The translations under genes and the position numbers were made by a program. The notes below the pieces were generated by a model. The model had not been told where the DNA came from. It saw only the letters and a list, made by a program, of their open reading frames with translations, and did no database searches. Below, in pieces: positions 1-60,257 of a stretch of 60,257 nucleotides of DNA. Where the stretch lies: the NCBI GenBank assembly GCA_904419545.1, contig CAJFRY010000008.1, positions 1 through 60,257 of the forward strand. The letters run 5' to 3'. Origin of the DNA: Candidatus Woodwardiibium gallinarum. GTDB taxonomy: Bacteria > Bacillota > Clostridia > Oscillospirales > CAG-382. How positions within the stretch are numbered: position 1 is the stretch's first letter; each line of letters opens with the position of its first letter.

Positions 1-22
1 ATACGCGCGCTTATCGCCGCCT

Positions 23-116
23 GCCAAAATCAGCGATTTTGGCGGCTCCCCTCGGCGCGCGGACTCGCTTCGCTCGTCAAAGAGGTGTTTTTTCGAAGGT
101 AAAGCCTCCGAAAAAA
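23..116. repeat. Two inverted repeats downstream of fabZ
   Basis: The 155 bases before fabZ hold no gene. Positions 23-31 and 35-43 form a perfect 9-bp stem (GCCAAAATC/GATTTTGGC) with a 3-base loop. Positions 88-99 and 105-116 form a 12-bp stem with one mismatch. Neither is followed by a clear T-run on the minus strand, so they are not classical terminators. They may be processing or stability elements at the end of, or between parts of, the fatty-acid operon. Confidence 0.5.
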
Positions 117-155
117 CGGATTCTATTTAAAATTGCTGACTTTTACAATTGGCAA

Positions 156-569
156 TTATTTCATCAGCGCAAAGGAGAACTCACCCTCCACGCATACGCT
201 GCCGTTTACGCTGCCCCTGACCTTGGCAAAGCAGAACGGGCCGACCTCGCGCACCGGTGTGCATTCAAAGTCGATTCTTTCGCCCGGCTTCACCTGCCGG
301 CGGAAGCGCACCTTGTTGATGCCGGCAAACAGCGGCGTCGAGCCTTTGACCTTATCCGCAAACAGCACGCAGCAGGTCTGCGCCGCCATTTCGCATTGAA
401 TAACGCCGGGCACAATCGGATTGCCGGGGAAATGGCCGTCAAGAAAGTATTCGTCCCCGCGCACCGTGTAGCTGCCGCGCGCTATCCCGTCCTCTCCGAC
501 GGCGGCCTCGTCCACGAGCAGCATCGGTTCTCGGTGGGGAAGGATCGTTTTCAGTTCGTCTCGGTTCAT
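156..569 (-). CDS. fabZ: 3-hydroxyacyl-ACP dehydratase FabZ
   Basis: It dehydrates 3-hydroxyacyl-ACP to trans-2-enoyl-ACP in cytosolic type II fatty acid synthesis. The 137-residue protein is a single hot-dog domain of normal length. The signature HFPGNPIVPGV starts at residue 46, giving catalytic His46, and Glu60 follows 14 residues later, as in the family. The ATG is preceded by GGGAG at 9 bases. It lies 18 bases after accB, the last gene of the operon visible here; in streptococci accC, accD and accA follow fabZ, but they would lie beyond the left edge if present. Confidence 0.95.
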   Translation of the reverse strand: MNRDELKTILPHREPMLLVDEAAVGEDGIARGSYTVRGDEYFLDGHFPGNPIVPGVIQCEMAAQTCCVLFADKVKGSTPLFAGINKVRFRRQVKPGERIDFECTPVREVGPFCFAKVRGSVNGSVCVEGEFSFALMK

Positions 570-587
570 CTGTTTTGACTCCCATAA

Positions 588-1010
588 TCAATTCTTCAGG
601 CGGAACAGCGGCTGCCCGTATTCCACAAGCTGTCCGTTTTCGGCCAGAACTGCTTCCACCTCGCCGTCGGCGTCGGCGGTCAGCTCGTTCATTACCTTCA
701 TCGCTTCAATGATGCAGAGCGTGTCGCCCTTCTTCACGCGGTCGCCGGTTTTTACGAAGGGGGCGCTGTCCGGCGTGGGGGAGGCGTAGAACACGCCCGC
801 CAGCGGCGACTTCACCGCGTGCCCGTTCTCGGGCGGTGCGGGTACGGCTGCCGGCACGGCCGTGGGAGTTGCAGACGGAGCTGACGCCTGTACAGGGGCG
901 TCGCAGGCGCGCTTGAGCGAGAGCGAAAAATCGCCCTCGGATACGTCCAGTGAGCCGAGCGAGGACGATTCAAACAAGCGGATGAGCGATTTGATTTTTT
1001 GAAGATCCAT
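588..1010 (-). CDS. accB: Biotin carboxyl carrier protein of acetyl-CoA carboxylase
   Basis: This is the carrier subunit of acetyl-CoA carboxylase, which holds the biotin that shuttles CO2 to acetyl-CoA to make malonyl-CoA. The 140-residue protein has an N-terminal conserved segment (1-35), a Pro/Ala-rich linker (about 38-62) and a biotinyl domain (about 65-140). The biotin-acceptor lysine is K105 in EAMKVMNE. A 252-base gap separates it from fabF upstream, larger than other gaps in the operon. Its ribosome-binding site is unusual: a perfect hairpin sits between the Shine-Dalgarno sequence and the ATG (separate entry). Confidence 0.95.
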
Positions 1011-1045
1011 AAATCATAGCTTTCGCACAGCGAAAGCCTCCTCCT
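1008..1045 (-). promoter_or_regulatory. accB ribosome-binding site with interposed hairpin
   Basis: On the minus strand a strong GGAGGAGG (1045-1037) is followed by a perfect 8-bp stem GCTTTCGC/GCGAAAGC with a 3-base loop (1037-1019), then 8 bases, then the ATG (1010). The linear distance from Shine-Dalgarno to ATG is too long, but with the hairpin folded the spacing becomes about 8 bases, the ideal value. The same GGAGG-hairpin combination occurs at 30121-30143. That folding brings the two sites together is inference. Confidence 0.6.
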
Positions 1046-1262
1046 TTCGGGATACGAAATGGTTCATACGAAAAACGCAATAAAATTGTAAGACAAAAAC
1101 TTTCAAAAATAATTATGTTCGGAAAAAGCCATTGCAAAACCCGATTATGCTTGTTTTTTGTGCAGTTTGAATTGCGTTTTAAGGGATTTGCCATCCGGCA
1201 AATCCTGCGGCTTTTTGTCGGGATGCAAAAGCCGCAGCTTGAAAGCTTTTTTGATCCGCCTG

Positions 1263-2495
1263 TCAGTCGAGCTTCTTAAACGCCAGCACGGCGTTATGGC
1301 CGCCGAAGCCGAGTGACGAGGAAATGGAAAAATCAACCGCCGATTTCCGCGCCTGGTTGGGAATATAGTCGAGATCGCATTCGGGGTCGGCGTCGCGATA
1401 GCCGACCGTCGGCGGCAGGACGCCGGTGTGCAGCGCAAGTACCGAAGCGATGGCTTCGACCGCACCGGCCGCGCCGAGCATATGGCCGGTCATCGATTTC
1501 GTGGAGCTGATCTGCGCGCGGTATGCCGCGTCGCCGAGCGCCTTTTTGACGGCGAGCGTTTCGACCTTGTCGTTCATCGGCGTGCTGGTGCCATGTGCGT
1601 TGATGTATACTTTGTCGGCGGAGGAGATTCCGGCCTGCTCGACGGCCAGAGCGAATGCACGGGCTGCGCCCTCCGCTTCGGGGTGCGGGGCGGTGATGTG
1701 ATATGCGTCGCAGGTATTGCCGTAGCCGACGACCTCGGCATAGATTTTCGCGTCCCGTGCGGCCGCATGCTCGTATTCCTCCAGAACCAGCATACCCGCG
1801 CCCTCGCCCATAACGAAGCCGCTGCGCTGTGCATCAAACGGAATCGAGGCGCGGTCGGGGTCGCTGCTTTCGCAGAGCGCCATGGAGTTGGTAAACCCGG
1901 CGACGGCCAGCGGGCAAATCGTGGCCTCGCTGCCGCCGGCGAGAATCGCGTCGGCATAGCCGTATGCAATGGCGCGGAAAGCCTCGCCCACCGTGTTGGA
2001 GGAGGTGGCGCAGGCTGTCACGACCGGCAGCGTCGGACCCTTTGCAGCGAAGCGGATGGCGATCGTACCGGCAGCCATGTTGGAAATCATCATCGGAATA
2101 AAAAAGGGCGACACACGGCTTGGGCCGCGCTCCTGCAGCTTGAGCGTTTCGTTGACGAACGTGGTGATCCCGCCGATGCCCGACCCGACGTAAACGCCGA
2201 GCCGCTCGGGCGCGATTTTTCCTTCGATGCCGCTGTCGGTTATCGCCTGCACCGCCGCGCCCATCGCATACTGCGCGAACAGATCGGTGCGGCGCATTTC
2301 GCTCTTGTCGGTGTAATAGTCGGCGGGCGAAAAATCCTTTACCTCCGCCGCAAGCGTAGCCTTGAAGTCCGCCGTGTCAAACCGCGTGATCGGCGCAATG
2401 CCGTGCCGGCCTGCGGTGAGCGAATCCCAAAAGTCGTTTATGTCTTTGCCGACCGGGGTAATGGCGCCCAGGCCGGTCACAACTACTCTTCTCAT
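1263..2495 (-). CDS. fabF: 3-oxoacyl-ACP synthase II FabF
   Basis: This is the elongating beta-ketoacyl-ACP synthase, condensing acyl-ACP with malonyl-ACP. The thiolase-fold protein has 410 residues from the ATG at 2495, the usual length; a TTG six codons upstream is possible, but GGAG sits about 8 bases before this ATG. Catalytic Cys162 (TACATSS), His301 (NAHGTSTPMND), Lys333 and His338 (GHMLGAAGAVE) are all present. It starts 14 bases after fabG. Confidence 0.96.
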   Translation of the reverse strand: MRRVVVTGLGAITPVGKDINDFWDSLTAGRHGIAPITRFDTADFKATLAAEVKDFSPADYYTDKSEMRRTDLFAQYAMGAAVQAITDSGIEGKIAPERLGVYVGSGIGGITTFVNETLKLQERGPSRVSPFFIPMMISNMAAGTIAIRFAAKGPTLPVVTACATSSNTVGEAFRAIAYGYADAILAGGSEATICPLAVAGFTNSMALCESSDPDRASIPFDAQRSGFVMGEGAGMLVLEEYEHAAARDAKIYAEVVGYGNTCDAYHITAPHPEAEGAARAFALAVEQAGISSADKVYINAHGTSTPMNDKVETLAVKKALGDAAYRAQISSTKSMTGHMLGAAGAVEAIASVLALHTGVLPPTVGYRDADPECDLDYIPNQARKSAVDFSISSSLGFGGHNAVLAFKKLD

Positions 2496-2509
2496 ATGCG
2501 TCTCCGTTT

Positions 2510-3253
2510 TCAAATATACAGGCCGCCGTCGACCTTGATGACCTCGCCGGTGATGTAATCCGCACCGGCGGACGCCAGAAACAACGCCAGCGCGGCGACG
2601 TCCTCGGGCTTTCCCATGCGCTTGGCGGGAATGGCGTTTGCCGCCGCCTCCAGCGCGGGCGCGGGCATGGCCGCCGTCATCTCGGTTTCGATAAATCCGG
2701 GCGCGATGGCGTTGCAGGTAATCCCGCGCGAGGCGTATTCCTTCGCGAGTGTTTTCGTCAGACCGATCAGCCCGGCTTTCGAGGCGGCATAGTTTGCCTG
2801 CCCGGGATTTCCCATCAGGCCGGAAACCGAACTGATATTGATGATTTTTCCGCTCTTGGCGCGCGCCATCGAGCGGCAGACCGCTTTGCAGGTGTTGAAC
2901 GCACCCTTGAGGTTGACGGCCAGCACGCGGTCGAAGTCCTCCTCGGTCATTTGCAGCAGCAGCTTGTCACGGGTGACGCCCGCATTGTTGACGAGAATGT
3001 CGATGCGGCCGAATTCCTCGCCGATCTGCTTGAACACCGCCTCGACCTGTGCGAAGTCCGCCACATCGCATTTATAGGCGGCCGCGTGCACGCCGAAGGC
3101 TTGCGCCTTGGCGACAACCTCGGCCGCGCGTTCGCCCGCGCCGGCGTAAAGGACGGCGACATTCGCGCCGTTTTCCGAAAATTTTTCCGCAATGGCCGCG
3201 CCGATGCCGCGCGAGCCGCCGGTGACGACCGCCGTTTTGCCTTTCAGAAGCAT
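2510..3253 (-). CDS. fabG: 3-oxoacyl-ACP reductase FabG
   Basis: An NADPH-dependent short-chain dehydrogenase that reduces 3-oxoacyl-ACP. The 247-residue protein has the Rossmann motif TGGSRGIG (11-18), NNAG (89-92), and the catalytic Ser142, Tyr155 and Lys159 (YAASK). The ATG at 3253 is preceded by AAAGGA at 9 bases. Length and motifs fit FabG, and the operon context makes the assignment secure among the many short-chain dehydrogenases. Confidence 0.96.
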   Translation of the reverse strand: MLLKGKTAVVTGGSRGIGAAIAEKFSENGANVAVLYAGAGERAAEVVAKAQAFGVHAAAYKCDVADFAQVEAVFKQIGEEFGRIDILVNNAGVTRDKLLLQMTEEDFDRVLAVNLKGAFNTCKAVCRSMARAKSGKIINISSVSGLMGNPGQANYAASKAGLIGLTKTLAKEYASRGITCNAIAPGFIETEMTAAMPAPALEAAANAIPAKRMGKPEDVAALALFLASAGADYITGEVIKVDGGLYI

Positions 3254-3271
3254 AAGCTGTGGTCCTTTCCG

Positions 3272-4198
3272 TTATTTTTCGTTGTGTGCCTGCGCCGCCT
3301 GCACGCAGAGAGAAAGCGTTTCGGCGTTCTCAACGTTGAAAACCTGCGCTTCCGGCAAGATGCGCCGGATCAGTCCCGACAAAACTTTCCCCGGGCCGAC
3401 CTCGCAGAAGAAGTCGGCGCCTGCGGCAGCCATGTTCCGCACGGTTTCTTCCCAGCGCACGGGACTTTTTACCTGGGCGGCCAAAAGGCCGCGCAGATCG
3501 CCCGCGTAGGGCTGCGCAGTCAAATTGGCGTACAGCGGGATCGACGGCTCGCGCAGCTTTACGTCTGCAAGATATTCACCCAGACCGTCCGACGCCTCTG
3601 CCATAAACGGCGAGTGGAACGCGCCGCTGACCGCCAGCGGGACTGCACGGCCGCCGTTTTCGGCTACAGCTTTGATGAATGCGGGCATTTCGTCACTGTC
3701 GCCGGCGACGGTGAGCTGGCCGGCGCAGTTGTAGTTGACGGGATAGACATGCGCAAAGGACGCGCACAAGGCTTCTACCTTTTCATTCGGCAGCCGCAGG
3801 ACGGCGGCCATTGAGCCGCTGTGCTTCTCTGCGCAGGCCTGCATCAGAGCGCCGCGGCGGACGACGAGCCGAAACGCGTCCTCCGTGCAGAGCATTTCCG
3901 TGAAAGCGGCCGCCGCCACCTCGCCGAGCGAAAAGCCAGCCGCCATTGCCGGCTGCACACCGCGTTCACGGAGCGCCTGTGCGCAGGCAAGATCGGTGGC
4001 GAACATCGCCGGCTGGGTGTTTTCAGTGACCGAAAGCGCAGCCTTGTCGCCGGTAAAGCAGAGGTCGGACGTGCCGGGCCGAATTCGGTCGCACAGCTCG
4101 TAGACGGCGCGCGCGGCGGGCGAGCTTTCGTACAGCTCGCGCCCCATGCCCGTATACTGCGCGCCCTGCCCGGCGAACACGAAGGCTATTTTTCCCAT
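3272..4198 (-). CDS. fabD: Malonyl-CoA:ACP transacylase FabD
   Basis: It transfers malonyl groups from CoA to ACP, supplying extender units. The 308-residue protein begins FAGQGAQ, has the nucleophile Ser90 in GFSLGE (commonly GHSLG; here Phe replaces His) and catalytic His195 in GAFHSPFM. The ATG at 4198 was chosen because it has AAAGGA upstream and gives the standard length; the frame stays open upstream into fabK. It overlaps the end of fabK by 13 bases, suggesting coupled translation. Confidence 0.95.
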   Translation of the reverse strand: MGKIAFVFAGQGAQYTGMGRELYESSPAARAVYELCDRIRPGTSDLCFTGDKAALSVTENTQPAMFATDLACAQALRERGVQPAMAAGFSLGEVAAAAFTEMLCTEDAFRLVVRRGALMQACAEKHSGSMAAVLRLPNEKVEALCASFAHVYPVNYNCAGQLTVAGDSDEMPAFIKAVAENGGRAVPLAVSGAFHSPFMAEASDGLGEYLADVKLREPSIPLYANLTAQPYAGDLRGLLAAQVKSPVRWEETVRNMAAAGADFFCEVGPGKVLSGLIRRILPEAQVFNVENAETLSLCVQAAQAHNEK

Positions 4199-5133
4199 AT
4201 TTTTGTCCTTTCGAGAACGTCCTCGGCCTGCGTGAACAGCTCGCGGATGATTTCCGCACAGGTCTGCTCGCGGTCGACCATCCCCGCAATCTGTCCGCAC
4301 ATAAACGAGCCGCCGGCCGTGTCGCCGTCAAGGACGGCCTTGCGCAGCGCGCCGACGCCGAGCTTTTCGAACTCCTCGGCAGTGATGCCGGGCTTGTATT
4401 CGTTTTCAGCCAGCATACGCGAAAAATCATTTTTCAGACAGCGCACGGGATGGCCGAAGCGCTTGCCGGTAGTCATTGTATCGATGTCGCGCGCGGCGAG
4501 CACCTTGTTTTTATAGTTTTGGTGGATGGTGCATTCCTTGGCGACGAGGAACCGCGTACCGAGCTGAACGCCGCAGGCGCCGAGCATGAAAGCCGCCGCA
4601 ACGCCGCGTCCGTCGCCGATGCCGCCGGCTGCGATGACGGGGATTTCCACCGCGTCGCAGACCTGCGGCACCAGTGCCATCGTCGTCAGGTCGCCCACAT
4701 GGCCGCCCGATTCGCCGCCTTCGGCAATCACCGCGGAAGCGCCGCGCCGTGCGACCATTTTCGCCAGCGCGACCGACGGGACCACGGGAATCACCTTGAC
4801 GTCCGCTGCCAGCCAGCCTTCCATGTATTTGGAGGGGTTGCCTGCGCCGGTCGTGACCACGGGAATACGCTCTTCGGCGATGACCGCCGCGACCTCATCG
4901 GCAAACGGGCTCATCAGCATCACATTCACACCGAAGGGCTTTTCGGTCAGCGCGCGGCATTTGGATATCTCCGCGCGGAGCTGATCGGCGTTCGAATTCA
5001 TCGCCGCGATGATGCCCAGCCCGCCCGCGTTGGACACGGCCGAGGCGAGCGAGGCGTTGGCTACCCAAGCCATGCCGCCCTGAAAGATCGGGTATTCAAT
5101 TCCGACCAGCTCGCACAGTCTGTTGCTTGCCAT
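4186..5133 (-). CDS. fabK: FMN-dependent enoyl-ACP reductase FabK
   Basis: It catalyses the last reduction of each elongation cycle. FabK is the flavin-dependent enoyl reductase of many Firmicutes, unrelated to FabI and insensitive to triclosan. The 315-residue TIM-barrel protein of the nitronate-monooxygenase-like family starts near PIFQGGMAWV and has the phosphate-binding segment IAAGGIGDGRG and GVQLGTRFL. Its start overlaps the acpP stop (TAATG). No FabI is visible, so FabK is probably the main enoyl reductase. Confidence 0.93.
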   Translation of the reverse strand: MASNRLCELVGIEYPIFQGGMAWVANASLASAVSNAGGLGIIAAMNSNADQLRAEISKCRALTEKPFGVNVMLMSPFADEVAAVIAEERIPVVTTGAGNPSKYMEGWLAADVKVIPVVPSVALAKMVARRGASAVIAEGGESGGHVGDLTTMALVPQVCDAVEIPVIAAGGIGDGRGVAAAFMLGACGVQLGTRFLVAKECTIHQNYKNKVLAARDIDTMTTGKRFGHPVRCLKNDFSRMLAENEYKPGITAEEFEKLGVGALRKAVLDGDTAGGSFMCGQIAGMVDREQTCAEIIRELFTQAEDVLERTKIWEK

Positions 5134-5354
5134 TACGCGAGCTTCTCTTCGATGTATTTCGTAATGTCGCCTACGGTCTTGAGGTTTTCGTTCATCTCGA
5201 TGGTCACGCCGAATTCGTCCTCCAGACTCATGACCAGCTCGGCTACGTCGAGCGAGTCGAGCGACAGCTCCGCGAAGGTCGTTTCGGGCTTGATCGTAGA
5301 TGCGTCCGCTCCGTTGTAATCCGCAAGGATCGCAATGACTTTTTCCAGTACCAT
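5133..5354 (-). CDS. acpP: Acyl carrier protein
   Basis: The small acidic carrier of the growing fatty acyl chain. The 73-residue protein is a four-helix carrier with the phosphopantetheine-attachment serine S34 in LSLDSLDVAEL. The ATG at 5354 has GGAGG about 10 bases upstream; an earlier in-frame start would add 14 residues not typical of ACP. Its stop overlaps the fabK start by one base. The position between fabH and fabK is the classical Firmicute order. Confidence 0.95.
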   Translation of the reverse strand: MVLEKVIAILADYNGADASTIKPETTFAELSLDSLDVAELVMSLEDEFGVTIEMNENLKTVGDITKYIEEKLA

Positions 5355-5374
5355 GATGTGTTTGCCTCCAAAAA

Positions 5375-6346
5375 TTAGTTTTTTGATGTATGCCACCTCA
5401 GCAGGCAGGTCCCCGTCGTCAGCCCGGCGCCGAAGCCGCAGAGCACGACCGTTTCGCCGTCCGCAAGGGTGCCGGCGCGGTTGAGCTCGTCAAGCAGGAT
5501 GGGGATGCTTGCAGATGAAGTGTTGCCGTAACGTTCGATGCTGTGCGGCACCTTTTCGGGCGGCTGCTTCAGCTTGCGCCGCGCCGATTCAAGGATGCGC
5601 AGATTGGCCTGGTGCAGCACGTAGTGGCCGACGTCGTCGGGCGTCAGCCCATGCGAGGTGAGAATCTTCCCGATCTCGGTCGTGATGGCGGAGACGGCGA
5701 AGATGTAGATTTCCTGTCCGTTCATCCGCAGAGAAAAGCAATTATGCGTATTTTCGAATGGCGAGTCGTCCCCGCGGATACCGACCGAGATGTGCTCGGC
5801 GCCCGGCGAGACCGTCAGCCGGATGCCCAGCAGTCCGTCGCCCGGCTCCAGCACCGCCGCGCCCGCGCCGTCTCCGAACAGCACGCAGGTCGAGCGGTCG
5901 CCCCAATCGAGCAGGCGAGACATCGCCTCCGCCGAAATGACGAGCGCTTTTGTCGCCTTGCCCGCGCGGAAGTAGGAATCGGCCGCATCCAGCGCGTAAA
6001 GAAAGCCGCAGCAGGCCATATTGATGTCCAGCATCTGCGTGCAGCGCGACAGCCCCAGCTCGCCGGCGACAAGACAGCTCAGCGATGGGCTGATGTAGTC
6101 GCCCTGTAAGGTCGTTACAAGCAGCAGGTCGATTTCGTCGGGCGAGGCGCCGGCGTTTTCCAGCGCGTTCCGACCCGCAGCCGCAGTCAATTCGAGCAGC
6201 GTCTCGTGCGTCAGCACGCGGCGTTCACGGATACCCGTGCGCGACGAAATCCACTCGTCGCTTGTCTCCATCATCGTGGAAAGCTCGTCGTTCGTCACTG
6301 TCCGCTCAGGGACGGCGCGCCCGGTCCCGGTTATGGTAAAGCTCAT
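5375..6346 (-). CDS. fabH: 3-oxoacyl-ACP synthase III FabH
   Basis: It starts fatty acid synthesis by condensing acyl-CoA with malonyl-ACP, so its substrate choice sets straight versus branched chains. The 323-residue thiolase-fold protein has active-site Cys112 (MACCGF), His245 (HQANLR) and Asn275 (YGNTSS). GGAG lies 7 bases before the ATG at 6346. It follows fabT by 27 bases. Confidence 0.95.
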   Translation of the reverse strand: MSFTITGTGRAVPERTVTNDELSTMMETSDEWISSRTGIRERRVLTHETLLELTAAAGRNALENAGASPDEIDLLLVTTLQGDYISPSLSCLVAGELGLSRCTQMLDINMACCGFLYALDAADSYFRAGKATKALVISAEAMSRLLDWGDRSTCVLFGDGAGAAVLEPGDGLLGIRLTVSPGAEHISVGIRGDDSPFENTHNCFSLRMNGQEIYIFAVSAITTEIGKILTSHGLTPDDVGHYVLHQANLRILESARRKLKQPPEKVPHSIERYGNTSSASIPILLDELNRAGTLADGETVVLCGFGAGLTTGTCLLRWHTSKN

Positions 6347-6373
6347 ATCTTGTCTCCGTTCCGCCCGCCCCGG

Positions 6374-6859
6374 TTATTTCCGCGGGGTGAGCAGCTTTTT
6401 TCGGTAAAAATAGTTGTTTCTGCGGAAGAAGCTGTTCAGCTTCTCCAGCGCGTGGATGAGGACCGCCAGCTCTTCGTCGGTGAATTCCAGACTGATGCAG
6501 CGCACAAGATTGGTATGAAAGTAGCGGTGCCCCGCGCTGATCTTGCGCCCTTCGCGCGTGAGCTTGACATAGACCATCCGCCCGTCCTCGGCGCCCTTTT
6601 CCTTGATGAGGAAGCCCTTGTGCACGAGCTTGTTGACCCCCACCGTCACCGAAGCGAGCGTAATGGACAACTCGGCGGCAATCTGGCTGATGGTTATGCC
6701 GTGTTCGCCGCCGCGCGCCACCGCTTCAATCAAATTGGACTCGCTGGTGGAAATGCTGCTGCCATGCGCCGCATTCAGTGAGTTCTCTTCAATTTTGCGC
6801 ACTGCTTCAAACGCTTCGGTAAGTTCCTCGGTCAGCCGCCGTGCGTATCGGACGTCCAT
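6374..6859 (-). CDS. fabT: MarR-family regulator, FabT-like
   Basis: A winged-helix repressor expected to control the fatty-acid genes behind it. The 161-residue protein has the MarR layout: helical N-terminus, HTH around residues 55-85 (ISQIAAELSITLASVTVGVNK) and wing (EKGAEDGRMVYVKLT). The ATG at 6859 has GGAGGT 7 bases upstream; a GTG three codons earlier is less favoured. It is first in the operon, as fabT is in streptococci and lactococci, where it responds to acyl-ACP. Three palindromes lie in its own leader, consistent with autoregulation. The name rests on position rather than sequence identity. Confidence 0.8.
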   Translation of the reverse strand: MDVRYARRLTEELTEAFEAVRKIEENSLNAAHGSSISTSESNLIEAVARGGEHGITISQIAAELSITLASVTVGVNKLVHKGFLIKEKGAEDGRMVYVKLTREGRKISAGHRYFHTNLVRCISLEFTDEELAVLIHALEKLNSFFRRNNYFYRKKLLTPRK

Positions 6860-6939
6860 TCTCCGCACCTCCTCCGCATCCGTGCACTGTGGGTATAAGG
6901 CTCTTTTACAGACTTACGGCAATTTGGCCGCAGCAAGTT

Positions 6940-6985
6940 GTATTGCAGCGATACATTGCGGCAACGTATTGCTTAGATAGTCTAA
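6940..6985 (-). promoter_or_regulatory. Cluster of dyad operators for the fab operon
   Basis: Three palindromes lie immediately downstream of the fab promoter: 6973-6985 (TTAGA-3-TCTAA, around the expected start of transcription), 6951-6969 (ATACATTGCGGCAACGTAT, one mismatched pair) and 6940-6954 (GTATTGCAGCGATAC, one mismatched pair), the last two sharing ATAC. This is the expected place for a MarR-type repressor such as the first gene of the operon. Binding is inferred. Confidence 0.65.
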
Positions 6986-6988
6986 CAA

Positions 6989-7017
6989 ATTATATCACCC
7001 GACTGCGCACTTGTCAA
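6989..7017 (-). promoter_or_regulatory. Consensus sigma-A promoter of the fab operon
   Basis: On the minus strand TTGACA (7017-7012) is separated by exactly 17 bases from TATAAT (6994-6989). Both hexamers match consensus. Transcription should start near 6982, leaving a leader of about 120 bases before fabT. Confidence 0.85.
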
Positions 7018-7195
7018 CAGCAGAGCGTGCATTCTTACAGTTTGTTCATAGTTTGACTGCGGAATGCGGTGAAAAAACGCGTGCTTTGGCAAATGGATGC
7101 GAAAGCGCGCGCATAACGATTCTCGGGAAGCGGATTTGCGCAGAATAAACGACTGCGGCTTTTTTATCCGGCAGAATGTTTATTATATAATGATA

Positions 7196-7345
7196 CCGCC
7201 TGAAGAAACTGCAACGCGGTTTCTTCAGGCGGCAGGAGCCAAATTTTATAAAATCGGCTCTTTTTAGCCGATTTTATGGAATTCCGGATATTATAACATT
7301 GTGACCGTGCGTATTCCCGCAGGGGTGTTGCTTCGCTCCTGCGGG
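7196..7345. repeat. Cluster of three long inverted repeats
   Basis: The stretch 7018-7544 carries no convincing gene. It holds a perfect 14-bp stem (7196-7209/7219-7232), a perfect 12-bp stem with a 6-base loop (7248-7259/7266-7277; ATAAAATCGGCT arm) and a perfect 8-bp stem (7316-7323/7338-7345). They sit between the terminator of the first surface gene and the divergently located fab promoter. They may be terminators, transcript-stability elements or small-repeat insertions. Confidence 0.55.
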
Positions 7346-7544
7346 AGATGCAGTTTTTGCACAAATTTGTGAAAAAATGCACTTGAACAAAGCCGTTGTG
7401 TTTTGAAATCCTTGAGTTTCAAGGGGCGCTTTGTTCGGTGCGCATGATTATGGGAACCGGCGCCGTCTTGCCGCATATGGAATGCGTGCATATGGCGCGT
7501 GAACGCTTTGACCTGCATTTTTATTGTATAGCCGTTTTTTGCAA

Positions 7545-7580
7545 CAAAAAAACCGGCGGGTGCATTGCACCCGCCGGTTT
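7545..7580 (-). terminator. Intrinsic terminator of the first surface-protein gene
   Basis: A perfect 14-bp stem (AAACCGGCGGGTGC/GCACCCGCCGGTTT) with a 3-base loop is followed on the minus strand by a run of seven T. It lies about 45 bases after the stop of the gene at 7624. Confidence 0.9.
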
Positions 7581-7623
7581 CGGCTGTCTCTTATCGAGAC
7601 GGACGCCCTTTTACGTTAAGCGT

Positions 7624-8517
7624 TTAGGCTCTCTTCTTCACGATGACCGCAGCGCCGATCACAGCAGCAGCGGCGAGAACAACGATCGCGATCATGCCGG
7701 CATCACCGGTAGAAGGCGTCGAGGACTCTGCAACGGAGGAAGTAGCCGGAGCCTCAGAAGAGGTCGTGGGAGCCTCAGACGAGGTGTCTGCGTCGGAAGA
7801 GGTGTCCGCGTCGGACGAAGTGTCGCCGGCAGGCTCGGAAGTGTCGCCGCCCGCAGAACCTTCGTTGACTGCAATTTCAGTCATAGCAATGAACTCCCAA
7901 ATCGGCTTTGTGCCCTTAGAGGGGTCAGCATTGTCAACGAGGAACTTCTCGCTGGACTCTTCGAAGTTCATCTTCAGTTCGATGTACTGTGTAGTAACAG
8001 GAGCGTCAAAAGCAATGGTTTCTTTAACAACCTCACAAATCTTGTTGACGGTATTTTCGCCTTCGAGCATAGCCGGCTGAGAATCAAACTCATAGTCGGT
8101 TACTTTCTCGAAGGTTGCGCCGTCTTCAGAGGAAGAAACGGTCAGCGTGTTGTTCTGACCAAGGCCGATCATCTTGTTGTAGTCCTTGTAGAACCAAACA
8201 TCAATGCTGCTGATGGTTTTCTCTTCACCGAGGTCAAGGACAAGAGCAAGAGTGGTCGTCGGGGGAGGGGTGGTACCGGTCTGAATGCAGTTGGCATTCT
8301 GGAAGGGAACGACAGCGGCAATACCGCTGCCCCAAGCCTCGGCTTCGCCTTCAAGAGTTTCCCCATCTACGAGAAGGGCAAGATCTTTACCGCCAAGAAT
8401 CGAAACGCCGGGATAATCTTCATTATTCAGCGTAATCGTGGTGGCGGCGGAGCCGACCATAGCAAAGCATGCAACAGCCAACAGCGCAGCCATAAGTACT
8501 GCAAGAGTCTTTTTCAT
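7624..8517 (-). CDS. Secreted membrane-anchored protein with discoidin-like domain
   Basis: No exact family is recognised. The 297-residue protein has a signal peptide (1-25, ending near GSAA), a domain (about 30-215) with the pattern of F5/8 type C (discoidin) carbohydrate-binding folds (LVLDLGEEKTISSIDVWFYKD; TTQYIELKMNF), a Ser/Thr/Glu/Ala-rich linker with repeats of TSSEAP and TSSDAD (about 217-265), then STGDAG, a membrane helix (about 272-291) and the basic tail KKRA. This suggests an outer-surface binding protein held by its C-terminal helix; no LPXTG is present. It is a paralogue of the next gene upstream and has its own promoter and terminator. Ligand unknown. Confidence 0.8.
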   Translation of the reverse strand: MKKTLAVLMAALLAVACFAMVGSAATTITLNNEDYPGVSILGGKDLALLVDGETLEGEAEAWGSGIAAVVPFQNANCIQTGTTPPPTTTLALVLDLGEEKTISSIDVWFYKDYNKMIGLGQNNTLTVSSSEDGATFEKVTDYEFDSQPAMLEGENTVNKICEVVKETIAFDAPVTTQYIELKMNFEESSEKFLVDNADPSKGTKPIWEFIAMTEIAVNEGSAGGDTSEPAGDTSSDADTSSDADTSSEAPTTSSEAPATSSVAESSTPSTGDAGMIAIVVLAAAAVIGAAVIVKKRA

Positions 8518-8580
8518 GGTTTGAAGTCCTTTCTTTCATTGATACTTTTTCGCAATAGCCGTATCGGCTTTGCGACGAGG

Positions 8581-8609
8581 ATTATACCATTTGTGTGTAT
8601 GAAAGTCAA
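8581..8609 (-). promoter_or_regulatory. Promoter of the first surface-protein gene
   Basis: On the minus strand TTGACT (8609-8604), 17 bases, TATAAT (8586-8581). The leader is about 60 bases. The remainder of the gap up to 8864 shows no gene; 8740-8830 is very GC-rich with short self-complementary blocks. Confidence 0.8.
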
Positions 8610-8864
8610 GAGATTTAACATAAATCTAACAATGGAAGATTGTTCCTTTGCGTAAATATTTTGTGTCTATTCGATATTGAAATTTGGCTGATTTTCAAAA
8701 AACGCCTGAAAAATCGACAAAAATCGCGCTCGAATCGCGTCGGATTTCGGCGCGGCGCCGGACGTCGGGAACATTCGAACGAAAGACGCAAAACCGGCGG
8801 CCGGCGTATGGCGGGCTTATCCGCGCGGCCGGCCTGATTCGGTTGTATTTTTTTTGGGACAAAT

Positions 8865-8903
8865 AAATCCCGGGTGGAGCGAAAAGCGCTCCACCCGGGA
8901 TTT
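8865..8903 (-). terminator. Long hairpin terminating the second surface-protein gene
   Basis: A perfect 17-bp stem (8865-8881/8887-8903) with a 5-base loop follows the stop of the gene at 8946. On the minus strand it is followed by ATTTG only, a weak T-run, but the stem is very strong. Confidence 0.75.
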
Positions 8904-8945
8904 TATATCAGCGGCCGAGCCTTCTTTAGACTCTGCAAGCGCCGC

Positions 8946-9845
8946 TTAGCTTCTCTTGCGGACGATCAGAGCGGCGCCGGCAAGGGCGACGACCGCGACA
9001 ACGGCGATGGCGGCAAAGCCGGCGTCACCGGTGGGAGGGGTAGAAGAGGTCGGCGCGGAGGAAGCGGCCGGAGCCTCGGACGAGGTCGCGGGAGCCTCGG
9101 ACGAGGTGTCGTCGGCAGGCTCGGAAGATGTGTCGTCAGCGGGCTCGGAAGTATCACCGCCACCGGTAGCTTCATTCGCAATGATTTCAGTCATAGCAAT
9201 GAATTCCCAAATCGGCTTCGTTCCTTTGGAGGGATCGTTGCTGTCGACCACCCAAGAAGGATCAGACTCTTCATAGTCCATTGTCAGCTCAAGGTAACGG
9301 GCAGTAACGGGAGCATCGAATTCGATGACTTCTTCTTGAACTTCGCTGATTGAATTGGTAGCACCGTCTTTTACCGCAGGGTCAGATTCAAAATCATAAT
9401 CCATGACAGGAGTAAAATTCGTGCCGTCCGTAGAAGCGGAGATAGAGAGGGTATTCTCAACGCCAAGGCCGATCATAACAATGTAGCATTTATAGAACCA
9501 AACGGAAAGGCTTTCAAGCGTTTTGGTCTCGCCGAGATCGACCACGAGGCCCAGTCTGGAAGCGGGAATCGGGTTTTTGCCTTCGGCTTCGTTCAGAATG
9601 CAGTTGTTGTTCTGGAAAGCGACAACCTGTTTTTTCTGGGCGTCTGTCATTTTTAGCCAATCAAGTTCTTCGGGGGTCGTGACGCCGTCGGTGAGGGCAT
9701 CAAAAGTGCCGGCGCCCGGAAGCAGAACGACGTTGCTGTCGTAATTTTCGATAAACGCAACGGTCATGTCAGCGGCGGAACCAACCGTCGCAAAGCAGGC
9801 TGCGACAAGTAGGGCGGCCATAAGTACTGCAAGAGTCTTTTTCAT
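8946..9845 (-). CDS. Secreted membrane-anchored protein, paralogue of the preceding one
   Basis: The 299-residue protein has the same architecture as its neighbour: almost identical signal peptide, discoidin-like domain (LVVDLGETKTLESLSVWFYK; ARYLELTMDYEES), shared block DPSKGTKPIWEFIAMTEI, a linker of repeated DTSSEPAD and SSEAPA, PTGDAG, a membrane helix and the tail RKRS. The N-terminal part of the binding domain differs more than the C-terminal part. The pair looks like a tandem duplication followed by divergence of the binding face. A consensus promoter and a strong terminator flank it, so it is its own transcription unit. Confidence 0.8.
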   Translation of the reverse strand: MKKTLAVLMAALLVAACFATVGSAADMTVAFIENYDSNVVLLPGAGTFDALTDGVTTPEELDWLKMTDAQKKQVVAFQNNNCILNEAEGKNPIPASRLGLVVDLGETKTLESLSVWFYKCYIVMIGLGVENTLSISASTDGTNFTPVMDYDFESDPAVKDGATNSISEVQEEVIEFDAPVTARYLELTMDYEESDPSWVVDSNDPSKGTKPIWEFIAMTEIIANEATGGGDTSEPADDTSSEPADDTSSEAPATSSEAPAASSAPTSSTPPTGDAGFAAIAVVAVVALAGAALIVRKRS

Positions 9846-9923
9846 AAGTGAACATTCCTTTCTGCATTTTTTGTTTTGTACTTTTGCACAAATTGTTGAC
9901 TCTTTGTTCTTGCTTGATGCCCT

Positions 9924-9952
9924 ATTATATCATTGCGTAACAATTTTGTCAA
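9924..9952 (-). promoter_or_regulatory. Consensus promoter of the second surface-protein gene
   Basis: On the minus strand TTGACA (9952-9947), 17 bases, TATAAT (9929-9924), both perfect hexamers, suggesting strong expression. The leader is about 75 bases. Confidence 0.85.
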
Positions 9953-10416
9953 GAGGTTTTTGAAATTAACCCAATAAAAGCGATTTCTTTCTTCACAATT
10001 TGTTTTTTCGTCACGGCATTCGGCGGTCAAAAGGCGCGATAATCTTTGCCCGGACTGAAAAAACGATAAAATTGTCCGGCATATGAAAAATATATGTTTC
10101 CATAGGGAGATTTGTCAAAACAAGCATTGCGTACGGAAGAAAATGTTCCGCGCGGTCAATCGGTAAAGGAGAATTCTGCTGTATTTGCCGGTTCGCCGTT
10201 GCGTAGTTTCCCGATTGCCGCAGACGTTGAGCTTCATTATGTCTGGCTGTGTCCGCCGTTCAAAGGCGGTTTTCGGGCCGACGGCGGCTGGGCACAGAGA
10301 CGCAGGGATACGGCGTTTTGGTGTGTGGCCGGGCCTTTTCGGGTATGGAAGAAAAGCATACGGAAAGGTGTTGGGTGACCGGATAAGGAAACGGAAAATG
10401 CCTGTGCCGAAGCATA
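9953..10416. other. Non-coding gap, nothing convincing
   Basis: About 460 bases between the surface-protein promoter and the terminator of the FAD enzyme. I see no gene with a plausible ribosome-binding site and no recognisable protein. Short dyads occur (CCGGAC/GTCCGG near 10050-10080; CCGCC/GGCGG near 10255), but no terminator or consensus promoter. Confidence 0.4.
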
Positions 10417-10448
10417 AAAGCCCCGCTGCCGGGCGGCAGCGGGGCTTT
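10417..10448 (-). terminator. Terminator of the FAD oxidoreductase gene
   Basis: A perfect 14-bp GC-rich stem (AAAGCCCCGCTGCC arm) with a 4-base loop lies 35 bases after the stop at 10484; the minus strand continues with TTTTATG. Confidence 0.85.
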
Positions 10449-10483
10449 GTAACATATAGGGTTATGGTTCAGGGCCGTGTTGC

Positions 10484-11872
10484 TTACACGGCGGCGTAGA
10501 CGGCGCCGCGGTCTTCCATAATTTTGCGGACCTTGCGGCCGTCAACTTCGCGCGCGGGGATTTTTGCATCGAGCGCAAGGGCGGCGGCAATGCCGGCCGC
10601 TTCGCCCGCAGAGCGGCAGCAGGGCTGGATGCGCAGCGAGGACTGCGCCAAGAATTCTGCGCCGAGGCAGCGGCCCGCGACGAGCAGATTCTCGAAGCCC
10701 TTGACGACCAGCGAGCCGTAGGGAATTTCGTAATAGGGGCGGGCGTCTTCGGCCGGTTTGAAACGGGAGACGAATTCAAGCGTATAGCCGTGGATGTCCA
10801 CCGGGTAGTTGGACTGGCAGAACGCGTCGTCAAACTTCTTGCGGGACAGCAGGTCGGCGCCTGTCAGCACGTATTCCGTGGTGATGTTGCGGCTCTCGCG
10901 GATGCCGACCATTGCGGCGATGTCCGCAATGTAGGCGTTCTCAAAGCCCTTCATATATTTTTTATAAAACGCGAGCTGGCGGTAGATGGCTTTTTTGCCT
11001 GCGACCTGTGTTTTGGTCAGCGTGTCGGGGTTGGTGCCGTCCAGATCCTCGAAAAACTCGGGGTTGTTGAACGCGACGCTGTCGTTGCGGCCGGGGATGT
11101 TGAACATCTGCCAGTAGAGGTGATCTTCTACCGTCAGGTCGCCGGCAGCGATGGCGCGCTTGAAAACGTCGGACAGAGTTGCGCCGTCACCGCAGCAGGC
11201 GGCGTAGACCGAAAGTGGCGGCGTATAGGAGCAGTCGCGGGCGATGCCGGTGCGTTCGATTTCGCTCTTGAAGAATTCGCCCAGCGCCGGAATGTCCACG
11301 CCGCTGACGATGTAGCGCAGCGAAATCGGCTGATTTTTGCCGGTTTCGGGGTTCCCCTTGGTGTACTGCGCGCCGGCGAGCACGGAAACGTCGCCGTCGC
11401 CGGTGCAGTCGATGAAGATGTCGCCCGCAATGACGACCGTGCCCGATTTGTTCGCCGCGACGATCGCTTTGACCGTGCCGTTTTCGACCAGCACATCGGA
11501 AATGAAGGTGTAATAGAGAAGCTGCACGCCCGCTTCGGCGCAAAGCTCCTCCAGCGCTACCATAAGCACCGTCGGGTCAAAGGCGCGGCCGGTGACGTCC
11601 ACGCCGCCGTAGGCCTTCAGCTTTTCGCGCAGGCGGATGCTGATGTACGAGCAGGCGGGATCGTCGGTGATGTGCGAGTGCATCAGCGGGGTGACCAGAC
11701 CGTTGGTCGCGCTGCCGCCGAGCGAGCCGAACTGCTCGACGATGAGGACGCGCTTGCCGCTTTCCGCCGCGGAAATGGCCGCGAACACGCCCGCCGTGCC
11801 GCCGCCGCAGACGACGACGTCCGCTTCGTAAGCCGCGCGCAGCTCGCGCTGCGGGATTACAAATGTTTTCAT
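10484..11872 (-). CDS. FAD-dependent oxidoreductase
   Basis: A flavoprotein of the FAD_oxidored family, whose members are often annotated as fumarate-reductase-like or 'xanthan lyase-like' enzymes; the substrate is unknown. The 462-residue protein has an N-terminal Rossmann motif (DVVVCGGGTAGVFAA, about 18-32) followed by the acidic end of strand 2 (LIVEQ), the FAD-binding FIDCTGDGDV and a C-terminal motif near GRCLGAEFLAQSSLRIQP. No signal peptide, so cytosolic. It is monocistronic, with its own promoter and terminator. Starts at ATG 11872. Confidence 0.85.
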   Translation of the reverse strand: MKTFVIPQRELRAAYEADVVVCGGGTAGVFAAISAAESGKRVLIVEQFGSLGGSATNGLVTPLMHSHITDDPACSYISIRLREKLKAYGGVDVTGRAFDPTVLMVALEELCAEAGVQLLYYTFISDVLVENGTVKAIVAANKSGTVVIAGDIFIDCTGDGDVSVLAGAQYTKGNPETGKNQPISLRYIVSGVDIPALGEFFKSEIERTGIARDCSYTPPLSVYAACCGDGATLSDVFKRAIAAGDLTVEDHLYWQMFNIPGRNDSVAFNNPEFFEDLDGTNPDTLTKTQVAGKKAIYRQLAFYKKYMKGFENAYIADIAAMVGIRESRNITTEYVLTGADLLSRKKFDDAFCQSNYPVDIHGYTLEFVSRFKPAEDARPYYEIPYGSLVVKGFENLLVAGRCLGAEFLAQSSLRIQPCCRSAGEAAGIAAALALDAKIPAREVDGRKVRKIMEDRGAVYAAV

Positions 11873-11943
11873 AGAATCGTAACCTTGCCTTTCTGTCCGC
11901 TCCGATTCGGAGACGGGATTTGCGTTGGATATGCATTGCGGTC

Positions 11944-11972
11944 ATTATGGCACAAAACCGCTTGAATGTCAA
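11944..11972 (-). promoter_or_regulatory. Promoter of the FAD oxidoreductase, overlapping the ligA terminator
   Basis: On the minus strand TTGACA (11972-11967), 17 bases, CATAAT (11949-11944). The -35 hexamer lies inside the hairpin that ends ligA. Confidence 0.75.
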
Positions 11973-11980
11973 GCGGTTTT
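11954..11980 (-). terminator. Terminator of ligA
   Basis: A perfect 12-bp stem (AAAACCGCTTGA/TCAAGCGGTTTT) with a 3-base loop starts about 30 bases after the ligA stop and ends in TTTT on the minus strand. Confidence 0.75.
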
Positions 11981-12011
11981 TATGTGTAAAATCGGCTTTT
12001 TGAAAAAAGCT

Positions 12012-14367
<2,356 letters not shown>

Positions 14368-15330
14368 TTATCCGTTCGCGCGCTGCGCGGTCAGCGATAC
14401 CCAATCGTTTTCCTGTACGGCGCCGGTCGGACAGAAGCCGCAGCTTTCGAGCGCTTCGGTGATCTCGCCCGCGCGTGGTGCGATGATGCCGCTGCATAGG
14501 AGTGTGCCGCCGGGCGCGAGTGTTTCGGCGAAGAGCGGCAGCATTTCCCGAATGACGTCCGCGACGATGTTGGCGAGGATGATGTCATAGCGCCGGCCTG
14601 CTACTTGTTCGCGAAGTGCGCTGTCGGTCAGAACGTTGCCCGCGAGTACCTCGGCGGACGGGACGCCGTTGCGCTCGAAATTCTTTTCGGCGATGGCGGC
14701 CGCGTTGCTGTCGATGTCCACCGCCGTCACGTGCGAGGCGCCCAACTTCAGCGCGCCGATGCCGAGGATGCCGCTGCCGCAGCCCATGTCCAGTACGGAC
14801 TTCCCGGCAACGTCCAGCATTTCCAGCGCGGACAGGCAAAGCCGCGTGGTTTCGTGCTGTCCGGTGCCGAACGAGCTTTCGGGGTCAATGACGATCTCCA
14901 GCGCGCGGCAGCCCGCGTAAGGCTCCCACGACGGGCGGACGACGAAGCGTTCGCCGATCTCCAGCGGATGAAAAAACTGCTTCCAGTTGTCGCGCCAATC
15001 GTCGTCGCAGACCTCGGCGGTTTCGACGCGCAGGGAGCCGAGTGTGTCCCCGAAATCCCCGCGCAGCGTCTCTATCCCCGCGAGGATGGCGTTTTTCTGT
15101 TCTTCGCCCTGTGCGTTCTGCGCCAGATAAACCGAAAGGAAGGGCTCGCCGTTCTGCGCGCGCAGCGATTCCTCCACATAATCGGCGGGAACGGTCCTGT
15201 CTGCCAGCAGCGCTTCGAGGTCGGCCGGGTCCTGGATCGAGCAGCAGCTCACACCCGCGCTGTCCAGCACGCCGCCGACGGCCTCCAATCCCATTGTGGA
15301 AGCGTATATTTTCAGTTCGGTAAATTTCAT
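14368..15330 (-). CDS. prmA: Ribosomal protein L11 methyltransferase PrmA
   Basis: A SAM-dependent methyltransferase that trimethylates ribosomal protein L11. The 320-residue protein has an N-terminal substrate-recognition domain, the linker with DDWRDNWKQFFHP and PSWEPY, and a Rossmann domain with FGTGQHETT, VLDMGCGSGILGIGA (SAM-binding) and the NPPY-like segment ILANIVADVI. Full length, ATG at 15330. It follows the DUF218 gene by 18 bases, probably as last gene of the yqeG operon. Confidence 0.93.
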   Translation of the reverse strand: MKFTELKIYASTMGLEAVGGVLDSAGVSCCSIQDPADLEALLADRTVPADYVEESLRAQNGEPFLSVYLAQNAQGEEQKNAILAGIETLRGDFGDTLGSLRVETAEVCDDDWRDNWKQFFHPLEIGERFVVRPSWEPYAGCRALEIVIDPESSFGTGQHETTRLCLSALEMLDVAGKSVLDMGCGSGILGIGALKLGASHVTAVDIDSNAAAIAEKNFERNGVPSAEVLAGNVLTDSALREQVAGRRYDIILANIVADVIREMLPLFAETLAPGGTLLCSGIIAPRAGEITEALESCGFCPTGAVQENDWVSLTAQRANG

Positions 15331-15348
15331 ACTGTCCGGTGTCCCTTC

Positions 15349-16083
15349 TTATGCGTTGTCCGCATCGTCGTGCTCGTCGTCGGTCGCGCTGCCCGGTCCC
15401 CAGATGGGGATGGCGTCCCCGAGGTATTCAGGCTCAGGCTGTACAATGGCTGACCAGACGGCCTTGACCCGCGCAAGCGTCTCTCGCAGCTCGTTGCGCA
15501 CCTTGTGGGTGTATTCGCCCTGGTCACAGGCTACGCCGTAGGCCTCCAGCCCGAGTGCGCGCGCCAGATATACCGCACGGGAAATATGGAATTTCTGCGT
15601 GACGATGACGACCTTTTGGGCCTGGAAGATTTCCTTCGCCCGATACATGGTCGAATAGGTGTCCAAACCCGCATGATCCTTGAATACGCAGTCGGGGCTG
15701 ACACCGGCGGCCACGGCATAGTCCTTCATCGTACCGACCTCGTCGTAATTCTCGCGGCTGTGGTCGCCGCTCATCAGAATACGGTCGGAAACGCCCGCCT
15801 CAAACAGCGCGGTGCCCATTTCCACCCGATGGCGCAGTACGTCGGACATCGTCCCGTCGGAATAGACGAGCGCCCCGAGCACGATGATGCAGTCGACGTC
15901 CGAAAGCTCGGCTGCCTGTTCTTCGGTCAGAATATACGGCTCGGCGCTTGAAACAACATACAGATTCAAGCCTGCCAGCAGCGCCAGTCCGACTGCGGCG
16001 AGAATGACGCAGACAAGCAGGATGCGTTTGAAAATTCGTTTGCGGTTGGCTTTACGCGCGTCCGGCGCGTTGTTCGGCAGCAT
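15349..16083 (-). CDS. SanA/YdcF-like DUF218 membrane protein
   Basis: The 244-residue protein has a basic N-terminus, one membrane helix (about 21-43) and an extracytoplasmic DUF218 domain (VDCIIVLGALVYSDG; ILMSGDHSREN; VIVTQKFHISRAVYLARALG). DUF218 proteins such as SanA are linked to envelope integrity and vancomycin tolerance; the reaction is unknown. The C-terminus is acidic. AGGAG precedes the ATG by 7 bases and lies inside the upstream gene, which it overlaps by 32 bases, implying translational coupling. Confidence 0.85.
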   Translation of the reverse strand: MLPNNAPDARKANRKRIFKRILLVCVILAAVGLALLAGLNLYVVSSAEPYILTEEQAAELSDVDCIIVLGALVYSDGTMSDVLRHRVEMGTALFEAGVSDRILMSGDHSRENYDEVGTMKDYAVAAGVSPDCVFKDHAGLDTYSTMYRAKEIFQAQKVVIVTQKFHISRAVYLARALGLEAYGVACDQGEYTHKVRNELRETLARVKAVWSAIVQPEPEYLGDAIPIWGPGSATDDEHDDADNA

Positions 16084-16921
16084 AGAGCAGCTCCTTCATC
16101 CGCAGCGCGTCCTCGGCCATCGTGCCGGCGGACTCGCATATGATCGTGGGGGAGACGCCGAGAGAAACGATGGCCTCGGCGAGCGGCTCGAAAAACGGAC
16201 CGTAGGTTTCGTCGGCAAAAGTCAGATGCCGCTTTTCTCCCATTTTCGTGTATTCAATATGTGAAAAATGGCAGTGGAGCGTGTCCGCCGCTTCGCCGCC
16301 GAGCGCAGACGCAACCGCGTCGAATATGCGCTTGAAATCGTCCGCCGTCCGCAAAATACCGCCCTCGCGCGCATTCATATGGCCGAAATCGATGACCGGC
16401 GCGAGGATCGAGGGCGCGATCCCGCACAGGCGCAGCACTTCATCGAGCGTGCCGAGCTGGTTCTGCTTGCCCATCGTTTCCAGCCCCATCCGCACGTGCG
16501 AACCCTTGTCTGCGAGGAGGACGCAGGCCTTTTCCACCGTGTCGGCGGCGTAGGCCATCGCCGTCTCTCGTGAGAGCTTCGCGGCGCTGCCGGTATGTAC
16601 GACCATGATGCGCGCGCCCAGCGCCTCGCATGCGTCGGCGGAGGCGGCAATGTAGTCCAGACTTTTGGCGCGCTTCTCCTCGAATTCTGAAGACAGGGAA
16701 ATATAGTAAGGCGTATGCAGCGACATGGAAATGCCCTGTCCGGCTGCCGCTTCACCGATGGCGCTGAGTGTCTTGGCGGATGCGGTGATGCCGTTGCCGC
16801 CCTGGTATTCGTATGCGTCCAGCCCGCGGGCGCGGACCCAGGCGGGCGCCTGAAGGGTGGATTTGAACCCTTCCGCATAAAAGGATTCTGAATTTCCGCC
16901 CGGCCCGAATTTGGCCGCCAT
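16052..16921 (-). CDS. Endonuclease IV-like TIM-barrel protein
   Basis: An AP endonuclease family 2 (Nfo-like) or related sugar-isomerase fold protein, 289 residues. Metal ligands match the Nfo pattern closely: His69 (LHTPYY), His109 (VVHTGS), Glu148 (GLETMG), Asp178 and His181 (VIDFGH), His216/218 (HCHFSH), His232, Glu263 (ICESAG). The Asp two residues before the last His in E. coli Nfo is Arg here, so full endonuclease activity is not certain. If active it cuts abasic sites in base-excision repair. It starts 2 bases after yqeG. Confidence 0.75.
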   Translation of the reverse strand: MAAKFGPGGNSESFYAEGFKSTLQAPAWVRARGLDAYEYQGGNGITASAKTLSAIGEAAAGQGISMSLHTPYYISLSSEFEEKRAKSLDYIAASADACEALGARIMVVHTGSAAKLSRETAMAYAADTVEKACVLLADKGSHVRMGLETMGKQNQLGTLDEVLRLCGIAPSILAPVIDFGHMNAREGGILRTADDFKRIFDAVASALGGEAADTLHCHFSHIEYTKMGEKRHLTFADETYGPFFEPLAEAIVSLGVSPTIICESAGTMAEDALRMKELLYAAEQRAGRA

Positions 16922-16923
16922 GC

Positions 16924-17448
16924 TCAGTTACACCCCTTTGATTTAATCTTCCTGCGCCGGTAGACGGAGAGAAACGGCTTTTCCAGCGCCCGCTTCAGGC
17001 GGAAAAAGATTGTTTCCTTGGACTTGATGGGCTTAACGAGATAACAGTCTATCCCGGCGCGGTGCGCGGCAAGGCAGTCGGTAAAAATCTGGTCCCCGAC
17101 AAACAGTACGTTCTCGGACGGCAGACCGAAGGCCTCAATGCAGCGCCGGACGCCATGCGGCGAGGGCTTCTGTGCGTCGGCGACGGTGAAAACGCCCAGC
17201 TTTTCATTGAACAGCTCAATACGCTCGCGCCGGTTATTGGACACGAGAGCGGTCTGTATGCCGGCTTTTGCCAATGCGGCGAAATAGTTCATCGTCGCCT
17301 CGTCCGGCCGCAGCCGCTCGTAAGGCGCAACCGTGTTGTCCAGGTCGAAGATAACGCCGCGATAGCCGCCTGCCGCCAGGAGGAACGGCGTGATGCTGTA
17401 TATATTGTCGGTAACATGTTCGGGAATGAACAGGCTGTGCTTTTTCAA
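16924..17448 (-). CDS. yqeG: YqeG-type HAD phosphatase
   Basis: A HAD-superfamily IIIA phosphatase, 174 residues, conserved in Firmicutes beside genes of ribosome or replication function; substrate unknown. HAD motif I is FDLDNTVAPY, motif II LVSNN, and the C-terminal motif VGDQIFTD. The start is taken as the TTG at 17448 because GGAGG lies 7 bases upstream and the protein then begins like other YqeG proteins; an ATG eight codons earlier is less likely. First gene of a four-gene operon. Confidence 0.88.
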   Translation of the reverse strand: MKKHSLFIPEHVTDNIYSITPFLLAAGGYRGVIFDLDNTVAPYERLRPDEATMNYFAALAKAGIQTALVSNNRRERIELFNEKLGVFTVADAQKPSPHGVRRCIEAFGLPSENVLFVGDQIFTDCLAAHRAGIDCYLVKPIKSKETIFFRLKRALEKPFLSVYRRRKIKSKGCN

Positions 17449-17501
17449 ATCGTATCCTCCGCGCGCACGCATTTCATCATATATATAAAAGCATATATAG
17501 A

Positions 17502-17530
17502 ATTTTAGCATACAAATGCTTCTGTGTAAA
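17502..17530 (-). promoter_or_regulatory. Promoter of the yqeG operon
   Basis: On the minus strand TTTACA (17530-17525), 17 bases, TAAAAT (17507-17502), about 45 bases before the predicted transcription start-to-TTG distance expected for a short leader. Confidence 0.65.
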
Positions 17531-17594
17531 GTGGTTTTTGTAAAATAACCCACCGGATCGCCCATAAATTTTTACAAAAAAAGAATTTTAGGTG

Positions 17595-17623
17595 ATGACA
17601 AAGCGCGACGGATGTGTTATAAT
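17595..17623 (+). promoter_or_regulatory. Promoter of the rlmB transcript
   Basis: ATGACA (17595-17600), 17 bases, TATAAT (17618-17623). It is divergent from the yqeG promoter and lies about 370 bases before the rlmB start, so the message has an unusually long leader. Confidence 0.75.
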
Positions 17624-17629
17624 AGCAGT

Positions 17630-17997
17630 GCGGTTCCGGCGGAGGGCAGAAAGAAAGCCTAACGGCTTTTGCGGATGTCTGTCCGCTGTGCCGAATCAAC
17701 GGGGTAGGAAAACGCCCTTGTAAGCGCTTTTGCTTACGGCATAATTGCAGCGCGGTCTGCCGGACAGAAGCAAAAATCCTGCCGTTTGCCGCAGAAGCGG
17801 CGGGTTTACAGAACCATTGCGGCGCGGGCGGCGCTATATGTGCCCGATGCGCGGGGTCCTGCTGCATGCGGTTGGCGGCCGTCGGTCGTGCGCGGCCTTT
17901 TTCGGTCGAACTGCCGTCCGGAGGCGTTTTTCTGCGCATCTGTATTGCGCCGATAATCCGGGCCGGCCTGATGCCGGCGGAAATGGATGTCTTACAT
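17630..17997 (+). other. Long structured leader before rlmB, possible non-coding RNA
   Basis: About 370 bases are transcribed ahead of rlmB. Several helices can be drawn: AAAGCC/GGCTTT around 17655-17672 enclosed by a longer CGGC...GCCG helix (about 17637-17695), GTAAGC/GCTTAC (about 17719-17736), and GCCGC/GCGGC near 17791-17804. GGTTC at 17632-17636 can pair with GAACC near 17814. I could not match it to a riboswitch, 6S, SRP, tmRNA or RNase P consensus. Confidence 0.4.
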
Positions 17998-18828
17998 ATG
18001 AGGGAAAAAAATACATTTCGCCGCGGAGGACCTTCCCGCCGCGGAGATGATTTTCGCCGCACGGAGCCTTTGCGCCAAACGGAGGCGGAAAGCACCGGCA
18101 GCGTTGTCGCCGGGCGCAATGCGGTGCTCGAGCTGCTGAAAAGCGGCCGGTCTGTGGACAAGATTTATATTCAGACCGGCGCCCGTGAGGGCAGTGTGAC
18201 CGTAATTGTCGCCGAGGCGGCCAAACGCGGCGTACCTGCCGTCGACGCGGACCGGCGCAAGCTGGATATGCTCTGCGGCGGCGTTGCGCATCAGGGCGTG
18301 GCCGCATTGGCATCGGAGGTCGAGTACGTCGGTCTTGCGGACATTCTCCGCATTGCCGAGGAACGCGGCGAAGCGCCGTTTATTGTTGTTGCCGATTCGA
18401 TCAACGATCCGCATAATCTCGGCGCGCTCATCCGCAGTGCCTGCTGTGCCGGCGCGCATGGTATCGTCATCCCCAAGCGGCGTGCGGTTCAGGTGACGCC
18501 GGCGGTCATCAAGTCTTCTGCCGGCGCAGTCGAGCATATTGCGGTCGCGCGGGTGTCCAATCTGGCGGCGGCGATCGACGAGCTGAAAGAAAAAAACGTG
18601 TGGATTTATGCCGTTGAAGCCGACGGCGAACCATACTACGATAAGGACTTTTCGACCGGCGGCTGTGCGTTCGTTCTCGGGAGTGAGGGCGAGGGCGTCT
18701 CCCGCCTGCTGCGCGACAAGGCGGATTTTATCGTGGCGATCCCGATGTACGGCGGCGTAGGCTCGCTGAACGTATCGGCTGCGGCTTCGGTTGTGATTTT
18801 CGAGGCGGCGCGGCAGCGGCACAAGTAA
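17998..18828 (+). CDS. rlmB: 23S rRNA 2'-O-methyltransferase RlmB (TrmH family)
   Basis: A SpoU/TrmH-type enzyme expected to methylate the ribose of a 23S rRNA guanosine. The 276-residue protein has a basic N-terminus, the substrate-binding domain beginning at VVAGRNAVLELL and the knotted SPOUT domain with its three motifs: DSINDPHNLGALIRSA, FVLGSEGEGV and IPMYGGVGSLNVSAAA. The ATG at 17998 has only a weak ribosome-binding site, and an ATG five codons earlier is an alternative. Followed 40 bases later by a large membrane protein. Confidence 0.9.
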   Translation: MREKNTFRRGGPSRRGDDFRRTEPLRQTEAESTGSVVAGRNAVLELLKSGRSVDKIYIQTGAREGSVTVIVAEAAKRGVPAVDADRRKLDMLCGGVAHQGVAALASEVEYVGLADILRIAEERGEAPFIVVADSINDPHNLGALIRSACCAGAHGIVIPKRRAVQVTPAVIKSSAGAVEHIAVARVSNLAAAIDELKEKNVWIYAVEADGEPYYDKDFSTGGCAFVLGSEGEGVSRLLRDKADFIVAIPMYGGVGSLNVSAAASVVIFEAARQRHK

Positions 18829-18868
18829 AGTAAAAACACGGATCATTTGAAAGGAACGGATTGAAGCA

Positions 18869-21367
18869 ATGGGCGGCAGACCGACCGGAAAATTGGATAT
18901 CGGCGCGCTGTTGGACGAGGCGGCCCGCGCGAACGAAGCGCTGCGGTCGGCCGCGCCGCGTACGGACAAGGCCGCCGACCGGCAGCCGGAGGCGCCGGCC
19001 GAGGCAAAGCCGGATGAGTCCGCCGCGCCGGATATTACCAGCGAGCTCATACGCCGCTATTCCGAACGCGTGAAGGAGCCCGATCCCCGCAGCAGCACGC
19101 AGAGCCTGCGGGATTCGCTGCACGCGCATATGGAGGACGACCGCGAGCTGCTGGCGTATTACAGCGGCCGCAGCGGGCACCGCAGCGGCAAGGTGGACGA
19201 ATTGTATGAGATCATCAAATCTGCTAAGTCCGCAACCGAATCGGACGCGCGGGTGCGGCCTGTTCCGCATGACGTTTCGCGTTTTCGGGACGCCTCGGAG
19301 GTCGAGCTGCCCGAGCAGGCCGAGCAGGGAAAGCTCTTTCCGCTGACCGAGACCATCGAGCTGGGCGATCCGGCGCAGGAGCCGGCTCCGTCGTATGATG
19401 AAGACTATAAGAAGCTGAGCGAAAAAATAGAAAAGGGCGAGCTGGATTTCAACGAGGAGACGGAGAACGAAGGGCAGATCTCCATCGTCGACGAGCTGTT
19501 GCCGGACGAATTGAAAGTCGGCACGGGCCGCTCGATGGATGAGGAACTGAAAAGCGTCTTTGATATGTTTGATGAGGACCATTACGCCGATCCCGACGGG
19601 CCTGACCCTGTCAAACCGAAAAAGAAGGAAAAGCGTCAGCTGCGGGAGGATCCGGCCGACGCGTTTGAATACACCTCCAGAGAGCAGAACGCTGAAATCG
19701 GTTCGATGCTCAAAAAAGCCGTCAAGCAAAGCCGTCTGCGGCTGGCGGGCGTGCTGTTCTTCGCGCTGGCGGCGCTGTATCTGGCGCTTGCCTCGCCCGA
19801 CTCTCAGTTCCATTCCGATTTCCTGCGCCCGGGGCGCTACGGTATCGTTTATATTCTGGTTGATTTGCAGGTGCTGCTGTTCATTGCGGCTCTGAGCCTG
19901 TCGTCTATCAAGAGCGGCGCAAAGGCGCTGTTCACGTGGCGGCCGACGGCGGACAGCGTCCTGTTCTTCTCGTTTGCGGTCAGCATATGCTATTCCGTCC
20001 TGACGGCATTCATTGCGCCGACGGCTGAGGATTTTGTGCCGTTTTCGCTCTTTGCTGCCGCTGCGGCCGTCTGTGCCGCTGCGGTCAATTACCTGCGCTG
20101 CAAAAAAGATCTGCACTGTTTCCGTGTGGTTGCCTCCAAAAATCCCAAATATGTCGCCGCGCGGCTTTCGGGCGGCACGGCGGAGGCCGACGAGTTTTAT
20201 AAATATTTATTGGATGATTCTGGCCTGTATACCGTTCGGCGAGCCGGCTTTATCAGTGGCTTTTTTGCGCGGATGCGCCGCCGTCCGCAGAGTGAGGACC
20301 TGTTCAAGCTGGTCATTCCGGTCGTGTTCCTCGCGGGCGCTGTTCTGTTCGGGCTGCGGCTGTATGCGGGCGACAGCCTCTTCGCTGCGCTGACGGCGTT
20401 TATGCGGGTGGCTGCGACGGCCACGCCGCTGACGGCCTTCTTTATGATTTCGCTGCCTGTCATCGCGGCGAACCGCGTGGGCAGGAAGTGCTCGTCCGCG
20501 CTCATCGGCAACGCTGTCGGTGAAGAATACGCCGACGCGTCGGTCATTTCGTTTGCGGACACGGAGGTATATCCTTCCAACCTTGTCAAAATCACCAGCA
20601 TCAAGACCTACGGCGACTACCGCATCGATATGGCCGTGTCGGACTTGGCGCGGGCGTTCGCTTTCATCGGCGGACCGCTTTCCAAAGTGGTTTCCAATAT
20701 GCTCAGCGAGCCGGTGCAGCCGGTTGAAAATGCGCGCGTGATCGAGTCGGCGGCCGACGGCATCTGTGTGGTGCTGGACGGAGTCGAGATGTACCTCGGC
20801 AAGCGCGGCTATATGAAGCGCTGCCGCTTCGGCGCGCCGCGCGACGTCGGTGACGACGAATATGAAGATACGGTGGGCAGCGTGATGTATATGGCCATCG
20901 GCGACGCATTGGTCGCCAAGGTCTACGTCCGTTATTCCATAAATCCGCAGTTTAACGACCTTCTGCGTGACCTTTACCGCGCGGGGATGTGCGTGGGCAT
21001 CAAGACCCTTGACCCGAACATCAGCAATGAGCTGCTTGCGCGCGGAATTACCTTCAACAAATGCCCCATTGCGATTCTCAAGGCGGGCGGGGCCGAGCAG
21101 GCCGGCGAGCGCGAGGAAGCGATAGATACCGGCATCGTCACCAACGCATCGATGCACACCTTTCTGAAAATGTTCATCCTCTGCGATAAGGTGCGGCATG
21201 TGACGAAATCCAACGGCGTCATCCATGTCCTGAGTGTGCTGCTGTCGCTGTTCGTGGCGTTTTTCCTTACCTTCACAGGCGCGGGCGCGCAGCTCGGACC
21301 GGTGTTTGCCGTGCTGTTTCAGGCGCTTTGGCTCATCCCGATTTGGCTCACATCGCGGCTGATTTGA
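18869..21367 (+). CDS. P1B-ATPase-like membrane protein lacking catalytic motifs
   Basis: An 832-residue protein with an acidic, low-complexity cytosolic N-terminus (1-285) and membrane helices near 292-310, 326-345, 363-383, 388-408, 481-500, 512-535, 786-804 and 809-829. The 4+2+2 helix order with cytosolic loops after helices 4 and 6 is that of heavy-metal P-type ATPases. The P-domain region aligns by eye but is degenerate: FDKTG is FADTE (562-566), TGDN is TLDPN (713-717), the helix-6 CPC is ATP, and no GDGxND is present. An N-domain-like stretch (ADGICVVLDGVEMYLGKRGY, 629-648) remains. It cannot form the usual phosphoaspartate, so it is probably a pseudo-ATPase; role unknown. Shares the rlmB transcript. 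Confidence 0.7.
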   Translation: MGGRPTGKLDIGALLDEAARANEALRSAAPRTDKAADRQPEAPAEAKPDESAAPDITSELIRRYSERVKEPDPRSSTQSLRDSLHAHMEDDRELLAYYSGRSGHRSGKVDELYEIIKSAKSATESDARVRPVPHDVSRFRDASEVELPEQAEQGKLFPLTETIELGDPAQEPAPSYDEDYKKLSEKIEKGELDFNEETENEGQISIVDELLPDELKVGTGRSMDEELKSVFDMFDEDHYADPDGPDPVKPKKKEKRQLREDPADAFEYTSREQNAEIGSMLKKAVKQSRLRLAGVLFFALAALYLALASPDSQFHSDFLRPGRYGIVYILVDLQVLLFIAALSLSSIKSGAKALFTWRPTADSVLFFSFAVSICYSVLTAFIAPTAEDFVPFSLFAAAAAVCAAAVNYLRCKKDLHCFRVVASKNPKYVAARLSGGTAEADEFYKYLLDDSGLYTVRRAGFISGFFARMRRRPQSEDLFKLVIPVVFLAGAVLFGLRLYAGDSLFAALTAFMRVAATATPLTAFFMISLPVIAANRVGRKCSSALIGNAVGEEYADASVISFADTEVYPSNLVKITSIKTYGDYRIDMAVSDLARAFAFIGGPLSKVVSNMLSEPVQPVENARVIESAADGICVVLDGVEMYLGKRGYMKRCRFGAPRDVGDDEYEDTVGSVMYMAIGDALVAKVYVRYSINPQFNDLLRDLYRAGMCVGIKTLDPNISNELLARGITFNKCPIAILKAGGAEQAGEREEAIDTGIVTNASMHTFLKMFILCDKVRHVTKSNGVIHVLSVLLSLFVAFFLTFTGAGAQLGPVFAVLFQALWLIPIWLTSRLI

Positions 21368-21441
21368 CACTTTTGGGCATTTTCCACAAAAAATCCTCCG
21401 ATTATTCTCCGGGCGAATGTAAAAAATGTAACGAATCGCAC

Positions 21442-21470
21442 TTGAATAATCCGCTTTGATTCTATATAAT
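21442..21470 (+). promoter_or_regulatory. Promoter of the EF-G-like gene
   Basis: TTGAAT (21442-21447), 17 bases, TATAAT (21465-21470), followed about 55 bases later by GGAGG and the GTG start. Confidence 0.8.
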
Positions 21471-21532
21471 ATAAAATGTCTTGCCGCCTTTTGCGGTACG
21501 GACGAATATGATTATAATGGAGGTTTATTTTT

Positions 21533-23602
21533 GTGGCTAAATTTTCTTCTGACGCGATAAGAAACATTTGCTTGCTCGGTCATGGCGGAGACGGGAAAAC
21601 GTCGATCGCCGAGGCGATGCTGTATCTTGCTAAGGCGACGGACAGACTTGGTAAGGTCGCGGACGGCAACACCGTCTGTGATTTTGACCCGGAAGAGATC
21701 AAAAGAGGCTTTTCACTCTCGACGTCGCTTGCGAATTTCGAGTGGAAGGGCAAAAAAATAAACCTTCTGGATACGCCGGGCTATTTTGATTTTGTCGGCG
21801 AAGTGCAGCAGGCTGTCGCCGTGGCGGGCAGCGCGATCATCGTGCTCGAGGCCAAGGGCGGCGTCAAGGTCGGCGCCGAGCTGGCGTGGGATGCGGCCGC
21901 AGCCATTCCCAAGGCGTTTTTCGTCAATAAGATGGACGATGAAAATGCCGATTTCGATGCGGTCTTTCAATCCCTGCGTGACAAATTCGGAAAGAGCGTA
22001 TGCCCGGTCATCGTGCCCTACGGCGAGGGGGCGGAGATGGGATACTACAATCTGCTTCAGGAGGAAGCATATACCTTCGACAAAACGGGCGCGCGCACTG
22101 CGGTGCCGCTTCCCGACGCCTATAAAGAAAAAATGGCCGGCTATCAATCGATTATTTTTGAATCTCTCGCCGAGACGAGCGAGGAGCTGATGGAAAAGTT
22201 CTTCGCCGAGGAGCCCTTCACCCACGAGGAGCTGGAAACGGCGCTCAACCGCGGGCTCTGCTCGGGCGATATCGCGCCCGTGTTCTGCGGTTCGGCGCTC
22301 AATTTCGCGGGCCTTCGCACGCTGCTCAACTACATCGCTTCGTCCTTCGCTTCACCGCTTGACCGCTGCGAAAAAACGGTCATCGGCCCCGACGGCGAGC
22401 CGACGACAATCAAGGCGTCGCCGGAGGGCGCGCCGAGTCTGTTCGTGTTTAAGACCGTGGCGGACGCGTTCGGCAAAAAGACCTACTTCAAGGTGATGAA
22501 CGGTACGCTGAAGAAGGACGCGCAGCTTGTCAACCTCACGACCGGGCAGACCGAGAAGATCAGCCGCATCGTCACGCCGGTGGGCAAGACCGACGTCGAG
22601 GCCGACGAGCTGGCTTACGGCGATATCGGCTATACGGTCAAGCTGGTCAATACCAATACCAACGACACCCTCGCTTCGCAGGGCTGGACGTATACATATC
22701 CGAAGATCGAGTTCCCGAAGCCGTATCTCTGTATGGCCATTTCGCCCAAATCGAAGGGCGACGAGGACAAGATCGCCACCGGCATTGCCAAGCTGCTGGA
22801 GGAGGACCTGACCATCCGCTATGAGAACAATGCCGAGACCAAGCAGATGTGCATCTACGGTTTGGGCGAGATGCATATCGACGTCATCACCTCCAAGCTG
22901 AAGAACCGCTTCGGCACTACGGTCACCATTTCGCCTGCAAAGGTACCCTACCGTGAAACGATCAAGAAAAAGGTGCAGGTCGAGGGCAAGCACAAGAAGC
23001 AATCGGGCGGGCATGGGCAGTACGGCCATGTGAAAATCGAGTTTTCGCCCGGTACCACCGACGGCTTGGAATTCACCGAGACCATTTTCGGCGGCAGCGT
23101 GCCGAAGAACTTCCATCCGGCGGTCGAGAAGGGGCTGCAGGAGTCGATGGCGAAGGGCGTGCTGGCCGGATATCCCGTCATCGGGATCAAGGCCAACCTG
23201 TTCGACGGCTCGTACCACGACGTTGATTCTTCGGAGATGTCGTTCAAGCTGGCGGCCAACCTTGCCTTCAAGGAGGGCATGAAGCAGGGAGGCGCCGTGC
23301 TGCTGGAGCCGGTCGGCGAGCTGCGCGTGTCGATCCCCACGTCCTATTCGGGCGATATTATGGGCGATATCAGCAAGCGCCGCGGTCGGATCATGGGTAT
23401 GAGCGAGAGCGGCCGGAAGGGCTTTACGGTCATAGAGGCCGAGGTGCCGTCCGCCGAGATGGGTACCTACGCCATCCAGCTTCGTGCGATGACGCAGGGG
23501 CGCGGCTCGTATTCGTTTAACTTTGTTCGGTATGAGGAAGCGCCTGCCGAGGTGGCGGCGAAGGTGATTGAGGCGGCGAAGAAGGAAGCCGCCGTTGAAT
23601 GA
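21533..23602 (+). CDS. Elongation factor G-like GTPase
   Basis: A paralogue of EF-G (689 residues, GTG start with GGAGG 9 bases upstream). The GTPase domain has P-loop GHGGDGKT (16-23), DTPGYFDF (80-87) and NKMD (132-135), followed by EF-G domains II, III (LGEMHIDVITSKLK), IV (KKQSGGHGQYGHVKIEF) and V (ELRVSIPTSYSGDIMGD). The catalytic His of canonical DTPGH is Tyr, a feature of this EF-G-like subfamily, whose role in translation or ribosome rescue is unsettled. Canonical fusA is expected elsewhere with the ribosomal operons. Confidence 0.88.
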   Translation: MAKFSSDAIRNICLLGHGGDGKTSIAEAMLYLAKATDRLGKVADGNTVCDFDPEEIKRGFSLSTSLANFEWKGKKINLLDTPGYFDFVGEVQQAVAVAGSAIIVLEAKGGVKVGAELAWDAAAAIPKAFFVNKMDDENADFDAVFQSLRDKFGKSVCPVIVPYGEGAEMGYYNLLQEEAYTFDKTGARTAVPLPDAYKEKMAGYQSIIFESLAETSEELMEKFFAEEPFTHEELETALNRGLCSGDIAPVFCGSALNFAGLRTLLNYIASSFASPLDRCEKTVIGPDGEPTTIKASPEGAPSLFVFKTVADAFGKKTYFKVMNGTLKKDAQLVNLTTGQTEKISRIVTPVGKTDVEADELAYGDIGYTVKLVNTNTNDTLASQGWTYTYPKIEFPKPYLCMAISPKSKGDEDKIATGIAKLLEEDLTIRYENNAETKQMCIYGLGEMHIDVITSKLKNRFGTTVTISPAKVPYRETIKKKVQVEGKHKKQSGGHGQYGHVKIEFSPGTTDGLEFTETIFGGSVPKNFHPAVEKGLQESMAKGVLAGYPVIGIKANLFDGSYHDVDSSEMSFKLAANLAFKEGMKQGGAVLLEPVGELRVSIPTSYSGDIMGDISKRRGRIMGMSESGRKGFTVIEAEVPSAEMGTYAIQLRAMTQGRGSYSFNFVRYEEAPAEVAAKVIEAAKKEAAVE

Positions 23603-23693
23603 TGCGCAAAAACAAATCAAATAAAAAACTCTGGGAAACGCGTTTATTTTGCACCAACGGCAAATGAATGGCACCTGAAGCGAGGTAACACGA

Positions 23694-25091
23694 ATGGTAA
23701 AACAGAAATCTACTCTCAAAGCGGCTTTGGCGGTCCTGCTGGCGCTGCTGACGATCACGACGGCGGTCCTGCTGGCGGCCTGCGACACGGGTACGCTCGA
23801 TGAGGACTCGATGCCGACGATCCATGTGGAATCGGAAGACGAATCCTCCGGTGATGAAAGCTCGGCTTCGCAAACCCAGCCCGGCTACGCGGACACGCCC
23901 GAGATCCGTGACATCGTGAACATCACGCCCGATACGATCTTCGTGACCGGTCTCTGCCAGGAGGGGGCGACAGTCACCATCACCGGCGGGACGGAGGATG
24001 TTGTCGTCGAATCGCTCAACGGCTACTTTGTGGCTGAGGTTGGGTTGATTAACACGACGTCTACCCTGTTTGAGGCGGTTGCCTCGGTTGAGGGGCTGGA
24101 GGACAGCGAGCCGGCAGGCTTCCGCGGGCAGTATAATGCTACTGCGGAGAAGCGTGTGGACGGCAACGGCGTCACTGTCGGTCTTTCCTCGCGTCTGTTT
24201 TTCGACCGCGGAATTGCCGAGTACACCGGTCAGACGCTGATGACCATGTCGCAGCTTCGCGCCTACCGTGAGTATGTCGATTCGCGCGTTGCGGCGCTCG
24301 AGCGCCGTTCCGGCGGCAGTGCGATCTCGCTCGTCTATGTGTATATTCCCGACTATGCGACCATTTACAGCGAATATATGCCTGCTTCCGCAGTGAAGGA
24401 AACGACTACCACACGTCTTGAGCAGATCAGCGAGAACCTGAACGGTTCGGACGCGGTCATTCTTGATATGACCGACGTTCTGCTGGCTGCCAAGGAAGAG
24501 GGCGAATATCCCGTTTATAACGTCACCGACGGCCATCTGAGCGAATACGGCGGATATCTGGTTTATAAGGCCATTTGCGATGTGATGGCGGTGGAATATC
24601 CTGATGCGGCCGCACGTGCGCTGGATGAGTTTGATATCACGTATGAAACGAAGGACGGCGGCAGCCTTGTCCATTACCTTGGCGCGGATAAGACGGTTAT
24701 CCGCGAAAATGCGGTCGTGCTCACGCCCAAATTCACGCTGAATCTCGGTATGGGCGGCGCTACAGGGATCAATATCTCAGAGGTGACCAAGTACGAGGAG
24801 GACAGCGTGGCGATGTATACCGGCACGGAGGAAAGAAACACCACGGAGCGTGTGATTTTCGGCACCGGACGTACCAATCTGCCCAGCGCGCTGATCTATC
24901 GTGACGACAGCGTCCTGCCCTTCTATGATATCCTTGCCGAGCGCTTCAATAACGTGATGTTTTCCGCGAGCGGCGATTTCACCATCAACATGGCGGATGC
25001 CGAGCGTTACAGCGGCGGCACAAAGGCGCTGGTCGATTATGTCATCATGATCGTGTCCGAGACCAACGTCGATAAGACCTTCGGTTCCTGA
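23694..25091 (+). CDS. Lipoprotein with AlgX/SGNH-like hydrolase domain
   Basis: A 465-residue exported lipoprotein: lipobox LLAAC with Cys30, an acidic Ser-rich linker, an Ig-like segment (about 75-145; GATVTITGGTEDVVVES) and a C-terminal SGNH/AlgX-like domain (LVYVYIPDYATIYSEYMP; YNVTDGHLSEYGGYLVY near 280, with the Asp-x-His pair). Relatives take part in O-acetylation of cell-surface polysaccharides together with a membrane acyltransferase, which is not seen here. It follows the EF-G-like gene by 91 bases without an obvious terminator. Confidence 0.75.
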   Translation: MVKQKSTLKAALAVLLALLTITTAVLLAACDTGTLDEDSMPTIHVESEDESSGDESSASQTQPGYADTPEIRDIVNITPDTIFVTGLCQEGATVTITGGTEDVVVESLNGYFVAEVGLINTTSTLFEAVASVEGLEDSEPAGFRGQYNATAEKRVDGNGVTVGLSSRLFFDRGIAEYTGQTLMTMSQLRAYREYVDSRVAALERRSGGSAISLVYVYIPDYATIYSEYMPASAVKETTTTRLEQISENLNGSDAVILDMTDVLLAAKEEGEYPVYNVTDGHLSEYGGYLVYKAICDVMAVEYPDAAARALDEFDITYETKDGGSLVHYLGADKTVIRENAVVLTPKFTLNLGMGGATGINISEVTKYEEDSVAMYTGTEERNTTERVIFGTGRTNLPSALIYRDDSVLPFYDILAERFNNVMFSASGDFTINMADAERYSGGTKALVDYVIMIVSETNVDKTFGS

Positions 25092-25114
25092 CCGAGCGGC
25101 AAAAACGGTCAAAT

Positions 25115-25152
25115 AAAGGCTCCCGCGCGGCGTAAACCGGGCGGGAGCCTTT
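25115..25152 (+). terminator. Hairpin after the AlgX-like gene
   Basis: A perfect 12-bp stem (AAAGGCTCCCGC/GCGGGAGCCTTT) with a 14-base loop starts 24 bases after the stop. The T-run is short (TTGG). The remaining 250 bases before the CapA-like gene show no gene or clear promoter. Confidence 0.65.
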
Positions 25153-25405
25153 GGCCGTTGCAGACCGTCGGCGCAGGGAAGCCTTTCGTTAAAAAGAGGA
25201 GCGACGGGGTATTTTCGGCGCGATTCGGTCCCGACGGAACAGCCCTATGGTACTGCCATCCCGTTTTTTCAAAAACTTTTATGCAGAAAAAGTGAATGAA
25301 ATTGGTTGCGTTTACGACGAGCTGCGGCTGCCGTGCTGCGGCCCTTTGCGGTGCGCGCCGTTGTTTTGCCGGCGCGCGGAAAGGACTCTGATTGTTAAAA
25401 AGCAT

Positions 25406-26770
25406 ATGAAAAGAAACAGTATCCTTTTAACAGCGTTACTGGTCATTGTTGTCGCGACGCTGTTGGTATACGGCGTGTTCAGCGCTTCCGGCACGCCGCC
25501 GTCCGACCTGTCTGAAATGTCCGGCGGGGCGTCCCCCGGCGCGGCGTCCGAAATCGGTTCGACCGGCAGCTCACAGGCGCCGAGCGATCTGCCGTCCGAG
25601 AGCTCGGGCGGCGCTTCCGGCACCGTTGCGCCGGGCGAAACGCGTATCAGCTTTCTCGCCTGCCCGGATAACATTATCCATCCCTCCGTCTATTACGACG
25701 CCATCCGGAAGGCCGCGCAGGCAGACGGCAGCACGCCGGTTTATACATCGCTTGCCACCGGGAAGTACGACTTTGCAGATATGTACGAATATGTCGCCGA
25801 TGCTATCCGCGATGCGGATATCAGTTATGTGAACGTTGAGACGCTCATCGGCGGGAACGATAACAAAATCTCCGGCTATCCGATGTTCAATACGCCTGAG
25901 CAGGCCGGTGAACAGCTTATCGCGCTGGGATTCGATATTTATAACCTTGCGCACAACCATATGCTGGATTCCAATTCGGATGAATATCTTATTAACTGCA
26001 ACCGCTTTTTTGAGTCTCGCGGATTGACGACGCTGGGATATTATAAAGACCAGGCAGACGTTTCCAATATCAAGATCATTGAGCACGAGGGCGTGAAGAT
26101 TGCGTTTCTGGCGTATACCTATTCGACCAACGGACTGTCGCTGCAGGCCGGATCGAGCACGGTAATCCCCTATATCAGTGAGTCGCTTATTACGCAGCAG
26201 ATGGAGCTGGCCAAGGCGCAGGCCGATCTTGTGTTTGTCTCGATGCACTGGGGGGACGAGGACCGCTATGAAGTCAACGCGCAGCAGCGCAGCACTGCGC
26301 AGCTTCTCGTCGACCTCGGCGCGGATGTCATCATCGGCATGCACCCGCACGTCATTCAGGAAATGAAGTGGGTCGAGCGTGAGGACGGCGGCCGCTGCCT
26401 GCTGACCTATTCGCTGGGCAATTTCATTTCGGGGATGCAGGACGGGTTCAATATGCTCGGCGGTATGCTCGCGTTCGATATCGTCAGGAGCGCGGACGGG
26501 ACGTGCAGCATCGAATCACCGCAGTTCCTGCCGGTCGTCACGCATTATACGAAGGAGACTGCCGTCTCCGGCGACGATACGGGGCATCGAAACTATAAAA
26601 TCTATCCGCTCGAGATGTATACCGAGGAGCTGGCCGCACAGCATGGCGTCCAGATTTGGGACCAGACCCATACGCCTACTCTTGTCGGCGGTGCGTTTAC
26701 GGTCGAGAACCTCAAGCGCACGGTCAAAACGTATATTCCCGCCGAGTTTCTTGCCGATTGGCTGCAATAA
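25406..26770 (+). CDS. CapA-family (PgsA-like) exported protein
   Basis: A CapA/PGA_cap domain protein (454 residues from the ATG at 25406) with an N-terminal membrane helix (5-25), a Ser/Gly-rich spacer (26-75) and a metallophosphatase-like domain: SYVNVETLIGG, NLAHNHMLDSN, VFVSMHWGDE, DVIIGMHPHVIQ and YSLGNFISG. Members anchor or process poly-gamma-glutamate or other anionic surface polymers. The frame is open upstream with no good start; AAAGGA lies 20 bases before this ATG, so the exact start is uncertain. Confidence 0.85.
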   Translation: MKRNSILLTALLVIVVATLLVYGVFSASGTPPSDLSEMSGGASPGAASEIGSTGSSQAPSDLPSESSGGASGTVAPGETRISFLACPDNIIHPSVYYDAIRKAAQADGSTPVYTSLATGKYDFADMYEYVADAIRDADISYVNVETLIGGNDNKISGYPMFNTPEQAGEQLIALGFDIYNLAHNHMLDSNSDEYLINCNRFFESRGLTTLGYYKDQADVSNIKIIEHEGVKIAFLAYTYSTNGLSLQAGSSTVIPYISESLITQQMELAKAQADLVFVSMHWGDEDRYEVNAQQRSTAQLLVDLGADVIIGMHPHVIQEMKWVEREDGGRCLLTYSLGNFISGMQDGFNMLGGMLAFDIVRSADGTCSIESPQFLPVVTHYTKETAVSGDDTGHRNYKIYPLEMYTEELAAQHGVQIWDQTHTPTLVGGAFTVENLKRTVKTYIPAEFLADWLQ

Positions 26771-26820
26771 TACGATTTCTTGACAAAATGGCAAAAAACC
26801 GGTTTGTTACCCGCAGCATG

Positions 26821-26865
26821 TGCCTGTTTCCTGCGAATCCTTTTGGTTTTGCAGGGAAACAGGCA
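26821..26865 (+). terminator. Long stem-loop after the CapA-like gene
   Basis: TGCCTGTTTCCTGC (26821-26834) pairs with 26851-26865 with a single bulged base. No T-run follows directly; a second, classical terminator lies at 26965-26996. Confidence 0.5.
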
Positions 26866-26964
26866 TTGTACGGCATATTTTTCCGACGCGTTGCCCGGGG
26901 CGTTATACGCAAAAGCGAATATCAAATTAAATAAGAGACAACACCGTTCGGGATTGCTCTCTTT

Positions 26965-26996
26965 AAGGAGACGAAAGCAAACGCGTCTCCTTTTTT
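26965..26996 (+). terminator. Terminator between convergent capA-like and pdxR genes
   Basis: AAGGAGACG pairs with CGTCTCCTT across a 10-base loop, followed by six T on the plus strand (26991-26996). It also lies just after the stop of the minus-strand pdxR-like gene and could act on both. Confidence 0.8.
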
Positions 26997-27020
26997 GCGC
27001 TCGGACAGGGGAGCCGGCGG

Positions 27021-28121
27021 CTACGCTTCGCCGTCCGCGAGGGAACGGCGCTTGCTTCTCCGAACGCGATTGATGTGCCGCTCGAAGTCTCCGTTTTCAA
27101 TCAGTTCGGCCAGCACGTACTGCATATACGTCGGGACGGTGCAGGAGTAAAAGCCGAGCTTTGCGTCAAACGGCTCCGTCAGCTGTTCGGGCAGCACCAT
27201 ATAGCCGACTCGCAGCGACGGCGAGACGGTTTTTGAAAATGTGTTCATATAAATTATGCTGCCGTCCGCCGAATCGGCAAACAACGTTTCTTCCGGCTTG
27301 GTGGAGACCGAAAATTCGCTCTCGAAATCATCCTCCACGATGTACGCGCCGCGTTTTGCCGCCCAGCGGAGGTATTCGTGCCGTTTGGAGGCCGACGCGG
27401 TCACGCCGCTGGGAAAGCTGCGGTAGGGCGAGATGTGCAGGACGTCGGCCGTGCTCGTCCACAGCGCTTCGCTGTCGATCCCGTCCGCGCCGAGCGGAAG
27501 CCGTTCATACCGCACATCCGCAGCGCGGTAAACTTGCTCGATCACCTTGTAGGAGGGTGTTTCGATGGCGTACACCTTGTCCCGTCCAAGCAGCTCTACA
27601 ATCAGCCCGTACAGGTATTCCGAGCCTGAGCCGATGATGATCTGCCCGATTTCGGCGCTGATGCCGCGGCTGCGCGCCAGATACTGCCGCAGTGCTTCGC
27701 GCAGCCGCAGGCATCCGGCGTTCGGCGAGCGGGCCAGAATCGATTCGCCCATTTCGCTGAGCACATGACGCATCGTTTTCGCCAGCACCGAAAACGGGAA
27801 TGCGGGCTCGCCGCCGTTTTCGCGCTTCCCCTCCGGCCGGATGCGGGAAACCTGCGGCGCGGCTGCGGCGAATCCGTCGCCGGTGCGGAAGATTACAAAA
27901 TAGCCGCTGCGCTCCCGCGCTTCCACATATCCCTCGTCGCAGAGCAGTGCGCAGGCGTGCTCAACGGTTATGATGCTGACGCTTGTTTCCGCAGCTACCG
28001 TACGCTTGGACGGCAGCCTGCCGCCGTATGGATATATGCCCTGCACGATGTCCTCCCGTATCTGTCGGTAAAGCTGCAAATAAGCCGGCACACCTGCATT
28101 CGTTTCAATCATGTATCTCAT
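27021..28121 (-). CDS. pdxR: MocR/PdxR-type regulator with shortened C-terminus
   Basis: A GntR winged-helix (about 10-75; GGRLPSKRTVAAETSVS) fused to a class I aminotransferase-like domain that binds pyridoxal phosphate (lysine in NTFSKTVSPSLRVGY, about 298-312). Being divergent from pdxST it fits PdxR, which activates vitamin B6 synthesis. The protein has 366 residues, whereas the family is about 460-480. Similarity runs to FERHINRVRR and then stops within 10 residues, so most of the small C-terminal subdomain is missing. I see no matching sequence in other frames downstream, so a deletion is more likely than a frameshift. Activity is uncertain. Confidence 0.8.
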   Translation of the reverse strand: MRYMIETNAGVPAYLQLYRQIREDIVQGIYPYGGRLPSKRTVAAETSVSIITVEHACALLCDEGYVEARERSGYFVIFRTGDGFAAAAPQVSRIRPEGKRENGGEPAFPFSVLAKTMRHVLSEMGESILARSPNAGCLRLREALRQYLARSRGISAEIGQIIIGSGSEYLYGLIVELLGRDKVYAIETPSYKVIEQVYRAADVRYERLPLGADGIDSEALWTSTADVLHISPYRSFPSGVTASASKRHEYLRWAAKRGAYIVEDDFESEFSVSTKPEETLFADSADGSIIYMNTFSKTVSPSLRVGYMVLPEQLTEPFDAKLGFYSCTVPTYMQYVLAELIENGDFERHINRVRRSKRRSLADGEA

Positions 28122-28214
28122 CTGGTTATATAAAACTCTCCCGTTTTGATTATTTTCATATCTCCAGATTTAGTATATACTTTTTTCATCCAAAATGCAA
28201 GGGAGAGAATCGAG
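28122..28214. promoter_or_regulatory. Divergent pdxR/pdxS control region
   Basis: A 93-base AT-rich interval. TTTCAT (28164-28169), 16 bases, TATACT could serve pdxST. CTCTCCC (28136-28142) and GGGAGAG (28201-28207) form an inverted repeat in which each arm is also the likely ribosome-binding site of one of the two genes. No single clear PdxR site can be named by eye. Confidence 0.4.
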
Positions 28215-29090
28215 ATGTCGGAAAATCGTTACGAACTGAATAAGAACCTCGCGCAGATGCTCAAGGGCGGCGTGATCATGGACGTCACCACGCCCGAGCA
28301 GGCGAAGATTGCCGAGGCGGCGGGCGCCTGCGCGGTTATGGCGCTCGAGCGCATTCCGGCGGATATCCGTGCGGCGGGCGGTGTGTCTCGGATGAGCGAC
28401 CCCAAAATGATCAAGGGCATTCAGAACGCCGTTTCCATTCCGGTGATGGCGAAATGCCGCATCGGACACTTCGCGGAGGCACAGATTTTGCAGGCCATTG
28501 AAATCGATTATATCGATGAGAGCGAGGTCCTCTCGCCTGCGGACGACCGCTACCACATCGACAAGACGAAGTTTGACGTTCCCTTCGTCTGCGGCGCGAA
28601 GGACCTCGGCGAGGCGTTGCGACGCATCAACGAAGGCGCTTCTATGATCCGCACCAAGGGCGAGCCGGGCACAGGCGACGTCGTGCAGGCCGTCCGCCAT
28701 ATGCGTATGATGCAGTCGGAAATCCGGCGTATCCGTGCAATGGCTGAGGATGAGCTCTTCGATGCGGCCAAGCAACTTGCAGTCCCCTACGAGCTGGTGC
28801 TCTACGTACATGAAAACGGGAAGCTGCCCGTCGTCAATTTTGCCGCCGGCGGCGTGGCGACGCCCGCGGATGCGGCGCTGATGATGCAGCTCGGCGCGGA
28901 GGGTGTTTTCGTCGGCTCGGGCATCTTCAAGTCCGGAAACCCCGAGAAGCGGGCGGCGGCTATCGTCAAAGCGGTTACGAATTTCAACGATGCGCACCTG
29001 CTGGCCGAGCTGTCGGAGGATTTAGGGGAGGCTATGGTCGGCATCAATGAGCAGGAAATCGAGCTGCTGATGGCGGAAAGAGGCAAATGA
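28215..29090 (+). CDS. pdxS: Pyridoxal 5'-phosphate synthase subunit PdxS
   Basis: The synthase subunit of the R5P-dependent vitamin B6 pathway; it joins ribose 5-phosphate, glyceraldehyde 3-phosphate and ammonia to PLP. The 291-residue TIM barrel has the family signatures [46 protein letters not shown] and [19 protein letters not shown]. The ATG at 28215 follows GGGAGAG by 7 bases. pdxT begins 3 bases after its stop. Confidence 0.97.
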
Positions 29091-29093
29091 CCG

Positions 29094-29669
29094 ATGCGCA
29101 TTGCCGTACTGGCCCTGCAGGGGGCCTTCATCGAACACGAGCGGATGCTTGCATCCCTTGGGGCGGACGTTTTCGAGCTCCGGCAGGAAAAGGACCTGCA
29201 CCGTCCTTTTGACGGGCTGGTCCTCCCCGGCGGGGAAAGCACCGTGCAGGGCAAGCTGCTGCGGGAAACGGGGATGTTCGAACCGCTGCGCAGCAAAATC
29301 GAGGCCGGACTGCCCGTATTCGGCACCTGCGCCGGACTGCTGCTGCTGGCCAAGCGGATTGAAAACGACGACCGGACGCATTTCGCCGTAATGGACGTCG
29401 CCGCCGTTCGCAATGCCTACGGCCGTCAGCTCGGCAGCTTTGCCGCCGAAACCGAATTTGCAGGCGTCGGGCGCGTTCCGGCCATTTTCATCCGTGCGCC
29501 CTATATCGGGGAGGTGTTCGGCCAATCGCAGGCGCTTGCGTTGGTAGACAACCGTATCGTCGCTGCACAGCAGGGCAATATGCTGGTGACGGCGTTCCAT
29601 CCCGAGCTAAGCGGCGACCCGTCGGTGCATCGGTATTTTCTTGAAACGCTTGTTGCACCCTCGCAATAA
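29094..29669 (+). CDS. pdxT: Pyridoxal 5'-phosphate synthase glutaminase subunit PdxT
   Basis: The glutaminase that feeds ammonia to PdxS. The 191-residue class I amidotransferase has nucleophile Cys79 (FGTCAGLLLL), His169 and Glu171 (FHPEL), and PGGEST near 45, all at the positions known from B. subtilis. Operon with pdxS; a terminator follows. Confidence 0.97.
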   Translation: MRIAVLALQGAFIEHERMLASLGADVFELRQEKDLHRPFDGLVLPGGESTVQGKLLRETGMFEPLRSKIEAGLPVFGTCAGLLLLAKRIENDDRTHFAVMDVAAVRNAYGRQLGSFAAETEFAGVGRVPAIFIRAPYIGEVFGQSQALALVDNRIVAAQQGNMLVTAFHPELSGDPSVHRYFLETLVAPSQ

Positions 29670-29680
29670 CACTGTCTGAA

Positions 29681-29717
29681 GAAGCGGCGCTGACTGCGCC
29701 GCTTCGCCCTGTTTTTT
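29681..29717 (+). terminator. Terminator of pdxST
   Basis: A perfect 10-bp stem GAAGCGGCGC/GCGCCGCTTC with a 5-base loop, followed by GCCCTG and six T (29712-29717), 12 bases after the pdxT stop. Confidence 0.85.
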
Positions 29718-29790
29718 GCTTTCGGGCGCGTTTGCTTGCACATACGGTGTAAGGTTTTTGAAATTTTCGTATAAAATCGGATTACAGGAG

Positions 29791-29819
29791 TTGACATTTG
29801 CCTTTGGTTAGTGTATACT
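29791..29819 (+). promoter_or_regulatory. Promoter of the AraC/DUF2325/DUF3793 locus
   Basis: TTGACA (29791-29796), 17 bases, TATACT (29814-29819). The -10 is covered by a 16-bp palindrome, so this promoter is probably repressible. The next annotated gene begins 320 bases later. Confidence 0.8.
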
Positions 29820-29822
29820 AAC
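29807..29822 (+). promoter_or_regulatory. Palindromic operator, copy 1
   Basis: GTTAGTGTATACTAAC, a perfect GTTAGT-N4-ACTAAC palindrome covering the -10 element. The same palindrome with a different centre recurs at 30032-30047. The regulator is unknown; arms of this kind suit a dimeric metal- or ligand-responsive repressor rather than an AraC protein. Confidence 0.7.
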
Positions 29823-29825
29823 TAA

Positions 29826-30031
29826 GGGAGCGGGAGATGTTAGTGAGTACCGCACAATTCTGATGGTGCGATTGCGCCGCTTTTCGTCAGTTTAAGAAAA
29901 ATACGCGCGTATAGTGATTTGTTTTTTGTGATGAATGACGGAAAAGATGCAAGCAAGCGTGCCGTAAAGACTTCAGCCGTGCATTGTGCGGTACCGCCTT
30001 AAAAAAGCTGCCGCTTTCTGAATGAAATATA
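29826..30031 (+). other. Structured leader with a long-range 12-bp helix and a tiny reading frame
   Basis: GTACCGCACAAT (29847-29858) is exactly complementary to ATTGTGCGGTAC (29983-29994), closing a 148-base element. Inside, CTTTTCGTCA (29880-29889) can pair with TGACGGAAAAG (29936-29946) around one bulge, and ATACGCGCGTAT (29901-29912) is a perfect palindrome. An 8-codon frame (29837-29863, ATG to TGA) with GGGAG 6 bases upstream runs through the 5' arm of the long helix, so its translation could open the helix. No known riboswitch was recognised. Confidence 0.5.
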
Positions 30032-30047
30032 GTTAGTGCAAACTAAC
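30032..30047 (+). promoter_or_regulatory. Palindromic operator, copy 2
   Basis: GTTAGTGCAAACTAAC, identical arms to the copy at 29807-29822, 225 bases downstream and about 100 bases before the first gene. No good -35/-10 pair surrounds it, so it may serve looping or roadblock repression. Confidence 0.65.
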
Positions 30048-30144
30048 CATAAAGACGGCCAAGATATGGCTGAAAAGGAATTCTGGTCGTTCAGAATTGA
30101 GATGACCGAGTAAAGAGAAAGGAGGCTTTCGCATCGCGAAAGCA

Positions 30145-30285
30145 ATGGTGGAAGTTATGTATTATGAATCGGATATGCTTATCGTACTTGGAAGTGCCGC
30201 CTGCGTCCTTGCGATCGTCTCCGTCGTGAAATGCCTTTGCCGCAGATACGGCTCTGCCCGCCGGCTGCCGCGCGGCGGAGAATAA
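30145..30285 (+). CDS. Small single-pass membrane protein (46 residues)
   Basis: A short frame not assigned to a family. The product has an acidic N-terminus, one membrane helix (about 11-29, MLIVLGSAACVLAIVSVVK) and a basic tail with Cys-x-Cys (KCLCRRY). AAAGGAGG lies upstream but is followed by a perfect hairpin GCTTTCGC/GCGAAAGC (30125-30143) directly before the ATG; an ATG at 30157 is an alternative start. In size and topology it recalls the small cysteine-containing membrane proteins found near ferrous-iron transporters, but it lacks their cysteine cluster. It ends 8 bases before the AraC gene. Confidence 0.5.
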   Translation: MVEVMYYESDMLIVLGSAACVLAIVSVVKCLCRRYGSARRLPRGGE

Positions 30286-30293
30286 AAGCGCAT

Positions 30294-31286
30294 ATGCCGA
30301 ACGCTCTGTGCGGATCGAATACCTGCCGGAGGGCGGGTTGCCTGCCGGCAAGCGACGGTTGTACTGCCGTGCGCGTTCACAACGCAGACGGGCAGTATAC
30401 GATGACGGCTTATCCCGTTTTCCCCGGAATTACCTTCGTGTACAACGAAGCGCATATTCAATCCGTGCCACGGGAGACGCCGGAGAGAGCGGCGGACGAC
30501 ATCGTCGAGATCAGCCATTGCCGAGAGGGACGCCTGGAATACAGCATCAACGGGGCGGTTTGCTATCTGGAGCCCGGTGATCTGGCCATCGCGCGGACGA
30601 GCAGCGTTTCGGGAGAGTCGTATTTTCCCCTTCGGCATTACCATGGACTGACTGTGCGGATGGACTTGAACAAAACGCCCCAATGTCTTTCCTGCCTGCT
30701 GGACGACGTCAAGGTGCAGCCGAAGGCGCTCGCGGAGAAGTTCTGCGGCCGTAAAGGAGGATTCGTTGCCCGCGCAAATCCGTCTGTCGCGCATATTTTT
30801 TCGGAGCTGTATTCGGTTCCCGGGACGATTCAAAAAGGCTATTTCAAAGTCAAGGCCTTGGAGCTGCTTCTCTTTTTGAGTACGCTGGATTTGGCGCGCG
30901 ACGAAACGGAACGGCGCCGTTATAGCCGGGCGCAGGCGGAACTGGCCAAGGCGATCAGCAAGTATATGATGGAGCACAAGGATGACCGTGTTACGCTCAC
31001 ACAGCTTTCCGAGCGGTTTCATTTGTCCGGCGCCTGCATCAAAAAGCTTTTCAGGGGGGTCTACGGTGTTTCCGTGGGCGCGTATATCCGCACGCAAAAA
31101 ATGGAATCGGCGGCATATATGCTCGAATCCACCGGCAGGACAATCCTCGACATTGCCAATGCGCATGGATATGACAACGGAAGCAAGTTCGCCAATGCCT
31201 TCCGCAGTGTCAAGGGCGTGAATCCTGCCGAGTACCGATGCAGACTGCGTGCGAAAGCGGATAAACCGTATCCGAACGGAGTCTGA
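30294..31286 (+). CDS. AraC-family transcriptional regulator
   Basis: A 330-residue regulator with an N-terminal cupin-like sensing domain (VFPGITFVYNEAHIQ; YLEPGDLAIARTS) and two C-terminal helix-turn-helix motifs (LTQLSERFHLSGACIKKLFR and ILDIANAHGYDNGSKFANAF) ending NPAEYR. The sensing domain resembles that of PchR-type regulators of Firmicutes, often linked to iron or multidrug genes. The ATG at 30294 was chosen because the conserved part begins well upstream of the next methionine; the ribosome-binding site is weak. Co-transcribed with the small membrane protein. Confidence 0.85.
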   Translation: MPNALCGSNTCRRAGCLPASDGCTAVRVHNADGQYTMTAYPVFPGITFVYNEAHIQSVPRETPERAADDIVEISHCREGRLEYSINGAVCYLEPGDLAIARTSSVSGESYFPLRHYHGLTVRMDLNKTPQCLSCLLDDVKVQPKALAEKFCGRKGGFVARANPSVAHIFSELYSVPGTIQKGYFKVKALELLLFLSTLDLARDETERRRYSRAQAELAKAISKYMMEHKDDRVTLTQLSERFHLSGACIKKLFRGVYGVSVGAYIRTQKMESAAYMLESTGRTILDIANAHGYDNGSKFANAFRSVKGVNPAEYRCRLRAKADKPYPNGV

Positions 31287-31381
31287 TCGGAGCCTTTCGG
31301 AGCGGAGTCGGCACCGGCTGTGTGGTACAATAAAGCCGTAAGCAAAATGCGGCTGCAAATCTACGAAAGGAAATGATACAT

Positions 31382-31660
31382 ATGAGCATCGTTATCGTAG
31401 GCGGAAACGAATGTATGACCCGTCAGTACAAGGAGCTTTGCGGCGAATTCAATTGCACGGCAAAGGTATATCCCAAAACGACAAGCGGTTTGAAGAGCAT
31501 CGGCTCTCCGGACCTGCTGGTCCTGTTTACAAATACCGTTTCGCATAAAATGGTGCGCTGTGCGCTGAATGAGACAAAAGGCCGCAACACCAAGATTGCA
31601 CGCTCGCACCGAAGCTCTATGGCTGCGCTGCGGAGCATTCTTGAAGAGCATGTGTCCTGA
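31382..31660 (+). CDS. DUF2325 protein
   Basis: A 92-residue protein of the DUF2325 family: starts SIVIVGGNECMTRQYKELC, with a central DLLVLFTNTVSHKMVRCA and a basic RSHRSSMAAL. The function of the family is unknown; members often sit beside DUF3793 and flavodoxin genes in Clostridia, as here. The ATG at 31382 is preferred over one three codons earlier because AAAGGA stands 10 bases from it. Confidence 0.8.
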   Translation: MSIVIVGGNECMTRQYKELCGEFNCTAKVYPKTTSGLKSIGSPDLLVLFTNTVSHKMVRCALNETKGRNTKIARSHRSSMAALRSILEEHVS

Positions 31661-31674
31661 AAGGAGGGGAGGGG

Positions 31675-32229
31675 ATGCCTGAAGAACTGCTGGTCATCCA
31701 CTGCTCCCCGACGCTTGCGGGATTAAAAACGGCGAGCCTGTTTGCCTGCACCTTTGCAGACGACCGGGAAATGCGGAGCTGTGTCCGCTGCTGGAACCGA
31801 CGGCTGACGGGAAAGGGACTGCGTATCCTGCCGCTGTGCTTTGAAAACGGCCGCGCGCTTATCTATGTGTACCGGCCCGCGCGTCTGTCCCGTGACCTGC
31901 GGCATGGAACGGCCTGCCGTCTGCTCCGCGAGCGCGGTTATCCGGCAGGCGGTACCTCCGAGCGCTGCATCATCCGGCTGATGAAGCGCATGCGTGAGCA
32001 GGACGAGTTCCCGCATGAGATCGGGTTGTTCCTCGGCTATCCGCCGGAGGACGTCCGCGGTTTCATCGAAAATGGCGCGCGGGGCTGTAAGTGCGTCGGC
32101 TGCTGGAAGGTCTATGGCGACGCGGAGACGGCACGGGAAACATTTGCCAAATATAAGAAATGTACGGATGTCTACCGTGCGCGGTATGCGGAGGGCAGGT
32201 CTGTCGAACGCCTTACTGTCGCCGGCTGA
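31675..32229 (+). CDS. DUF3793 protein
   Basis: A 184-residue cytosolic protein with DUF3793 hallmarks: HCSPTLAGLKTASLF near the N-terminus, FPHEIGLFLGYPPEDVRGF in the middle and CVGCWKVYGD with FAKYKKCTDVY at the end. Function unknown. The family has several conserved cysteines and commonly lies next to flavodoxin and ferrous-iron genes, suggesting a redox or metal role. GGAGGGGAGGGG precedes the ATG. 14 bases after DUF2325. Confidence 0.85.
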   Translation: MPEELLVIHCSPTLAGLKTASLFACTFADDREMRSCVRCWNRRLTGKGLRILPLCFENGRALIYVYRPARLSRDLRHGTACRLLRERGYPAGGTSERCIIRLMKRMREQDEFPHEIGLFLGYPPEDVRGFIENGARGCKCVGCWKVYGDAETARETFAKYKKCTDVYRARYAEGRSVERLTVAG

Positions 32230-32238
32230 TATATAGTA

Positions 32239-32326
32239 AACGACATCAATTTTCCTGCTTATCCCGGCCACGGGTGTAAAAATCACAGCATCTGCGGCCT
32301 GTCTGAGAGGGAATTGGAATGTCGTT
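32239..32326 (+). repeat. Inverted repeat upstream of the flavodoxin gene
   Basis: AACGACAT (32239-32246) and ATGTCGTT (32319-32326) are perfect complements 72 bases apart in the DUF3793-flavodoxin gap. They may fold the leader or be operator halves. Confidence 0.4.
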
Positions 32327-32367
32327 AACTGTAGAAACAATTATAAAGAAAGGTTGGAGAATGGGAT

Positions 32368-32793
32368 ATGCGTAAAATCGCAGTGGTGTATTGGAGCGGC
32401 ACCGGCAATACTGAGGCAATGGCCGCGTCGGTTGCAGAGGGTGTGCAGGATGCGGGCGCGGAAGCGGTGATGATGACGGCTTCCGAGTTTGACGTCACGA
32501 TGATGGACACATTTGACGCCGTCGCCTTTGGCTGCCCGTCGATGGGCGCGGAGGAACTGGAGGAAAGCGAGTTCGCACCGATGTTTTCGGCGTGTGAAGC
32601 GAAGCTTTCCGGCAAACGGATCGCACTGTTCGGCTCCTACGGCTGGGGCGACGGTGAATGGATGCGGACCTGGGAAGAAAATTGCAAAAATAACGGCGCG
32701 GACCTCGTCTGCGAGCCTGTAATCTGCAACGAAGCGCCCGACGATGAAGCGATCGCCGCCTGCAAGGCGCTCGGTACCGCTCTGGCGCAGTAG
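32368..32793 (+). CDS. Short-chain flavodoxin
   Basis: A 141-residue electron carrier binding FMN. The phosphate loop is WSGTGNTEAM (9-18), followed by GCPSMGAEELEE and GSYGWGDGEWM, the two loops around the isoalloxazine ring. Flavodoxins replace ferredoxin when iron is scarce, in line with the iron-linked neighbours. GGAG is 8 bases upstream of the ATG. Confidence 0.93.
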   Translation: MRKIAVVYWSGTGNTEAMAASVAEGVQDAGAEAVMMTASEFDVTMMDTFDAVAFGCPSMGAEELEESEFAPMFSACEAKLSGKRIALFGSYGWGDGEWMRTWEENCKNNGADLVCEPVICNEAPDDEAIAACKALGTALAQ

Positions 32794-33016
32794 GGCGGCC
32801 TTGCGGGAAGGCTGTTTCCTGCGGGCGTGCGCTGCGGATGCAAGAGAACAGCGCCGGATGCCGGCACGATGTACATTGGCGGGGCAATGGTTGGGCTTCG
32901 CTTGTGTTCGGGGGCTTTCCGCATCGTTATGCGGCAAAGCGGAATATCGGAAGCAGCCGGAGCTTTTTTCAATTGTGCCGGCAATTCCGCATTTCCACAC
33001 GCGACGGTTTGACAGA

Positions 33017-33053
33017 AAAATCCCTTCACGCCCGAATGGGCGGAAGGGATTTT
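33017..33053 (-). terminator. Terminator of the ADP-ribosylglycohydrolase-to-membrane-protein operon
   Basis: AAAATCCCTTC/GAAGGGATTTT with inner GCCC/GGGC pairs; the minus strand continues TTTTTC. It lies directly after the stop of the gene at 33058. Confidence 0.85.
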
Positions 33054-33057
33054 GCCA

Positions 33058-33489
33058 TTATCGCGTTTTGTACCTGCGTACCAGCGACGAAATCAAACAG
33101 CTTACCGCATAGACAACGATGTACAGCAGCGTCGACAGGAATACAAACAACACCATTGAACCGACCTCGCCGCTGCTGACATCCGCCATCAGCAGGAACG
33201 CGCACAGCATCGCGGCGTACAGCAGTACGATGTGGATTGTCCGCTTCGCAGCAGAAGGCAGCCCCTTCACGTCGAAAATCAGGAATGAAGCGCCGAATAC
33301 CGCGGAAGCAGCGAGGATAATCATAAAGTTTTGAAACAGCAGCGTAAATACGGCAGCCGGCTCGCCTGCGGAATCGGCAAGCATCAGCGCCATCACCGCC
33401 GTGTAAAGCACCGCGCTGACCGTGAAGCACAGACAGGCGCGGAACACAACGTCCTTGAGCACGCCCGTGCGGCTTTTTTGTACGTCCAT
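33058..33489 (-). CDS. Small four-helix membrane protein
   Basis: A 143-residue protein with membrane helices near 20-36, 48-70, 82-104 and 110-136 and a basic C-terminus (RRYKTR). The layout recalls DUF3021-type proteins of Firmicutes but I cannot assign a family with confidence. ATG at 33489 chosen; a TTG four codons upstream is possible. It begins 16 bases after the P-loop gene. Confidence 0.65.
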   Translation of the reverse strand: MDVQKSRTGVLKDVVFRACLCFTVSAVLYTAVMALMLADSAGEPAAVFTLLFQNFMIILAASAVFGASFLIFDVKGLPSAAKRTIHIVLLYAAMLCAFLLMADVSSGEVGSMVLFVFLSTLLYIVVYAVSCLISSLVRRYKTR

Positions 33490-33505
33490 ACGTTCGTTCA
33501 AAAGC

Positions 33506-33925
33506 TCAGTGCGTGTCGCGGATAAAGGAAGCCAGCGACGCCGGAACGTCCTCTGCAGGGAGAGAGGCGGTCATCACGCAGTGGATGTTGTTCTTTTCGG
33601 TAATCTCATTGAGCGCGAGGAAGAAGCGCTCAAACGCGGCAATGTCGTCGCCGCAGATTTTCAGCGCGCTGTCGATGAACAGCTCGGTTACGTCGTAGTT
33701 GCCCGCGAGGATGCCGCAGATGAAGCCGTACAGCTTATCGGCACCGAACACGTCGTAATCGCCTGCATCTGCCAGCCGGACGCGATAGTTGATGTCATAG
33801 GTCAGCTTCCGTTTGTACTCAACGCAGACGACGGAGCCGTGCGATTCGTTGGCGGCCTTGTTGATTTCATCCACAAGTGCTTTCGTTTTGCCTGTTCCTT
33901 TGACGCCGACAATGAGTTTAATCAT
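33506..33925 (-). CDS. P-loop nucleotide-binding protein of unknown function
   Basis: A 139-residue protein with Walker A GVKGTGKTK (7-15) and a Walker B-like segment TELFIDSALKI. It is too short for a full ATPase of known class. The ATG at 33925 has GGAGG 10 bases upstream. No family name is recognised; the composition (ALVDEINKAANES) suggests a small regulatory or kinase-like P-loop protein found in related Clostridia. It lies 71 bases after pgi. Confidence 0.65.
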   Translation of the reverse strand: MIKLIVGVKGTGKTKALVDEINKAANESHGSVVCVEYKRKLTYDINYRVRLADAGDYDVFGADKLYGFICGILAGNYDVTELFIDSALKICGDDIAAFERFFLALNEITEKNNIHCVMTASLPAEDVPASLASFIRDTH

Positions 33926-33996
33926 AAACGTTCGTCCTCCCTGTTTTTTCGGTATCTGTATTGTACAGGATATGCCTGCAAAAAGCAAGTCTTATT

Positions 33997-35334
33997 TTAT
34001 GAATTTATTTTCGCCAGGAGCGCTTCGCGCTCTTTTTCATATCCCGGCTTGCCGAGCAGCGCGAACATATTCTTTTTATACGCTTCTACGCCAGGCTGAT
34101 TGAAGGGGTTGACACCGAGAATGTAAGCCGACGCGGCGCAGGCGAGGCAGAAGAAATAGACCAGCGCGCCGAAGGAGAACTCGTCCCGCCGTTCGTATTC
34201 CACCACCAGCGAGGGGACGCCGCCGTCGCGGTGCGCATACAGCGTGCCGAGGAAGGCTTTTTCATTCACATCGAACAGCGATTCGCCGGCGATATAGTTG
34301 AGCTTGTCGACGTCGGCTTCATCGTATGGGACCTTCAGCGCGCAGCCGCATTCGGTCTGGCGCACGACGGTCTCGAACAGCATCCGCCGTCCGTCCTGTA
34401 TATACTGCCCCATCGAGTGCAGGTCGGTTGAGAAAATGGCGGAGGCGGGGAAGATACCCTTGCCGTCCTTGCCCTCGCTCTCGCCGAAGAGCTGCTTCCA
34501 CCACTCGGTCAGCGAGCGCAGCGCCGGTTCATAGGAGCAGAGAATCTCAACCTCCTTGCCGTCAGCGAGGAAGGCGTTCCGGTACAGCGCATACTTGTAC
34601 GCGTCGTTCGACAGGCCGGCCGCGAACAGCGCTTCGCGCTCGGCGGCGGCGCCGGCCAGGATTTTGTCGATATCCGCGCCGCAGACTGCAATCGGCAGCA
34701 GGCCGACGGCCGAAAGCACCGAGAAGCGGCCGCCGATGTCCTCCGGCACGACGTAGGTTTCAAAGCCGTTTTCGTCGGCAAGCTGCTTGAGCGCGCCGGT
34801 GTGCGCATCGGTGGTGGCAAAAATGCGGCGGCGCAGCTCGTCCTTGGAATAACGGCTCTGCATATAGGACAGCATCACGCGGAAGGCGATGGCGCTTTCG
34901 GTCGTCGTGCCCGACTTGGAAACGACGTTGACCGAAACGTCCTTGCCCTCGCAGAGCGAGATGACCTCTAAAATTTCACTGCCGGAAAAGGAGTTGCCGA
35001 TGAAATAGATGTCCGGCGTGCGCTTGCGGATGGTATTGTAGTTCGGGCTGCGCAGGAAGTCGATGGCCGCCTTGGCTCCCAAATAGGAGCCGCCGATGCC
35101 GATGACGACAAAGATGTCGCTGTGCGCCTGAATGGCGGCGGCGGTTTTTTTGATGCGCGCGACCTCCTCGCGGTCATAGTCGACGGGCAGGTCGATCCAG
35201 CCGACGTAATCGTTGCCGGCGCCGCTCTTGTTGCGGATCTTTTCGTCGGCGTCGCGCAGCAGCGGCAGAAAGGCGGCGGCCTCCGTGCGGCAGGCGCCTT
35301 GGCCGAGATAGGTGTCGTTGAGCTTGATGGGCAT
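33997..35334 (-). CDS. pgi: Glucose-6-phosphate isomerase
   Basis: Interconverts glucose 6-phosphate and fructose 6-phosphate in glycolysis. The 445-residue protein is of the shorter Firmicute type, with VIGIGGSYLGAKAA, VSKSGTTTES, GGRFSVLSAVG and HSMGQYIQDGRR. The ATG at 35334 has AAAGGA 12 bases upstream, buried in a hairpin. It follows a D,D-carboxypeptidase gene by 87 bases on the same strand. Confidence 0.95.
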   Translation of the reverse strand: MPIKLNDTYLGQGACRTEAAAFLPLLRDADEKIRNKSGAGNDYVGWIDLPVDYDREEVARIKKTAAAIQAHSDIFVVIGIGGSYLGAKAAIDFLRSPNYNTIRKRTPDIYFIGNSFSGSEILEVISLCEGKDVSVNVVSKSGTTTESAIAFRVMLSYMQSRYSKDELRRRIFATTDAHTGALKQLADENGFETYVVPEDIGGRFSVLSAVGLLPIAVCGADIDKILAGAAAEREALFAAGLSNDAYKYALYRNAFLADGKEVEILCSYEPALRSLTEWWKQLFGESEGKDGKGIFPASAIFSTDLHSMGQYIQDGRRMLFETVVRQTECGCALKVPYDEADVDKLNYIAGESLFDVNEKAFLGTLYAHRDGGVPSLVVEYERRDEFSFGALVYFFCLACAASAYILGVNPFNQPGVEAYKKNMFALLGKPGYEKEREALLAKINS

Positions 35335-35348
35335 ATGTTCAGACTGTT

Positions 35349-35373
35349 CCTTTCCGGCCGCCCGCCGGAAAGG
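35349..35373 (-). promoter_or_regulatory. Hairpin covering the pgi ribosome-binding site
   Basis: A perfect 10-bp stem CCTTTCCGGC/GCCGGAAAGG with a 5-base loop. The second arm contains the AAAGG of the pgi Shine-Dalgarno sequence on the minus-strand transcript, so folding would hide it. Confidence 0.55.
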
Positions 35374-35421
35374 CAGGCGGCATTTATCGATTTCTGTACA
35401 GTCTGTATTATATACCGCATT

Positions 35422-36636
35422 TTACGCAAATGCAAGCAGCTTTTTCAAAACACGCGAAAAAATGTCGGGAAAGCCGATTTCTCCGTTGTCTGCCGTTACC
35501 CGTACCGGCACCTTGGTCTGCAATTCCCCGTCGACGTAAAATTCGACGTAGCCGGCGACCGCACCCTTCTCAACCGGTGCCTGCAGCGACGGTTCGATGG
35601 TGAGCCGCTGCTCGATCTTGGCTTCCTTGCCCTTTTCCAGCAGCAGCGAGAAGGAATCGTATTCCAGCTCGGAGTAATCGTTGAGCCCGCGCTCGACCCG
35701 GATCGGCTCGATGTCCAACTTTTCGGGCGTGACGATGCGGTAATTTGCAAATCCGTAGTCGAGCATCTGCTTAGCCGTTGCGAAGCGCTCGTCGCTGCTC
35801 TCGCCGCCGAGCACGACGGCGATGAGCGTCATCCCGTCGCGGCAGGCCGTTCCGGACAGGCAGTATTTCGCCTCGGTGGTATAGCCGGTCTTCATCCCGT
35901 TGGCGCCCGAATAGAAACGGATGAGCTTGTTGGTGTTGGCCAGTCCGAACGCGCCGTTGCGGATGGTGTCCATCCAGATGGTCGTGTATTCGAGGATCGT
36001 CGGGTGCTTGAGCAGCTCGCGCGTGACCAGCGCCACATCCAGCGCGCTCGAATAGTGACCGTCCGCATCCAGACCGGTGGTGTTGACATAATGGGTGTTC
36101 TTCATCCCGAGCTGCTGTGCGCGCTCGTTCATTGCCAGGATGAAGCTGTCCTCGCTGCCGTAAATGTGCTCGGCCAGCGCGACCGAGGCGTCATTGGCCG
36201 ATACGACAACCAGGCATTTGAGCAGTTCGCTGACGGTCATCTTCTCTCCCGGCTCCAGGTAAACCTGAGAACCGCCCATTGAGGCGGCGCGGTCACTGAC
36301 CGTCACCTCTTCGTCCATAGACACGCGCCCGCTGTCGATGGCCTCCATAATCAGAAGCGTGACCATCACCTTCGTGACCGAAGCAATCGGGAGCGGCTTG
36401 TTCTCTTCCATTTGGAAGAGAATGCGGCCGCTTTCCGCCTCCATCAGCAGCGCGCTGCGCACGGGAAAGTCGCCGACGAGTGCGGCCGGGGCTTCGTCGT
36501 CGTACCAATATTCCTCAAACGCGTAGTCAAATTCAAATACAGAAGCCGTCTCGGTCGCCAGCGCCGTCCCCGAAAGGGAAGAGAGCAGCAGAGCAGCGCA
36601 GAGCAGCAGGCTTACAAAACAGTGCGGGCTTTTCAT
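35422..36636 (-). CDS. D-alanyl-D-alanine carboxypeptidase (PBP5-like)
   Basis: A low-molecular-mass penicillin-binding protein that trims terminal D-Ala from peptidoglycan stem peptides. The 404-residue precursor has a signal peptide (1-28), the active-site Ser86 and Lys89 (SVTK), Ser146-Ala-Asn148 and Lys249-Thr-Gly251, then a C-terminal beta domain (about 290-385) and an amphipathic end (FSRVLKKLLAFA). The ATG at 36636 fits AAGGA at 8 bases better than the ATG three codons earlier. Confidence 0.92.
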   Translation of the reverse strand: MKSPHCFVSLLLCAALLLSSLSGTALATETASVFEFDYAFEEYWYDDEAPAALVGDFPVRSALLMEAESGRILFQMEENKPLPIASVTKVMVTLLIMEAIDSGRVSMDEEVTVSDRAASMGGSQVYLEPGEKMTVSELLKCLVVVSANDASVALAEHIYGSEDSFILAMNERAQQLGMKNTHYVNTTGLDADGHYSSALDVALVTRELLKHPTILEYTTIWMDTIRNGAFGLANTNKLIRFYSGANGMKTGYTTEAKYCLSGTACRDGMTLIAVVLGGESSDERFATAKQMLDYGFANYRIVTPEKLDIEPIRVERGLNDYSELEYDSFSLLLEKGKEAKIEQRLTIEPSLQAPVEKGAVAGYVEFYVDGELQTKVPVRVTADNGEIGFPDIFSRVLKKLLAFA

Positions 36637-36699
36637 TACCGTCATCCTTTCAAGATCGTTTCTTGTCTATAATAGATGCGTATGAAAAGCCCGTCTCGT

Positions 36700-37848
36700 T
36701 TATGCGCGTGCGGACGGCGTTTCCGCCGGTTCGAGCGCGATTTTTTCGTACCGCTTCAGGATGTCCTCGATTTCATATTCGCGCGGACCGTTGAAGTAGG
36801 AGCGGATGCGGCCGCCGAAGGGGCGGAACCACTTCTCTTCCAGCGCTGCGGTCCCCAGACACGCGCCGGCAATCGATCCGGCCGTCGCTGCGGTGCAGTC
36901 GTTGTCGTGCGCCATCGCCACACATTCGGAAAAGGCGCGACCGCAGTCGTTTCCGCCCAGAGAGAGGCCGAACACCGTCAGGCAGGCATTGTTGATCGTG
37001 TGGACGCTGTGCATGCCCGGGTAGCGTTCATCCACCAGTGCGGCTGCGTGGCGATAGTCGCGCACTTTGCCGTAAAGGTCCAGCGCCCAGCGCAGGCCGG
37101 CGGCCAGTTCGCAGTTTTCGGGAATGTACAGCAGTCCGTCGCAGAGCGAGCGGTAGACGTCTCCGGTCGCAAAGCCGATAGCCAGCACTGCCGCGAAGTA
37201 CATCGACCCGTAGATGCCCTCGTTCCGATGCGAGATGTATGCGTCGGTGTACGCCATACGCGCCGCCAGCTCGGGGTTGCCCGGCGCCATATAGCCGTAG
37301 CCGTCGCAGCGGATGTCCGCGCCGATGAGGTCGGTATAGGGATTGTCCTTCTCGGCGGTCTCGTAGATGTCCACACCTGCTTGGAGGTTCTTCAGCGCTG
37401 CATCCTCGGCCGTGTAGGCCAGCGTGATGTATTTCAGCCACGCCTGCGCCACATCCTCAAGCGTAAAGGCTCTGCCCTTGCCGCTCTCTTCGGCGATGAA
37501 CAGCGAAAGCAGGGTGTAGCCGACGTCATCGTCGCAGGGGACGGCATTCAGGTGCGGCAGCGTGTAGCTCTTGAAGGTATCGTATAAATAGCGCGGTTCG
37601 TCGGGTATGGGTGTCGCCGTCCAGTAGTTCTCCAACGGGAAGGGCAGTTTCAGCTCGGCGGCATACTTTTCCATCTGCTCGATCGACCAGCCCTCCACCG
37701 GCGCGCCGAGCGTGCAGCCGGCCAGCCGCGCCAGCAGCGCAGCCCGGAGCCGGTCGCGGTAGGCTGCGGGTTCCACCGGCGCGTAGGTCTTTCGCCCGGC
37801 CGGTCGGGCGGCGAGTATTCCGGCATAGGTCTCTTCAAAGCGGTTCAT
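36700..37848 (-). CDS. ADP-ribosylglycohydrolase family protein
   Basis: A DraG/ARH-type protein, 382 residues, predicted to cleave ADP-ribose or related N/O-glycosidic bonds with two metal ions. The metal motifs are CDDDVGYT (D106-D108) and HDNDCTAATAGSIAGACLG (314-332). No signal peptide. GGAG lies 6 bases before the ATG. First gene of a minus-strand run leading to the D,D-carboxypeptidase and pgi; substrate unknown. Confidence 0.85.
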   Translation of the reverse strand: MNRFEETYAGILAARPAGRKTYAPVEPAAYRDRLRAALLARLAGCTLGAPVEGWSIEQMEKYAAELKLPFPLENYWTATPIPDEPRYLYDTFKSYTLPHLNAVPCDDDVGYTLLSLFIAEESGKGRAFTLEDVAQAWLKYITLAYTAEDAALKNLQAGVDIYETAEKDNPYTDLIGADIRCDGYGYMAPGNPELAARMAYTDAYISHRNEGIYGSMYFAAVLAIGFATGDVYRSLCDGLLYIPENCELAAGLRWALDLYGKVRDYRHAAALVDERYPGMHSVHTINNACLTVFGLSLGGNDCGRAFSECVAMAHDNDCTAATAGSIAGACLGTAALEEKWFRPFGGRIRSYFNGPREYEIEDILKRYEKIALEPAETPSARA

Positions 37849-38046
37849 ATTCTGCTCCGTTCCGCCGTTTTTCTGCGGCGTGTATTGTTATACTGAAACA
37901 CAATGCAAAACGGTACAAAAAACGGGCATAATCAGATTTTGCGATCGGAAAAAATCACATATATGGAGTGCGCGAAGGTTTTTGCCTTACCGTTTTATTG
38001 CGTTTTCGTATTAGCCACATTATAACGGGATGTATAAAAAAAATGG

Positions 38047-38075
38047 TTGAATTTTTTGTATCTCTGTGGTAAACT
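38047..38075 (+). promoter_or_regulatory. Promoter of the FkbM-like gene
   Basis: TTGAAT (38047-38052), 17 bases, TAAACT (38070-38075), about 30 bases before the TTG start. The gap 37849-38046 otherwise shows no gene. Confidence 0.6.
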
Positions 38076-38110
38076 TTCCGTGCCGTTTGAAATGAGAGGA
38101 GGGGAAGCGC

Positions 38111-39190
38111 TTGATCGAATCGCTGGAGCGGGAGACGGATTGGCTCGACGCGCTGCGCATGGCGGACAAGCCGGTCCTGCTGTATGGGATGGGCAACGGT
38201 GCGGATAAGATCCTCGCGCTGCTGTCCGGCGCGGGGCTGCATGTGTCCGGCGTGTTCGCTTCGGAGGGCTTCGTGCGTGGGCACAGCTACCGCGGGATGC
38301 GTGTGCTGACGCTGCGCGAAGCGGAGGAACGGTTCGGCGATTTCATCGCCCTGCTTGCTTTCGGTATGGAGGGCGGGCCGGACGAGGCGCTGCGGGCAGT
38401 CGCTTCCCGCCACCGCCTGCTCGTGCCCAACCTGCCGGTGTACGGCGACCGTCGGCTGGACAAGGCATACATCCGAAGGAATGCCGCCCGCATTCTGTAC
38501 GTGTATGAACGGCTGGCCGACGGCTATTCCAAAGCGTTGTTGTACGAGCTGCTCCGCTTTGATATCAACGGAGACCCATCCGCATTGCTGGCAATGGAAA
38601 GCCGCTGTACCGAGCCGTCCGCCTATTTTTCCCATAGCCGCGCGCATATTGACATCGGCGCGCATGACGGCTCCACGCTCCGCACTTATCACGCAGCCAA
38701 TCCCGCGCATGGCGCACTGCTGGCCGTCGAGCCTGACCTGCACGCCTTCCGGCGTCTCTGCACAGCGGTCGCAGACATTCCCGGCGCCCGGCCGCTGCAC
38801 GCCGCCGCGTCCGACCGTGCGGGAGAGGCGCGGTTTGCCGCCGGACATGGGCGCGGCTCGGCGCTGGCGCCGTCGGGAACGCCTGTGCGTACCGTAACGG
38901 TAGACGGCCTTTGCGGGCGCACCCGTCTGGGATTGTCCGGCGTCCTGCGCGTCGGCAGCCTGCGCGTTGACGCCGAGGGGGCGGACGGACGTGTGCTCTG
39001 GGGAGCTGCGAATACGCTTTACGAGGATGCGCCCGCGCTCTGCGTGGCCGTCTATCACCGCGCATTCGATCTTATCGAGCTGCCCCGGCTGGTGCTGGCG
39101 CAGCGGCCGGATTACAGGCTTACGCTGGGGAAAAAGGACTATATTCCGGCGTGGGATGTGTTCCTTTTTGCCGAAAAACGAAAAAAATAA
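38111..39190 (+). CDS. FkbM-family methyltransferase
   Basis: A SAM-dependent methyltransferase of the FkbM type, 359 residues. A first half (1-175) has the motif YGMGNGADKILALL, resembling a small nucleotide-binding domain; the second half is the methyltransferase: HIDIGAHDGSTLRTY, VEPDLHAFRRL, TVDGL and GSLRVDAEGADGRVLWGA. Such enzymes often modify sugars or surface glycans. The start is a TTG with GAGGGG 6 bases upstream; no ATG fits. Confidence 0.82.
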   Translation: MIESLERETDWLDALRMADKPVLLYGMGNGADKILALLSGAGLHVSGVFASEGFVRGHSYRGMRVLTLREAEERFGDFIALLAFGMEGGPDEALRAVASRHRLLVPNLPVYGDRRLDKAYIRRNAARILYVYERLADGYSKALLYELLRFDINGDPSALLAMESRCTEPSAYFSHSRAHIDIGAHDGSTLRTYHAANPAHGALLAVEPDLHAFRRLCTAVADIPGARPLHAAASDRAGEARFAAGHGRGSALAPSGTPVRTVTVDGLCGRTRLGLSGVLRVGSLRVDAEGADGRVLWGAANTLYEDAPALCVAVYHRAFDLIELPRLVLAQRPDYRLTLGKKDYIPAWDVFLFAEKRKK

Positions 39191-39506
39191 AAATATCCAC
39201 TTCCAATCCGTGCGTGTTTGTGCTATAGTATACAGGTATAAGCGTTCGGTGCTCCGTGCGCCGTGCGGATTGCTCTCCAAGCCGTGCCCTTGCTCGGCAG
39301 CCGTTTATCAGCCTTTGTTCGACGGCGACTCGGGCTGCATTGCGCCGGAGGATGCATAGCCTCGGAGGATGCCGCTCCGACGCCGGATTTTTGTGCAGCG
39401 AAGGCATGCGGTTTTTTATTCGGGCGCGGCTCCGAAGAGTTTCATTCCCAAGGACGGGCCGGGTATAAATACACCAAGCGATGAAGGTTGACTATGTGAT
39501 GACAAG
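39191..39506. other. Non-coding gap before the pyridoxamine kinase
   Basis: About 316 bases. A weak promoter-like TTCCAA-17-TATAGT lies near 39206-39234. CGGAGGATGC occurs twice (about 39339-39372), with CGGAG/CTCCG able to pair. No gene is supported; the kinase ATG has no good ribosome-binding site and an in-frame stop sits six codons upstream. Confidence 0.4.
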
Positions 39507-40358
39507 ATGAAAAATTCCACCTCCGGCGTGCCGAAAACAATTGCTGCCGTCCATGATATATCCTGCTACGGCCGCTGCTCGATGCAGGCGGTCTGGCCTG
39601 TCCTTTCCCATTACGGGCATCTGGTCTGTCCGCTTCCGACGGCGCTGCTGTCCACGCATACGGGCGGCTTCGACCACTTTACCTTCCTTGACCTGAGCAG
39701 TGAAATGGAAAATATCCTTGACTCATGGCGCGGCGAGGACATCCGCTTCGACGCGGTCTACAGCGGCTTCCTCGGGAGTGCACGGCAAATCGGCACCGTG
39801 CTTTCGCTCATCGGCAGCCAGTCCGGGGCGCTTGTGCTCGTCGACCCGGTGATGGGCGACAACGGCGAAATCTACAAGACCTATACCTCCGAGATGTGTG
39901 AGCTGATGCACCGGCTGTGTGCGCGTGCGGACATCATTACCCCCAACCTGACCGAAGCCTGCCTGCTCGCGGGCGTTCCCTATGACCCGCAGCCCGACGA
40001 CGCAGCTGTTGCGGGTTTGATCGAACGCCTGGACAGCCTGTGCGGAAAATCCGCCCGCACCATTGCTGTCACCGGCATCCGGCGCGGCGACCAAATCGGC
40101 GTCGCCTGCTCGGATACGCGGAACGGCGGCGGGCGCATCGAATACAGGCTCGCGCCCTACTGCGAAACCTTTTTTCCCGGCTGCGGCGACCTGCTGGCTT
40201 CGGTTCTGCTGGCCGGTGTGCTGGCCGGCCGCACCGCTTCCGACACGCTCGGTCAGGCCGTGTCGTTTATTTCAGAAGTTTCTTATAAAACGCAGCGGCT
40301 CGGCACGCCGCCGCGCGAGGGCGTGGTGTTTGAAAATGAGCTGTACCGCCTGATCTGA
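39507..40358 (+). CDS. Pyridoxamine/pyridoxine kinase
   Basis: A ribokinase-fold kinase (283 residues) that phosphorylates B6 vitamers for salvage. Recognised from AVHDISCYGRCSM, the PTALLSTHTGGF segment, VDPVMGDNGEIY and the anion-hole/base motif PGCGDLLASVLLAG, where Cys replaces the usual Thr/Ala. It matches the PdxY/pyridoxamine kinase branch. Its neighbour is an ECF S component, and pdxST lie 10 kb away. Confidence 0.85.
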   Translation: MKNSTSGVPKTIAAVHDISCYGRCSMQAVWPVLSHYGHLVCPLPTALLSTHTGGFDHFTFLDLSSEMENILDSWRGEDIRFDAVYSGFLGSARQIGTVLSLIGSQSGALVLVDPVMGDNGEIYKTYTSEMCELMHRLCARADIITPNLTEACLLAGVPYDPQPDDAAVAGLIERLDSLCGKSARTIAVTGIRRGDQIGVACSDTRNGGGRIEYRLAPYCETFFPGCGDLLASVLLAGVLAGRTASDTLGQAVSFISEVSYKTQRLGTPPREGVVFENELYRLI

Positions 40359-40491
40359 CGGCTTTTGCGGCCTTGCCGCGACAAGAATCATGGATGCGGC
40401 TAAGCCGTCCGCCCCAAGGTCGCAGTGCCCGGGTGCTTTGTCTCTGCATTCCATTTCCATAGAAATGATCGGATGAAGCGCTTGATTCGGC

Positions 40492-40562
40492 AAACCGGCA
40501 AACGTGCTGAAGCCGGTTTCGTATCTGCCGTCCCGCATAAAATTCGGGACATTTGACGTCCC
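40492..40562 (+). promoter_or_regulatory. Leader with mutually exclusive hairpins before the ECF S component
   Basis: In the 284-base gap, AAACCGGC/GCCGGTTT (40492-40499/40512-40519) forms one stem. CGGGAC (40545-40550) can pair either with GTCCCG (40530-40535) or with GTCCC (40558-40562), so two hairpins exclude each other, as in attenuators. No known riboswitch was recognised. Confidence 0.4.
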
Positions 40563-40642
40563 ATATCTGTTTTCCTGTGCGGTGCAGCCGCGTCGGATAA
40601 CGGGATTATGACCGATACCGTAGGAAAGGACCGTTCCCAACC

Positions 40643-41164
40643 ATGTCCAATTCCGCTAAGAAATATAAGCGTATGGCCGTCGCCGCGCTGGCTGCGGCGC
40701 TGATTTTCCTCGTCGTCGCTTTTCTGCAGATTCCCTTCCCGATCGGGCAGGGCGGCTATATCAATATCGGCGACGCGTTCATCTTCCTCTTCGCCACGCT
40801 GCTGCCGCTTCCCTATGCGGTTGCGGCGGCGGCCGTCGGTCCCGCGCTGGCCGACGTGGCAAGCGGCTATGCGGTCTACGCGCCCTTTACGCTGCTGATC
40901 AAAGCGGCGATGGCGTTCTGTTTTGACAGTCGGAGAAAAGGCTTCGGCGCGCGCAACCTGCTCGCGTCCGGCGCGGCCGTCGCCATTCTCGTCGTCGGCT
41001 ATTATCTGGCCGACGCGGTGCTTGCGCGCAGCTTTATCGTGCCGCTGGCTGCGGCGCCGTTCAATCTCATCCAAGGCGCGGTTTCCGCGGCATTGTTCGC
41101 GGGACTGTCTTATATACTGGAAAAAAGCGCATTCTATAATGAATTGAAAGAGGATCTGCGCTGA
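40643..41164 (+). CDS. ECF transporter S component, probably for a B6 vitamer
   Basis: A 173-residue integral membrane protein with about six helices and the ECF S-component pattern (IPFPIGQGGYINIGDAFIFL; GPALADVASGYAVYAPFTLLIKA). It gives substrate specificity to a shared EcfAAT energising module, which is not in this window. Its place directly after the pyridoxamine kinase suggests pyridoxine-type substrates (PdxU2-like), an inference from context. The ATG has AAAGGA 13 bases upstream. Confidence 0.8.
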   Translation: MSNSAKKYKRMAVAALAAALIFLVVAFLQIPFPIGQGGYINIGDAFIFLFATLLPLPYAVAAAAVGPALADVASGYAVYAPFTLLIKAAMAFCFDSRRKGFGARNLLASGAAVAILVVGYYLADAVLARSFIVPLAAAPFNLIQGAVSAALFAGLSYILEKSAFYNELKEDLR

Positions 41165-41222
41165 CTTTTTCAGGGGCGGGCTGCGCCCTGACCCCGGACT
41201 GTTCGGAAAGGAATCATTGAAG

Positions 41223-42521
41223 ATGAAAGCAACAGCATTGCAACAAACGATCCGTGACGGCGGCTACGATGCCGTATTCGCCGGACTCTACGGCAAAGGC
41301 CGTGTCGAGACGCAGCGTGCGCGCTACGCGAGGCTGCTCGACGGCTTCCTCGCGGTCTACGGCGACCGCGAGGCGGCGCTGTTCTCGGTGCCGGGACGGA
41401 CGGAGGTATCCGGCAACCATACCGACCACCAGCACGGCCGCGTGCTCGCGGCGGCGGTGGATATCGATATCATCGCCGCAGCATCTCCGACCGATGAGGG
41501 TGTCGTACGCCTTAAGAGCGAGGGGTATCCCGAGGATGTGACCGATATCCGCAGGCCCGACGCGAAAGCGTGCAGGCGCGGGACCTCCTCGGCGCTCATC
41601 GCGGGTGTCTGCGCCGCGTTCGAGGCTGCGGGGCGCAAAACAGGCGGCTTTTGCGCCTATACGATGTCCGATGTGCTCACCGGCTCGGGACTGTCGTCCT
41701 CGGCCGCGTTCGAGGTGATGCTCGGCAACATCCTCAGCCATTTCTATAACGAAGGCCGTGTGCCGGCGGTCGAGCTGGCCAAAAGCGGCAAGTACGCTGA
41801 AAACGAGTTTTTCGGCAAGCCCTGTGGGCTGATGGATCAGGCTGCCTGCGCCGTCGGCGGCTTTGCGTATATGGATTTTGCATCCGCCGCCGAGCCGGAG
41901 ATCGAAAAGCTGTCGCTCGAACTGGGCGGCCGTATGCTCTGCATTGTCAACACCGGCGGCAACCACGCCGACCTCACAGACGATTATGCGTCCATCCCCG
42001 CTGAAATGAAAGCGGTTGCCGCCGTATTCGGAAAAAACTGCCTGCGTGAGGTGGACGAGGCGGCGTTCTATGCGTCGCTGCCCGCGCTGCGCGAAACCTG
42101 CGGAGACCGTGCCGTGCTGCGCGCAATTCACTTTTTTGCGGAAAACGAGCGGGTATATGCGCAGCGCGCCTGCATTCGGGCGGGCGATACGGAGGGCTTT
42201 CTCTCGCTCGTGCGGGAATCGGGCGACTCGTCGTTCAAGTACTTACAGAATATCTATACGGTTAAAAATGTCGGCGAGCAGGGCCTGAGCCTGGCGCTGG
42301 CGCTCTGCGGCAGGCTCGGCGCGGTCTGCCGCGTCCATGGCGGCGGATTCGCCGGTACGGTGCAGGCGTATGTGGAAAAGAGTCGGGCGGAGGTGTTCCG
42401 CGATACGCTCTCGGCCGTGTTCGGCGAAAGCGCCTGCCTGTTCCTTTCCTTCCGCCCTTACGGTGCGGTTCGGGTGGAGCAGACGCGAATTTTGGAAGGA
42501 GAAACGGCGTTCGATGTCTGA
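41223..42521 (+). CDS. Galactokinase-like GHMP kinase
   Basis: A 432-residue GHMP-superfamily kinase close to galactokinase. The substrate signature is PGRTEVSGNHTDHQHG (GRVNLIGEHTDYNGG in GalK), the ATP-binding motif is LTGSGLSSSAAFEV and the C-terminal motif VHGGGFAGTVQAY. The altered signature marks a galactokinase subgroup seen in Firmicutes whose sugar may differ. The ATG at 41223 is chosen over a TTG two codons earlier (AAAGGA at 10 bases). No other Leloir gene is nearby. Confidence 0.82.
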   Translation: MKATALQQTIRDGGYDAVFAGLYGKGRVETQRARYARLLDGFLAVYGDREAALFSVPGRTEVSGNHTDHQHGRVLAAAVDIDIIAAASPTDEGVVRLKSEGYPEDVTDIRRPDAKACRRGTSSALIAGVCAAFEAAGRKTGGFCAYTMSDVLTGSGLSSSAAFEVMLGNILSHFYNEGRVPAVELAKSGKYAENEFFGKPCGLMDQAACAVGGFAYMDFASAAEPEIEKLSLELGGRMLCIVNTGGNHADLTDDYASIPAEMKAVAAVFGKNCLREVDEAAFYASLPALRETCGDRAVLRAIHFFAENERVYAQRACIRAGDTEGFLSLVRESGDSSFKYLQNIYTVKNVGEQGLSLALALCGRLGAVCRVHGGGFAGTVQAYVEKSRAEVFRDTLSAVFGESACLFLSFRPYGAVRVEQTRILEGETAFDV

Positions 42522-43314
42522 ACGGCTTGAAGCATTTACGCTGTTTTCCTCTTCCAAGGGGAACAGTGCCCTTTTTCGGTATCAGAACGAATGCATCCTC
42601 ATCGACGCGGGCGTTTCGGCGCGCGCGCTGGACGCCTCCCTGCATATGCTCGGTGCGTCGCTGCGTGAAGTCAAAGCCGTTTTCGTCACGCATGAGCACA
42701 GCGATCATATTAAGGGGCTGGAGATGATCGCCAGGCATTTTCGGATCCCCATTTATGCGCCTTACCTTTGCTGTCGCTTCATTCGCGCCAAATATCCGAG
42801 TACGGCGGGATTGCTGCGCGTGCTGGACGGACCGGTCGAAGCGGGTCCGTTTCTTCTCCGTTCCTTTCCGACGCCGCACGACGCGGAGGATTCGGTCTGC
42901 TACCGCGTGGAAGCCGGAAATGCCGCAGTTGGTTATGCGACCGACATCGGCCACCTCACGGCCGACATCGGGCGCTGCGTTCTCGGCTGTGACGCCGTCG
43001 TGCTCGAGAGCAACCATGACATCGATATGCTGAAAAACGGAGGCTATCCTCTGCCGCTCAAAAAGCGCATTCTCGGTGAATACGGGCATCTTTCCAACCG
43101 TACCTGCGCGACGGCCCTGCCGCGGCTGGTCGAAAGCGGCGTCCGCCGCGTGGTGCTGGCTCATCTTTCCCCGGAGAACAACCGCCCGGCGCTTGCATAC
43201 AGCGAGAGCCGCGGCGCGCTGGCGGCCAAATCGATTTCCGTTGCCGGCGAATCGGTTTCTTCCGACGTTTCGCTCGCCGTTGCCTCGCCCTGCGAGCCGG
43301 TGCGCATCTTATGA
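42514..43314 (+). CDS. yycJ: YycJ-type metallo-beta-lactamase-fold hydrolase
   Basis: A 266-residue nuclease-like MBL protein. It starts FTLFSSSKGNSALF, and the metal motif is THEHSDHIKGLE (His60, His62, Asp64, His65), followed by VGYATDIGHL and LESNHD. In Bacillus YycJ belongs to the walRK operon and has DNase activity linked to repair; no walRK is here. The start overlaps the kinase stop by 8 bases (ATGTCTGA), indicating coupling. Confidence 0.85.
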   Translation: MSERLEAFTLFSSSKGNSALFRYQNECILIDAGVSARALDASLHMLGASLREVKAVFVTHEHSDHIKGLEMIARHFRIPIYAPYLCCRFIRAKYPSTAGLLRVLDGPVEAGPFLLRSFPTPHDAEDSVCYRVEAGNAAVGYATDIGHLTADIGRCVLGCDAVVLESNHDIDMLKNGGYPLPLKKRILGEYGHLSNRTCATALPRLVESGVRRVVLAHLSPENNRPALAYSESRGALAAKSISVAGESVSSDVSLAVASPCEPVRIL

Positions 43315-43886
43315 AGCTGTATACGGACCGGCTTGTCCTGCGCCGTTTCGAGGAATATGATCTGGCTGCTTTTTTTGAGTTGGCGCGTGATCGGGAGACG
43401 AACCGCTTTTTACCCTTTTTTCCGCCGGAAACCGAAGCTGTCGCGGCCGCGCTGCTGCATGAGCGCTTTTTGACGGAAACGGGTGCGCCGGCAGATTGCT
43501 GCTATGCCGTTTGCCTGCGGGCGGATGAACGTCCGATCGGGTACGTAACGCTTATGGGCGACGCGCATGACCTTGGTTATGCACTGCGCAGCGATTACTG
43601 GGGCAGGGGCATTGCGGCGGAGGCCGCCGCGGCGGTTCTGCGCGAAGCGGAGGCGGCAGGAGTCCCTTTTGTCACCGCTACGCACGATGTTGAAAACCCG
43701 CGCAGCGGCCGTGTGATGCAAAAGCTGGGAATGGTATATCAGTATTCCTATACCGAGCGCTGGATGCCGAAGGATGTCGACGTCGTATTCCGTCTGTATC
43801 AGAAAAATTATAACGGCAGCGGCTTTGTGTTCGACCGTTATCGCCGGCTCAGTCCCCATAGCTTTACGGAGGTCTTTACATATTAA
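43311..43886 (+). CDS. GNAT N-acetyltransferase
   Basis: A 191-residue RimJ/RimL-type acetyltransferase: N-terminal TDRLVLRRFEEYDL, the acetyl-CoA loop LRSDYWGRGIAAEA and the ENPRSGRVMQKLGM segment. Substrate unknown. Start and upstream stop overlap as ATGA. Confidence 0.85.
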   Translation: MKLYTDRLVLRRFEEYDLAAFFELARDRETNRFLPFFPPETEAVAAALLHERFLTETGAPADCCYAVCLRADERPIGYVTLMGDAHDLGYALRSDYWGRGIAAEAAAAVLREAEAAGVPFVTATHDVENPRSGRVMQKLGMVYQYSYTERWMPKDVDVVFRLYQKNYNGSGFVFDRYRRLSPHSFTEVFTY

Positions 43887-43904
43887 TAAAAAGGAGAATT
43901 TGTT

Positions 43905-44642
43905 ATGTTCAAACTCGGTGTTCAGATTTATTCGGTCAGAAACGAATATGCTGCCGACCCGCTGTCCTGCTTCAAACAGATGAAGGCGTTCGGGTACGAC
44001 GGCGCGGAGCTGTTCGGCTCGATTAAAACGCATCCCGCCGAGCAGCTCAAGGCGTGGTTGGCCGAGGCCGGGCTCGAGATCTGCGGCTATCACACGCAGG
44101 TCGCGGAGATCCGCGAGGATATCGACGCTGTAATCGCTTACAATCGTACGCTCGGCAACCGCTTCGTGATTGTGCCCGCGCCTGCCGGCCCGATGTCGAC
44201 GGCAGCGGAGTGGCATGCTTTCTCCCGCGAGCTGAACGGGTACAAAAACACGTTCGCTGCCGCGGGCTTCCGATTTGGATTCCATTCGCACCGCAACGAG
44301 GTCCTTCCCGTAGACGACGGCAGCCTGCCTTGGGATATCGTCGCCGCCGATACGGACGACGACTTCATCCTTCAAATCGATATGGGCAATACCCTCAGCG
44401 GCGGCGTGCGGCCGGAGGAACTGTACAAGAAATACGCCTCGCGCGGCATCACCGTACACTATAAGCCCTATTCCCTCGAGACCGGCTTCGACGCCGTCAT
44501 CGGCACCGATGACATCGATTGGAACGGGATTATCGCCGTTACCAAATCCGTGCCTGCCTGTGAGTGGGCCATCGTCGAGCATGAAAAGGGCGTTCTTTCT
44601 GACGTTGCCAAGTGCGCCGAAGCGCTTCGCAAGATGATCTGA
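43905..44642 (+). CDS. Sugar phosphate isomerase/epimerase-like TIM barrel
   Basis: A 245-residue xylose-isomerase-like TIM barrel. It begins KLGVQIYSVRNEY and has GYHTQV, FGFHSHRNEV and ILQIDMGN with likely metal ligands (Glu/His/Asp); C-terminal AIVEHEKG. Substrate unknown. GGAG precedes the ATG and a strong terminator follows, so it ends the run that begins with the galactokinase-like gene. Confidence 0.85.
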   Translation: MFKLGVQIYSVRNEYAADPLSCFKQMKAFGYDGAELFGSIKTHPAEQLKAWLAEAGLEICGYHTQVAEIREDIDAVIAYNRTLGNRFVIVPAPAGPMSTAAEWHAFSRELNGYKNTFAAAGFRFGFHSHRNEVLPVDDGSLPWDIVAADTDDDFILQIDMGNTLSGGVRPEELYKKYASRGITVHYKPYSLETGFDAVIGTDDIDWNGIIAVTKSVPACEWAIVEHEKGVLSDVAKCAEALRKMI

Positions 44643-44648
44643 AACGGC

Positions 44649-44690
44649 AAACCGTTCGGCGGGCAGAGCTGCCCGCCGGGCGGTTTTTTT
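44649..44690 (+). terminator. Terminator after the epimerase-like gene
   Basis: AACCG...CGGTT with inner CGGCGGGCA/TGCCCGCCG around a 4-base loop, followed by seven T (44684-44690). Confidence 0.92.
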
Positions 44691-44721
44691 CAGGTTCGGC
44701 GCTTCTTTTTTTGTGAAGCTA

Positions 44722-44750
44722 TGGACAAATACGGAAAAATGTGATAAAAT
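44722..44750 (+). promoter_or_regulatory. Promoter of the LURP-one gene
   Basis: TGGACA (44722-44727), 17 bases, TAAAAT (44745-44750). The leader to the ATG at 44918 is about 160 bases and shows no gene. Confidence 0.65.
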
Positions 44751-44917
44751 CAATAATACAGTTCATATTGTAAAGACAATGTGCTCGAAAATCAGCCTTA
44801 TACGCATCGAAATGCAGGATCCTCCGAACACTGCGGATACCTTCGGAGCGCTTTTGGAAAAGCGGTTATGTCCGATGCATACGGCGCGTGTTACGCCTGA
44901 CTGAAAAGAGGTTGCCT

Positions 44918-45391
44918 ATGAAGCTGTTGTTCAAGCAAAGATTTTTTTCGTGGTTTGACAGCTACGACATTTTTAACGAGGCGGGGGATACGGTATATGT
45001 TGTCAAGGGTCAGCTTTCATGGGGACATTGCCTGAAAATATTTGACGCTTTCGGAAACGAGGTCGGCTCGGTCAGGGAGCGTGTGCTGACATTCCTTCCC
45101 AAATTCGAAATGTACATGGGGGAGCAATATATCGGCTGTATCCGCAAGGCGTTGACTTTTTTCAGGCCCAGATATGATGTCGACTGCAACGGATGGTACG
45201 TAGAGGGAAACTTCCTCGAGTGGGATTACAATATCCGAGATGCTGCGGGACAGGAGGTCGCCGTGGTGGCGAAGGAGGTTTTCCATTGGACGGACACCTA
45301 TTCGATCTATGTATATAATCCGCAGGACGCGCTTTACGCTTTGATGCTCGTGCTTGCCATCGACGCTGAAAAATGCTCGAGGGGGAAATGA
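44918..45391 (+). CDS. LURP-one-related (DUF567/YxjI-like) protein
   Basis: A 157-residue tubby-like beta-barrel protein: LLFKQRFFSWFDSYDIFNEA, repeated short beta strands and NGWYVEGNFLEWDYNI. Function of the bacterial family is unknown; some members bind membranes or phosphoinositide-like ligands. The ATG at 44918 has AGAGG 6 bases upstream. Confidence 0.78.
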   Translation: MKLLFKQRFFSWFDSYDIFNEAGDTVYVVKGQLSWGHCLKIFDAFGNEVGSVRERVLTFLPKFEMYMGEQYIGCIRKALTFFRPRYDVDCNGWYVEGNFLEWDYNIRDAAGQEVAVVAKEVFHWTDTYSIYVYNPQDALYALMLVLAIDAEKCSRGK

Positions 45392-45458
45392 AGGGAAGGC
45401 GGATTCAAGCTTGTATGGCGGAGATATCCGTGCCCGAATTATAATGGGAGGCTGTCAA

Positions 45459-47006
45459 ATGTGTAAGAGAACCTTTACGGCGCTGCTCCTCTGCGCTGCG
45501 CTGTTGCTGACGGTACTGCTTGCCGCCTGTAAGGCGGAGGAAGAGGACAGCGGTTCTTCTGCCGTGAGTGCCGGCCCGGCGGTAAGCGGCGAAGGCTTGG
45601 ACGAATACCACGACGCGGCCGGAAAATATTGGCCGTCCTATTCCGACGAGCAGCGGGACGAAATCATCGGCGGCCGCACCGAGGTGCGTGTGCTGGTGTA
45701 CAATAACGTCAAGCAGTCTACGTATTATTCCGAGGAGATCGAGCCGGAACTCTATCCCAATACCGACGCCAAGCTCAATGAAGCCGTGACCGAGCGCAAC
45801 AACTATGTTGCACAGCAGCTTGGCGTGGAGGTCAAGGCAGTGCCGGTGGACGACGTACTGGCCACAATGCGGCAGGAGATGCTTGTGCCGTCGGATACGT
45901 TTGACATCGCGATGCCCTTCCTCAATGCATGTGCCGTATTGGCGCAGGAAAACGCGTTCTACGACCTGCGCGAATTCGAGCAGGAGGGGATCCTTGATTT
46001 GAGTGCTCCGTGGTACGACCAGAACGCCAACGCTTCGATTTCGATTGAGAACCGTTCTTATTTCACGGTCAGCGACATGTCGATCATGCAGAAAATCGTG
46101 TCCTTCTCGGTCACGTATAATCCCGAGCTGCTGGCGACGAAATTTCCGGACCTCGATTTGTTCCAAACCGTTGTCGACGGAGAATGGACGCTGGACAGGA
46201 TGCTCGAGCTGGGCCGTTCGTTTGCGGGCGACGCAGACGGAAACGGCACGATGGATTATACCGACGAGTGGGGGCTGGTTTCCTCACAGGGAGACGCCAT
46301 CCAGTTTTATCTCGCGTCGGGCGAAACGCTCTGCGCCAAGGATGAGAACGATGACCCCATCATCAGTATCGGCGGCGCCCGTTCGCTGAGCGTGTCGCAG
46401 AAGATTCTGGAAACGCTTCAGCAGAAGGATTGGGTAATCCTGTATCAGGATATCCTCGCGCAGGGCGTCCCCGCCTCGGAGGGCTCGAACACCGCGCTGC
46501 GCATCTTTGGCGACGGACGGGCGCTGTTCCGCATCTCCGCCTTTTCGGCCATTAAGAAGCTGCGTGCCTATGACGTTGAGTACGCCGTCGTACCGATGCC
46601 GCTGGCCGACAGTACACAGACCGAGTATTATACGCCCTGCAGCGCAGTCTATGCGTATGGCATCGGCATCCCGAGCTCGCTCTCCGAAGAAGACGCACGC
46701 TTCGCTGCTTACATGATGGATGTGCTTTCCGCCGGCGGCAAGGAATACATAGCCACGGCGTATTATGACCAGATTCTTAAAAACAAGGATGCGCTTTCCG
46801 ACACGAGCAGGGAGGTCGACATTCTTGACCTGATTTTCGAGAATGTCGTGTATGACGTCGGGTATATCTACGGCTTCTCGGGCCTGAGCACGATGCATAC
46901 GACGCTGATGGCCAATGACTCCACCGATATTTCCTCGCACCTTGAGTCGATCCGCGGTCAGGTGAACCAGAAGATAGAGGAAGTTATCGCACAGTTCAGA
47001 AAATAA
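45459..47006 (+). CDS. Orphan extracellular solute-binding lipoprotein
   Basis: A 515-residue lipoprotein with lipobox LLAAC (Cys24), an acidic Ser-rich spacer and a family 1 solute-binding fold (sugar ABC transporter type): DTFDIAMPFLNA, VDGEWTLDRMLELGR, DYTDEWGLVSS and EYAVVPMPLADS. No permease or ATPase genes adjoin it, so it either works with a distant transporter or acts as a sensor. GGGAGG lies 7 bases before the ATG. Confidence 0.85.
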   Translation: MCKRTFTALLLCAALLLTVLLAACKAEEEDSGSSAVSAGPAVSGEGLDEYHDAAGKYWPSYSDEQRDEIIGGRTEVRVLVYNNVKQSTYYSEEIEPELYPNTDAKLNEAVTERNNYVAQQLGVEVKAVPVDDVLATMRQEMLVPSDTFDIAMPFLNACAVLAQENAFYDLREFEQEGILDLSAPWYDQNANASISIENRSYFTVSDMSIMQKIVSFSVTYNPELLATKFPDLDLFQTVVDGEWTLDRMLELGRSFAGDADGNGTMDYTDEWGLVSSQGDAIQFYLASGETLCAKDENDDPIISIGGARSLSVSQKILETLQQKDWVILYQDILAQGVPASEGSNTALRIFGDGRALFRISAFSAIKKLRAYDVEYAVVPMPLADSTQTEYYTPCSAVYAYGIGIPSSLSEEDARFAAYMMDVLSAGGKEYIATAYYDQILKNKDALSDTSREVDILDLIFENVVYDVGYIYGFSGLSTMHTTLMANDSTDISSHLESIRGQVNQKIEEVIAQFRK

Positions 47007-47018
47007 CTCGCGCGCAGC

Positions 47019-47055
47019 AAATACCGCCGTGAGGTTTCCATCTTCGGCGGTATTT
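47019..47055 (+). repeat. Inverted repeat in the gap after the lipoprotein
   Basis: AAATACCGCC (47019-47028) and GGCGGTATTT (47046-47055) are perfect 10-bp complements. No T-run follows, and the next ribosome-binding site begins 8 bases later, so it may partly attenuate rather than fully terminate. Confidence 0.55.
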
Positions 47056-47077
47056 GCCGCGGTAAAGGAGAGACACC

Positions 47078-48073
47078 GTGAAAACCCTGTTGAAAAACCA
47101 CCGCCGGCTCTGTGACGCGCTGTGCGGAGAAAAGTATTCGTTTGACGGCTGCATGGCGTACCTGATGGAATGCTTGGGCGAACCTGAAGCGTACGATTAC
47201 CTGTTTTTTGCAGGGGTGACCGGCGACATTTTTACCCAGCTTTACAGCAAGGATCCGCACCGCTTTGCCGAATGTCTGTCCGATGCCTGTCCCGGCGACG
47301 CAATCGAACGTGCATTTGATGCGTGCGGCTATGCTTATGAACGTTTTTCCGGCCTCGGTGCGGCGGACGCCGGTGCGTTTACCGCCCGCATCCGCGAGCT
47401 GCTCGGACGTGGTCTGCCCGTCCTCTGCAAAGCGTCCGGCCCCGACGGATATGACGTTTACGGTGCTGTCTGCGGCATTGAGAAGGATACATTATATGCT
47501 CTTCTCGGTGAGGACGAGACGCCGAGGGCGCTTGAGACGCCGGTTTCCGAGCTGATTTTCGTCGGCGAACGCAAGGCGCGTCCCGCGCCGGCAGAGGTGT
47601 ATCGCCGGGCTGTGCTGTCCGTTCCGGCGTTTTGCCGGAGAGCATCTACGTCTGATTTTTCATTTGGCCGACAGGCGTTCGAGGATTGGGCGGACGCGTT
47701 GGAATCCGGCAGACTTTCGGCCATTCCCGACGACGACCCCGTCTGGTATACCCACGGCGGCCGGCTGTGCGGCTGGCGGATGCACGGCAGCGCAATGCAG
47801 ATGCTCGGCTGCAACGGGATGGCGGAGGGCTTTTTTGCGCGGGCAGAAAAATACAACCCCGATATGCAGTGGCTTGAGCGGCTGAAGCCGCTTGTGTACA
47901 AACTGAGCGTGGAGGGCTTCGCGGGCCTTGTTTCCAAAGCGTCCGGCTTTGCGGTCAAGCCTGCTTTGCTCAAAGACCCGGAGCGGATGCGGCCGGTCGC
48001 CGTGCAGCTCCGCAAGCTCGCCGCCGTGCTCGACGAGCTGCTTGCCGTCTATGAAGCGCAGGGCTTGTCCTGA
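47078..48073 (+). CDS. BtrH-like hypothetical protein
   Basis: A 331-residue cytosolic protein. Its N-terminal half (YSFDGCMAYLMECLGEPEAY; FFAGVTGDIF; GLPVLCKASGPDGYDVYGAV) resembles the BtrH-type papain-like domain seen in butirosin biosynthesis and many uncharacterised Firmicute proteins; the C-terminal half is helical. No reaction can be assigned. GTG start with GGAG 7 bases upstream. Confidence 0.6.
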   Translation: MKTLLKNHRRLCDALCGEKYSFDGCMAYLMECLGEPEAYDYLFFAGVTGDIFTQLYSKDPHRFAECLSDACPGDAIERAFDACGYAYERFSGLGAADAGAFTARIRELLGRGLPVLCKASGPDGYDVYGAVCGIEKDTLYALLGEDETPRALETPVSELIFVGERKARPAPAEVYRRAVLSVPAFCRRASTSDFSFGRQAFEDWADALESGRLSAIPDDDPVWYTHGGRLCGWRMHGSAMQMLGCNGMAEGFFARAEKYNPDMQWLERLKPLVYKLSVEGFAGLVSKASGFAVKPALLKDPERMRPVAVQLRKLAAVLDELLAVYEAQGLS

Positions 48074-48089
48074 TCACGGAGGTCCGGCA

Positions 48090-48380
48090 GTGGCCGTGCT
48101 CGCGGTCGTTGCGTCCATTCCCTTTGGTCGGGTCGCTACCTACGGACAGGTCGCGGCGCTGGCGGGGCTTGGCGGCGGCGCGCGCTTTGTCGGTTACACG
48201 CTCGGTCGTTCCGAGCAGTACGGCAGCTACCCCTGCCACCGTGTGGTCAACCGTTTCGGCCGTCCCGCACCCGGGTGGCCTGAGCAGCGGGCGTTGCTGG
48301 AAGCGGAAGGGGTTTGCTTCAAACCCAATGGCTGCGTCGATCTCGCACGCTTCCTGTGGGACGGGACAAAAGATGAATAA
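48090..48380 (+). CDS. Short Ogt/MGMT-type methyltransferase domain protein
   Basis: A 96-residue protein equal to the C-terminal DNA-binding/active domain of O6-alkylguanine-DNA alkyltransferase: IPFGRVATYGQVAALAG and the active-site YPCHRVVNRFGR with Cys49. It lacks the N-terminal domain of Ogt. Unlike alkyltransferase-like (ATL) proteins, which have Trp in place of the Cys, it keeps Cys and could be active. The GTG at 48090 has GGAGG 7 bases upstream and is the best start; the frame upstream overlaps the previous gene. Confidence 0.8.
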   Translation: MAVLAVVASIPFGRVATYGQVAALAGLGGGARFVGYTLGRSEQYGSYPCHRVVNRFGRPAPGWPEQRALLEAEGVCFKPNGCVDLARFLWDGTKDE

Positions 48381-48395
48381 AAAATGCGGAAGCAC

Positions 48396-48424
48396 AGCAG
48401 AGGGGGGAGCGCTCTGCTTTTTTA
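48396..48424 (+). terminator. Terminator after the Ogt-like gene
   Basis: AGCAGAG/CTCTGCT stem with a 9-base loop followed by six T and an AT-rich tail. Confidence 0.8.
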
Positions 48425-48526
48425 TTTTCAAGCGATTCTTTTTCAAAAAAGGGGATCGGGAATTGAACCAAGGACAGGTTCGGGCGACTATATCGTGCAG
48501 AAAAACCGATGGAGGCGATGAAAGCA

Positions 48527-50146
48527 ATGACGGACAGGCTGCTGGTCTATTACGATGACCTCCGAAGGCTGGCCGAATCCAAGTGCGCCTCGCGCGAGGA
48601 GGCCGAAGATCTGGTGTCCGAGACTTTTCTTGCCGCCTATGCCTATATACGCCGCGGCGGCGTCATCGAGTACCCGAAAACCTATCTTGCCAATACGCTG
48701 ATGCATAAGCGGAACAGTCTCCTGCGGAAAGCGTACCGCCGTCCGCCGGTCGTGTCGCTGGATACGCTGGAGGCTGTACCGGAGGATATTGTCGACGAAA
48801 GCTCTGACGAAGATGCGGCGGAGCTGCGCAGAAGGATTCTTTATTTGTCCGAGACGACCAGAGAAGTTCTTATCCGTCATTATTTCAACGGGTATTCGAT
48901 TGCGGACATCGCCAAACAGATCGGTATCCCTGCGGGTACCGTCAAAAGCCGCCTTTCGGCGGGGCGGGAAAAGATCAAGGAAGGATGGATGAAACCGATG
49001 CCTGAAAAGAAAACCTGTATCCCCGGTTTTCTGAACGTATCCTACAGCGGCTCTGACGGAGCGAACCATGAGCCGACCAGTCTTGTGGAAGGTGACCGGA
49101 TTGCGCAGAATCTTCTGATCACCGCTTATGACCGTCCGCTTTCTGTCGCCGAACTGGCTGCGGCCGTTTCGATCCCCACCGTTTATGTCGAGCCGATCGT
49201 CCGCAGGCTGGTCGACGGCGAGCTGATGGCCGCGGCCGGCGGAAAGGTCTACACCGATTTCGTCATCTTCAAACCGGAGGACTTCCTCAGCCGCTTCGAC
49301 GCGCAGCTTGCGTTTGTGCACGAACGGTTCAACCGCTTCTGGTCCGTCCTTGCGGACGTTTTGGCGGAAATCGGCGCGTCGGACTTCGGCGGGACGCTGT
49401 CCGTCCGTCCGAAGCGCAAGCTGGAGCGGTATGCGCTTCTGCGCGCCTTGCAGGGCTTTCAGCTCGGCTTTTTCGAACTGCCTTCTGCGCCCGCCCGCCG
49501 GGACGGCGGAAGCTGGATCGCGATGGGCCGAGCGTTCCCCGGCGGCTATGACGACAGTGCCTACTGCAGCGCGAACGAATATGCCGTGCAGGGGGGCCAC
49601 AGGACCAGCGGCGGATGCGTCGGTGAAGTGCGTTTGCAGCTCTGCGAGTTCGACACGACGCTGTGGGACAATCCGGCGAGATGGGCTGGAAGCTGCGGGT
49701 TCGACGTGTATTTCCGGGAAATGCCGGCGTTTTTGTGGTGTGTTTATCGTGGCGTCCCCGTCGAGAAAGCGCGTATCAGCAGCACGATGCTGGAAAGCAT
49801 CGACCGGCTCATCGACCGCACCGGCCTGCTCGCGCGGGAGGACGGCGTGCTCCGCGTGGACATCCCGGTCCTGTCCCGGGCGGATTACACGGCGTTGGAG
49901 CGCATCATTGTCCGCGGCCGCGACCGGCTGAAGGCCGGGCTGGGGACGGAATATCGGGCGTTCCTGAAGGGACAGCAGATCGGGCTCCCCGGACATCTGC
50001 GAAGCGTGCCGCCCTACTGCCGGTTCCTGCCCGCAACGGAGTACCTTGTGATGGCCGTCCTCCGTGAAGCATACGAAAAAAGGCTTCACCTTGCGGATGT
50101 GGATTACTGCTGTCCGCCTGTCGTGTTGGTTTGCGACGAGATATAA
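48527..50146 (+). CDS. Sigma-70 family factor with long C-terminal regulatory domain
   Basis: A 539-residue protein. Residues 1-155 form an ECF-type sigma factor: region 2 (SREEAEDLVSETFLAAYAYI) and region 4 helix-turn-helix (YSIADIAKQIGIPAGTVKSR). The remaining 380 residues contain a second winged-helix-like segment (LSVAELAAAVSIPTVYVEPI, near 205-225) and a domain of unknown fold, with scattered Cys and Trp. This is the architecture of ECF factors whose C-terminal extension replaces an anti-sigma factor. The ATG at 48527 lies 11 bases after GGAGG; ATGs at 48509 and 48518 are alternatives. Confidence 0.8.
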   Translation: MTDRLLVYYDDLRRLAESKCASREEAEDLVSETFLAAYAYIRRGGVIEYPKTYLANTLMHKRNSLLRKAYRRPPVVSLDTLEAVPEDIVDESSDEDAAELRRRILYLSETTREVLIRHYFNGYSIADIAKQIGIPAGTVKSRLSAGREKIKEGWMKPMPEKKTCIPGFLNVSYSGSDGANHEPTSLVEGDRIAQNLLITAYDRPLSVAELAAAVSIPTVYVEPIVRRLVDGELMAAAGGKVYTDFVIFKPEDFLSRFDAQLAFVHERFNRFWSVLADVLAEIGASDFGGTLSVRPKRKLERYALLRALQGFQLGFFELPSAPARRDGGSWIAMGRAFPGGYDDSAYCSANEYAVQGGHRTSGGCVGEVRLQLCEFDTTLWDNPARWAGSCGFDVYFREMPAFLWCVYRGVPVEKARISSTMLESIDRLIDRTGLLAREDGVLRVDIPVLSRADYTALERIIVRGRDRLKAGLGTEYRAFLKGQQIGLPGHLRSVPPYCRFLPATEYLVMAVLREAYEKRLHLADVDYCCPPVVLVCDEI

Positions 50147-50248
50147 CGGTCCGTACAGCAAGCCTGAAAAACGTTTTGAAAAGGGATCTTTGGGTTGCCC
50201 CTGCGCGGCAAGTGGGGGAAGCCGCAAATTCCTTTTTCGGCAAACTGC

Positions 50249-50282
50249 TGCGGGGCAGTGCCTTTATCGGTACTGCCCCGCA
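50249..50282 (+). other. Hairpin in the gap after the sigma factor
   Basis: A perfect 11-bp GC-rich stem (TGCGGGGCAGT arm) with a 12-base loop; no T-run. The gap 50147-50547 otherwise holds no supported gene; a second small hairpin (CCCC/GGGG) lies near 50310-50322. It separates two convergent genes. Confidence 0.5.
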
Positions 50283-50547
50283 TTGCATATCAAGATATTA
50301 CGCAGCCCCCAAGAGGGGATGTCCCTATGCGATTCCCAAAAGACGGGATTTCCATTATGGCGCTTATGGAACCGGACGGCTTCGGCACGGACAATCTCCA
50401 TTGTCAAATTTCCGTCGGCCGCATAACCGCGGCTTTGAAGCTGTGAGAATAGGGGGAGCGGAAAGCCTTTCTCCGATGATCTGCGTCTTGGAATTCCGTC
50501 CGTCAGGCTTGCCGGCGTCGTTTGTGCATATTCGGAATATGCAGCGG

Positions 50548-51111
50548 TTATTGCGCGTTCAAGTCCATAAACTTTACAGGCGGCTGTTTTGCCCGATGTG
50601 TTCCGATCCTTTTTTCCATCCAGATCATATTGTACCAGCGGCCGAATTTGTAACCGCATTTGTGAAAATTGCCGACCGATGAAAAACCCAGATGGGAATG
50701 AAATTCCGCGCTGTTCTTTGTCAGATAAGCATCTTCGACTTCCGGATATCCGATGCAGGCATACAGGTTCAGGATTCCCATTTCCCGCAATTTCCCTTCC
50801 AATGCTTCATAAAGCTTTCTTCCCAAGCCGCATTTCAGTACGGTATGGTCAAGATATATCGACGTCTCGCATGACCAATCATAGGCTGCCCGCCCGATAA
50901 AAGCACTTGCATATGCATAGCCTTGGATCTTCCCGTCCTTCTCAAGCACAAGATAAGGATAGCGTTTCATTATATGGTGCATACGGCTTTGGAATTCAGA
51001 GAGTGCCGGTGTCTCATATTCAAATGTAATCGCCGTATTCTCAACGTAGTATTCATAAATTTCCAAAATGCGTTCCGCATCCTGAAATTTTGCGTCTCTG
51101 ATTCTTTCCAT
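50548..51111 (-). CDS. Phosphinothricin/methionine-sulfoximine-type N-acetyltransferase
   Basis: A 187-residue GNAT of the PAT/MddA type: IRDAKFQDAERILEIYEYYV, ITFEYETPALSEFQ, GYAYASAFIGRAAYDWSCET, HTVLKCGLGRKLYEALE and LGFSSVGNFHKCGYKFGRWY. Relatives acetylate methionine sulfoximine/sulfone or phosphinothricin, or serve in general detoxification. Base composition is visibly less GC-rich than its neighbours, hinting at later acquisition. ATG at 51111. Confidence 0.85.
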   Translation of the reverse strand: MERIRDAKFQDAERILEIYEYYVENTAITFEYETPALSEFQSRMHHIMKRYPYLVLEKDGKIQGYAYASAFIGRAAYDWSCETSIYLDHTVLKCGLGRKLYEALEGKLREMGILNLYACIGYPEVEDAYLTKNSAEFHSHLGFSSVGNFHKCGYKFGRWYNMIWMEKRIGTHRAKQPPVKFMDLNAQ

Positions 51112-51175
51112 TATGTTTTCCTTTAACCATTCCGTTGTTTTTCCGTGGGTTTTTGCAATGCTGCGTTTGGTTCAA

Positions 51176-53272
51176 TCAAATGTACATCCGGGTGAACGCA
51201 GTCAGCGGGTTTTCGCCCCGTTTTGCGCAGTCGATCAGCCGGTGCACCTCGTCCGCGCGCTCGTCGGTAAACAGCAGGCAGAACAGGTCGGCGTCATCCT
51301 TCAGTCTGCTTTGCTTATCGAACAGACAGGTCGGCACCGCATTGTAGATCGTGTTGCGGTGCCGGAACTCACGCAGGATCGGGAAACGCGCGCCCGTCCG
51401 GTCAGTCAGCACGCCGCGGCAGCCTGCCGATGCGTTGCAGGGCTGTAAGTTTTGCAGGATGCAGACCTCGGTGTGCATCACCGGTGCACGGCCGTAGAAC
51501 AGCACCTCCCGCGCGGCACCCTGCACGGATCGAAATGCGGCGGCCTTCGCCTCGGGTGAGAGGAAGAGCGAGGAAAGCCCCAGCGCCGCGAACGCGGCAA
51601 ATGTGCGGGAGTTGTATACGTTGAGCGTGTAGTCGCCGTGGAGGGTAAAGCCCTCGCAGAGCGGCAGCAGCGCAGCCGACGGCAGCATGACATGTGTGAT
51701 GCCGCGTGCTTTTGCCGCCTGCAGCAGGCGGCGGATGTCAGGGATGTCCGAGTCGAATACCACCCGCGGAAGCACGGCGCAGTAGCATGCGGGATCGCCG
51801 GGAAGCCGGTCGGGCAGCGCGTGGAGAGGCAGGTCGATGCGTACAACGGACGACTCTCCGCGCACGGACGACTCCCCGCGCACGGACGACTCCCCGCGCA
51901 CGGACGACCGGAGTATACGCAGCAGCGATTCGTCGGGGACATGGTTGTCAAAGCGCAGCACCAATCCCCGCGTACGTTCGTCGCTGGTGGACTTGGGTAC
52001 GGATTCCGGATGCGGGATGTTCTCTATGCACGGCGGGCCGTAGTCCGCTTTGCGCTGTTCGTCCAACCTGTGTGCGAGCGCGCCGAGCGCGTCGTTGCGC
52101 AGCGCGTTCTGCCGGTCGATGGGCAGGAACAGCCCTTCGCCGAGCGTCACGGAGCAGGATTCGATGCGAAACGGCGTGCTGCCGCTTTTCTCCATCCGCG
52201 CGCGCAGGGCGGACGCCTCCAGCGGGCGGGCAACGGCGGGCGACGGGACGTCACCGGTCGCCGTCGCCGATATGCCGCCTGATGTTGCGGTCAGCGCGGC
52301 GGGTGCACCGTCTGTTACCGTCAACGCAAGGGACACCGGTATACGGCGTTTCTCGATGCGGACGGAAAGTGCGCGTGTGCGCGCCTTGTCGGCCTCGGTC
52401 CGCACGCCGAACATCGATTTGCCGACCCGGCCGGTGAAATACCCGTCAGTAAAGCCGCTGCGTGAGAATACGGCGGACAGCTCGTTCAGCTCGTCGGGCA
52501 ATGCGGCGCGGCGTTCGTCCAGCAGGCGGCGGTAGATCTTCGTTACGGCGTAGACATATTCCGGACTTTTCATCCGGCCCTCGATTTTCAGGGAAGTGAC
52601 GCCGCTTTGCAGCAGCGCCGGAATGTGGGAAGCCAGACAAAGGTCCTTGAGTGACAGCGGGTATGCGTTTGCCGCGCGGCAGGGCAGACGGCAGGGCTGC
52701 GCGCAGGCACCTCGGTTGCCGCTTCGCCCGCCGATGAGCGCGGACATCAGGCAGCCGCCGCTCTGACAGACACAAAGCGCGCCGTGGACGAACAGCTCGG
52801 TTTCCAACCCCGCTGCGGCGACGGCTTCTATATCCTGCAGGCGCATTTCGCGTGCCAGCACCACCCGCGTAAAGCCGCGCCTGCGCAGGAAGGGAACGGC
52901 AAGCGTGCTGTGGAAGGACATCTGCGTCGAGGCGTGCAGCGGCAGCGACGGATAGCGCTCGTGCAGCGCGTCCGCCAGTCCGAGGTCCTGTACGATGAGC
53001 GCGTCCGGCCCGCCGAGCGCGCACAGGCTGTCGACGAGGGAGAGCGCTTCGGGCAATTCGCGGTCGGACACGAGCGTATTGAGCGTGACATAGGCTTTGA
53101 CACCGTATATGCGGCAGAACGAAAACGCCTCCGCCAGCTCGTCCGGTCCGAAATTTCCGGCCTCGGCACGTGCGTTGAAGCCCTGCGCGCCGAAATAAAC
53201 CGCGTCCGCGCCGGCGTAGACGGCGCTGCGCAGCGCCTCGGGACCGCCCGCAGGCGCAAGCAGCTCGGTCAT
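51176..53272 (-). CDS. U32-family peptidase-like protein
   Basis: A 698-residue U32 protein. It begins ELLAPAGGPEALRSAVYAGA, has ADAVYFGAQGFNARA, the signature ELFVHGALCVCQSGGCLMSA, conserved cysteines (GNRGACAQPCRLPCR) and KIEGRMKSPEYVYAVT. Many U32 proteins (RlhA, TrhP, UbiU/V) modify RNA or ubiquinone through an Fe-S cluster rather than act as peptidases. The ATG at 53272 has GGAGG 8 bases upstream. The middle carries a short tandem repeat of SSVRGE (DNA minisatellite at 51847-51908). Confidence 0.88.
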   Translation of the reverse strand: MTELLAPAGGPEALRSAVYAGADAVYFGAQGFNARAEAGNFGPDELAEAFSFCRIYGVKAYVTLNTLVSDRELPEALSLVDSLCALGGPDALIVQDLGLADALHERYPSLPLHASTQMSFHSTLAVPFLRRRGFTRVVLAREMRLQDIEAVAAAGLETELFVHGALCVCQSGGCLMSALIGGRSGNRGACAQPCRLPCRAANAYPLSLKDLCLASHIPALLQSGVTSLKIEGRMKSPEYVYAVTKIYRRLLDERRAALPDELNELSAVFSRSGFTDGYFTGRVGKSMFGVRTEADKARTRALSVRIEKRRIPVSLALTVTDGAPAALTATSGGISATATGDVPSPAVARPLEASALRARMEKSGSTPFRIESCSVTLGEGLFLPIDRQNALRNDALGALAHRLDEQRKADYGPPCIENIPHPESVPKSTSDERTRGLVLRFDNHVPDESLLRILRSSVRGESSVRGESSVRGESSVVRIDLPLHALPDRLPGDPACYCAVLPRVVFDSDIPDIRRLLQAAKARGITHVMLPSAALLPLCEGFTLHGDYTLNVYNSRTFAAFAALGLSSLFLSPEAKAAAFRSVQGAAREVLFYGRAPVMHTEVCILQNLQPCNASAGCRGVLTDRTGARFPILREFRHRNTIYNAVPTCLFDKQSRLKDDADLFCLLFTDERADEVHRLIDCAKRGENPLTAFTRMYI
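51847..51908. repeat. 18-bp minisatellite inside the U32 gene
   Basis: Three 18-base units (51847-51864, 51865-51882, 51883-51900), the first with one substitution, plus a partial fourth. The unit length is a multiple of three and encodes SSVRGE repeats, so copy-number change keeps the frame. Confidence 0.9.
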
Positions 53273-53378
53273 CCGTTGTCCCTCCTTTGAAATCCGAAAT
53301 TTTTTGAAAAAAGCGCTCCAAAGCACACATGAACCGCTTGCTTTGCATACCATGGGTAAAAAAGGAGCTGAAGCATTT

Positions 53379-54122
53379 ATGGCAGATTTGTACTTAAGCC
53401 CCTCGAGGCAGGATTTCAACATCTACTACGACGGCAGCGGCAGCGAGAAATATTATATGGATCTCATCGCCGACGCAATGGAGCCTTATCTTGTCGCCAG
53501 CGGCATCAGCTTTGCGCGCAGCGGCGATGATATGACGCTCAATCAGGTCATCGCCGATTCCAACAGCGGCGACTACCGTCTGCATCTTGCGCTGCATTCC
53601 AACGCCTCGGGCGTGGGCAACGTGGGCGGTCAGACGGGCACCGATGTGTATTACTACACCACCAGCGCGCGCGGCCGCGAAGCGGCAGAGATCATCGCCT
53701 CCAATTTCCGCGACATTTATCCCAATCCCGAAAAGGTTCGCACGGTGCCCAATTCCACCTTCGCCGAGCTGCGGCGTGTCAGCGCACCCTCCGTGCTTGT
53801 CGAGATTGCGTATCATGATAACCAAAGCGACGCAGAATGGATTAAAAACAACATCGACCTTATCGCCCGCACGCTTGCGCTTTCGGTGGCGGAATTCCTC
53901 GGCGTTCCGTTTATTGAGCCGTCCGGTTTCCGCGAGGGCGTCGTTACCACCGGCGGCGGGCGTCTGAACATACGCACCGGCCCGTCTCTGGATTCGACCG
54001 TCATCGGACAGATCCCCAACGGTACGCGCGTTACCATCACAGGCAAGGAGGGGGATTGGTACACCGTCTCGCATAACGGACTCAACGGCTATGTGTACGG
54101 GCAGTATATTACAATAGAGTAA
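53379..54122 (+). CDS. N-acetylmuramoyl-L-alanine amidase-like protein with SH3 domain
   Basis: A 247-residue protein: amidase_3 fold (about 1-180; LALHSNASG, SVLVEIAYHDN, NIDLIARTLALSVAEFLG) and a C-terminal bacterial SH3 domain (about 190-247; GRLNIRTGPSLDSTVIGQIP). It lacks a signal peptide, and the first zinc His of amidase_3 (usually in DPGHGG) is absent: the N-terminus reads LYLSPSRQDFN. This pattern recurs in a Clostridia subfamily, so activity may differ. AAGGAG precedes the ATG at 53379 by 11 bases; it is divergent from the U32 gene. Its last codons belong to a 47-bp tandem repeat. Confidence 0.8.
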   Translation: MADLYLSPSRQDFNIYYDGSGSEKYYMDLIADAMEPYLVASGISFARSGDDMTLNQVIADSNSGDYRLHLALHSNASGVGNVGGQTGTDVYYYTTSARGREAAEIIASNFRDIYPNPEKVRTVPNSTFAELRRVSAPSVLVEIAYHDNQSDAEWIKNNIDLIARTLALSVAEFLGVPFIEPSGFREGVVTTGGGRLNIRTGPSLDSTVIGQIPNGTRVTITGKEGDWYTVSHNGLNGYVYGQYITIE

Positions 54123-54285
54123 AACAAAAAGGGAGAGGCTGCCCGGGGCAGTATATCACAACAGAGTAAAACAAAAAGGGAGAGGCTGCCCGGGGCAGTA
54201 TATCACAACAGAGTAAGACAAAAAGGGAGGGGCTGCCCGGGGCAGTACATAACAACAGAATAGCAAAAACGACAAGCCTGCCCGA
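54102..54285. repeat. 47-bp tandem repeat array at the amidase 3' end
   Basis: Units 54102-54148, 54149-54195 and 54196-54242 are nearly identical; a fourth (54243 to about 54285) is degenerate. The first unit includes the last seven codons and stop of the amidase, so later units are copies of that end plus 26 bases of downstream sequence. Each unit holds CTGCCCGGGGCAG, almost a palindrome. Confidence 0.9.
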
Positions 54286-54306
54286 CACAACGGCGTCCGG
54301 GCAGGC
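54276..54306 (+). terminator. Hairpin after the repeat array
   Basis: GCCTGCCCG/CGGGCAGGC with a 13-base loop; no strong T-run on the plus strand. The rest of the gap to 54612 holds no gene; a 19-base direct repeat occurs at 54449-54467 and 54563-54581, and an 8-bp perfect hairpin at 54525-54543. Confidence 0.45.
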
Positions 54307-54612
54307 CAAAACAAAAGGAACAGCTCGGCGCAGGATTTGCCTTCGGAACAAGCAGACAGCGGACGACAAATCAAAGCGCCTGCTTTCCGTATGACAAGAG
54401 TATGCATCGGCTGACGCATGGAAGGTATATGTCCGTAAAATCAGGAATGCGCCGGATGCGGTGCATGCCGGAAGCCCGGGACGGTCCCAAACGGCCGTAA
54501 GCAGAAAGAAGAGATTTCCGACCGCAGGACAAAGCTTGTCCTGTGCGGCCGTATTGCGCCGCGCGCCGGATGCGGTGCATGTTCCTGTCCGCACACCGTT
54601 CCGGCGGGCGGT

Positions 54613-55521
54613 TCAACCGGTCTGCCCGAGGTATTCCTCCAGACAGAGTCCCTGCTCATAAATTTCCGTCGCCGCTTCCCGTCCGACGAAGCGGAAATGC
54701 CAAGGCTCGTACTGCACGCCGGTGACGGCCGTCTTGTCTGCCGGAAAACGGAGGATGAATCCGAAGCGGTGTGCGTTCTCTGCCAGCCATTTTGCTTCTG
54801 CCGTATCGCCGAATGAAACGTCGGCCTGCGACAGGTTGTGCATGTCTACGCACAGGCCGCTCTGATGCTCGCTCATGCCGGCCTTAAGCGAATAGGTCAG
54901 CACGATGGACTCGATTTCCTCCGTGCTGGCGTTCGGACGGGAAGCGCGCTCCTGCTCACAGTAAAAATTAAAGAGATAATTCTGATACGCGTAGCTTCGG
55001 TAGGCGCTCGTGACCGTCACGTCGGTATATCCGTATTCGGCCGCCTCGGCAAGGAATGCTTCGAGCGCCTTTGCCGCGTACAGCCGGAGCTGCTGCATAT
55101 CGCGTCCGTCCTTGCGGGTATGGATGCAGTCAGTCAGATCTTCGGGTACATAGTCGCTGGACAGCAGATGCGTCTGGTTGACCAGCCGCAGGTACTCCTC
55201 GTCGCTCGCCGTAACGTAGGACAGATAAGGCGTCATATCGATGCGGTACTCCTTACCTACGCGCTGTGCGTAGGCTTCTTCTGCGTCCTCCGACGTTTCC
55301 GGCGGCGTCTCCGAAGGGGATTCGCTGACATCGGGGGCAGGCGGCAGGCTTTCGGAAGCCGCGCCGCTCTCGCCGGACGCTTCGCCGCCGGATGTGCCGC
55401 CGGATTCCGGCGGGGATGAGACTTCGCCCGGCGCTTCGGACGCCGTGGCCCAAATCAGCAGTCCGACGATTGCCGCAATCAGCAGTGCCGTAAGGATATA
55501 TGTTATTTTTTTCATATGCAT
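54613..55521 (-). CDS. VanY-type D-alanyl-D-alanine carboxypeptidase
   Basis: A zinc peptidase that removes terminal D-Ala from muropeptides. The 302-residue protein has an N-terminal membrane helix (about 6-24), a Ser/Pro/Glu-rich spacer (25-85) and the peptidase M15B domain with TSAYRSYAYQ, SEHQSGLCVDMH (zinc His and Asp) and EPWHFRFVG (catalytic Glu, zinc His). The ATG at 55521 has AAAGGA 6 bases upstream; another ATG follows two codons on. No vancomycin-resistance regulators are nearby, so housekeeping wall trimming is likely. Confidence 0.88.
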   Translation of the reverse strand: MHMKKITYILTALLIAAIVGLLIWATASEAPGEVSSPPESGGTSGGEASGESGAASESLPPAPDVSESPSETPPETSEDAEEAYAQRVGKEYRIDMTPYLSYVTASDEEYLRLVNQTHLLSSDYVPEDLTDCIHTRKDGRDMQQLRLYAAKALEAFLAEAAEYGYTDVTVTSAYRSYAYQNYLFNFYCEQERASRPNASTEEIESIVLTYSLKAGMSEHQSGLCVDMHNLSQADVSFGDTAEAKWLAENAHRFGFILRFPADKTAVTGVQYEPWHFRFVGREAATEIYEQGLCLEEYLGQTG

Positions 55522-55923
55522 TCGTTTTCCTTTCCTTTGCGGATGTATGGCGGTGTTTCCCTTCGGCATATATGGCTCCGGCGGGCAGAATTGCCCGCCG
55601 CTCCGTGTTCCGTGGAGAAAGCAGGCCGGATGTATAACAGAGTGCGTGTAAAATTGCCGGAACTGTGGGAAGCCGCATATGGCGTCTGTACGCAAATAGG
55701 GAAGGCGGTTGAAGAACGGGCGCCGATTTGCCGTTCCGCAGCTTTTTGACGGCTGTGCCGAAGGATGAGATTACATACGCACCCAATATGGCTTATGAGC
55801 GATTCTGCTCAAAAACCTTGCGCCTGCGCAATTCATTCAAGCAGCTCTTCCGAACCGTTTGGAAAAAACAGCTCGGCAACCGCCGCGCAAACAAACCGCA
55901 TTGCAGCTTGTTGATTTTATGTC

Positions 55924-55952
55924 ATTATAGCACAGGGAGGGGACGAAATCAA
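55924..55952 (-). promoter_or_regulatory. Promoter of the VanY-like gene
   Basis: On the minus strand TTGATT (55952-55947), 17 bases, TATAAT (55929-55924). It lies 400 bases before the ATG, so the message would have a long leader containing a perfect hairpin GGCGGGCA/TGCCCGCC near 55580-55600. Confidence 0.65.
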
Positions 55953-55982
55953 GCGGGATGCCGTGAATTCGCATCATATGCG

Positions 55983-56011
55983 TTGCATTTTTTCAGAAGA
56001 TGTGCTATACT
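55983..56011 (+). promoter_or_regulatory. Promoter of the cation-efflux gene
   Basis: TTGCAT (55983-55988), 17 bases, TATACT (56006-56011). It lies downstream of the only in-frame ATG candidate (56000), which therefore cannot be the translation start from this promoter. Confidence 0.65.
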
Positions 56012-56074
56012 TTTCAGAAAACAGTATTTCAAAAAGTATATGCTTTCTATCCGGCTCGAAAGGGGGCATGCGTT

Positions 56075-57241
56075 ATTACTGCACTGCTTGCCAGACTTTT
56101 TATAAAAAAACGCGACGACGTTTCTTCACCCGCCGTCCGGCGCGCTTACGGCTATCTCTGCGGTTTTCTGGGCATCGCGCTCAATCTTCTGCTGTTTGCG
56201 TTCAAGCTGTTTGCGGGCACGGTCAGCGGGTCGATCGCCGTCACTGCCGATGCATTTAACAATCTGTCCGACGCCGGCTCGTCGATCATCACGCTGCTCG
56301 GCTTCAAGCTCGCCGGGCAAAAGCCCGATCCTGCCCACCCTTTTGGCCACGGGCGGATCGAATACCTTTCCGGACTGCTTGTTTCGGGCCTGATCGTCAT
56401 CATGGGACTGGAGCTGCTGCAAAGCTCGGTCCGTAAGATTTTCTCACCCGAGCCGATGGAATTCTCCGTGCTGAGTGTGTGCATCCTCGCCGTTTCGGTG
56501 GCGGTCAAGCTGTATATGTGCTTTTATAACCGCCGCATCGGCGCGCGTATCTCCTCGGCGGCGATGAAAGCGACGGCGGCCGACAGCCTCAGCGACTGCG
56601 TGGCCACGAGCGTGGTGCTCGTTTCGCTGCTGATCTACCGCTTCACCGGCTTCGACGCGGATGCGTACTGCGGGCTTGCGGTAGCGCTGTTCATTCTCGT
56701 CGCCGGCGTGCGCAGTGCAAAGGAAACGATCAGTCCGCTGCTCGGTCAGAAGCCCGACCCCGCGCTGGTTTCGCGTATTGAGTCCATTGTCCTTTCCTAT
56801 CCGCAGGTGACCGGTCTGCACGATCTCGTCGTGCATGATTACGGACCGGGCCGGCTGATGATTTCGCTGCACGCCGAGGTGTCGGCCAAGGCGGATATCT
56901 GCGAAACACACGACGCCGTCGATAACATCGAGCGGCGGCTGGCCGGTGAACTGGGCTGTACCGCCGTGATTCATATGGACCCCGTCGACGCCGATGACGC
57001 GCGTACCCGCGAGTTGAAAGCGCAGGTGACGGACATCATCGCCGCGCTGGATCCCCGCCTGAGCCTGCATGATTTTCGGCTGGTGACAGGTCCGACGCAC
57101 ACCAACGTGATTTTCGACCTTGTCGTTCCCTTTGAGGTCCGGGAAAGCGATGAGCAGCTCGTGCAGGAGGTTCAGACGCGCATAAAGGCGCTTAACAGCA
57201 CGCTCTTCCCGGTTATCCAGGTGGATCGATCCATGGTCTGA
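56075..57241 (+). CDS. Cation diffusion facilitator family transporter
   Basis: A CDF/ZT family proton-coupled exporter of Zn, Fe or Mn, 388 residues from the chosen start. It has six membrane helices with the metal site in helix 2 (TADAFNNLSDAGSS) and helix 5 (ATAADSLSDCVATS), the HPFGHGRIEYLSG loop and a cytosolic C-terminal domain with HDLVVHDYGPG. The N-D...D-D pattern suggests Fe/Mn-type specificity but is not decisive. AAGGGGG stands 8 bases before an ATT (56075), not an ATG; a CTG three codons later is also possible. Confidence 0.85.
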   Translation: MTALLARLFIKKRDDVSSPAVRRAYGYLCGFLGIALNLLLFAFKLFAGTVSGSIAVTADAFNNLSDAGSSIITLLGFKLAGQKPDPAHPFGHGRIEYLSGLLVSGLIVIMGLELLQSSVRKIFSPEPMEFSVLSVCILAVSVAVKLYMCFYNRRIGARISSAAMKATAADSLSDCVATSVVLVSLLIYRFTGFDADAYCGLAVALFILVAGVRSAKETISPLLGQKPDPALVSRIESIVLSYPQVTGLHDLVVHDYGPGRLMISLHAEVSAKADICETHDAVDNIERRLAGELGCTAVIHMDPVDADDARTRELKAQVTDIIAALDPRLSLHDFRLVTGPTHTNVIFDLVVPFEVRESDEQLVQEVQTRIKALNSTLFPVIQVDRSMV

Positions 57242-57353
57242 AGATGAAAGGCTTACGCCGCTTTGGGAAGAAATCCGGCCGGAGAGGGCGCTGCTCACGC
57301 CCTTATGCACGAATCAAGGGTGCTTACTGAAGAGCTTTTTGGCGAAAAAGCTC

Positions 57354-57382
57354 TTGCCAAAACAACGGGATTGTGTTAAAAT
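57354..57382 (+). promoter_or_regulatory. Promoter of lysC-yigZ
   Basis: TTGCCA (57354-57359), 17 bases, TAAAAT (57377-57382), about 30 bases before the ATG. Confidence 0.65.
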
Positions 57383-57419
57383 ATTTCATATAACGTTATC
57401 ATAGGGATTGATTGTTGTT

Positions 57420-58745
57420 ATGAACGAATCGATAAAAAAAGTGGTCAAGTTCGGCGGCAGCTCGCTTGCTTCGGCGGAGCAGTTCCGGAAGAGCGCGGCC
57501 ATCGTCCTCGCGGAGGAGAGCCGGCGCTTCGTCGTGCCGAGCGCTCCGGGCAAGCGTTTTCCGGAGGACGAAAAGGTGACCGATATGCTGTTGGACTGCC
57601 ACAGGCTTGCCAGTGAGGGACGGGACTTTTCCGCGCGGCTGGCCGCTGTCCGCGAGCGCTACGAGCTCATCCGCACCGGACTGGGGCTGGCTGTTTCGCT
57701 GGACGAGGCATTCGCCGTCATTGAGGAAAATCTGCATAAGGGCTGCTCACGCGATTATGCGGCAAGCCGCGGCGAATACCTCAACGGCATCCTGCTGGCG
57801 TTTTATCTCGGCTATGCGTTCGTCGATGCGGCCGAGGTTGTGTTCTTCGATGAAGACGGCATATTCGACGGCGAAAAAACCAATCGGATTATGGCTGAAC
57901 GGCTTTCGCAGCTTGAGTCGGCGGTCATTCCCGGCTTTTACGGGTCGCTGCCGGACGGTTCGGTCAAAACCTTTTCGCGCGGCGGGTCGGACGTCACCGG
58001 CGCCATCGTCGCACGCGCCGTAATGGCCGATCTGTACGAGAACTGGACAGACGTATCGGGCTTCCTGATGGCCGACCCGCGCATCGTCCGCAATCCGCAG
58101 CCGATCAAGCTCATCACCTACCGCGAGCTGCGCGAGCTGTCGTATATGGGCGCGACGGTTCTGCACGAAGATTCGATTTTCCCCGTTAAGTTAGCGGGTA
58201 TTCCCATCAATATCCGCAATACCAACCGGCCTTCCGACCCCGGTACGATGATTGTTCCCGCGGCCGACAGCTACGGCGAAAGCGTCATTACCGGCATCGC
58301 GGGGAAAAAAGGGTTTGCGGTCGTCCATATCGAGAAGGATATGATGAACCAGGAGCTGGGCTTCGGCATGCGTGTGCTGCAGGTGCTCAATGATATGGGT
58401 ATGTGCTTCGAGCATCTGCCCTCCGGCATCGATACGATGGGCGTTGTGCTGGACGAAAAGGTCATTGCCGGCAAGGAACGGGAGATTCTTGCCGCCATTG
58501 CCCGTGCGACCGAGCCGGACCATATCGAAATTGAGAAGGGGCTTTCGCTGATTGCGGTCGTCGGCCGCGGGATGATCAAAACGCCCGGCACCGCTTCGCG
58601 CGTATTTGCGGCGGTCGCCCGCGCCGGGATCAATGTCCGCATGATCGATCAGGGGTCGAGCGAGCTGAACATCATCCTCGCCGTGGAAGAAAAGGATTTC
58701 GAGCGCGCCATCGATACGATCTATCGGGAATTCATCCATGCATGA
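57420..58745 (+). CDS. lysC: Aspartate kinase
   Basis: First enzyme of the aspartate pathway (lysine, threonine, methionine, diaminopimelate). The 441-residue protein has the nucleotide-binding start KVVKFGGSSLASAEQF, SRGGSDVTGAIVA, the substrate loop and two C-terminal ACT domains (from about 290; GFAVVHIEKDMMN and SLIAVVGRGMIKTPG), which normally bind feedback inhibitors. The ATG at 57420 is preferred over a TTG four codons upstream. Its stop overlaps yigZ (ATGA). Confidence 0.93.
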   Translation: MNESIKKVVKFGGSSLASAEQFRKSAAIVLAEESRRFVVPSAPGKRFPEDEKVTDMLLDCHRLASEGRDFSARLAAVRERYELIRTGLGLAVSLDEAFAVIEENLHKGCSRDYAASRGEYLNGILLAFYLGYAFVDAAEVVFFDEDGIFDGEKTNRIMAERLSQLESAVIPGFYGSLPDGSVKTFSRGGSDVTGAIVARAVMADLYENWTDVSGFLMADPRIVRNPQPIKLITYRELRELSYMGATVLHEDSIFPVKLAGIPINIRNTNRPSDPGTMIVPAADSYGESVITGIAGKKGFAVVHIEKDMMNQELGFGMRVLQVLNDMGMCFEHLPSGIDTMGVVLDEKVIAGKEREILAAIARATEPDHIEIEKGLSLIAVVGRGMIKTPGTASRVFAAVARAGINVRMIDQGSSELNIILAVEEKDFERAIDTIYREFIHA

Positions 58746-59365
58746 GCGGGTATAAAACCCTCCGCGGCCCGGCGGAGGCCGAACTGACCGAGAAGCGCTC
58801 GGTGTTTATCTGCCGTGTGAAGCCGGTAAGCACGGAGGAAGAAGCGCTCGCATTTCTCAATGACATCCGCAGGCGGTTTTCCGACGCGCGGCACAATGTC
58901 TACGCTTACGCGCTGCGCGGAAACGGCATTTCACGCTTCTCCGATGACGGCGAGCCGCACGGCACCGCCGGATTGCCGACATTGGACGTGCTGCGCAAGG
59001 GCGGCATCGTCGACGCCGTCGCGGTGACGACGCGTTATTTCGGCGGCATTTTATTGGGCACGGGCGGACTGGTGCGTGCGTATTCGCTCGCAGCTTCGAT
59101 GGCCGTGGAGCGCGCGGGCGTCTGCGAGATGGCCGCGTGTGCGTTTTTTTCCTTTACCGTCAGCTATGCCGATTACCCGCGCGTGCAGGCGCTGGCCGAC
59201 CGCTCTCCGGCGCTGCGGGTCGAGCGGACCGAATTCGGAAACGGGGTGACGGTCTATGCGTCCGCATCGGAGGAGGCGCTTCCCGCCGTGCAGACGGCGC
59301 TGCGCGATATGCTGTGCGGCCGCGTGTCGTTTCTCGATGGCGGACGGGGGTATTCCGAGCTGTAA
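58742..59365 (+). CDS. yigZ: YigZ/IMPACT family protein
   Basis: A 207-residue protein of the YigZ/UPF0029 family. The N-terminal domain carries KRSVFICRVKPV, DARHNVYAY, DDGEPHGTAGLP and TRYFGGILLGTGGLVRAYS; a C-terminal EF-G domain V-like fold follows. Eukaryotic IMPACT regulates eIF2-alpha kinases; the bacterial role is unknown. Overlaps lysC by 4 bases and ends at a terminator. Confidence 0.93.
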   Translation: MSGYKTLRGPAEAELTEKRSVFICRVKPVSTEEEALAFLNDIRRRFSDARHNVYAYALRGNGISRFSDDGEPHGTAGLPTLDVLRKGGIVDAVAVTTRYFGGILLGTGGLVRAYSLAASMAVERAGVCEMAACAFFSFTVSYADYPRVQALADRSPALRVERTEFGNGVTVYASASEEALPAVQTALRDMLCGRVSFLDGGRGYSEL

Positions 59366-59378
59366 AAAAGGACCGGCG

Positions 59379-59410
59379 TTGGGGCACCCTCCGTAAGGAA
59401 GGTGCCCCAA
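59379..59410 (+). terminator. Terminator of lysC-yigZ
   Basis: TTGGGGCACC.TCC/GGA.GGTGCCCCAA, a nearly perfect 14-bp stem around a 4-base loop, then GCGGCTTTT. Confidence 0.8.
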
Positions 59411-59464
59411 GCGGCTTTTCTATCTCAATTAAATATTGTTGTGTGAATACGGCGTAGCCTGTGG

Positions 59465-60257
59465 TTATGCCGTTTTTGCCTTTAAGAAAGGCTTTTTGCT
59501 GATGTGTTCTTGGAAGTATTCTTCCATTTCTTCGGCTGTCGGCTCTCTGACAATACCAACACCGTTGTAGTAGATCGCAACTTCCTGATAACGCTTGCCG
59601 TCTTTGTATTCGGGTGCGGATACCACGATTTTCTCAATAAATTCGTGTACCAATTCGGGTGTGAGGGATTCCAGACGGGTAATCTGTTTTGCTTTGTCAA
59701 TAAACTTTTGTAAGCCTTCGGTTTTGATTTTGGCATTTTCCAGCTCAATTTCTAAAGCAGGGATACGGTCTTTCAATTCGCTCTGCTCATTTTCAAGGGA
59801 CATCGACATAGTGGCAAATCGCTCGTCGCTGATTTTACCGGTTGCGTTATCCTCGTAGAGCTTTTGGATGATTCCGTCAATCTCCCGCACACGAAGCTTT
59901 GCCTTATCAAGCTCCCTGCGCTTTTCAGCAAGCTCTTTCTTTTGCTTCTCGCCAAATTCCTCCAACTGCCTTTGTGCGAATAGCTTTTCATAGCTTTGCA
60001 CATACCACAGTACCCTCTGCATACTCTCAAGCACAAGCTGCTCCACAACTTTCTCCCGAATATAGTGGGCGGAGCACACCTCGGAGTTTTTACGGTAAGC
60101 AGAACAGAAGAAATAGGCTTGATCCCGTTTGTAATTGTTGGTTACACTGTAATACAGTTTTTCTCCGCAGTCGGCGCAATAGAGCAATCCCGAAAACATA
60201 CTGACGATCCCGCTTTTAGCAGGTCTGCGGCGGTGTCGGCGCAGTTCCTGCACCAGC
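59465..60257 (-). CDS. Large serine recombinase, C-terminal part (cut by the window edge)
   Basis: The C-terminal 263 residues of a site-specific serine recombinase; the catalytic domain lies beyond the right edge. Seen here are a zinc ribbon (GLLYCADCGEKLYY ... FFCSAYRKNSEVCSAHYI), a long coiled coil (about 95-190, rich in Glu/Lys) and the end region LTPELVHEFIEKIVV with VAIYYNGVG, as in TnpX/Tn4451-type and ICE recombinases. The frame is open to the last base. The DNA is much less GC-rich than the rest of the window, marking an integrated element whose boundary lies near 59411-59464. Confidence 0.9.
   Translation of the reverse strand, partial: LVQELRRHRRRPAKSGIVSMFSGLLYCADCGEKLYYSVTNNYKRDQAYFFCSAYRKNSEVCSAHYIREKVVEQLVLESMQRVLWYVQSYEKLFAQRQLEEFGEKQKKELAEKRRELDKAKLRVREIDGIIQKLYEDNATGKISDERFATMSMSLENEQSELKDRIPALEIELENAKIKTEGLQKFIDKAKQITRLESLTPELVHEFIEKIVVSAPEYKDGKRYQEVAIYYNGVGIVREPTAEEMEEYFQEHISKKPFLKAKTA

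Follow-up and report, generated by a model that had tools for sequence, protein, structure and literature searches.

One gene in the window (the whole stretch of 60,257 nucleotides from Candidatus Woodwardiibium gallinarum that was analysed) encodes a member of a pseudo-ATPase family which, as profile comparison and predicted fold show, descended from P1B-1-type ATPases. That this protein no longer pumps has good support, the loss of ATP hydrolysis and metal transport being inferred here without experiment, and the computed substitution ratios show that the core of the family is under purifying selection. On balance we favour the reading that the protein has taken on a new role as a membrane-anchored platform for interactions or sensing and is expressed together with rlmB; this role is likewise inferred without experiment.

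Descent from Cu+ P1B-1 ATPases

The earlier note, made from the raw sequence, had proposed a P1B-like architecture, and this needed testing because single-sequence searches gave nothing significant: the window protein as a single query matched no Pfam or NCBIfam family, and in a single-sequence PDB search LpCopA was only a weak match (E 0.42). When the family profile was compared by hhalign with a set of 19 genuine P1B-ATPases that included three from the source genome, the result was E 2.5e-35 (E 4.1e-37 with the larger family set), and the matches of the family profile among PDB sequences were all P-type ATPases, with LpCopA at the top (E 2.4e-30). The NCBIfam model ATPase-IB_hvy was matched individually by 22 of 34 family members (E below 0.01). 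The AlphaFold model of the 565-residue core (mean pLDDT 90.5, pTM 0.83) has eight membrane helices in the order 4-loop-2-loop-2, as in P1B-ATPases. Its best fold match is LpCopA (Z 22.5 over 481 residues), followed by ATP7B and HMA4 and then by Zn/Cd (ZntA-type) ATPases (Z ~16), with weaker matches to KdpB (Z ~14) and other P-type classes (~13). Membership by descent of the P-type ATPase fold superfamily, judged by a homologous fold together with a sequence profile, is therefore met.

A superficial convergence of helix order could be argued from the single-sequence searches, which had no significant match, but it is contradicted by the decisive profile and fold searches and by the individual ATPase-IB_hvy matches, and is all but excluded. 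The proposed architecture held, the helix order by AlphaFold and the resemblance of the N and P domains by hhalign, beyond chance; a predicted structure unrelated to P-type ATPases would have refuted it, but the model obtained is that of a P-type ATPase and most resembles Cu+ P1B-1 pumps. The source genome has nine matches to the E1-E2 ATPase family and also encodes intact CPC-type pumps with DKTGT, TGE, TGD and GDGxND. Pfam has no model for the pseudo-ATPase family and NCBIfam gives only weak partial matches to metal-pump models, and therefore automatic annotation may give the family no name or wrongly call it a metal pump.

Table 1. Positions in the window of the pseudo-ATPase gene, its parts and its neighbours.
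Feature	Position	Strand	Details and basis
Pseudo-P1B-ATPase gene	18869..21367	+	832 codons (832 aa), ATG start, intact; profile comparison, fold, homologue alignment
Cytosolic tail, acidic, mostly disordered	18869..19669	+	residues 1-267
N-terminal helix, IGALLDEAARANEALRSA	18899..18952	+	residues 11-28; pLDDT and tail motif count
Membrane helices MA, MB, M1 and M2 of P1B	19706..20131	+	residues 280-421; AlphaFold and alignment
Actuator domain remnant	20132..20287	+	residues 422-473; ~65 residues deleted, including TGE; alignment
Membrane helices M3 and M4	20288..20488	+	residues 474-540; CPC replaced by T-P-L; AlphaFold and alignment
Remodelled phosphorylation loop, ADTEVYP	20555..20575	+	residues 563-569; DKTGTLT in pumps; alignment
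N-domain-like segment	20624..20938	+	residues 586-690; HP replaced by GP, structural glycines kept, new near-invariant Y689
TLDPN	21005..21019	+	residues 713-717; pumps have TGDN, of which T and D remain
Junction without the ~35-residue GDGxND segment	21119..21124	+	residues 751/752; alignment
C-terminal membrane helices M5 and M6	21152..21361	+	residues 762-831; AlphaFold and alignment
rlmB (23S rRNA G2251 2'-O-methyltransferase family)	17866..18828	+	40 bp upstream of the pseudo-P1B-ATPase gene, same strand
EF-G-like gene	21533..23602	+	downstream of the pseudo-ATPase gene
Likely pdxS	28146..29090	+	
Likely pdxT	29094..29669	+	
MocR/PdxR-like regulator	27021..28121	-	divergent, beside pdxS/pdxT

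Lost pump motifs and the residues that replace them

Alignment of 97 distinct family members onto P1B was used to map the motifs, and of the pump criteria for a P1B-ATPase the helix order is fulfilled while DKTGT, TGE, GDGxND and SEHP/GxG fail, as does the CPC site that marks a P1B-1 ATPase. DKTGT is absent from all 97 homologues, with no DK pair. A gapless 80-column alignment puts the catalytic aspartate on A563 of the window protein, where FDKTG has become FADTE; the column reads A29/D23/S14/T9/R6/K6 among the 97, and the motif lysine (position 564) is found in none of them, with aspartate in its place in 82. The actuator domain is ~65 residues shorter, TGE included (the TGE columns are F/Y/K or gap), and the GDGxND segment of ~35 residues is deleted across the family. 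In the window protein TGDN has become TLDPN, retaining T and D and losing G, and CPC has become T-P-L (519-521) with the proline kept, the family-wide form being xPx with V/A/L/T and L/A/F in the cysteine columns. The N-domain HP is GP in the window protein, its histidine being glycine in 64/97, and the first G of the N-domain GxG is not conserved. All 19 pumps have an aspartate at reference position 634 in the P domain; 94/97 members have tyrosine there.

The changes to FADTE and TLDPN and the missing GDGxND, all claimed in the earlier note, thus held, and the claim that CPC had become ATP held only in part, as the cysteines are lost but the site reads T-P-L. Homologues with an intact DKTGT would have marked the window copy as merely decayed; none occurs in the family, where 97/97 distinct sequences are degenerate.

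The likeness of D564 and E/D566 to the DxD of haloacid dehalogenases raised the idea of D564 as nucleophile in a shifted register, which was ruled out by the gapless alignment and by a hydrophobic strand ending at 562, placing the catalytic column at 563. With aspartate at the catalytic column in 23/97 members and D564 one residue away, a heterodox chemistry remains possible and is not formally excluded. A still-active, non-canonical P-type pump using D563/D564 and another Mg2+ site would fit the presence, in most members, of an aspartate at or next to the phosphorylation column, would fit the retained T and D of TGD, and would have a precedent in ERMA, which has DKQGI and GSSANL and yet is reported to transport Mg2+ (PMC13322241). 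Against it, GDGxND is deleted rather than substituted, the motif lysine, the TGE segment and the HP histidine are lost, the aspartate column is not conserved, and the cryo-EM study of TMEM94 itself speaks against P-type ATPase activity (PMC12134183). We consider such a pump very unlikely.

The pump motifs are replaced by a conserved constellation of xD(T/S)(E/D)h(F/Y)P, Y689 and TxDPN. By homology the newly conserved positions all map to the former phosphorylation site: besides D564 they are E/D566 (91 of the 97 members), F/Y568 (93), P569, Y689 (94), T713 (78), D715 (96) and N717 (81). The most conserved region of true pumps is M4, whereas the pseudo-ATPase family is most conserved at the start of its P domain and has M3-M4 among its least conserved parts. 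The conserved W821, P824, P520 and P530 sit in membrane helices. A possible but less likely alternative is a membrane protein that uses the P1B helices without ATP, as a passive transporter, as a channel or to bind lipid, with the headpiece as a gate: all eight helices are retained, these four residues are conserved within them, and TMEM94 was seen with a lipid in its membrane domain (PMC12134183). The loss of the CPC metal ligands and the poor conservation of M3-M4 weigh against it.

The core is preceded by an acidic tail, of ~267 aa, 24% D+E and net charge -26 in the window protein; the 285-residue acidic N-terminus described from sequence alone thus held broadly. Across members the tails are about 24% acidic and 14% basic and vary widely in length. 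The tail is predicted to be mostly disordered, with one confident N-terminal helix (full-length AlphaFold, 10-residue pLDDT means 86 and 77) that recurs in other families of the order with the pattern [FYILV]xx[DE][DE]ILxE. The strict N-terminal motif was found in 35/94 tails against 1.4 expected after shuffling. The DDILAE motif was also considered as a tag common to other proteins, an idea rejected when pattern searches of genomes placed N-terminal copies in family members only; the other matches in the genomes searched lay inside unrelated enzymes or short frames. Five members of ~550 aa (genomes G045, G352, G362, G371 and G378) are without the long tail, and their profile match also lacks the first 44-61 core positions.

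Distribution, selection and linkage to rlmB

Of 60 genomes searched at the protein level (the source genome with others of its family and order), 56 had homologues, and the core profile gave exactly one match (E <= 1e-50) in 144/148 near-complete genomes of the order, a group of gut and anaerobic bacteria in which 89/91 genera carry the gene. No full-length member was found outside the order in the class samples, where the core profile otherwise reached only genuine P-type ATPases, over model positions 208-490 and, more weakly, the first membrane helices (best E ~3e-37). In the phylum sample 3/249 genomes passed E 1e-42, all from the source order. Retention of one copy throughout a bacterial order makes a job near core physiology likely. 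For the core, most dN/dS values between close pairs lie at 0.02-0.2, and the inference of selection drawn earlier from the intact frame held on this ground and on that of the order-wide single copy.

A decaying copy of a metal pump would account for the loss of all catalytic motifs and for the in-frame TGA in 1/100 homologues (G057). The loss is, however, common to the whole order, reading frames have stayed open, most dN/dS values are < 0.2 and there are newly conserved residues, and decay is all but excluded. The TGA-split member itself (L064, ~5256-5267) may reflect a sequencing error, a pseudogene or recoding.

Directly upstream of the pseudo-ATPase gene lies a gene which we take to be rlmB, of the TrmH/RlmB proteins, and whose true start may be later than the first ATG of its reading frame. 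The linkage, which the earlier note had suggested checking, was kept: rlmB was directly upstream on the same strand in 33/33 loci of the first set, and adjoined upstream in 100/100 loci of the larger set, one with the TGA-split copy. The adjacency spans ~25 families while other neighbours change, the next best neighbour being an EF-G-like gene (11/34 loci). In the window no terminator-like site was found in the 40 bp gap between rlmB and the pseudo-ATPase gene. Co-expression of the two genes is likely, co-transcription being inferred. Further downstream in the window are putative pdxS and pdxT genes and a putative MocR/PdxR-like regulator (27021-29669).

Four genomes of the order without the pseudo-ATPase gene had no close rlmB (best E 1e-10 to 1e-15), a joint absence that may be due to assembly gaps; rlmB was present in 78/78 genomes of other orders. 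The 100/100 adjacency and the joint absence could be taken to mean that the protein partners RlmB or the ribosome and so places or controls the methylation of 23S rRNA at the membrane. We regard this as unlikely, since RlmB manages without the pseudo-ATPase in all the other orders sampled, assembly gaps may explain the four joint absences, and neighbours can persist for transcription alone, which may be all that the adjacency reflects.

One family of a different order has a genuine copA that begins 2-10 bp after rlmB (L231, L232 and L233), where the source order has its pseudo-ATPase gene, and two further loci of that family (L234 and L235) have no copA there. These 3/5 genomes suggested an in-situ origin from copA beside rlmB, but the RlmB tree did not place the family beside the source order, and such an origin is thus not supported, though not excluded.

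Proposed role and comparison with known systems

Under the platform reading, a Cu+ P1B-1-type ancestor would have given up catalysis and metal transport at the root of the order and been kept as a pseudoenzyme, in which the eight helices would hold at the membrane a cytosolic headpiece formed from the former P and N domains. The former phosphorylation pocket, apparently rebuilt around D564, E/D566, F/Y568, Y689, T713, D715 and N717, would bind a ligand or partner protein; this is inferred, the pocket being read from homology and no partner or ligand being known. The long disordered tail and its conserved N-terminal helix would serve as a docking arm, again by inference, and production alongside rlmB leaves room for a membrane-located role close to translation or to the maturation of ribosomes. 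The bolder reading, in which an apparently core, single-copy pseudoenzyme of the membrane works alongside RlmB where membrane and ribosome meet and binds a ligand in the former phosphorylation pocket, we find unlikely. Among the roles first suggested for the protein, a non-pumping sensor or scaffold is supported only as the best class of explanation. The case for a metal-binding membrane protein is weaker, given the lost CPC ligands, an M4 region that is the best conserved part of pumps but among the least conserved here, and a disordered tail in place of the N-terminal metal-binding domains.

The pseudo-ATPase shares with Cu+ P1B-1 ATPases (CopA, ATP7B, HMA4) the 4-2-2 helix order, the folds of the P and N domains, the N-domain structural glycines, T and D of TGD and the proline of CPC. 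Unlike them, it is without DKTGT, TGE, GDGxND, the CPC cysteines, the HP histidine and heavy-metal domains, has a mostly deleted actuator and bears an acidic, disordered tail.

No earlier report of a bacterial pseudo-P-type ATPase family was found in the open-licence literature searched. Pump pseudoenzymes are rarely described, and the precedents found are eukaryotic and contested. Animal TMEM94/ERMA likewise combines a P-type fold with degenerate catalytic motifs and a missing TGES (PMC12134183, PMC13322241), but has ten helices, is closest to SPCA, keeps the aspartate in DKQGI and has GDGxND altered rather than deleted; a retained aspartate in DKxG is a criterion that the pseudo-ATPase family does not meet. 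Its activity is contested, with Mg2+ transport reported for ERMA and a D427N variant inactive (PMC13322241), and with cryo-EM of TMEM94 arguing against P-type ATPase activity (PMC12134183). A P-type ATPase domain stripped of most signature residues also occurs in apicomplexan guanylate cyclases such as PfGCbeta, and a regulatory role has been proposed for these degenerate P4-ATPase domains (PMC6592433); they differ in being eukaryotic, P4-type and fused to a cyclase (PMC6592433). Beside these systems, the rebuilt site of the pseudo-ATPase family offers a direct test case for a P-type fold without phosphorylation.
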